25,262 nt of DNA from a virus, in the IMG/VR virus record IMGVR_UViG_3300029983_000084, positions 1 through 25,262 of that record; one strand, given 5' to 3'. Below the pieces are notes generated by a model. That model saw only the letters and a list, made by a program, of their open reading frames with translations. It was not told where the DNA came from and ran no database searches. The translations under genes and the position numbers were made by a program. Positions within the stretch are counted from its first letter, which is position 1, and every line of letters starts with the position of its first letter. Below, in pieces: positions 1-25,262 of the stretch.

Positions 1-2
1 CA

Positions 3-296
3 TCACCACAGAAATGTATAAAAATATCAGCAGAAACTTCAAATAACAATTATATAGCATTAAATAATTGGATTGAATCTTCATATTATTCCTCTATTAG
101 AAATTATAAACAAGATATAAATTATAATGGAATTTTTATTGGAGGAATATTTCCTATAGACTATACCTTTAATCAATATAAAATAAATGTAACATTTTCT
201 GCAGATTATATAAATGGTGATTTTTCATTATTCAAATTAAAAGAATTAAGAAAAGAAAAATTAAAAAGATTAAACAAAATATGTCAGAATTCATAA
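3..296 (+). CDS. C-terminal part of a possible phage tail/baseplate protein (cut by window edge)
   Basis: The frame is open from the window edge to a TAA at 294-296, so only the last 97 residues are visible. The segment around FIGGIFPIDYTF and INVTFSADYINGD has the layout of the C-terminal strands of T4 tail-tube/gp54-type proteins (a 'F-P' turn, then an alternating 'V-T-F-x-x-D-Y' strand). This is a resemblance by eye only. The product ends in a basic helix and the motif K-R-L-N-K-I-C-Q, which also ends the next two products. The last 16 bases overlap the start of the next gene. Alternative: an unrelated small structural protein. Confidence 0.5.
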   Translation, partial: SPQKCIKISAETSNNNYIALNNWIESSYYSSIRNYKQDINYNGIFIGGIFPIDYTFNQYKINVTFSADYINGDFSLFKLKELRKEKLKRLNKICQNS

Positions 297-634
297 CAGA
301 ATCTACAGATTTTTTATTAAAATTGGGAATAGAAATAACTGATATACATTATTCTAAAATAAATGGTTATCCAATAATCAAAATTGAAAACAACAATTTT
401 GGTTATTTTAAAAAAATTCGAAAATACTTTAAAATAGATATCTTCAGAATATTAGAAAATAATATAAGTAGTGCCCATTATAATCCAACTCCAATAACAA
501 AAACCTTCTATAATAATGAAATTAATGATATTAATGAAATTATTATTATTCTTAATGATTTTACTGATAATGCTAAAATATTACTACAAAGAAAACAAAA
601 ATTAAAAAAACTAAATATAATATGTCAAAAATAG
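281..634 (+). CDS. Small phage protein of unknown function ending in the KLNxICQ motif
   Basis: 117 residues beginning MSEFITES, with no family I recognise. It is rich in Ile and Asn, with predicted alpha/beta character (GYPIIKIENNNFGYF, then INEIIIILNDF). It has no signal peptide or membrane span. The C-terminus (RKQKLKKLNIICQK) matches the ends of the genes before and after it. Its ATG lies inside the last codons of the preceding gene (16-base overlap) and its own end overlaps the next start by 13 bases, so the three are probably translationally coupled. The start has no Shine-Dalgarno sequence. The N-terminus (FITES) faintly recalls the leader motif seen later in the window but lacks its MK..F core. 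Confidence 0.75.
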   Translation: MSEFITESTDFLLKLGIEITDIHYSKINGYPIIKIENNNFGYFKKIRKYFKIDIFRILENNISSAHYNPTPITKTFYNNEINDINEIIIILNDFTDNAKILLQRKQKLKKLNIICQK

Positions 635-870
635 AAGTAAAAAACTATATATGTAAAAACAATTTTTCAGATATGTTTATCACAAATGAAATATATAAAA
701 CACATTATACCTATCATAAAAATATTATACCTTATAATATTACAGCTTTTTCTAACAATGGTAATCATAGTAATAAATTTCACACTTTTAACTATATAGA
801 TTTTTTTGAAATATTCTACAACGAAAAAGAAATTAGATTAAAAAAATTAAACAAAATATGTCAAATATAA
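622..870 (+). CDS. Small phage protein of unknown function ending in the KLNKICQ motif
   Basis: 82 residues beginning MSKIEVKNYICK, not recognised. Aromatic- and His-rich middle (IYKTHYTYHKN, NKFHTFNYIDFF), no membrane segment. The C-terminus E-I-R-L-K-K-L-N-K-I-C-Q-I repeats the tail of the two upstream products, so the three may be short paralogues or share a recombining 3' end. The ATG overlaps the preceding gene by 13 bases. Downstream, 45 bases carrying a TATATATA-type box precede TnpB. The conserved joint (AAAATATGTCAAA) is also present at this gene's own end, but there it opens only a five-codon frame (MSNIT), as if the next gene had been displaced by the TnpB insertion. Confidence 0.7.
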   Translation: MSKIEVKNYICKNNFSDMFITNEIYKTHYTYHKNIIPYNITAFSNNGNHSNKFHTFNYIDFFEIFYNEKEIRLKKLNKICQI

Positions 871-880
871 CTTAAATTTA

Positions 881-897
881 TTTATATATAGAAAATG
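881..897 (+). promoter_or_regulatory. Putative phage promoter, TTTATATATAGAAAA type
   Basis: TTTATATATAGAAAATG lies 18 bases before the TnpB start. The same core followed by G-A-A recurs before deoC (10261) and the GIY-YIG gene (23960). Variants (TTAATATATA) precede many other genes on both strands. It resembles the T4 late-promoter core TATAAATA. The recurrence is seen; promoter function is inferred. Confidence 0.45.
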
Positions 898-914
898 ATT
901 AAAACTATATATTT

Positions 915-2129
915 ATGAAAATAGTAGAACGACATATTATTAAAAAATCAGATAAAAGATGGAAATCATTAGATAATATTTGTTTTTTATCTAAAAATCT
1001 TTATAATTCTGCGTTATATTATATAAGAAAGCATAAAGAAGAAACTGGTAAATTTATTAGATATAATGATTTAGAAAGAGAATTTAAATTAAATGACCAA
1101 CCTGATTATAGAAATTTGCCAATATCATCGTCACAACAAACTCTTATGTTAATAGATAAATCTTTAATATCATATTTCAAGTTGTTATCTAAATGGAAAA
1201 AAGATAAAAAATCATTAAACGGTTGTCCTCAATTTCCGCATTATAAAGATAAAATTACAGGTAGATTTCCTGTAATATTTACTATTAGTCAAGCTAAATT
1301 AAAAAATGAATATATACATTTTCCTAAAAAATCATTAATCGAACCTATAAAAACAAATGTAGAATCATTAAAACAAGTGCGAATTATTCCTCAATCATCT
1401 TGTTATGTAATTGAAATAGTTTATGAAAAGCAAGAAAAAGAAAAAATAATTAATGATAATTATTTATCTATAGACCTTGGTCTAAATAATTTAATGACTT
1501 GTTACGATACAAAAAATAACAAATCATTAATTATAAATGGTAAACCAGTAAAATCAATAAATCAATATTATAATAAAAAGAAAACTAAAATACAATCAAA
1601 ATTAATAAAAAATCATAATAAATATAGTTCAAATAGGTTAAATAATCTAACATTAAAACGAAATAATAAAATTACAGACTATCTCCACAAAAGTTCCAGG
1701 TTTATAGTCAATTATTGCGTGAATAATCAAATATCTAATTTGGTTGTTGGATATAATAAAGAATGGAAACAAGAAATAAATATTGGTAAAAGACATAACC
1801 AAAACTTTGTAAATATACCACACGGATCATTATTAAATATGTTAGAGTATAAATGCAAGTTAGATGGTATAAATTTTATTCAGAACGAAGAAAGTTATAC
1901 TAGTAAATGTTCAGCATTGGATTTGGAGTCATTAAGTAAACATGAAAATTACGTTGGTAAAAGAGTTAAAAGAGGTTTATTTGTGAGTTCAAAAGGGATA
2001 AAGATTAATGCTGATTTGAATGGAGCTTTAAATATATTAAGGAAAGTAGCACCAGATAAGGGAAAAGAAATTATCCAAACTAAAAGGTGTAGAGGTCAAG
2101 CGATTTGGCCATCAAAGATTAATCTTTGA
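915..2129 (+). CDS. tnpB: TnpB (IS200/IS605-type RNA-guided nuclease)
   Basis: 404 residues, a full-length TnpB. The N-terminal half is the helical and beta-barrel wedge region (conserved SLDNICFLSKNLYNSALYY; LPISSSQQTLMLIDKSL; CPQFPHYK). The RuvC core follows: first Asp at D187 in SIDLGLNNL, second motif region at 276-286 (LVVGYNKEWKQ), third Asp at D367 in INADLNGALNILRK. In the second motif the usual glutamate is replaced by the G-Y-N variant of this subgroup; the nearby EESYTSKC (325-332) may supply the acid. The zinc-ribbon region keeps only one cysteine. No TnpA transposase is present, so this may act as a stand-alone homing-like element. The 3' end of the gene doubles as the right-end RNA. 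A single gene between small phage genes, with a phage-type promoter box upstream. Confidence 0.9.
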   Translation: MKIVERHIIKKSDKRWKSLDNICFLSKNLYNSALYYIRKHKEETGKFIRYNDLEREFKLNDQPDYRNLPISSSQQTLMLIDKSLISYFKLLSKWKKDKKSLNGCPQFPHYKDKITGRFPVIFTISQAKLKNEYIHFPKKSLIEPIKTNVESLKQVRIIPQSSCYVIEIVYEKQEKEKIINDNYLSIDLGLNNLMTCYDTKNNKSLIINGKPVKSINQYYNKKKTKIQSKLIKNHNKYSSNRLNNLTLKRNNKITDYLHKSSRFIVNYCVNNQISNLVVGYNKEWKQEINIGKRHNQNFVNIPHGSLLNMLEYKCKLDGINFIQNEESYTSKCSALDLESLSKHENYVGKRVKRGLFVSSKGIKINADLNGALNILRKVAPDKGKEIIQTKRCRGQAIWPSKINL

Positions 2130-2130
2130 C
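2094..2130 (+). ncRNA. Predicted omega-RNA scaffold end / right end of the TnpB element
   Basis: The last TnpB codons hold two adjacent stem-loops. GGTCAA (2094-2099) pairs with TTGGCC (2105-2110) with one G-U. Then an 18-base perfect palindrome TCAAAGATTAATCTTTGA (2112-2129) contains the TGA stop. Overlap of the tnpB 3' end with a structured right-end RNA is the known arrangement of IS605 omega-RNAs; bases after about 2130 would be the guide. The true 3' boundary and the left end cannot be fixed from sequence alone. Confidence 0.45.
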
Positions 2131-2148
2131 AAAAATAAATTTTATATC

Positions 2149-3126
2149 GTGTCAAAAATATTCATAATAAGTAACACAAATTTCAACCTATCAAAAAACC
2201 TTTCTTCTAGAGAATGGTTAAAAAATATGGACTACTATTTCTACAATGAATTCATGCCTTATTTGACTAATAATGCTGAGCCCAATGATATATTAATTCA
2301 TTTAGGTAATCTACTATGCAAAACAAAAACAATTGATTTAACAGTCTTAAAATTCATTCAAGACATATTCGAAAAAATATCAAAAATACTTCCAGTATAT
2401 ATTATAGAAGGAGAAAATGATACACTATCATTAAATATTCTTAAAAATATAAGCAATATTGAAATTATTAAAGAGCCTAAAAAAATAGAAATACTTTTAA
2501 CTGAAAGTTTTGTTGCACTTCCAAGAAATACACAAATAGAGGATCTTGATAAATTTGATTCTAATTATTGTTTTTTTAATTTTGATTATATGAATACACC
2601 GAAAAGAGACATTATTGTAAATAAACTTAAATCATATAAAAAATGTTATAATGGATTTTATGAAAAAAATAGTGTAACTGCAAATATAAAAAATTTAGCG
2701 TCACCATATAATATTGATAGTGATAGTAAAAAAGGATTTATTGTGTTAGATGTTTATGCTGATAAAGATAAATTTATTCAAAATAAATTAAGTCCAAATT
2801 TCAAAAAAATAAATATAGAAATAGAATCTGATCTAAACATTCCAACTGAAACATTTATCAACAATTATGTCAGTTTAAATATAAATAAGCAATTATTAAT
2901 TGATAATAAATTGAAAATAGAAATGTTAATATCTGAGCATGATATTGTTAATGTGAACTATATTGATAATGAAATTTTGAAAGATAAAGAAGATATTTTA
3001 GAATTAAATGAATCTTCATTATCATTAAATGAAATGGTAATTGATTATATAAATCAATCACCATCTGAAAATAAGACAAGAATTTTACAAGAATTTAAAA
3101 ATATTGTGGAACTTAATAAGAAATAA
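2149..3126 (+). CDS. Catalytically degenerate gp47/SbcD-like metallophosphoesterase
   Basis: 325 residues starting at GTG; MSKIFIISNTNF aligns with the usual start of phage recombination-nuclease subunits (S-D-T-H-F). The fold order is intact: strand 1, REWLKNMDYYFYNEFMPYL helix, DILIHLGNL, ILPVYIIEGEND, IEIIKEP, SNYCFFNFDYM, SYKKCYNGFYE, LASPYNIDSDSKKGFIVLDVY. Every metal ligand is changed: D-T-H to N-T-N (9-11), G-D to G-N (53-54), G-N-H-D to G-E-N-D (88-91), the mid-domain His to N144, and G-H-x-H to G-F-Y-E (169-172). The C-terminal third (after about 235) is acidic and unlike the nuclease cap. It is therefore probably not a nuclease and may be a structural or binding paralogue. It lies directly after the TnpB element, whose insertion may have altered its start (GTG instead of the local ATGTCA joint). 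Confidence 0.7.
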   Translation: MSKIFIISNTNFNLSKNLSSREWLKNMDYYFYNEFMPYLTNNAEPNDILIHLGNLLCKTKTIDLTVLKFIQDIFEKISKILPVYIIEGENDTLSLNILKNISNIEIIKEPKKIEILLTESFVALPRNTQIEDLDKFDSNYCFFNFDYMNTPKRDIIVNKLKSYKKCYNGFYEKNSVTANIKNLASPYNIDSDSKKGFIVLDVYADKDKFIQNKLSPNFKKINIEIESDLNIPTETFINNYVSLNINKQLLIDNKLKIEMLISEHDIVNVNYIDNEILKDKEDILELNESSLSLNEMVIDYINQSPSENKTRILQEFKNIVELNKK

Positions 3127-3585
3127 TCACAAATTAGGTTTCCTTATCATATAATTATCATACATATTCACAAAGCCATATTTAGAATATAATTTATGAA
3201 GTAGATTATTATTCATTTTAGGTCCTTTAGAAGCATGCATAAAAGCAATAGTTCTACAAGAACTTGGAATAAATTCTTGTAAAGAAGACGTATTACAAGA
3301 TAGTTGTGAATCAACTAATAGCTCAATAGTAGTGTTAGTAGCATCAGCACTTTTACATAAAAATTTAAGGGCAGTTGAACAATTACCAAGTCTTCTATGT
3401 TCAGATATAGTTGTTATTAAATCTAAAACAAAAACCTCAGAAGTAATATGAAAAACAATATAACAATCATTCAAAAGAAGAACACCAGGACATATTAATA
3501 TAGAGCCAAGCATAAGCATATAATTTATCATAGATTCCTCATTGTGTGAGCTTTCATTAAATTTACAAAAATCATTAATTTTCAT
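3127..3585 (-). CDS. GNAT-like acetyltransferase with a capsid-leader-like N-terminus
   Basis: 152 residues. The C-terminal two thirds follow the GNAT fold: strand VFVLDLITTISEHRR, the acetyl-CoA loop R-R-L-G-N-C-S-T-A (in place of R-x-x-G-x-[GA]), helix ALKFLCKSA, strand TTIELLVDS, and the family-typical end LHKLYSKYGFVNMYDNYMIRKP. The substrate cannot be told. The start MKINDFCKFNESSHNEES matches the short M-K-x(4-6)-[FY]-x-E-S leader seen in many proteins of this window. The gene converges on the phosphoesterase gene with no spacer, and has its own TATATATA-type box 10-20 bases upstream. The acetyl-CoA loop is poorer than consensus, so activity is uncertain. Confidence 0.7.
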   Translation of the reverse strand: MKINDFCKFNESSHNEESMINYMLMLGSILICPGVLLLNDCYIVFHITSEVFVLDLITTISEHRRLGNCSTALKFLCKSADATNTTIELLVDSQLSCNTSSLQEFIPSSCRTIAFMHASKGPKMNNNLLHKLYSKYGFVNMYDNYMIRKPNL

Positions 3586-3590
3586 TTCAG

Positions 3591-3604
3591 AATTATATAT
3601 AATT
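3591..3604 (-). promoter_or_regulatory. Putative TTATATATAATT promoter-like box before the GNAT gene
   Basis: On the minus strand ATTATATATAATTCTGAAATG runs directly into the GNAT start. It has the same TATATATA core as other gene-proximal boxes in the window. The core is palindromic, so direction is assigned only by the adjacent gene. Confidence 0.3.
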
Positions 3605-3618
3605 TTTTACAATTTATT

Positions 3619-4413
3619 TTATTCTACCTTATATTTACATTCTTCAATTTTCATATGATATTTACCTTCAATTCTTATTTCTGGTTTAAAATGTTCCAAT
3701 TTAATATGAATATCCTTTATAATATCAGAAAAATATTCAACACCATTTATAAGTACTATACTTGATTTAGGAAAATTAATACTAAGAGACGATAACCAAT
3801 CTGACGCTGGTAATGGTTTTGGTTTTAAAATATAATATTTATTTCCTATAATATATTTTTTCATTTCTAGTATTTCAATTGGATAAAAATATTCTAATAT
3901 TTCATTCCTACTCTTTGTATTTTTTGATAAAATATTTTTTTTGAAAATATCATAATCTTTATTAGTTATTTTTTTACCATTAAAAAATGAATCATCACCA
4001 TAAAATTCGAATAACACATTTTCATAAGTACAATTTTTCTTAAATGTACTACCATGAAAATATCCAGAAAATAAACAAAATTTAAAAGAACAATTATCAA
4101 AAGTTGTCCATCTAATATGATCAGTCAATATACAATTTTCAAAACTACATTTTCTAAATTTAGCATTATCCATTGGAACAGCACCAGCAAAATTCACATC
4201 TTTAAAAGTACAATCAACAAAAGTTATTTTATTCAAATGAACCCATTTATCAATAATATCATATCGTGTACCCTTATAATTGATAAATTTCCAATTTTTT
4301 ATAGTTACCTCTCCAGACCCATCATATGACCAACCAATTAAATCAATTTGATCCTCATTACGATCAATAAAATCTTCCATTATCGGATTATTTGTGCGAA
4401 ATCTTTTTTCCAT
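3619..4413 (-). CDS. Pentapeptide-repeat-like protein with an unknown C-terminal domain
   Basis: 264 residues. Residues of about 35-150 show the five-residue periodicity A/C-x-F-x-x typical of right-handed quadrilateral beta helices (ITFVDCTFKDVNFAG, AKFRKCSFENCIL, TTFDNCSFKFCLFSG, STFKKNCTYENVLF). Cysteine is frequent in the central positions. Pentapeptide proteins often mimic DNA or act as scaffolds. The C-terminal part (about 170-264) contains ILKPKPLPASDWLSSL and a beta-rich tail that I do not recognise. The gene follows a strong terminator and has a possible host-type promoter. There is no leader motif at the N-terminus (MEKRFRTNNPIMEDF). Confidence 0.7.
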   Translation of the reverse strand: MEKRFRTNNPIMEDFIDRNEDQIDLIGWSYDGSGEVTIKNWKFINYKGTRYDIIDKWVHLNKITFVDCTFKDVNFAGAVPMDNAKFRKCSFENCILTDHIRWTTFDNCSFKFCLFSGYFHGSTFKKNCTYENVLFEFYGDDSFFNGKKITNKDYDIFKKNILSKNTKSRNEILEYFYPIEILEMKKYIIGNKYYILKPKPLPASDWLSSLSINFPKSSIVLINGVEYFSDIIKDIHIKLEHFKPEIRIEGKYHMKIEECKYKVE

Positions 4414-4428
4414 GTTTTATATTTTTAA

Positions 4429-4460
4429 CAAAGATAATTAATTTTTCTGAAAAAACACAA
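4429..4460 (-). promoter_or_regulatory. Possible Bacteroidota-type promoter (TTG...TATCTTTG)
   Basis: On the minus strand TATCTTTG (4436-4429) fits the Bacteroidota -7 element TAnnTTTG and sits 16 bases before the ATG at 4413. A TTG at 4460-4458 lies 21 bases further upstream, close to the usual 19-base spacing of the -33 TTG. A single match in an AT-rich genome could be chance, but it immediately follows a terminator, where a new promoter is expected. Confidence 0.35.
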
Positions 4461-4505
4461 CAAATCTGTCAATAAAGATGATTTATTGACAGATTTGTTG
4501 TGTTT
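4453..4505 (-). terminator. Intrinsic terminator with a perfect 24-bp stem
   Basis: The arms 4453-4476 and 4482-4505 are perfect reverse complements around a five-base loop (GATGA). Read on the minus strand, the stem ends in GTGTTTTTTC, giving a U-tract. It includes the stop codon of the 4504-4809 gene and separates it from the pentapeptide gene. It is the longest perfect hairpin in the window. Confidence 0.85.
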
Positions 4506-4809
4506 AAAATTCTGGTTCTTGATGAAATGGTCGTAATTGACTCACTTTACTTTTCTTTTTTATCTTCAGTTCTTCTGGTAAAAATTCACCAAATTCTCTA
4601 ATCATATTAATTTTAGCCATAATATGATGCTTAATATTTACATCAAAATTTTTAGCAAGTATATTCCAAGCAGAACCTTTAGACATACCTTTATTAACAT
4701 TACTCACTTTTGTCCAATCCTTTATGCCAATTTTTGCAACATTAAACATTTCGTCTAATTGCTCATTTGTTACAATTTCAGCAATTTTTTTAGCATCAAT
4801 TCTATTCAT
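4504..4809 (-). CDS. Small conserved-looking phage protein of unknown function
   Basis: 101 residues, MNRIDAKKIAEIVTNEQLDEMF..., mostly helical. The segment VNKGMSKGSAWNILAKNFDV reads like a short helix-turn-helix. The basic stretch LKIKKKSKVSQLRPF near the end suggests nucleic-acid or protein binding. I do not recognise the family. It has no leader motif and no membrane segment. The stop codon lies in the stem of the strong terminator at 4453-4505, so this ends the three-gene minus-strand unit 5811-4504. The start is preceded by the same AAAATAATATAAAATAATG leader as the gene upstream of it. Confidence 0.7.
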   Translation of the reverse strand: MNRIDAKKIAEIVTNEQLDEMFNVAKIGIKDWTKVSNVNKGMSKGSAWNILAKNFDVNIKHHIMAKINMIREFGEFLPEELKIKKKSKVSQLRPFHQEPEF

Positions 4810-4822
4810 TATTTTATATTAT

Positions 4823-4856
4823 TTTAATTATGTGGTAAATTTAATTATGTGGTAAA
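4823..4856. repeat. 17-bp perfect tandem duplication
   Basis: TTTAATTATGTGGTAAA occurs twice back to back (4823-4839 and 4840-4856). The second copy holds the stop codon of the 4841-5173 gene, so the duplication lengthens the intergenic spacer without changing the coding sequence much. Confidence 0.9.
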
Positions 4857-5173
4857 GAATTCATATATGTAAGATATGAAAATAAACTCATATTTAATTC
4901 ATACTGTTTATATTTATCAGCAATAAAATTATCTTTAATTAGAATTGATAATACTGAGCATTTTTCATATTCTTCTAAATTTTGAAAATATTTTAGCATC
5001 CATTTTAATTCTAGTCTTTTCCATATACCATCTGAATCTAAACAAAATTTACATATTTCAATATTATTTGTCTCTATTATCAATTTATAACAATCTTCAA
5101 ATGATTGATAACTTTCAGCAATTTCTTTATATTGATTCATTACATCCTTTTTATTCATTTTTTTATCGGTCAT
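4841..5173 (-). CDS. Small all-helical protein of unknown function
   Basis: 110 residues. Short charged N-terminus (MTDKKMNKKDVMNQYKEIAESY) followed by alternating helices (FEDCYKLIIETNNIEICKFCLDSD; LELKWMLKYFQNLEEYEKCSVLSILI). The spacing recalls a helical-repeat scaffold such as ankyrin/TPR-like hairpins, but no repeat motif is clear. Three cysteines, no CxxC pair. The ATG shares its A with the stop of the glycosyltransferase gene (ATAATG), so the two are coupled. Function unknown. Confidence 0.65.
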   Translation of the reverse strand: MTDKKMNKKDVMNQYKEIAESYQSFEDCYKLIIETNNIEICKFCLDSDGIWKRLELKWMLKYFQNLEEYEKCSVLSILIKDNFIADKYKQYELNMSLFSYLTYMNSLPHN

Positions 5174-5811
5174 TATTTTATATTATTTTTATATCTTTCT
5201 TCAATAAAAGAATAATCAACTACTCGTTGCTCAATATCAGAAAAAGAATTAATTTGAGTTGTCATCATAGGATTTGTCATAAGGCAAATGCCTTTTGTCT
5301 GAATATTTTTAGCTAGATAAACATCAAGTATATCATCAAAATTTTTTATAATTTTAATTCCATCATATTTATTTATAAAAGAGTCGTAGACAAGATTACT
5401 ATATGCCATTGAATGAACCGCAAAAGCATTTTTTAATAAAATTAGATTTGGTTTAAATTTAATTAATTTTTCATGTGTATTTGCACCTAAATAAAATAAA
5501 TGCCACTTTATTCCTTGTGCTTGGTTAATAGAAGTTTGTAATACTTTTTGAGGATTATCAACAATAAATTCAAAATCATCTTCAAAAACTAAAACATTTT
5601 TTAATTTTTTTTCCTTTGCGATTTTTACAATAGCAAGATTAGATTTTATTACACCAACTCTACCATCATCTTCTTTTATAGCTGAAAATCTCTGAACTCT
5701 ATCTAAAATATCAGCCTTTTTGAACTCCTCCTGTGCATGATTCCATCTATCAATTCTTGTGTCTAAATTGATACAATATATCTCATCAAAATAATCAAAC
5801 GGATTGCTCAT
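5173..5811 (-). CDS. Glycosyltransferase family 25-like protein
   Basis: 212 residues. It matches the GT25 (LPS/procollagen glycosyltransferase) pattern: the opening strand EIYCINLDTRIDRWNHA (10-26), a FSAIKEDDG segment, helix IKSNLAIVKIAKEKKLKNVLVFEDD with the E-D-D metal/nucleotide-sugar motif at 77-79, and a second half with WHLFYLGANTHEKL and AFAVHSMAYSN, where the substrate residues of GT25 lie. Length agrees with bacterial members. The enzyme would transfer a sugar from a nucleotide-sugar donor; the acceptor could be host surface glycan, a virion protein or modified DNA. It is the first gene of the minus unit 5811-4504. No membrane segment. Confidence 0.8.
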   Translation of the reverse strand: MSNPFDYFDEIYCINLDTRIDRWNHAQEEFKKADILDRVQRFSAIKEDDGRVGVIKSNLAIVKIAKEKKLKNVLVFEDDFEFIVDNPQKVLQTSINQAQGIKWHLFYLGANTHEKLIKFKPNLILLKNAFAVHSMAYSNLVYDSFINKYDGIKIIKNFDDILDVYLAKNIQTKGICLMTNPMMTTQINSFSDIEQRVVDYSFIEERYKNNIK

Positions 5812-5857
5812 ATTAAATGTTTATTTTTTATATCAAATAATTTTTTGATAGTTTAAA

Positions 5858-5895
5858 TTAATATATAAGTAATGAAACATATCAAATTATTTGAA
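5858..5895 (+). repeat. 38-bp direct repeat, copy 1 (promoter-like box plus start of a leader gene)
   Basis: Identical to 6525-6562. It contains TTAATATATAAGTAATG followed by the first eight codons (MKHIKLFE) of the gene. Recombination between the copies would delete exactly the gene at 5872-6528. Confidence 0.9.
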
Positions 5896-6528
5896 AAATA
5901 TATTACTGAAGTTCCTAAAATTATAAATGATGGTATAATTAATTTTGCAAAAATTTATAATAAAGAAAAAGGTTATTCAAATAAATCTATATTTTATAAT
6001 AATAATATAGGACCAGGTAAATATGTTTCTATTGCAGAAAATCCTGTTGATAACTTCGGCTATATTATTGTTGGTGACTTACAATTAGAAAAATTTATAA
6101 GAAACGCTAAAGATGATGGACTGTGTGATACATTATACATGAGATCATTAACTAATAAAGTTAATAAAAAATATGGTAGTAGTAACGTTATTAATGTTGC
6201 TATTGATGGTAATCCAAAATTAGATATAACAAAAAATACAAATACAATTTGGGATAAAATGTTTAATCCAATTGACGATAAACAAATTGTAAGAATGATG
6301 GATAAAGAAACAATTATTGAAGAAAACACTTTAATTGTTAATAAAAAAGGAGAAATTAAAACAAGTGCAAAAGGTGACAGTTGAATAATACGGTACAAAG
6401 AAAGTGATGATTATATATTTACTCAATTTCATTCTGGTTGGAATGTAATAATGAAAGAAGATGATTTTATTAGTAAATTTATGAAAGATTCAGAATTTCT
6501 ACTATCTGTACATAAATATAATATTTAA
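5872..6528 (+). pseudogene. Leader-bearing unknown protein interrupted by an in-frame TGA
   Basis: Starts MKHIKLFEKYITE, one of the best matches to the T4-type capsid leader (I-T-E fits the [I/L]-x-E prohead-protease site). After 170 residues a TGA at 6382-6384 interrupts the frame. The same frame then runs 47 more codons (RYKESDDYIFTQFHSGW...) to end in H-K-Y-N-I, the tail shared by its neighbours. The intact product would be 218 residues. TGG is used for Trp in the extension, so the TGA is best read as a TGG-to-TGA nonsense change, though readthrough is possible. The body (NNIGPGKYVSIAENPVDNFGYIIVGDL; NVINVAIDGNPKLDI) is not recognised. Preceded by the TTAATATATAAGTAATG box and divergent from the GT25 gene. 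Confidence 0.6.
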
Positions 6529-6562
6529 TATATAAGTAATGAAACATATCAAATTATTTGAA
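6525..6562 (+). repeat. 38-bp direct repeat, copy 2
   Basis: Identical to 5858-5895. It starts within the stop region of the interrupted gene, includes the TTAATATATAAGTA box, and covers the first eight codons of the 6539 gene. Sequences diverge right after both copies. Confidence 0.9.
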
Positions 6563-6886
6563 GCATACGATCAAGAAAAGTGGCGCGATGCTTATAAAGA
6601 AGGTGATTATATATTATTTAAAAATTCAAGATTAGATATGTATAAATTTAATAATAGATTATACATATTTAAATATGCTAAAATTATTGATATAAATAGT
6701 GAAGATCATATTGGACGTGAATGTACATTTGAAATTATTGTACATAATCCTTTAGAAGATGATAAAGATGCAAAATTTTTTATTTTAGGCACAAGAGACA
6801 AATTTGATTCAATTGAAAGAAAATTAACACCAAAAGAAATTGAAGAATTTGAATTAAAAAAGAATAAAATTAAATATAACTTATGA
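6539..6886 (+). CDS. Leader-bearing small protein with a possible SH3-like barrel
   Basis: 115 residues: leader MKHIKLFEAYDQE, then a beta-rich body with YKEGDYILFKNSR and KYAKIIDINSEDHIG. The spacing (E-G-D-Y-[IV] followed by a strand with I-x-x-I) resembles the small SH3-like proteins at 7351, 7642 and 16849. A charged helix (RKLTPKEIEEFELKKNKI) leads to the K-Y-N-L tail. The stop TGA overlaps a new ATG, which opens only a remnant. The SH3-like call is weak; function unknown. Confidence 0.7.
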   Translation: MKHIKLFEAYDQEKWRDAYKEGDYILFKNSRLDMYKFNNRLYIFKYAKIIDINSEDHIGRECTFEIIVHNPLEDDKDAKFFILGTRDKFDSIERKLTPKEIEEFELKKNKIKYNL

Positions 6887-6932
6887 AACATGAAACTTTA
6901 AAAAAAAATTATCAAAAAAATATAATTTATGA
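6883..6932 (+). pseudogene. Remnant cassette: leader start fused to a KYNL tail
   Basis: ATGAAACATGAAAC opens a new gene (M-K-H-E-T-L-K-K) at the stop of the 6539 gene. Within about 45 bases the sequence becomes AAATATAATTTATGA, the standard K-Y-N-L-stop/next-start joint, in another frame. Only the start and the tail of a cassette remain, as expected after an internal deletion. Confidence 0.55.
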
Positions 6933-7351
6933 AATATTTAAAAAAATTTGAATCAGAAAATATAATGGAAAAAGAACAATGTTTTGTTTTTCTTCAAGGA
7001 AATGATGCTAATATGGAGCATTACTATGATTTAGTTCGTGAAAGTAAAAATGATAATTTAATACTTTATCCTGAAAGAGCAATGACATTTGCTGATACTG
7101 TTGATTATAGACATTATGTTAAATCAGTAGTTACTGAAAATCCGTTTATAATATCTTGCTATCCAAGAGAGAATGTATGGGTATTACAAGATGATGAATG
7201 GGTTAATCCAGAGATACAAACATATGGAGCCAGTGTGAATATAATAACATCGTCAATTTTACAATATCATAATACAATACCAACTTCTGTCTTAGGTGGT
7301 GTCAAATTTAAAGATAGAGTTAAAAAATTAAAAAATTATAATCGGGATTAA
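6929..7351 (+). CDS. Leader-bearing protein of unknown function
   Basis: 140 residues, leader MKYLKKFESENIMEKE. The body has an alternating beta/alpha pattern: CFVFLQGNDANMEHYYDLVRES, NLILYPERAMTFADTVDYRHYVKSV, PFIISCYPRENVWVLQDDEW. This looks like a small Rossmann-like or nucleotide-binding fold, but no diagnostic motif is present and I do not recognise it. The terminal residues (KNYNRD) deviate from the K-Y-N-L tail. The stop overlaps the next start (TAATG). Confidence 0.7.
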   Translation: MKYLKKFESENIMEKEQCFVFLQGNDANMEHYYDLVRESKNDNLILYPERAMTFADTVDYRHYVKSVVTENPFIISCYPRENVWVLQDDEWVNPEIQTYGASVNIITSSILQYHNTIPTSVLGGVKFKDRVKKLKNYNRD

Positions 7352-7617
7352 TGAAATACTTGAAAAAATACGAAAGTTCAGAAAAAGATACACCAAAATT
7401 CAAAGAAGGTGATGATGTTATTTGTATAGATAATGAAGACTCATGCTTAACTAAAGATATGAGATACTTAGTGAAAAAAATATTCAAAAATAAAAATGGT
7501 TATTATGTTTGCAAAGTAAATAGTAAATTAGGAAAAATTGGAGAAACTTTTGGAACATTTTCTTGTGATAGATTTATATCAGAAATTAGAAACAATATTC
7601 AAAAATATAATTTATGA
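7351..7617 (+). CDS. Leader-bearing SH3-like small protein
   Basis: 88 residues: leader MKYLKKYESSEKD, then one small beta-barrel-like domain F-K-E-G-D-D-V-I-C-I-D-N ... M-R-Y-L-V-K-K-I-F ... Y-Y-V-C-K-V ... F-S-C-D-R-F-I-S, ending Q-K-Y-N-L. The product at 7642 has the same layout (FQIGDIVICIDN ... NIYQIENI ... PNRFRLA), so these are probably paralogues. Small SH3-like domains of this size bind proteins or nucleic acid; no catalytic residues are visible. Both ends overlap neighbours by a few bases. Confidence 0.75.
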   Translation: MKYLKKYESSEKDTPKFKEGDDVICIDNEDSCLTKDMRYLVKKIFKNKNGYYVCKVNSKLGKIGETFGTFSCDRFISEIRNNIQKYNL

Positions 7618-7645
7618 AACAGACCTAAATAAATATAATTTATGA
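7614..7645 (+). pseudogene. Minimal remnant cassette between two SH3-like genes
   Basis: Only 28 bases separate two starts: ATGAAACAGACC (M-K-Q-T) followed directly by CTAAATAAATATAATTTATGA, which in another frame reads L-N-K-Y-N-L-stop. This is a start and a tail with nothing between, a more extreme version of the remnant at 6883. Confidence 0.5.
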
Positions 7646-7941
7646 AACATTTAAAACTTTATACACAATACATTAAAGAATCTATCAAATTTGAAAATAC
7701 TAAAAATTTTCAAATTGGAGATATAGTTATATGTATTGATAATTCTTCAACAATATCCGATTATAATTATAGTAAATATTTAAAAATGAATAATATTTAT
7801 CAAATAGAAAATATAAAAAAATTTGATGATTGTGAACCAATTGAGCAATTAAAATTAGTTAATGTTAGACGATATTGGGAACCAAATAGATTTAGATTAG
7901 CAGCACCGGAAGAAATCATAACAAAAAAATACAATTTATGA
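7642..7941 (+). CDS. Leader-bearing SH3-like small protein
   Basis: 99 residues. Leader MKHLKLYTQYIKES contains I-K-E, a good [I/L]-x-E cleavage match. The domain follows: FQIGDIVICIDNSS (paralogous to 7351), YLKMNNIYQIENIKKF, LKLVNVRRYWEPNRFRLAAPEE. It ends K-K-Y-N-L. The W-x-x-x-R-F-x-x-A end is typical of small phage SH3-like proteins as I remember them, but I cannot name the family. Its stop overlaps the next start (TTATGA). Confidence 0.75.
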   Translation: MKHLKLYTQYIKESIKFENTKNFQIGDIVICIDNSSTISDYNYSKYLKMNNIYQIENIKKFDDCEPIEQLKLVNVRRYWEPNRFRLAAPEEIITKKYNL

Positions 7942-8519
7942 TAAAAAAATATTTAGAATATATTAAAGAGTCTATCACAACAGACGTCGATGGACTATTA
8001 GATAGTATCAATGATAAAAAAGGTGACTTTTTTATAATTCATCTATCTAATAGTGATTACTTAAATAAAACTATTGAGTATCTATATGATGATGCTAATT
8101 TTAATAAACAATTATTTAAAGACCATTTAAAAAAAGGCGAAATGGAATCTACAACTGACATTGAAAATTTTTTGAAAAAAGATATAGATATGAAATTTTT
8201 CTTTCTTTATAGTAGGAATGAATCAATATTAGATAATCCTGATTTTTTAATTTTGCAATATTATAAAGATGATAAATGGTCTCCTATTGAAATTTATACA
8301 ATTAAAGGTAAAGTTGAAGATTTTTACAAAAAATTAACCGCAAAAACAATTGAATTAACTGATAATAATATCACTTATGTATATGAAACATCAAATTCTG
8401 GAAATAATTGGTTATTAAAAGATAAAGATAAAAAGACTGATAAATTTAAAGAAAATTTAAATACCGATAGTATCAAAGATATTATACGATCTGGTGCTAA
8501 ATTAAAAATAATTGAATAA
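7938..8519 (+). CDS. Leader-bearing protein of unknown function
   Basis: 193 residues. Leader MIKKYLEYIKESI again carries I-K-E at positions 9-11. The body is alpha/beta (FFIIHLSNSDYLNKTIEYLYDD, FFFLYSRNESILDNPDFLILQYYKDD, SPIEIYTIKGKVEDFYKKL) and ends in IRSGAKLKIIE without the K-Y-N-L tail. There is no membrane segment and no recognised domain. It overlaps the genes on both sides by 1-4 bases. Confidence 0.75.
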   Translation: MIKKYLEYIKESITTDVDGLLDSINDKKGDFFIIHLSNSDYLNKTIEYLYDDANFNKQLFKDHLKKGEMESTTDIENFLKKDIDMKFFFLYSRNESILDNPDFLILQYYKDDKWSPIEIYTIKGKVEDFYKKLTAKTIELTDNNITYVYETSNSGNNWLLKDKDKKTDKFKENLNTDSIKDIIRSGAKLKIIE

Positions 8520-8842
8520 TGAAAACATTTGAAAAATTTATTGAAAAAGAAAAAATATTAATTAATAAAAGATATATTTTATGGTTTGATAATTCCGATG
8601 AATACAAAGATTTTAACACATATGAAATATTAGAAATGACAGAAATAACATATGAACCAGATATAAGATATTGGTCTGAAACAATTTATAAATATAATTC
8701 TGAAACAAATACACTCGAAGATTATTATGCAAATGGTGAAAATTTTTTTACAAATATGAACATGAATTCGGTTTTATATCAATCAAATAATCTTGAAGAA
8801 TTAAAAAACGAATTAATATCATCAAATAAATATAATTTATGA
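8519..8842 (+). CDS. Leader-bearing small protein of unknown function
   Basis: 107 residues. The leader MKTFEKFIEKE closely follows T4's MKTYQEFIxE. The body is Tyr/Asn-rich, with YILWFDNSDEYKDF and strands around YEILEMTEITYEPDIRYW. The end (SNNLEELKNELISSNKYNL) resembles the end of the 17187 product (SNRLEEVLDELEMI...KYNI), so the two may be distant paralogues. It overlaps both neighbours. Confidence 0.75.
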   Translation: MKTFEKFIEKEKILINKRYILWFDNSDEYKDFNTYEILEMTEITYEPDIRYWSETIYKYNSETNTLEDYYANGENFFTNMNMNSVLYQSNNLEELKNELISSNKYNL

Positions 8843-9288
8843 TTAAAACATTTGAAAAATTTAATAAAACATCACATGAGTATTCACGCTATAATATTAA
8901 ACATGCTGAATCACATTATGATGGCACACCAATAAAACATGATAATTCAAAATATGAAGATAATTTTTATTATATTATAGAGGAATACAAATTTACAATA
9001 TGTGATTTAAAATATTGTGCAAAAAGTGAAAGAACATTTGATATTAAATTTTTTGATTTTGCTAAAAATAAAGAATTGTTAAATATACTTAATATTGATC
9101 ATTACTATAATATTGAACAATTTATTAGTCATTTTTTAAGAGTTTTGGATAAGGATAAACAAACAGAAAAACTTTTAAAAAATCCAACACTTAGGATATT
9201 AGTTCAAGATGGCAATCTATTTCTTGATGTTTTAGAAATATTTAATCCAGATGATATAAGAGTTGTAGCAAGAAAATATAATTTATAA
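8839..9288 (+). CDS. Leader-bearing protein of unknown function
   Basis: 149 residues. Leader MIKTFEKFNKTSHE, then a His/Tyr-rich segment (YNIKHAESHYDGTPIKHD), helices around DIKFFDFAKNKELLNIL and IEQFISHFLRVLDKDKQ, and an end VVARKYNL. I recognise no domain. It is the last gene of the overlapping run that starts at 6929; the stop is TAA and is followed by about 50 non-coding bases carrying a TATATATA box. Confidence 0.75.
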   Translation: MIKTFEKFNKTSHEYSRYNIKHAESHYDGTPIKHDNSKYEDNFYYIIEEYKFTICDLKYCAKSERTFDIKFFDFAKNKELLNILNIDHYYNIEQFISHFLRVLDKDKQTEKLLKNPTLRILVQDGNLFLDVLEIFNPDDIRVVARKYNL

Positions 9289-9303
9289 AAATTGAATAAA
9301 AAT

Positions 9304-9319
9304 ATTAATATATATAATA
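9304..9319 (+). promoter_or_regulatory. Putative TTAATATATATAATAA promoter-like box
   Basis: Located 24-39 bases before the 9343 start, in the only non-coding gap of this run. It has the same TTAATATATA core as at 5858, 6525 and 16835. Confidence 0.35.
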
Positions 9320-9342
9320 ATAAAAAATAATTTTAAAACAAT

Positions 9343-9651
9343 ATGAAACACTTAAAAAAGTTTGAACAGCATAATAATGACACAGTTAATGAGTGGTTTG
9401 GTCAAGAAGATAATTCAAAAGCAAAAGAAGAAATTTTGATACAAATTAATCAAAAACTTGAAAAAGCTAAACAAAATATAGACGCATTTGTAAAATTTGA
9501 TGAAGATACATTACGTCAACAACTTCTAGATCAAGCAAAAAATGATAATTTTAAAGGTAAAGTTGTAATCAAACGTGAGCCTACAGGAAATCAAAAATAT
9601 CATATTGTATATTGGAATTATAACAAACAATACAACTATCGCACCTTATAA
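9343..9651 (+). CDS. Leader-bearing small protein of unknown function
   Basis: 102 residues. Leader MKHLKKFEQHNND, an acidic linker (VNEWFGQEDNSK), a long charged amphipathic helix (KEEILIQINQKLEKAKQNIDAFVKF) that could be a coiled coil, and a beta hairpin end (KGKVVIKREPTGNQKYHIVYWNYN). It has no K-Y-N-L tail. Followed directly by a bidirectional terminator shared with the Dam gene. Confidence 0.75.
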   Translation: MKHLKKFEQHNNDTVNEWFGQEDNSKAKEEILIQINQKLEKAKQNIDAFVKFDEDTLRQQLLDQAKNDNFKGKVVIKREPTGNQKYHIVYWNYNKQYNYRTL

Positions 9652-9670
9652 AAAAATATTTAAAGTTTAA

Positions 9671-9698
9671 TAAAAATCACAGGGTTCTGTGATTTTTA
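9671..9698. terminator. Bidirectional intrinsic terminator
   Basis: TAAAAATCACAG (9671-9682) and CTGTGATTTTTA (9687-9698) pair perfectly around GGTT. A T-run follows on the plus strand (ATTTTTTAAATTTTTT) and A/T on the other. It lies between convergent genes and encodes the last residues (NHRTL) of the Dam protein on the minus strand. Confidence 0.85.
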
Positions 9699-10237
9699 TT
9701 TTTTAAATTTTTTATATTTACAACTGCGCCATATTCAATAAACAAATCAAAAAATTTTTCATAATCTTCGCCCCAATATATCATACTACATGACATTGGT
9801 GCGCCTTTACTTGAATCTAAGCCATTTTCAAGAAATTTCAATCTAGTATCATATAAAAAACAAATAGCAGTCGCTTTACCAAAAACATAATTTTTCCAAT
9901 GACTAGTGTTTGTTGCAACAGGAACAAGTGCTAATATTTCTGAATTATATTTTTCATTTACAATAGAACATTTAGCAAGCCAATTTTTTATTGTTGTTTT
10001 CCTTTCTTTATCAGAGCCATAAGGTGGATTAACATAAATAGTTGGATAATTCCAATTTTCTTCTAATCCATCATTTTCAGGTAATCTAAACTCTTTTTCA
10101 GCATTCACAATTGAGTATTCATTTGAACAAGGATCTAATGTAATAGAACCGTTAAAAAATATTTTTACAACATTCACATATTTTTGTGGTGTACACCAAC
10201 TTTGACTTTTAGAATTTACCATTCTTCCTGCACTCAT
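9677..10237 (-). CDS. dam: DNA N-6-adenine methyltransferase (phage Dam type)
   Basis: 186 residues, the usual size for phage Dam_2-type adenine methylases. W-C-T-P at 14-17 opens the domain, D-P-C-S at 35-38 is the AdoMet-side motif, the catalytic N-P-P-Y is at 70-73, and the conserved stretches LALVPVATNTSHW, CFLYDTRLKFL and GAPMSCSMIYWG follow in order. It would methylate N6 of adenine, in the genome or to evade host restriction; the site cannot be read from sequence. It starts in a divergent region shared with deoC, and its 3' end forms a terminator. No leader motif (MSAGRMVNSKSQSW), consistent with a cytoplasmic enzyme. Confidence 0.9.
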   Translation of the reverse strand: MSAGRMVNSKSQSWCTPQKYVNVVKIFFNGSITLDPCSNEYSIVNAEKEFRLPENDGLEENWNYPTIYVNPPYGSDKERKTTIKNWLAKCSIVNEKYNSEILALVPVATNTSHWKNYVFGKATAICFLYDTRLKFLENGLDSSKGAPMSCSMIYWGEDYEKFFDLFIEYGAVVNIKNLKNKNHRTL

Positions 10238-10260
10238 AATAAATTATCTATTTTAATTTT

Positions 10261-10275
10261 TTTATATATAGAAAA
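10261..10275 (+). promoter_or_regulatory. Putative promoter TTTATATATAGAAAA before deoC
   Basis: TTTATATATAGAAAAAAATA lies 22 bases before the deoC ATG and is nearly identical to the boxes at 881 and 23960. The palindromic core could also serve the divergent Dam gene. Confidence 0.45.
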
Positions 10276-10292
10276 AAATAAAGATCCTTAAA

Positions 10293-10982
10293 ATGATTAT
10301 CTATAAAAAAATATATGAGTATTTAGAAAATAAGGAAAAAGCACAATATCATAAATTGATTGATTATACAAAAATATCAGACAATTTAAGTAATGATAAA
10401 ATTAAAGAATTGTGTAAAGAAGCAGAAGAAAATGGATTTTATTCTATTTGTATTCTACCAGAATTTGTTGCAACAGCCAACTCTTTTCTAAAAAATGAAA
10501 TTAAAATATCAGCATTAATTGGATTTCCAAAAGGAGATAGTAGTATAAAAGAAAAAATTGATGATATTGATAATGCAATTGTTAATGGTGCATCTGAAAT
10601 TGATGTGGTTATTAATTATAAGCTAATTAAACATGAAGAAGAACATGAAAAACTATCAGAAGAAATAGCAAAATTATCAGAATATTGTCATAGAGAAGGT
10701 GTTACAATTAAAGTAATTATTGAAATTGGCGCATTAAATTATCAAGAAATTGAATCTATTTGTAATATGTGTATTGATACTAGTGTAGATTATATTATGA
10801 CATCTACCGGAAAATTACCAAAAGATGATTCATTTCAGACCAAATTAGATAAAGTTAAATTTATGAGAAAAATATTACCAGATGAAATGAAAATAAAATT
10901 TTCTGGCGGTGTTCGAGATCCAAATCAAATAAAAGAATTATTACCATTTGTTGATCGTGTGGGTACTTCAGTTATAATTTAA
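10293..10982 (+). CDS. deoC: Deoxyribose-phosphate aldolase homologue lacking the Schiff-base lysine
   Basis: 229 residues with the complete DERA layout: HKLIDYTKIS (20-29), ALIGFPKGDSS (74-84), GASEIDVVINYKL with the conserved Asp D104, IKVIIEIGAL (139-148), YIMTSTGK (167-174), IKFSGGVRDP (201-210), VGTSVII at the end. DERA cleaves deoxyribose-5-phosphate to glyceraldehyde-3-phosphate and acetaldehyde through a Schiff base on the Lys of I-K-T-S-T-G-K. Here that residue is Met (M169, codon ATG at 10797-10799). The second active-site Lys appears kept (K202). I-E-I-G replaces the usual I-E-T. The product is therefore probably not a normal aldolase. The 3' end overlaps the convergent homing-endonuclease relic by 11 bases. 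The N-terminus MIIYKKIYEYLENKE is a poor leader match. Confidence 0.85.
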   Translation: MIIYKKIYEYLENKEKAQYHKLIDYTKISDNLSNDKIKELCKEAEENGFYSICILPEFVATANSFLKNEIKISALIGFPKGDSSIKEKIDDIDNAIVNGASEIDVVINYKLIKHEEEHEKLSEEIAKLSEYCHREGVTIKVIIEIGALNYQEIESICNMCIDTSVDYIMTSTGKLPKDDSFQTKLDKVKFMRKILPDEMKIKFSGGVRDPNQIKELLPFVDRVGTSVII

Positions 10983-11962
10983 TGATTTCAAACTCATCAT
11001 AATTTTTTTCAATTATAAATATAAAATTATAACCTTGTTCAATACAAGATTTTCGTTTTGCTAAATTTTTTTCTAAAAATATGTTATATGTATAATCAGA
11101 CTTTATTTCAATTATTAAATTTTTTTCTTTATAATAAAAATCTGGAAAATATTTTCTATTTTTACCATCATAAAAATATTCAATAGATTTATAATTTGTT
11201 ATATCTAAATTTTCATATTTTATTAAAAAATCCAATTCATATGTTCCTTGATATTTTAATTTATTAAAATTTTTCTTATGATAAGAATTTTTTAATGTTT
11301 TTTCAAAAATTTTATCATTTTGCATAGGATTTTTAAATCCATATCTTTCCAAATTTGTTTTTTGTTTTTATCCTTATTTCTTTATTTTGTTGAGTATATT
11401 CAACACCATATCTTTCTAAATTTGTTTGTTTAACTTTATCTTTAATTTTTTCTAATTCTTGAGGATGTTCAACACCATATCTATTTAAATTTGTTTCTTT
11501 AATTTTTTCTTTAACTTCATCAGATTGAAATGTATATACTGCTCTATATTTTTTCAAATTTGTCTCCTCTGTTCTATGCCTTATTTCCTTGTTTTGTTGA
11601 GGACTTTCAAATCCATACTTTTTCAAATTAGTTTTTTTAATTTTATCTTTTATTTTTTCATTTTGAAAAACATTATCAACACCATATTTTTCTAAAAATG
11701 TTTTTTTAACTTTATAAGATGCACATTTTTGACAGCAATAATAATTATGACTTTTCAAAGATTTAGTATAATTTGTCTTCTTTAATTCTATTTCTTCACC
11801 ACAAACATCACATTTGGCGTGTATGATAGTATTACTAGTTTTAGTTAAATGTGTAGATAATACAGAAATATTTACTCCAAATACAGCATCATAACCTAAT
11901 TCTTTAAAATAATTTATATTTCTATATCCAATTTCAATTACAATATATTCTTCAATTATCAT
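10972..11962 (-). pseudogene. Frameshifted homing endonuclease (zinc finger, YG-repeats, PD-(D/E)XK nuclease)
   Basis: Two frames together make one protein. The first frame (11962-11333) has a Cys4 zinc finger (CDVCGEE...CCQKC, about residues 52-81). It then has six roughly 25-residue repeats of the form K-x-K-x-T-N-L-x-[KR]-Y-G-V-x-x-x-x-Q, each a likely DNA-contact unit. The second frame (from about 11352) begins with the next copy (ERYGFKNPMQN). It ends in a nuclease domain with Y-E-L-D-F-L, K-Y-F-P-D-F-Y and L-I-I-E-I-K-S (P-D...E-x-K), as in phage homing endonucleases. The frames break at a run of six A on the coding strand (T6 at 11358-11363). Two more A would restore the repeat spacing, one less would restore the frame. 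It sits against the 3' end of deoC and is coupled at its start to a tiny RHH gene. Confidence 0.8.
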
Positions 11963-12108
11963 AATATTATATCATCTGTATTTTTTCCGATACTTTTAAA
12001 ATAATTTAAAAGTATCCATTCTATCAATTTTGATTTGTTTTTAGCATCTCCGTTTAGTAATTCCAATATTTTTGGATTTATTGTAAATGTTGTTCCAATT
12101 TTTTTCAT
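11959..12108 (-). CDS. Tiny ribbon-helix-helix (CopG/Arc-like) DNA-binding protein
   Basis: 49 residues, with the RHH pattern: strand KKIGTTFTINPKI, helix LELLNGDA, turn KNKS, helix KLIEWILLNYFKS. The N-K-S-K-L-[IV]-E turn is shared with the divergent RHH protein at 12253. The start ATG at 12108 follows a TTTATATATACAATAA box. The stop overlaps the start of the downstream endonuclease gene (ATGATAA), so the pair is probably one transcript and the RHH protein may regulate the endonuclease. No leader motif. Confidence 0.75.
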   Translation of the reverse strand: MKKIGTTFTINPKILELLNGDAKNKSKLIEWILLNYFKSIGKNTDDIIL

Positions 12109-12120
12109 AATCTCTTTTTA

Positions 12121-12138
12121 TTGTATATATAAATATTT
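12121..12138 (-). promoter_or_regulatory. Putative promoter TTTATATATACAATAA before the small RHH gene
   Basis: On the minus strand TTTATATATACAATAAAAAG ends 9 bases before the RHH ATG. It faces the box at 12225 across an about 90-base A/T spacer between two RHH genes, a natural place for an operator. Confidence 0.4.
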
Positions 12139-12224
12139 TAAAGTCAAAAACACTATTTTTACAATTATTTTACATTATTTTTCAATTATTTTTCAATAAA
12201 TATCAAATAAACAAAAAAATAAAA

Positions 12225-12236
12225 TTTATATATAAC
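12225..12236 (+). promoter_or_regulatory. Putative promoter TTTATATATAAC before the second RHH gene
   Basis: TTTATATATAACTTAAT lies 17-28 bases before the ATG at 12253 and matches the window-wide box. Nearby upstream, ATTATTTT(A/T)CA elements repeat (12161-12195) and could be RHH-binding half sites; this is only a guess. Confidence 0.4.
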
Positions 12237-12252
12237 TTAATAAAAAACAATC

Positions 12253-12438
12253 ATGGTACAAAGATTAAATAATGAGGACAAAAGAAAAAATTTACCAGTG
12301 TCTTTAAACAAAAAAATATATGATTTATTAGAAGAAGTGACAATAGAAAAAGATATTAATAAATCTAAACTTGTGGAAAAATTAATAAGGGATTACCTAA
12401 AAGAAGAAAAAGGCATAGACACTAGTAAAATCATATAA
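12253..12438 (+). CDS. Ribbon-helix-helix DNA-binding protein
   Basis: 61 residues: RKNLPVSLNKKIYDLLEEVTIEKDINKSKLVEKLIRDYLKEE is a textbook RHH. It has a basic strand with alternating residues (L-P-V-S-L), helix A, a turn with N-K-S, and helix B. It would bind DNA as a dimer, probably as a repressor. It is divergent from a second, smaller RHH gene, and leads into three small leader-type genes. There is no toxin gene beside it, so it is not obviously an antitoxin. Confidence 0.85.
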   Translation: MVQRLNNEDKRKNLPVSLNKKIYDLLEEVTIEKDINKSKLVEKLIRDYLKEEKGIDTSKII

Positions 12439-12463
12439 TTTTTTTATTAAAAAAACAATAAAT

Positions 12464-12805
12464 ATGAAAATTAAAAAATTTAACGAAAAGGAAGATAATG
12501 AGCATATAAAAAATCTTATAAAAGGACTTAAAAAAGATGAAGATAAAACTAATTCAGATAATAAAATAATAAGTAATTTTGATAAATTTGAAGAAGTAAA
12601 AGAAAAACTCATTTCAAAAATAAACTCAGAAAGAATAATTGGAAATACACTTTCAGATTTAGGTAATTTTATAGGTCAAACTATATACGAATTTATAGAT
12701 GAAGATAATACATCATTCTCTAGTGATGATTTTATAGGCGGGTTTGAGCATGGTATAGATTCTATGAAAGAACCATCAAAATCAAAATGGCATAATTTTG
12801 AATAA
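12464..12805 (+). CDS. Leader-like small acidic protein of unknown function
   Basis: 113 residues. N-terminus MKIKKFNEKEDNE is a short version of the leader. The middle is charged (KGLKKDEDKTNSDNK), followed by helices (KFEEVKEKLISKI; GNTLSDLGNFIGQTIYEFI). The end SSDDFIGGFEHGIDSMKE resembles the end of the next product (YNDGYSAGIES), so both may share a C-terminal module D-x-x-x-G-[FY]-x-x-G-I-[DE]-S. Not recognised. Confidence 0.7.
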   Translation: MKIKKFNEKEDNEHIKNLIKGLKKDEDKTNSDNKIISNFDKFEEVKEKLISKINSERIIGNTLSDLGNFIGQTIYEFIDEDNTSFSSDDFIGGFEHGIDSMKEPSKSKWHNFE

Positions 12806-12852
12806 TTTTTTTATTTAAAAACATATTATTAACTTTAAAAAAAATACAGCAA

Positions 12853-13104
12853 ATGAAAATTAAAAAAATAAGCGAGAACTTTGAAATTTCTATAGAAGAT
12901 GGATTTTCATTTTTATACACCGGAGAATATGGTAAATTGAACGTAAGTATAAAAGAAAAAGAAAGAATCATTAAATTTCTTGAATCATTAAATTTAACAG
13001 AGTATCAGAAATCAACTTTAAGTGATATTATACAAAGTTATGGCTATGAAAGATATAATGATGGATACTCTGCCGGAATTGAATCGACTCAAGCACCTTA
13101 TTAA
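12853..13104 (+). CDS. Small protein sharing a C-terminal module with its neighbour
   Basis: 83 residues, start MKIKKISENFEIS (weak leader). The body has a beta strand pair (GFSFLYTGEYGKLNVSI) and a helix (KERIIKFLESLNLTEYQKSTLSDIIQSYG). It ends R-Y-N-D-G-Y-S-A-G-I-E-S-T, comparable with G-G-F-E-H-G-I-D-S in the preceding gene. The LTEYQKSTLSDII helix pair looks like a small protein-binding fold. Function unknown. Confidence 0.7.
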   Translation: MKIKKISENFEISIEDGFSFLYTGEYGKLNVSIKEKERIIKFLESLNLTEYQKSTLSDIIQSYGYERYNDGYSAGIESTQAPY

Positions 13105-13107
13105 TTT

Positions 13108-13308
13108 ATGAAAACAAACTTTGAATCATATATATCAAATGATAATCTAGCACCAGATTATATCATAGATTCTTTTTTTAATAGAATTAAAAAATTATTA
13201 ATAACTTATAAAAAAGATGAAAATATCATAAAGAAAGAATTAAAAAGATTAGAAATAGTAAATGGTAAAATACCGACTAAAATTAAAAATTTATTAAATG
13301 ATAACTAA
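13108..13308 (+). CDS. Leader-bearing very small protein of unknown function
   Basis: 66 residues. Leader MKTNFESYISNDN, then two basic helices (IIDSFFNRIKKLLITYKKDEN; IIKKELKRLEIV). Starts three bases after the preceding stop and overlaps the Nudix start by 11 bases, so it belongs to the same short operon. No recognised domain. Confidence 0.6.
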   Translation: MKTNFESYISNDNLAPDYIIDSFFNRIKKLLITYKKDENIIKKELKRLEIVNGKIPTKIKNLLNDN

Positions 13309-13948
13309 TTACAACAAATATCTAATGAAAGAAAATTTATCAAATTTTGATCTAACAAAATTGGTCACTATTACAGCCATTAATAAAGATGAAAATGGTA
13401 ATTGGCTTTATGTTACAAGTGATAATAAAACACTTTTTTTACCTAAAGAACAAGCAGGTAGAATAACACTAATAGATGACAAATTTGCAAATTTTGTAAA
13501 TTCTGGGCATCCAATCACAAAATATTTTGAATTAGATAATGGTGATAAAATAATCTATGCAGCCAACTTTGCATGTGATGCAATTCCATTTAGAGAAGGT
13601 CATGTATATCTAATTGAAAGAGTTGATGGTAGAGGTTGGGCTATACCTGGTGGATTTATAGATGCTGGTGAAACACCAGAACATGCAGCCAAACGTGAAT
13701 TACAAGAAGAAACGTTAGCAAAATTAGATGATATTAAAAGAATAGAACCACTTGGTGTTTTCAAAACTAATGATCCAAGAGAAATAGAATTCTATTCTTA
13801 TCCATTTGTATTCCATATGAATAATTCAGCTGAACTAAAATTTGCTGATGATGCTAAAAATGGAAAATGGGTTTTATTAAGTAGAGCAATTAAAATGAAT
13901 TTAGCTTTCACACATCATAATGAATTTCTTAAAAAGATTTATTATTAA
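13298..13948 (+). CDS. Nudix hydrolase with a leader-like N-terminus
   Basis: 216 residues. The Nudix box is complete: G119-x5-E125-x7-R133-E-L-Q-E-E (GFIDAGETPEHAAKRELQEE), followed by T-L instead of the usual x-G. The preceding VYLIERVDGRGWAIPGG and the later LGVFKTNDPREIEFYSYPFVF fit the fold. The family hydrolyses nucleoside diphosphates linked to another group, such as ADP-ribose, NADH or dinucleoside polyphosphates. The layout, with an extra N-terminal beta domain (20-90), resembles ADP-ribose/NAD-type Nudix enzymes, but the substrate is inferred. The start MITNYNKYLMKENLSNF looks like a variant leader, so the enzyme may be packaged. It is the last gene of its operon and overlaps a convergent gene by four bases. 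Confidence 0.9.
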   Translation: MITNYNKYLMKENLSNFDLTKLVTITAINKDENGNWLYVTSDNKTLFLPKEQAGRITLIDDKFANFVNSGHPITKYFELDNGDKIIYAANFACDAIPFREGHVYLIERVDGRGWAIPGGFIDAGETPEHAAKRELQEETLAKLDDIKRIEPLGVFKTNDPREIEFYSYPFVFHMNNSAELKFADDAKNGKWVLLSRAIKMNLAFTHHNEFLKKIYY

Positions 13949-14271
13949 AGATTAAATTTATCTATATTCTTTTTAATTTTTTGATAATTCTTAATTTCTG
14001 GTGTTACAGTTTCCAAATAATTATACAATTTAATTATTAACATTGTGCCATCAATTAATGGATCAAAAATTTTATTATAATCAGACGCTTTAACTTTAAT
14101 TTGCCTAGTTTTTTTATCAAAATAAATATATGAATATTCTCTATTTTTATATATTAAAGGAGGATCTATTTTCACCTCAGTCTTTTTTGTGTAATCAAAA
14201 TAATCTCTTATTAATTTAGAATATTTAACAAGATTATCAAATCTTTCTTCATATTGCTTTAAATATTTCAT
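13945..14271 (-). CDS. Leader-bearing protein of unknown function (minus strand)
   Basis: 108 residues. Leader MKYLKQYEERFDN, helix (LVKYSKLIRDYFDYTK), beta hairpin (REYSYIYFDKKTRQIKVKASD), helix (PLIDGTMLIIKLYNYLETV) and the tail N-I-D-K-F-N-L. It shows that the leader/tail design is not limited to the plus-strand runs. Directly downstream of another leader gene with the same D-K-F-N-L tail; the joint TTTAATCTTTAATTATGAAA separates them. Confidence 0.7.
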   Translation of the reverse strand: MKYLKQYEERFDNLVKYSKLIRDYFDYTKKTEVKIDPPLIYKNREYSYIYFDKKTRQIKVKASDYNKIFDPLIDGTMLIIKLYNYLETVTPEIKNYQKIKKNIDKFNL

Positions 14272-14273
14272 AA

Positions 14274-14736
14274 TTAAAGATTAAATTTATCTACATTTAT
14301 ATATAATTCATAATCTTCAATATTTAATTTTGAAATTAATAAATCTATATCTTCTATTTTTACACTATTAAACCCGCCTGGAGAAATAAGACCTCTTAAA
14401 AATTTATAAAATAAATCATATTTTTTAAGACTATCATCAGATACAAACATATTCCAATCTACTTGAATATTAACAGAATAATTATTACGATTAACCATAC
14501 TTTCAGCTAAAGCTAATTCACATTTAAAAATATATTCTTGTTTGAAATTATTTTGGTAAAAAGCAATACGACAACAAGAGTGTTGAAGATTAGTCCAATT
14601 ATAAGTAGTCTTAGAATCAATAAAAATCCTTATAAAATCTAGATATTTCTGTAGATAATTTTTTTATTTTCTCAAAAGAGTACAATTTCTTAATATTTTC
14701 TAAAGGAAACTCATATTCTTCAAATGTTTTTATCAT
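14274..14736 (-). pseudogene. Leader-bearing unknown protein split by a one-base frameshift
   Basis: The ATG at 14736 starts MIKTFEEYEFPLENIKK and the frame stops after 39 codons at TGA 14617-14619. Reading continues in the next frame as D-F-I-D-S-K-T-T-Y-N-W-T-N-L and runs to V-D-K-F-N-L at 14274. Removing one base from the T5 run on the coding strand (A5 at 14622-14626) fuses the parts into one protein of about 153 residues with both leader and tail. The second part contains CCRIAFYQNNFKQEYIF and VNIQVDWNMFVSDD; not recognised. It may be decay, phase variation or a sequencing indel. It starts five bases after the repeat-protein gene. Confidence 0.6.
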
Positions 14737-14741
14737 ATTAA

Positions 14742-15800
14742 TTATTTTTTTATATTGCTATTAGCATATAAAATTTTATTATCTTTAATTGTATTATTAT
14801 CAGTCACATTATTATCATACAATTGCTCATTCATCAAGGTATTTGTATCATCAACATTAGAATATAAAATTTCACCTTGTAATCTATTATTAGATTTTTT
14901 ATCTGAGTATAATATAGCATTATCCATTTTTCTTATAACATCTACATTTTCAAACAAAGAGTCACCATCAAGTATGTTTTTTTTATCTTTATTCACAAAT
15001 AAAATATCATTAGTTAATCTATTTTTAGAATCAACATTAATAAACAATTCCTCATTTTTTAATTGATTTTTAGAATCAACATTAGCAAACAATTCCTCAT
15101 TTTTTAATTGATTCTTAGAATCAACATTAGCAAACAACTCTTCATTTTTTAACTTATTCTTAGAATCAACATTAGCAAACAACTCTTCATTTTTTAACTT
15201 ATTTTTAGAATCAACATTAATAAATAATTCCTCATTTTTAAGAGAATGATTCTTATCTACATTTATAAAAAGATTTTCATCTTTTAGATTGTTATTAGAT
15301 TCTATATTTATATAAACATCACCACTTAATGTACGCTTAGAATCTATATTTTCATATACAGATCCACTTAATGTTCTATTAAAATCTACATTTTTATATA
15401 AATCTTCATCTTTTAATTTATTGATTGAATTAATATTATTATATAAGTTTTCATTTTTTAATTTATTATTTGAATCAATATTATTATATACAATTTCATC
15501 ATTAGGTGTTTTAATCTTATCTATATTTTTATATAAAAATTCATCATTGGGTGTTTTATTTCTATCACCTTTTTCTAACGGATTATCATAATCTATAAAT
15601 TTTGTATAAGGAGGATTAAACACAACATCACCATTTGGAGTTTTATTCCTATTATTTTTATTTTCATTAGGATTATCATAATCAATAAAAGTGGTAAATG
15701 GTGGTCCATATACAACTTCACCTTCCGGAGTTTTATTTAAAAACGCATGATTATTAACTATAAGTTTATCAATAACCATATTTGACGTATTATCTGGCAT
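14742..15800 (-). CDS. Repetitive protein built of 15-residue repeats
   Basis: 352 residues. The N-terminal third has two longer repeats (NKTPxGxVVxxPPxTxFIDYDNP). It then has about 17 units of 13-15 residues of the form [L/T]-x-x-[ED]-x-L-[FY]-x-N-[VI]-D-S-x-N-x. In the centre (about 183-258) five units are nearly identical. The pattern suggests a solenoid or fibre-like rod, or an extended binding array such as a tail fibre shaft or virion decoration protein. It has no leader, signal peptide or cysteine. It follows two genes (16784-15790) with 11 bases of overlap, all probably one operon. The real fold is not predictable by eye. Confidence 0.8.
   Translation of the reverse strand: MPDNTSNMVIDKLIVNNHAFLNKTPEGEVVYGPPFTTFIDYDNPNENKNNRNKTPNGDVVFNPPYTKFIDYDNPLEKGDRNKTPNDEFLYKNIDKIKTPNDEIVYNNIDSNNKLKNENLYNNINSINKLKDEDLYKNVDFNRTLSGSVYENIDSKRTLSGDVYINIESNNNLKDENLFINVDKNHSLKNEELFINVDSKNKLKNEELFANVDSKNKLKNEELFANVDSKNQLKNEELFANVDSKNQLKNEELFINVDSKNRLTNDILFVNKDKKNILDGDSLFENVDVIRKMDNAILYSDKKSNNRLQGEILYSNVDDTNTLMNEQLYDNNVTDNNTIKDNKILYANSNIKK
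15027..15251. repeat. Five tandem 45-bp coding repeats
   Basis: Units start with AGAATCAACATTA (plus strand) at 15027, 15072, 15117, 15162 and 15207, in exact 45-base register. They differ by a few bases, mostly CAA/AAG-type and silent changes. They encode N-V-D-S-K-N-x-L-K-N-E-E-L-F-[AI]. More diverged units continue on both sides. Confidence 0.95.
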
Positions 15801-16242
15801 TTTCTTCTTTTCGTTTTTTAATCATTTCTTGAAGATATTGATCTGCTGGCAATTTGATATCTGGATCTCTCTTCTTATCCACCTTTTCAATATTTTCTTT
15901 AATTCCTTCTTTTTCATTTATTTCCTTTACTAATGATGCCAAATAATTTTCTGGGCTTACATTAGAATCCTCTTCAGTATAATTTAATCCATAAATACTC
16001 TCATCATTAAAAATATAAAATTCAGTAGTAGGCAAAGTAAAATCTTGGTAAAAAATCAATTTTCCTATTGTACCATAGGTTAATACTTGCTTTCCTGTCA
16101 TATTCAAATATTTCAACATAAATGGATCTTTAATTTCAACAGTTTCTCCATTCATAGGAATAAAATTTTTTCCAAGATCCAATTTAAATATTGATATTTT
16201 CCTAAAAATGTTTAACATAAACGTGTTTGCGACTACTATCAT
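15790..16242 (-). CDS. Probable structural protein of unknown function
   Basis: 150 residues. The first 110 are beta-rich with an aliphatic core (MLNIFRKISIFKLDLGKNFIPM, VEIKDPFMLKYLNMTGKQVLTYGTIGKLIFYQDF). The rest is a charged helix ending in LPADQYLQEMIKKRKEENAR, a possible coiled coil. I do not recognise it. It overlaps the gene before by four bases and the repeat protein by 11, which argues for a common role, perhaps as base or adaptor of the repeat rod. No leader motif. Confidence 0.7.
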   Translation of the reverse strand: MIVVANTFMLNIFRKISIFKLDLGKNFIPMNGETVEIKDPFMLKYLNMTGKQVLTYGTIGKLIFYQDFTLPTTEFYIFNDESIYGLNYTEEDSNVSPENYLASLVKEINEKEGIKENIEKVDKKRDPDIKLPADQYLQEMIKKRKEENAR

Positions 16243-16784
16243 TGGGTATAAATATTATCTTTTAAATCATTTTTATCAGTACCTTTATCATCTGATTTAT
16301 CTTTTAATTGACCTATTTTATCAATTATAAAATCTTCTTTAATGTCTTCTACATTAACTTCTTCAACTAATTCACCTTTTTCTTTATTTTCTTCATCAAA
16401 TTGATGAATTTTCAAAAGAACTTTATTTATTTCTAAATTTTTTTGTTCTGCCGGTAATGCTTCCGCACCTTGTGCTTGTGACTGTCCTTGTCCTTGTGCC
16501 TCAGCATCCTTCATCTGATCAAGACGAACCATAAACGTCATTCTATATCTAAAAGATGAGCCTTCTTCTTCATCACCTTCTGTGATTGGCTCAACAAAAT
16601 TACAAATCAAAAATTTTTCCATTGGATTATAGTTTGAAATCTGAATATCTCCATCTATTTCACAACCTTGTGCCGATAGTGAGCCCTCTGTAAACCATTT
16701 CTGAATTTGTGATTGTAATTCTTTAAAAAAGACTGAGATTTTATAATCAGCAGACTCTACATATTCTTCAAACAATTTTTGCAT
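16239..16784 (-). CDS. Leader-bearing probable virion protein with a Gln/Gly/Ala linker
   Basis: 181 residues. It starts MQKLFEEYVESADYK, a good match to the leader and notably close to T4 internal-protein starts. A helix (ISVFFKELQSQIQKWFTEG) and beta region (CEIDGDIQISNYNPMEKFLICNFV; RYRMTFMVRLDQM) follow. Then comes a low-complexity linker A-Q-G-Q-G-Q-S-Q-A-Q-G-A-E-A that is far richer in G+C than the rest, and an acidic helical C-terminus ending in KSDDKGTDKNDLKDN. First gene of the minus operon 16784-14274, with a TTTATATATACATAA box upstream. The acidic tail and leader suggest a scaffold or internal head role. Confidence 0.7.
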   Translation of the reverse strand: MQKLFEEYVESADYKISVFFKELQSQIQKWFTEGSLSAQGCEIDGDIQISNYNPMEKFLICNFVEPITEGDEEEGSSFRYRMTFMVRLDQMKDAEAQGQGQSQAQGAEALPAEQKNLEINKVLLKIHQFDEENKEKGELVEEVNVEDIKEDFIIDKIGQLKDKSDDKGTDKNDLKDNIYTQ

Positions 16785-16802
16785 AACTTATTATTATTTT
16801 TT

Positions 16803-16816
16803 ATGTATATATAAAA
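16803..16816 (-). promoter_or_regulatory. Putative promoter TTTTTTATATATACATAA (minus)
   Basis: On the minus strand the TATATATA core with flanking T-run lies about 20-32 bases before the ATG at 16784. It is paired back to back with a plus-strand box at 16836, giving divergent operons. Confidence 0.4.
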
Positions 16817-16833
16817 AAATTATAGTATGAATT

Positions 16834-16848
16834 TTTAATATATAAACT
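16834..16848 (+). promoter_or_regulatory. Putative TTTTAATATATAAAC box before the second cassette run
   Basis: TTTTTAATATATAAACTATG abuts the 16849 start, as TTAATATATAAGTAATG does at 5858 and 6525. The closeness to the ATG means that, if it is a promoter, the mRNA would be nearly leaderless; it could instead be a translation-start element. Confidence 0.4.
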
Positions 16849-17190
16849 ATGAGATATCTAAAAACATATGAAAATTTAAATAAAGATATAGAAGTCGGAG
16901 ACATTGTAAAATATACTAAATATAATAATCATGATGGTAATAATTGGTCTGGTTATGATAAAGTTATTTATATAGGTGAAATAGAAAAAATAAACGACGG
17001 CAATTCAAAATACAGATTTATAGTTAAATATGAATTTCAATATTATAAAAATGTAGAAAATTATGCATCTGATTCTGGTGGTACTATATTATTTATTAAT
17101 AAATCAGAGTTAAATAGAATGAAAAAATTAAATGATGATGAATTTAATAAAATAGTAATAAAATACCAAACAAATAAATTCAATATATGA
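16849..17190 (+). CDS. Leader-bearing small protein with a possible SH3-like barrel
   Basis: 113 residues. Leader MRYLKTYENLNKD, then IEVGDIVKYTKY ... DKVIYIGEIEKINDG ... YRFIVKYEFQYY, the same V-G-D-I-V plus I-x-x-I-x-x-I layout as the small barrels at 6539 and 7351. It ends with a charged helix and T-N-K-F-N-I. The helix-plus-tail end is like the 6539 product. First gene of the second run; overlaps the next start by four bases (ATATGA). Confidence 0.7.
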   Translation: MRYLKTYENLNKDIEVGDIVKYTKYNNHDGNNWSGYDKVIYIGEIEKINDGNSKYRFIVKYEFQYYKNVENYASDSGGTILFINKSELNRMKKLNDDEFNKIVIKYQTNKFNI

Positions 17191-17510
17191 AATATCTAAA
17201 AACATTTGAATTATTAAATAAAGATAATGATTATAATAGATACTCAATATTTAAAGAATATACATTATTCAAATCAACTCCTTCCAGTTATTGTAAGGAA
17301 CCCTGTTATTATATTATGAAAAATAGGGGCAATGAATGTCAAACTATTTTCAACATTTATAAAGGTGAAATAAACAAAGCTAAAAATAAATATTATTATA
17401 AACCAGATATTCATACACTATATAACGAATACATGTTTGATTCAAATAGATTAGAAGAAGTGTTGGACGAACTTGAAATGATATTATTAAAAGATAAATA
17501 TAATATATAA
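17187..17510 (+). CDS. Leader-bearing small protein of unknown function
   Basis: 107 residues. Leader MKYLKTFELLNKDND, a Tyr/Cys segment (SSYCKEPCYYIMKNRGNECQ), a strand (TIFNIYKGEINKAKNKYYY), then FDSNRLEEVLDELEMILLKDKYNI. The last part resembles the 8519 product's end. Three cysteines close together are unusual here. Function unknown. Confidence 0.7.
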   Translation: MKYLKTFELLNKDNDYNRYSIFKEYTLFKSTPSSYCKEPCYYIMKNRGNECQTIFNIYKGEINKAKNKYYYKPDIHTLYNEYMFDSNRLEEVLDELEMILLKDKYNI

Positions 17511-17511
17511 T

Positions 17512-17847
17512 ATGAAAATTAGAAAAGTACATGAAAATCAAGAAGTGTCTAATGATGAAATAACTAAACTATTTAAAGAACTAAAATATCATGATACAAA
17601 ACATAGAGAAATAGATAAAAAATTAGCTATTATCTGTAAAGAAAAATTAGAAACATACATATATAGAAACGATTTATCTTCATTTGAAATAAAAAATATT
17701 TTCTATGATTTTTATAGAAATCATTATAGTGATGATCCAGAAGATAAAAATGATACTGTAGATTTTTCTTTTGAAAAAGAAATGGTATTAATGTGGCTTA
17801 ATAAAAAACTAAAAGTAAAAGAAGAAGCAAAAAAATATAATATATGA
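17512..17847 (+). CDS. Leader-like helical protein of unknown function
   Basis: 111 residues. N-terminus MKIRKVHENQEVSND is a weak leader. The rest is helical and charged (EITKLFKELKYHDTKHREIDKKLAIICKEKLETYIYR; SSFEIKNIFYDFYRNHY; FEKEMVLMWLNKKLKVKEEAKKYNI). It has the K-Y-N-I tail and the TATAATATATGA joint to the next gene. No domain recognised. Confidence 0.7.
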   Translation: MKIRKVHENQEVSNDEITKLFKELKYHDTKHREIDKKLAIICKEKLETYIYRNDLSSFEIKNIFYDFYRNHYSDDPEDKNDTVDFSFEKEMVLMWLNKKLKVKEEAKKYNI

Positions 17848-18347
17848 AATATTTAAAATTATTAGAAGAATGTGCAAAAGATAGAGTAAAAAAACGAGAA
17901 AGAGAAACGTTTGATAATCGTAGTATGATATCTAAAAATAGAGAATATAACGTAAATTCTATTTTAAAAAAAATACAAAAACAATTTCCAAAAGAAAAAT
18001 TTATTATTGATGATTATTATAAATCAGCTAAATGTGTATTTTTACATGCAGATCACACTAGTCTATTAAATTCTTGGAATAGAGATTCTTATAATTATAA
18101 AGATGGTTTAAATAAAGATTTTGCAGAATGGTTAATAAAAAATAAACTTAATTGGACTTGGAGAACAGAAAAAGGAAGAGATTGGTGGGATGGTATACAA
18201 ATTACACCAAAAGATTTTCAAGGTTTATATTGGTATTATGGTGAGCCAATAGAGGAAAATATTAAAAAAATAAAAATACCAGAAGATATAAAAAAAAGAA
18301 TAAATGAATATTTATTCAAAAAAAATGTAAAAAAATTTAATATATGA
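17844..18347 (+). CDS. Leader-bearing Trp-rich protein of unknown function
   Basis: 167 residues. Leader MKYLKLLEECAKD, a basic helix (RVKKRERETFDNRSM), a helix (NVNSILKKIQKQFPKEKFIIDDYY), then a Trp-rich region (LLNSWNRDSYNY; WLIKNKLNWTWRTEKGRDWWDGIQI; GLYWYYGEP), and the tail V-K-K-F-N-I. The Trp cluster suggests a compact ligand- or protein-binding domain. Not recognised. It overlaps both neighbours by four bases. Confidence 0.7.
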   Translation: MKYLKLLEECAKDRVKKRERETFDNRSMISKNREYNVNSILKKIQKQFPKEKFIIDDYYKSAKCVFLHADHTSLLNSWNRDSYNYKDGLNKDFAEWLIKNKLNWTWRTEKGRDWWDGIQITPKDFQGLYWYYGEPIEENIKKIKIPEDIKKRINEYLFKKNVKKFNI

Positions 18348-18879
18348 AATATTTAAAAACATATGAAGATATAGTGACATTTGATTTAAATGATAATGAA
18401 AAAAAGGAATTAATATCAATGGCAATTGAAAGAGGTAATATAAATATATTAAAATCATTATTAGATAATGTTTACCAGATTATATTGATGATATTCAACC
18501 AATTATTACTATACAATATCATATAGAAAATAATTATAGTTTAGATATGATTAAACTATTTATTGATCATGGTTATAATGTTAATAAAATAGATATAAAT
18601 AATGGAAACACTTTATTAATCAATTCAATTTATAATTTTAGAAAAAAAAATACTGAAAAATTTCTTAAAATGTTTGAAATGCTCATAGATGCAGGTGCAG
18701 ACACCACTATTTTTATTAATGATGATGATGATGATCGTGGTGGTTATGATTTTTATGATATTTTAGATAATATGACAAAGATAAAATCATTAAAAAAGAA
18801 CATTCTAAATATTATTAAAAATAAAAAACCAGATCAATATAATTATTACTTAGCAAAAAAAAAATATTATAAAATATAA
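18344..18879 (+). pseudogene. Leader-bearing ankyrin-repeat protein split by a one-base deletion
   Basis: The first frame reads leader MKYLKTYEDIVTFDLN and a partial ankyrin unit (LISMAIERGNINILKSLLDN), then leaves frame at about 18470 and stops at 18524-18526. The next frame continues D-Y-I-D-D-I-Q-P-I-I ... DMIKLFIDHGYNVNKIDINNGNTLLINSI ... FEMLIDAGADTTIF, which are clear ankyrin units (L-I-D-x-G-A-D). Adding one G after 18470 gives L-L-D-N-G-L-P-D-Y-I and joins both parts into one protein of about 178 residues. Ankyrin repeats bind proteins. The gene ends Y-Y-K-I, but the next joint (AAATATAATTTATGA) is kept in another frame. Confidence 0.7.
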
Positions 18880-18882
18880 TTT

Positions 18883-19950
18883 ATGAAACACTTAAAAACA
18901 TTTAACGAATCAGAAGTTTCTTCAGGAAACGCATCAGGAAAAGCAGGAGTAGGATCATTAGAGCCATTTGGTACTGGATATTATAAATCTGGTAATAATG
19001 GTGAGTTTGGTACACAATTTACACCAAGCGCCGAACCAACTTTCAAAACATATAAAAGTATGAAACATTCTAAAAAGAACATAAAAAAGAAAACAAAAAA
19101 TTCAACATTAGTTGAAAACATATCAAATCTTAAATTAGAATCTGTTAAAGATACAGACATCATAAAATTAGTTTGTGATTATGGTTTATGTGTAGAAGAT
19201 AGAGATGGATATGGGGAATGGAACAAATATATGGTTTATAATAGAGCTGAAGAAGCTATGTTTCAAACACCAAAACAAATTGCAGACGCAATATTAGAAC
19301 TATTAAAATATGATATAAATACATATTGTGAAATTGGTATATTTAAAGGTGGTTCACATCTTTTAATAACAGAAATGCTAAAATTAAAAAATCCTAATTT
19401 AAAAACTATTGGAATTGATATTCAAGATAAGCATATGACAGAAGATATTAAAAATTATATCAATTTACACATAGGAACAAGTGAGGATTATAAAGGTGAA
19501 AAATTTGACTTGGTGTTTATTGATGGTGATCATTCTTATGAAGGAATAAAAACTGATTATGAAAATTTAGGACAATATGCTAAAATTGTAATGTTTCATG
19601 ATGTGAATGATAGTACTTGCCCAGGTGTTGTCAAATTCTGGAATGAAATAAAAGAAGGTAAAGAATTCAAAGAATTCACATACCAAACAAATAATCAACC
19701 AATTCAAGGAATAGGATTATTATTTAATTCCAAAGTAATAACAGAAAAATCAAAAATAGAAAATTTAAAAGATATGTTAAATGATTGTACAGAAGCACAA
19801 CAATTAATATTTAAAAGAATGTACTCACATAACAATTTAGAATTATCTATAAATGAAGTTGTTGATAAAATGGATAAATCTAAAATAGATCACGCAACTT
19901 ATCAAGTTGAAAATACATTAAAAAAATTATTTAATAAATATAATATATAA
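18883..19950 (+). CDS. Leader-bearing class I SAM-dependent methyltransferase
   Basis: 355 residues. Leader MKHLKTFNESEVS, then a Gly/Ser linker with E-F-G-T-Q-F-T-P and a Lys-rich patch (HSKKNIKKKTKN, 62-73). The Rossmann-fold methyltransferase (Methyltransf_24 type) follows at about 120-270: motif I C-E-I-G-I-F-K-G-G-S-H (149-159), the ribose-binding acid in T-I-G-I-D-I (D179), F-D-L-V-F-I-D-G-D-H-S-Y (208-219), and V-M-F-H-D-V (236-241). A helical C-terminus ends F-N-K-Y-N-I. This family often acts on sugars, small molecules or protein; the substrate is unknown. The leader-linker-basic patch order is shared with the 20765 product. Last gene before a homing endonuclease insertion. Confidence 0.85.
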   Translation: MKHLKTFNESEVSSGNASGKAGVGSLEPFGTGYYKSGNNGEFGTQFTPSAEPTFKTYKSMKHSKKNIKKKTKNSTLVENISNLKLESVKDTDIIKLVCDYGLCVEDRDGYGEWNKYMVYNRAEEAMFQTPKQIADAILELLKYDINTYCEIGIFKGGSHLLITEMLKLKNPNLKTIGIDIQDKHMTEDIKNYINLHIGTSEDYKGEKFDLVFIDGDHSYEGIKTDYENLGQYAKIVMFHDVNDSTCPGVVKFWNEIKEGKEFKEFTYQTNNQPIQGIGLLFNSKVITEKSKIENLKDMLNDCTEAQQLIFKRMYSHNNLELSINEVVDKMDKSKIDHATYQVENTLKKLFNKYNI

Positions 19951-19956
19951 TTAAAA

Positions 19957-20778
19957 ATGAAAAAAAGTAATAATATAGAATTTATAGAAAAATCAAATAA
20001 AATTCATAAACATGGTGTTTTTGAACAAATTTCTGGAACTCATCTATATAATAAATGTGGTTGTCCAAAATGCCAAAATAATTATAGACCAAACAATCAA
20101 GAATTTATAAAAAAATCTAAAGAAACACATAACAACAATTATGATTATTCGTTAGTTGATTATATAAATTCTGAAGTTAAGGTAAAAATAATTTGTTCTA
20201 AACATGGTATTTTTGAACAAAAACCATGTAAACATTTAAAAAGTCAAGGATGTCCAAAATGTGCAAAAAATGTAAAATTAACTATTGATGATATTGTTAA
20301 TAGGTCCAATATAATTCATAATTATAAATATTTAATATTAGATCAGGAATATATCAATAATAGAACAAAACTAACAATTACATGTAAAACATGTAATAAG
20401 ACATTTTCTCAAAGTGTTGATGATCATTTAAGGGGTAAAATAGGTTGTGATTGTTATATAAAATCTAAAGGTGAAATCGCAATTTCAAAATTTTTATTTA
20501 ATCAAAATATTTCTTTTGAAACTCAGAAAAGATTTAATAATTGTAGAAACACACTTACATTACCTTTTGATTTTTATTTATCTACATATAATATAGCAAT
20601 AGAATTTGACGGCAGACAACATTTTAATATAAATACTAAATTTTATACTCCAGAAATAGAGAAAAATGATAAAATAAAAACAAATTATTGTATAAACAAT
20701 AATATAAATCTATTAAGAATTAAATATGATGAAAATATTGAAGAAAAAATAAAAAAATATCTATATGAAAAAATTTAA
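19957..20778 (+). CDS. Homing endonuclease, zinc-ribbon repeats plus EDxHD (Vsr-like) nuclease
   Basis: 273 residues. Three repeats of F-[IV]-x-[KR]-S-x-x-x-H-x-x-x-Y-x-Y ... C-x-x-H-G-x-F-x-Q ... G-C-P-x-C bind zinc and DNA (about 7-45, 48-95, 105-160). The nuclease domain (165-273) has S-K-G-E-I-A-I-x-K-F-L, I-S-F-E-T-Q-K-R-F-x-x-C-R, L-P-F-D-F-Y-L and I-A-I-E-F-D-G-R-Q-H-F. These are the hallmarks of the I-Bth0305I/EDxHD phage homing endonucleases related to Vsr. The first repeat is shortened: K-I-H joins directly to K-H-G-V-F-E-Q, omitting about 25 residues. It sits between two leader genes and overlaps the second by 14 bases, as a mobile insertion. Confidence 0.9.
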   Translation: MKKSNNIEFIEKSNKIHKHGVFEQISGTHLYNKCGCPKCQNNYRPNNQEFIKKSKETHNNNYDYSLVDYINSEVKVKIICSKHGIFEQKPCKHLKSQGCPKCAKNVKLTIDDIVNRSNIIHNYKYLILDQEYINNRTKLTITCKTCNKTFSQSVDDHLRGKIGCDCYIKSKGEIAISKFLFNQNISFETQKRFNNCRNTLTLPFDFYLSTYNIAIEFDGRQHFNINTKFYTPEIEKNDKIKTNYCINNNINLLRIKYDENIEEKIKKYLYEKI

Positions 20779-21016
20779 AGAATATATTAAAGAAGATGCT
20801 TGTGCAACATTAGGCAACACAGGTGGAATGGGAGCTGTTATATCTGCACAACCTTCTGCAACTCCTGGCTCAGTAAATGCATCAGATTCTATTGCTGGAA
20901 GCGGAGATATTGGTCAATTATTTGGCACGTATGCAAAACCAGCTCTAAAAACGAAAAAGAAGAAAGGTAAGCACAAAATGAGTAATTTGACAACTTATGC
21001 AAATTTTAGACCATAA
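20765..21016 (+). CDS. Leader-bearing small Gly/Ser-rich protein, probable packaged or structural protein
   Basis: 83 residues. MKKFKEYIKEDACATLGNTGG is among the best leader matches: Y-I-K-E then D, i.e. an [I/L]-x-E site at 8-10. Next a low-complexity Ala/Gly/Ser segment (VISAQPSATPGSVNASDS), G-S-G-D-I-G-Q-L-F-G-T-Y-A-K-P, a Lys-rich patch (KTKKKKGKHK) and LTTYANFRP. The F-G-T-x-x-x-P plus Lys patch recurs in the methyltransferase's N-terminal region. The codons here are less AT-biased than in neighbours. A small basic leader protein of this kind would suit a DNA-associated internal head protein; this is inference. Confidence 0.75.
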   Translation: MKKFKEYIKEDACATLGNTGGMGAVISAQPSATPGSVNASDSIAGSGDIGQLFGTYAKPALKTKKKKGKHKMSNLTTYANFRP

Positions 21017-21019
21017 TTT

Positions 21020-21622
21020 ATGATAACAAATTTTAAAATATTTGAATATAATAATAATGATATTGATGATATATTAAATCAAATTGATAATTTTTTAAAT
21101 TCTACTAAAAGAAATTTATGGATCGAAAATGATGAAATAAAAATTTATATACGAAAATCAAAAAGATTTTTCAAAAATCGAGTATTAGATTTTTTTGATT
21201 TTGCATCAATTGAAGTTGAAAATACAGGTCAAGGTTTATTTACTAAAATACTTAAAAAATTTGAAGAAATATACCCAGATAAAAATATATTTATAGAATC
21301 AGTTTTAACTGAAAGATTTGCGGATTATATTAAAAATAAACTTGGATTTGAAAAAGAGTCAGATAATGTTAATAACTTTTATAAAATCAGAACAACAATT
21401 GATTATGAAATTATTAATGATACTTATAATGATTATATTAATACACCTGAATTTAGTAAAGAAATAATGTTAAGACATATAAAAAGAACACTTTTAGGAT
21501 TTATAAAAAATAGAAATTCATCAATAGATGATTGGATTAAAAAATTCAAAAATGAAGAATTAGTAATGAAAGAACTTAATCAAATAAAACTTGATTTAGA
21601 AACAAAAAAATATAATATATGA
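21020..21622 (+). CDS. Leader-like GNAT-family acetyltransferase homologue
   Basis: 200 residues. N-terminus MITNFKIFEYNNND (leader variant). A GNAT-like core at about 50-130: strand VLDFFDFASIEV, the acetyl-CoA loop N-T-G-Q-G-L-F-T-K-I-L (matching [QR]-x-x-G-x-[GA] loosely as G-Q-G-L), helix LKKFEEIYP, strand NIFIESVL, helix RFADYIKNKLGFE and strand NNFYKI. A helical C-terminal part (140-200) ends T-K-K-Y-N-I. Substrate unknown. Overlaps the next ATG by four bases. Confidence 0.65.
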   Translation: MITNFKIFEYNNNDIDDILNQIDNFLNSTKRNLWIENDEIKIYIRKSKRFFKNRVLDFFDFASIEVENTGQGLFTKILKKFEEIYPDKNIFIESVLTERFADYIKNKLGFEKESDNVNNFYKIRTTIDYEIINDTYNDYINTPEFSKEIMLRHIKRTLLGFIKNRNSSIDDWIKKFKNEELVMKELNQIKLDLETKKYNI

Positions 21623-21795
21623 AACACTTAAAAAAATTTAATGAATCAGAAGAAATTGATAATTTCACATCTCAATATTATGATAATTTTGATGATGAAG
21701 AAGATAAAGATCAAAAGTATAAAATTGACTTACAAAACTTTGAAGAAAACAATTTAACTAAAATTAAATTGTATGAAGGAGACTTACCTTTTTAA
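21619..21795 (+). CDS. Leader-bearing 58-residue acidic protein
   Basis: MKHLKKFNESEEIDNF begins at the TATAATATATGA joint of the preceding gene and the frame runs to TAA 21793-21795. The product is short and acidic (NFDDEEDKDQK) with a possible helix (DLQNFEENNLTKIKLYEG). It ends GDLPF rather than K-Y-N-I. Support is the clear leader and joint and the absence of any other gene here; no homology known to me. Confidence 0.65.
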   Translation: MKHLKKFNESEEIDNFTSQYYDNFDDEEDKDQKYKIDLQNFEENNLTKIKLYEGDLPF

Positions 21796-21817
21796 ATATA
21801 TAAAATAAAAATATATT

Positions 21818-22078
21818 ATGAATAGAGATAATGCTCTTCTTGTAGCTAACATAGTTGATAGAATTACTAAACTTGAAAAAACTATTTTTGATTTGCAAAG
21901 TTTAATGACAAAAAGATCCTTTGTCATAAAAGGCTCAGGTATAATGATACATGATGAAGTTGAATTAAATGAGGGTGAAATTGCAACTGTTGTATTTGCT
22001 ACAGATATACTAGAATTATATATAAACACACTAAACTTAGAATTAAACGAATTAGTTAAAAGTTTAGATGATTTTTAA
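21818..22078 (+). CDS. Small probable coiled-coil phage protein
   Basis: 86 residues with no leader. Two amphipathic helices ([26 protein letters not shown] and [19 protein letters not shown]) flank a beta segment ([27 protein letters not shown]), so a helical hairpin or coiled coil is likely. A TTTAAATATATAAAATAAA box precedes it (21791-21809). It converges on dnaJ with four bases of overlap. Function unknown. Confidence 0.7.
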
Positions 22079-23115
22079 GATAATCGTTTATAATCAATTA
22101 TTATATTTATCTTTAAATATAAATCATCTCTTGTGTTATCTGGTTTTAATAAACCTTTTTCTCTAATTCTTAATACGTCATCATTCTTTGTTTTAGATGG
22201 TAATTTAATTTTAATTTCCTTATCATCTATATGTAAATTAGACAATTCAACACCATCTATAGCATCTTGATAATGAACATCTATCACTTTCTTTAATTGA
22301 TAATTATTCAATATTTGATAACCATCATTCCTATCAACATTAATATTCAAAATTAAACTACCAACCTTTTCCCTATAATATTTAGATTGATGTCCATAAC
22401 CTCTATGCAAATTTTGAATAGTTGATCTTAATTGAGAAATATTTGCCAAATTGACTTCAGAATCAGTTAATACAACCTTTTCACCTTTACATTTTTTACA
22501 AGTACCAGAATAAATCTTTCCATCACCTCTACAATACTCACAAGTTTTTTTATTATTCACACCAGAACCATTACACATTTCACATACATCAGAATGACTT
22601 CCTTTATCAAATCCAGTTCCATCACAAGAATCACAATGAATTTTTCTTTTATATTTTATATTTAAAGCCTCATTTAAATATATCTGTTTAAGATTTATTG
22701 TTATACTAGCATTAATATCTAAATCCTCTCTAAACTGTTCTTGACCAAATGGATTAAATCCTCCGCCAAATGCACTACCAAAAGGATTAGCACCTCCAAA
22801 AAACTGACTAAATATATCATTAATATCTCCACCGCCTTGATTAAAATGAAATTCAAATCCTGGAAATCCACTAAATCCTGGCGAATAAGAATTTCCATGT
22901 GGACTCTGTTTATCATATTCTTGTTTAGATTTAGAATCTGATAGTACACTATTAGCTTCATTAATCTCTTGAAACTTAATTTCATACTCCTTATCACCGC
23001 CATTTTTATCTGGGTGATATTTATGTGCCAATTTTCTATAACTCTTTTTTATTTCTTCCTCTGATGCATTTTTATCTACTCCTAACTCTTGATAATAATT
23101 CTTATTATAATCCAT
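22075..23115 (-). CDS. dnaJ: DnaJ/Hsp40 co-chaperone
   Basis: 346 residues, a type I Hsp40. The J domain (about 6-68) has H-P-D at 34-36. The Gly/Phe region (74-125) is rich in FGG/NPFG. A zinc-binding domain has four C-x-x-C motifs: 161/164 (CDSCDGTG), 178/181 (CEMCNGSG), 192/195 (CEYCRGDG) and 206/209 (CKKCKGEK). C-terminal client-binding beta domains follow ([39 protein letters not shown]). The last zinc motif lacks its G-x-G. It would recruit and stimulate host or phage DnaK, for instance in head assembly or replication. No dnaK is in the window. A TTATATATAATTAGAAAA box lies upstream. Slightly shorter than host DnaJ (about 375). Confidence 0.95.
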
Positions 23116-23130
23116 TAATAATTTTTATTT

Positions 23131-23148
23131 TCTAATTATATATAATTT
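23131..23148 (-). promoter_or_regulatory. Putative promoter TTATATATAATTAGAAAA before dnaJ
   Basis: On the minus strand the TATATATA core lies about 20-30 bases before the dnaJ ATG, and is followed by the G-A-A-A-A seen after other boxes. It directly follows the terminator of the BRCT gene. Confidence 0.45.
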
Positions 23149-23171
23149 TGACCGTGTTGTTTTAAAATAAA

Positions 23172-23193
23172 AAAACACCTTGTTAGGTGCTTT
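23172..23193 (-). terminator. Intrinsic terminator after the BRCT gene
   Basis: On the minus strand AAAGCACCTAACAAGGTGTTTTTTT forms a stem CACCT/AGGTG with one mismatch and an outer A/T extension, followed by seven T. It starts at the stop codon of the 23192-23857 gene. Confidence 0.8.
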
Positions 23194-23857
23194 ATAAATC
23201 TGTTTGTGCAGTCAACATTATAATAGCTCTTTCCAATTGATTTAAAATAGGTTTATAATAAACATTGGTTTGATATTTCTTCAATTGCTTTTCTAAATAC
23301 TTAATTGTGCCTGACTCAAAATCACAACTATCAAAAATATCAAGCAATTTTGGATCTTTAACTTTTTTTGAACCACCATCTAATAAATAATTATATATAT
23401 CAGTACACACATCCATTTCTGTAATGGAAGTATCAAAATAACCATTTTTAGATTCAGAATCTTTAACAATCTGTTGTAATCTTTCTTCTTCATCCAACTC
23501 AACTGTTAAATATTTTTCTGATTTTTTATTCAGATTTTCTATTTTTTTAGCTCTAATTACTCGTTTATATAACAATTCTTTCTTTTGAAATGCTTCTTTA
23601 TAACTATAAATTGGTATACCAAATTTTTCTGCTTTAACACATTTCAACGTACCTAAATCTTCATCTGCGGCAATCAACATATCTGTATTTTTAGTTAATG
23701 TGGTATGTGTATAGCCCCAACTTAACATATCAGACTCAAAATCAGCTTTATGAGCCCACAGATTTTTGTTGGGGGGGCCAGTCATTTCATAAGTAACCTT
23801 ATCAATATATTGTTCTGATTCGTTAAATTGCTGAAATGATGTCGTAATATTTCCCAT
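23192..23857 (-). CDS. BRCT-domain protein with a leader-like N-terminus
   Basis: 221 residues. A single BRCT domain at about 20-90: VTYEMTGPPNKN (strand 1 and the T-G turn), HKADFESDMLSWGYTHTTLTKNTDMLIAADED, and the K-x-x-K-A-x-x-F-G-I-P-I-Y-S-Y-K-E-A-F end. This is closest in style to the BRCT of NAD-dependent DNA ligases and RFC1. No ligase is attached, so it may bind DNA nicks/ends or phosphate groups. The C-terminal 130 residues are helical and charged. The N-terminus MGNITTSFQQFNESEQ ends in F-N-E-S like several leaders. A run of seven C on the coding strand (23771-23777) encodes part of G-P-P-N. Own terminator and TTAATATATAATC box; single-gene unit. Confidence 0.8.
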   Translation of the reverse strand: MGNITTSFQQFNESEQYIDKVTYEMTGPPNKNLWAHKADFESDMLSWGYTHTTLTKNTDMLIAADEDLGTLKCVKAEKFGIPIYSYKEAFQKKELLYKRVIRAKKIENLNKKSEKYLTVELDEEERLQQIVKDSESKNGYFDTSITEMDVCTDIYNYLLDGGSKKVKDPKLLDIFDSCDFESGTIKYLEKQLKKYQTNVYYKPILNQLERAIIMLTAQTDL

Positions 23858-23873
23858 TTTTTAAATTATTTTT

Positions 23874-23886
23874 TAGATTATATATT
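23874..23886 (-). promoter_or_regulatory. Putative TTTAATATATAATC box before the BRCT gene
   Basis: On the minus strand AATTTAATATATAATC lies 17-30 bases before the ATG at 23857, matching the TTAATATATA variant of the repeated box. Confidence 0.35.
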
Positions 23887-23958
23887 AAATTTTATTTTAA
23901 ATGTTTTTTTAATTTTTTTTGACAATTGTGTGTACAATAAGGTTTAGGACTACAAATA

Positions 23959-23976
23959 TTTTATATATAGAATAAA
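23959..23976 (+). promoter_or_regulatory. Putative promoter TTTTATATATAGAATAAA before the GIY-YIG gene
   Basis: It lies 12-29 bases before the ATG at 23988 and is nearly identical to the boxes at 881 and 10261 (TTTATATATAGAA). Confidence 0.45.
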
Positions 23977-23987
23977 AAATATTTATT

Positions 23988-24992
23988 ATGAATTACTATG
24001 TGTATGTGTATTTAGATACAAGAAAACCAGGAAATTATACTTATAATGAACTTATTTTTAATTACGAACCAATTTATGTTGGTAAAGGTAAAAAAAGAAG
24101 ATATAAAAATCACTTATCACTAAGATTAAATATGGAAAATCATTTTTATCATAAATTAAATAAAATAATTAATGAAGGCTTTGAACCAGAGATATTAATT
24201 ATTAAAGATAATATAAGTGAAAATGACGCATTTGATTACGAAATAGAATTAATAAAAAATATAGGAAGACTAATAGACAACACTGGTACATTAACTAATT
24301 TAACAACTGGAGGTGAAGGTTCATCAGGTAGAATATGTGAAAAAGAAACAAAGAAAAAAATGTCTGATATGAAAATTGGAAAAAAGATAAAATATATTAA
24401 TTCCGATCATCATCCAATGAAAGATAAATCTTTTGATGAATTTTTTGGAATAGAAAGATCAACTAAACTCAAAAAATTAATATCAAAAAATGCGAACCCA
24501 ACCAATAAAGGTAAAAAAATGTCAACAGAATATTGCGACAATATTTCAAAATCTATACAGAATTGGTATAAAAACAAACCAGAAATAACACAAAAAATTT
24601 CGGACACACTTAAAAAAAGATTTGAAAATAAAGAAAATCATCCAATGTTTGGAAAGCATCATAGTGAATTGTCAAAAAATAAACTTTCGGAATCATTAAA
24701 AAAATATTATAAGGAACATAAAAAAATTATGTCTGAAGAAACTAAGAAAAAAATATCAATAAGACATATAGGCGATAAAAATCCTTCATTTGTTATTTAT
24801 AAAATAAAAAATATTGAAACAAACGAAATAATAACTATTAATGGTTCTAATGAATTAAAAATATTTATATCTAATTTTAAAAAAGAAAAAGGACTAGGTA
24901 TAACCTCTTCTCCTTCTTACAATTTACTTATTACTGGTAAAAATGAAAAATATTTTATCTTAATTGACAAATATTCTCCTAATAGAAAATAA
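23988..24992 (+). CDS. GIY-YIG homing endonuclease with NUMOD-type repeats
   Basis: 334 residues. The catalytic domain (1-105) has Y-V-Y-V-Y-L-D (GIY position), P-I-Y-V-G-K-G-K-K-R-R (YIG position with the following Arg), a helix with N-H-F-Y-H-K-L, E-I-L-I-I-K-D-N and L-T-N-L-T-T-G-G-E-G-S-S-G. The DNA-binding part has NUMOD3-like repeats (ETKKKMSDMKIGKK; NPTNKGKKMSTEYCDNISKSIQNW; NHPMFGKHHSELSKNKLSESL; SEETKKKISIRHIGDKNPS). A terminal module (IKNIETNEIITINGSNELKIF) resembles NUMOD1-type ends. It is free-standing between two minus-strand genes with its own promoter box, typical of Seg-like phage endonucleases. Appears intact. Confidence 0.9.
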   Translation: MNYYVYVYLDTRKPGNYTYNELIFNYEPIYVGKGKKRRYKNHLSLRLNMENHFYHKLNKIINEGFEPEILIIKDNISENDAFDYEIELIKNIGRLIDNTGTLTNLTTGGEGSSGRICEKETKKKMSDMKIGKKIKYINSDHHPMKDKSFDEFFGIERSTKLKKLISKNANPTNKGKKMSTEYCDNISKSIQNWYKNKPEITQKISDTLKKRFENKENHPMFGKHHSELSKNKLSESLKKYYKEHKKIMSEETKKKISIRHIGDKNPSFVIYKIKNIETNEIITINGSNELKIFISNFKKEKGLGITSSPSYNLLITGKNEKYFILIDKYSPNRK

Positions 24993-25014
24993 TCTAATCT
25001 TTGTGATATTATTT

Positions 25015-25262
25015 TTATATTCTTATTTTTTCACCACCTTCTTCAGAAATTAATAAATTTAAATGCTCAGTGTCTAATTTATCAAAATAAGATTTTTTTA
25101 TCATTAATCTGCCAGTAGATTCATTCCATTCACACGGTTTATTATATTTCTTAATAAATTTGACAACAGTTAATGGTTTTTCCTCAAAAGACCAGCATAA
25201 AACAATTTCTTCTTTTTGAAATTTAAATTCAGAAACTGGTTTCAATTTAATTTCAAAAATAA
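25015..25262 (-). CDS. C-terminal part of an unknown small protein (cut by window edge)
   Basis: The frame stays open to the window edge (IFEIKLKPVSEFKFQKEEIVL...), so at least 81 residues of a longer protein are present. The internal TTG before KPVSEF is not needed as a start. It contains a beta-rich segment (EIVLCWSFEEKPLTVVKFIKKY) and a helix (LDTEHLNLLISEEGGEKIRI). The F-Q-K-E-E-I-V-x-x-W pattern could again be a small barrel. Not recognised. Confidence 0.65.
   Translation of the reverse strand, partial: IFEIKLKPVSEFKFQKEEIVLCWSFEEKPLTVVKFIKKYNKPCEWNESTGRLMIKKSYFDKLDTEHLNLLISEEGGEKIRI

Follow-up and report, generated by a model that had tools for sequence, protein, structure and literature searches.

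A variable-length phage protein of 15-residue tandem repeats as a candidate tail-associated rod

The last gene of a three-gene operon (A-B-C) in a 25,262-base IMG/VR virus record, the whole of which is called the window here, encodes a 352-residue protein that consists of little else than one repeated motif. Because the number and the wording of the repeat units vary among relatives, and because a similar chain is found in a tail-tip protein of a 735-kb phage, the gene C product is probably an adjustable tail rod. We hold with middling confidence that it would be a variable-length, tail-associated structural rod, a reading based on the fused copy in the 735-kb phage together with the gene neighbourhood. 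Its location in the virion, its rod shape, the mutational mechanism and any spacing or contact role at the tail are what we infer. Repetitive phage proteins with variable copy number are a kind already known, of which the gene C product (hereafter C) is a variant, while its repeat motif seems to represent a family that has no name as yet, absent from Pfam and PHROGs.

Gene C and its repeat array

Gene C starts with ATG and is the last of three genes with overlapping starts (Table 1). From the N- to the C-terminus its units measure 30, 29, sixteen times 14–15, 17 and 17 residues (n = 20), and the corresponding lengths in the DNA of the window are mostly 42, 45 and 51 bases. The periodicity is well above that of shuffled sequences: residue identity at lag 15 is 0.374, compared with a maximum of 0.155 (lags 5–39, 1000 shuffles), and DNA identity at lag 45 is 0.564, compared with a maximum of 0.442 (500 codon shuffles). 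Tandem Repeats Finder reports a period of 45 at 15007–15239 with a score of 340, the highest of its 20 rows for the window.

Table 1. Positions of the A-B-C operon and of the parts of gene C within the window
Feature	Positions	Strand	Description
Gene A	16239..16784	-	181 aa; 4-nt overlap with gene B; N-terminus MQKLFEEYVESADYK
Gene B	15790..16242	-	150 aa; directly upstream of gene C; 11-nt overlap with gene C
Gene C	14742..15800	-	352-aa protein; 20 tandem motif units; conserved N- and C-terminal caps
N-terminal cap	15726..15776	-	VIDKLIVNNHAFLNKTP; residues 9–25; conserved
Two long N-terminal units	15561..15737	-	30 and 29 aa; NKTPxGxVV(Y/F)xPP(F/Y)TxFxDYDN
Homogenised core	15027..15251	-	Five 45-bp units
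C-terminal cap	14745..14843	-	TNTLMNEQLYDNNVTDNNTIKDNKILYANSNIKK region; recognisable in intact relatives

The core had been recognised in an earlier sequence-only reading of this DNA, and the unit starts found here (15027, 15072, 15117, 15162 and 15207) agree with it. That reading counted about 17 imperfect units around the core, which is roughly right, the actual figure being 15 plus the five of the core. Its description of the five copies as nearly identical holds for the first four, which share 38–44 of 45 bases with each other, and is slightly overstated for the fifth (15207–15251), which shares only 33–37 of 45 bases with the others (73–82% identity).

The consensus derived from 112 units of 15 residues in eight proteins is N (N/K) x L x (N/G) E x (L/V) (F/Y) x N (V/I) D x. 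L4, E7 and N12 are conserved in 78%, 85% and 87% of these units, respectively. The units were cut at the aliphatic-aromatic pair at positions 9–10, so that the conservation of this pair, being fixed by the cutting, is no evidence. At the N-terminal cap, columns I10, D11, N16, N17, H18, L21 and P25 are invariant in alignment A3.

Several other ORFs of the window have repetitive or shared features of their own. Many small ORFs combine a start of the MKxLKxFE type with a K(F/Y)N(L/I) end; they occur at window positions 6539–9288, 13945–14498 (minus strand) and 16849–21622, and also in the C-clade loci L005–L007, L009, L017, L022, L080, L082 and L084. The K(F/Y)N(L/I) end is present in 13 of the 47 ORFs of the window, and both ends occur together in nine, compared with 4.7 expected. 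As the codons of this end vary (for example AAA/AAG, TTT/TTC, TAT/TAC, AAT/AAC, TTA/TTG/CTA), the tag is evidently kept at the protein level; it was absent from 71 ORFs of the 735-, 642- and 634-kb phages. One idea is that the two ends form a two-ended sorting or packaging signal. A second C-terminal ending, of the KxKKLNxIC type, is common to neighbouring small ORFs at 3–296, 281–634 and 622–870 of the window and at L082:368–1175. The minus-strand region 10972–11962 holds a 69-bp tandem repeat (11315–11715, score 229) within a 209-residue ORF with units of the KYGxxxPQQNxEI type. A further unit of this type, in a different frame, opens the next ORF, at 10972–11352, and a single nuclease-like gene may therefore be split here by a frameshift. 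ORFs that we take by eye to be TnpB-like and GIY-YIG-like are located at 915–2129 and 23988–24992 of the window and at L013:10817–12007, suggesting mobile genes near the A-B-C operon in the window and in one relative.

Relatives, unit number and selection

Viral contigs were scanned with A, B and C themselves and also with B and C profiles, which gave 13 distinct related contigs with B. C directly follows B in all 13 of these IMG/VR contigs, one copy (L022) running off the contig end, and the reading frame of gene C is open in each of the 13 examined. The sequence-only reading had grouped the two upstream genes with C, and the recurrence of the A-B-C order in relatives bears this out. Scans of GTDB genomes with the B and C profiles revealed no relative, and searches of phage collections with C gave no match.

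Over 14,002 bases, one related contig matches the window exactly. Including the window, the 14 copies of gene C amount to nine distinct sequences, with 20 units in the window, 18, 30, 26, 23, 23, 23 and 24 (L036) units in the others, and at least 16 in the copy that is cut. Unit number thus varies between relatives, from 18 to 30 in intact copies, as had been anticipated from the window; an identical number in all relatives, which had been named as evidence against that expectation, was not found. The middle of C consists in each lineage of its own homogenised unit, for example SKNKLNNENVYVNND in L016, 16-residue units of the NNTLTSESLYDENTK type in L017, ENNSLKGEKVFDNVS in L022 and NKDEDKLLNGEQLFE in L036. 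The last 30 residues are recognisable in the intact copies, least so in L036. The nearest non-identical relative of the window C is that of L013 (71% identity), than which it is about two units longer, the alignment gap falling just before and inside the core.

For two contigs without a mismatch over 16,537 bases, the sole difference is a 6-bp in-frame deletion inside C, located between short direct repeats. The event was seen once, in a single pair of contigs, and may be due to an error of assembly. Near-identical contigs that were grouped together otherwise have equal unit numbers, so that no rapid change was seen within strains.

It might be argued that such an array is a near-neutral repeat expansion with no specific function in a dispensable gene. 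Its repeats are AT-rich and prone to slippage, and the 6-bp indel in C as the only difference between two 16.5-kb stretches agrees with this reading. We nevertheless regard it as very improbable. Differences between adjacent units in the window are more frequent at synonymous sites (pS 0.41) than at non-synonymous ones (pN 0.28), and the pN/pS ratio of adjacent units is between 0.35 and 0.78, that is, below 1, in all eight proteins, which indicates that the motif is under selection at the protein level. The conserved end caps and the frame that stays open in every contig likewise argue against neutrality.

Fold, composition and known repeat families

Based on profile searches, neither Pfam nor PHROGs accounts for the array, in agreement with the earlier statement that no known repeat family fits. 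Seven C proteins (the window and six relatives) had no Pfam match above the cut-off; for the L017 protein, Fibrinogen_BP reached 28.2 bits against a cut-off of 50. The best PHROGs matches (2.5e-06 for L022 and 0.0002 for the window) are to families of unknown function and cover only parts of the array. No earlier description of the repeat was found in the literature searched, most subscription journals lying outside its scope. A search of PDB sequences with A, B and C revealed no sensible relatives; its interleukin-1 beta rows for C (E value 0.00029 and worse) were taken as chance matches of a biased profile. For gene B, a fold search gave no PDB match at E ≤ 0.001 and one viral match of unknown function (A0A8D9FSF4, E value 8e-07). 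The likeness of its product to FlhA and to HK97-type capsid domains is weak (Z near 5), and no function was assigned from it.

C was modelled with AlphaFold2 as a monomer from an eight-row alignment. The model has no confident fold (mean pLDDT 36), and in the middle of the array it shows two short strands per unit in a solenoid-like core with a pLDDT of about 55 at best. A structure search with this model gave a best Z of 9.4, to the designed solenoid 4yei. As AlphaFold2 is reported to give unrealistic solenoids for repeats (PMC11795689), no fold is drawn from the model, and the VIA-align matches to designed solenoids, YrdA and leucine-rich proteins were left uninterpreted because of the same bias.

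The triple beta-spiral shafts of the adenovirus fibre and of reovirus sigma1 share with C a repeat of 15 residues and, as far as the low-confidence model goes, units with two short strands and one turn each. The consensus of these shafts has hydrophobic residues at positions c, e, g, k and m and Pro or Gly at j (PMC3150272). This candidate was rejected, since none of the 15 registers of the 112 units of 15 residues agrees with the consensus: the register with the most hydrophobic residues reaches a fraction of 0.56 with Pro/Gly at 0.00, and the one with the most Pro/Gly reaches 0.28 with a hydrophobic fraction of 0.26. Collagen-like phage tail fibres (PF01391; PHROGs tail fibre families) resemble C in being repetitive phage proteins, and one is encoded near C in contig G004. 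Unlike them, C has no Gly-X-Y repeat, and PF01391 had no match among the C proteins tested (the window and six relatives).

The composition of C bears on the main rival to the rod. C could be an intrinsically disordered multivalent array in which the unit is a short linear motif that binds one partner, for example B, A or a host protein, and in which copy number tunes avidity and not length. All seven C proteins tested fall on the disordered side of a charge-hydropathy plot, with 14–27% Asn and almost no Cys or Trp; pLDDT is below 50 for 276 of the 352 residues of the model; the spacing of units varies from 14 to 17 within one protein; and tandem-repeat proteins of Borgs are commonly disordered (PMC9879509). 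Yet the recurrence of L4, E7 and N12 through 112 units is a fuller pattern than a minimal motif needs, and the AlphaFold2 model has a regular pattern of two strands per unit, although the same program is known to invent solenoids for repeats (PMC11795689). On balance, we consider the disordered array possible but doubtful.

The comparison with Borgs extends beyond disorder. Their aaTR proteins belong to archaeal extrachromosomal elements, have mostly perfect repeats and comprise many unrelated proteins (PMC9879509). C resembles them in its in-frame units (divisible by three bases, as in the aaTR criterion), in rapid turnover, in a unit composition that is kept while the DNA differs, and in its disorder-leaning composition. 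It differs from them in being one conserved phage family, in which the units are imperfect, the ends are capped and the gene neighbours are constant. That C is itself a Borg-element protein of Methanoperedens was rejected, as its relatives are phage contigs with a baseplate-spike gene.

Tail genes, lysins and a proposed role

The evidence for a tail location comes from outside the window, in which no fibre or baseplate genes were identified. The C profile was run over 12 records and an extended profile over five huge-phage records. The sole match of the C profile to anything other than C is one place in the 735-kb genome (E value 6.3e-10); the extended profile found nothing in the other four of the five huge phages. 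The matching stretch comprises residues 778–947 of a 1214-residue ORF of phage LR756501 (L069:7513–11157), which lies between a gene that is hub-like by eye and a baseplate-spike gene, directly before the latter. It scores 25.6–27.3 bits, compared with at most 10.3 across 2000 shuffles, and is the top non-C match among 466 ORFs, the next having 8.0 bits. The best single unit in this ORF, NKTLNNITLYNN, scores 19.0 bits, compared with 10.7 for the next over 441 proteins.

The first approximately 280 residues of the same ORF are related to an unfused baseplate-cluster protein of the C-bearing phages (38–40% identity; E values 5e-43 and 1e-53), and that protein is encoded at the place where the 735-kb phage has the 1214-residue ORF. 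The LR756501 protein is thus like C in its C-terminal 15-residue units and unlike it in being fused to a baseplate-cluster domain, in the strong degeneration of its units and in an additional block. The latter, set apart from the C-like stretch, is a regular 14-residue repeat of the PPVSGTIDTSF type, with an identity of 0.66 at lag 14. What ties that stretch to C is the pair of profile and unit scores; it is degenerate, with a lag-15 identity of 0.130 that is not above shuffles, so that the likeness could be a case of convergence. The unfused protein has a conserved tail, NKIEPDN(V/I)Y, found by pattern in seven of nine loci and, with L for I, in an eighth (L075). The suggestion, made by eye, that this tail is one C unit was dropped, as its score did not place it in the best 23 of the non-C rows.

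The neighbourhood of C points to the tail as well. The spike gene is located 13–21 kb from C on the opposite strand in all nine records that hold both, and was not seen in two of the 11 C-bearing records. Its relatives contain the Phage_base_V OB domain (PF04717) and match PHROGs baseplate families, and in some the OB domain is fused to VanY or GH19 cell-wall enzymes. Two such fusions are at L071:1480–3543 and L079:9285–10991, one with GH19 and the other with the VanY peptidase. In G004, the only contig examined in this respect, an Ig-domain protein and a collagen-like tail-fibre protein are encoded 10–19 kb upstream on C's own strand, the collagen-like fibre about 16–18 kb from C (PF01391 at L098:14939–17779).

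The operon itself has relatives in huge-phage genomes. With tblastn, gene B can be recognised in those of 735, 642 and 634 kb; a relative of gene A was aligned in the 735-kb phage, and similarly placed ORFs are present in the other two. In each of these phages B is followed by an amidase without an intervening C (PF01510 shown for the 735-kb phage), while contigs G004 and G006 have C placed after B and directly before Amidase_2 (PF01510). This gives C the look of having been inserted into an A-B-amidase set that is older, although the amidase itself is present in only two of the 11 C-bearing records. The same arrangement would also fit A-B-C as the front of a lysis or lysin module, with C helping to localise or time the amidase that follows, and the lysin that adjoins C in some relatives is a cell-wall enzyme. 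This we judge to be improbable: Amidase_2 was found anywhere in only two of the 11 C-bearing records, most of which are fragments; hydrophobic segments are absent from the window C, where the mean hydropathy of 19 residues reaches 0.18 at most; and the 735-kb phage has the amidase in its A-B set and the C-like repeats in its baseplate cluster.

Another placement would see C inside the head or among the ejected proteins, or would make it a morphogenetic tail ruler. The start of gene A, of the MKKLFEEYVES type, resembles the capsid-targeting leaders of T4-like phages, and a variable number of units is what would be expected of a ruler. C itself has no leader of this type, and we think that this placement has very little in its favour, though more than near-neutral expansion has.

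With regard to the host, ribosomal protein S21 (PF01165, above cut-off) is encoded in five of the 11 C-bearing records (G003, G004, G006, G008 and G010), roughly 4–10 kb from the A-B-C operon. S21 has been reported for phages of freshwater Bacteroidetes (PMC9723584), and Bacteroidetes hosts were predicted for huge phages above 634 kb (PMC7162821). The C-bearing phages may thus infect Bacteroidota.

Taken as a tail rod, C would probably be a repetitive, variable-length tail or baseplate protein of a huge myophage related to the 735-kb genome and its relatives, and its production would probably go along with that of A and B. A link of 14–16 residues would probably run from a short strand through a turn into a longer strand, and the two conserved end pieces would anchor the chain between them. 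Replication slippage or unequal recombination may add or remove whole links in frame and re-homogenise the middle, while selection would preserve the motif as the links turn over; lineages would therefore come to differ in both length and wording. More tentatively, we propose that C is a free-standing tail-tip rod of evolvable length, with a previously unnamed 15-residue link, which in the 735-kb phage is built into a baseplate protein; huge phages would have separated and re-fused the rod, and slippage would allow its length to be switched quickly in host contact.

Should C be located on the tail, these phages would possess a structural part whose length and surface could be changed in one replication slip, with its end fittings fixed. 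As the lineages differ from one another in their homogenised link and in link count, the natural contigs form a graded series from 18 to 30 links, which is suited to asking about effects of length on the architecture of the virion or on host contact. For cryo-EM maps of huge phages, the fused copy of the 735-kb phage marks a definite site to inspect, and, if the reading is true, C would represent a repeat family new to Pfam and PHROGs.
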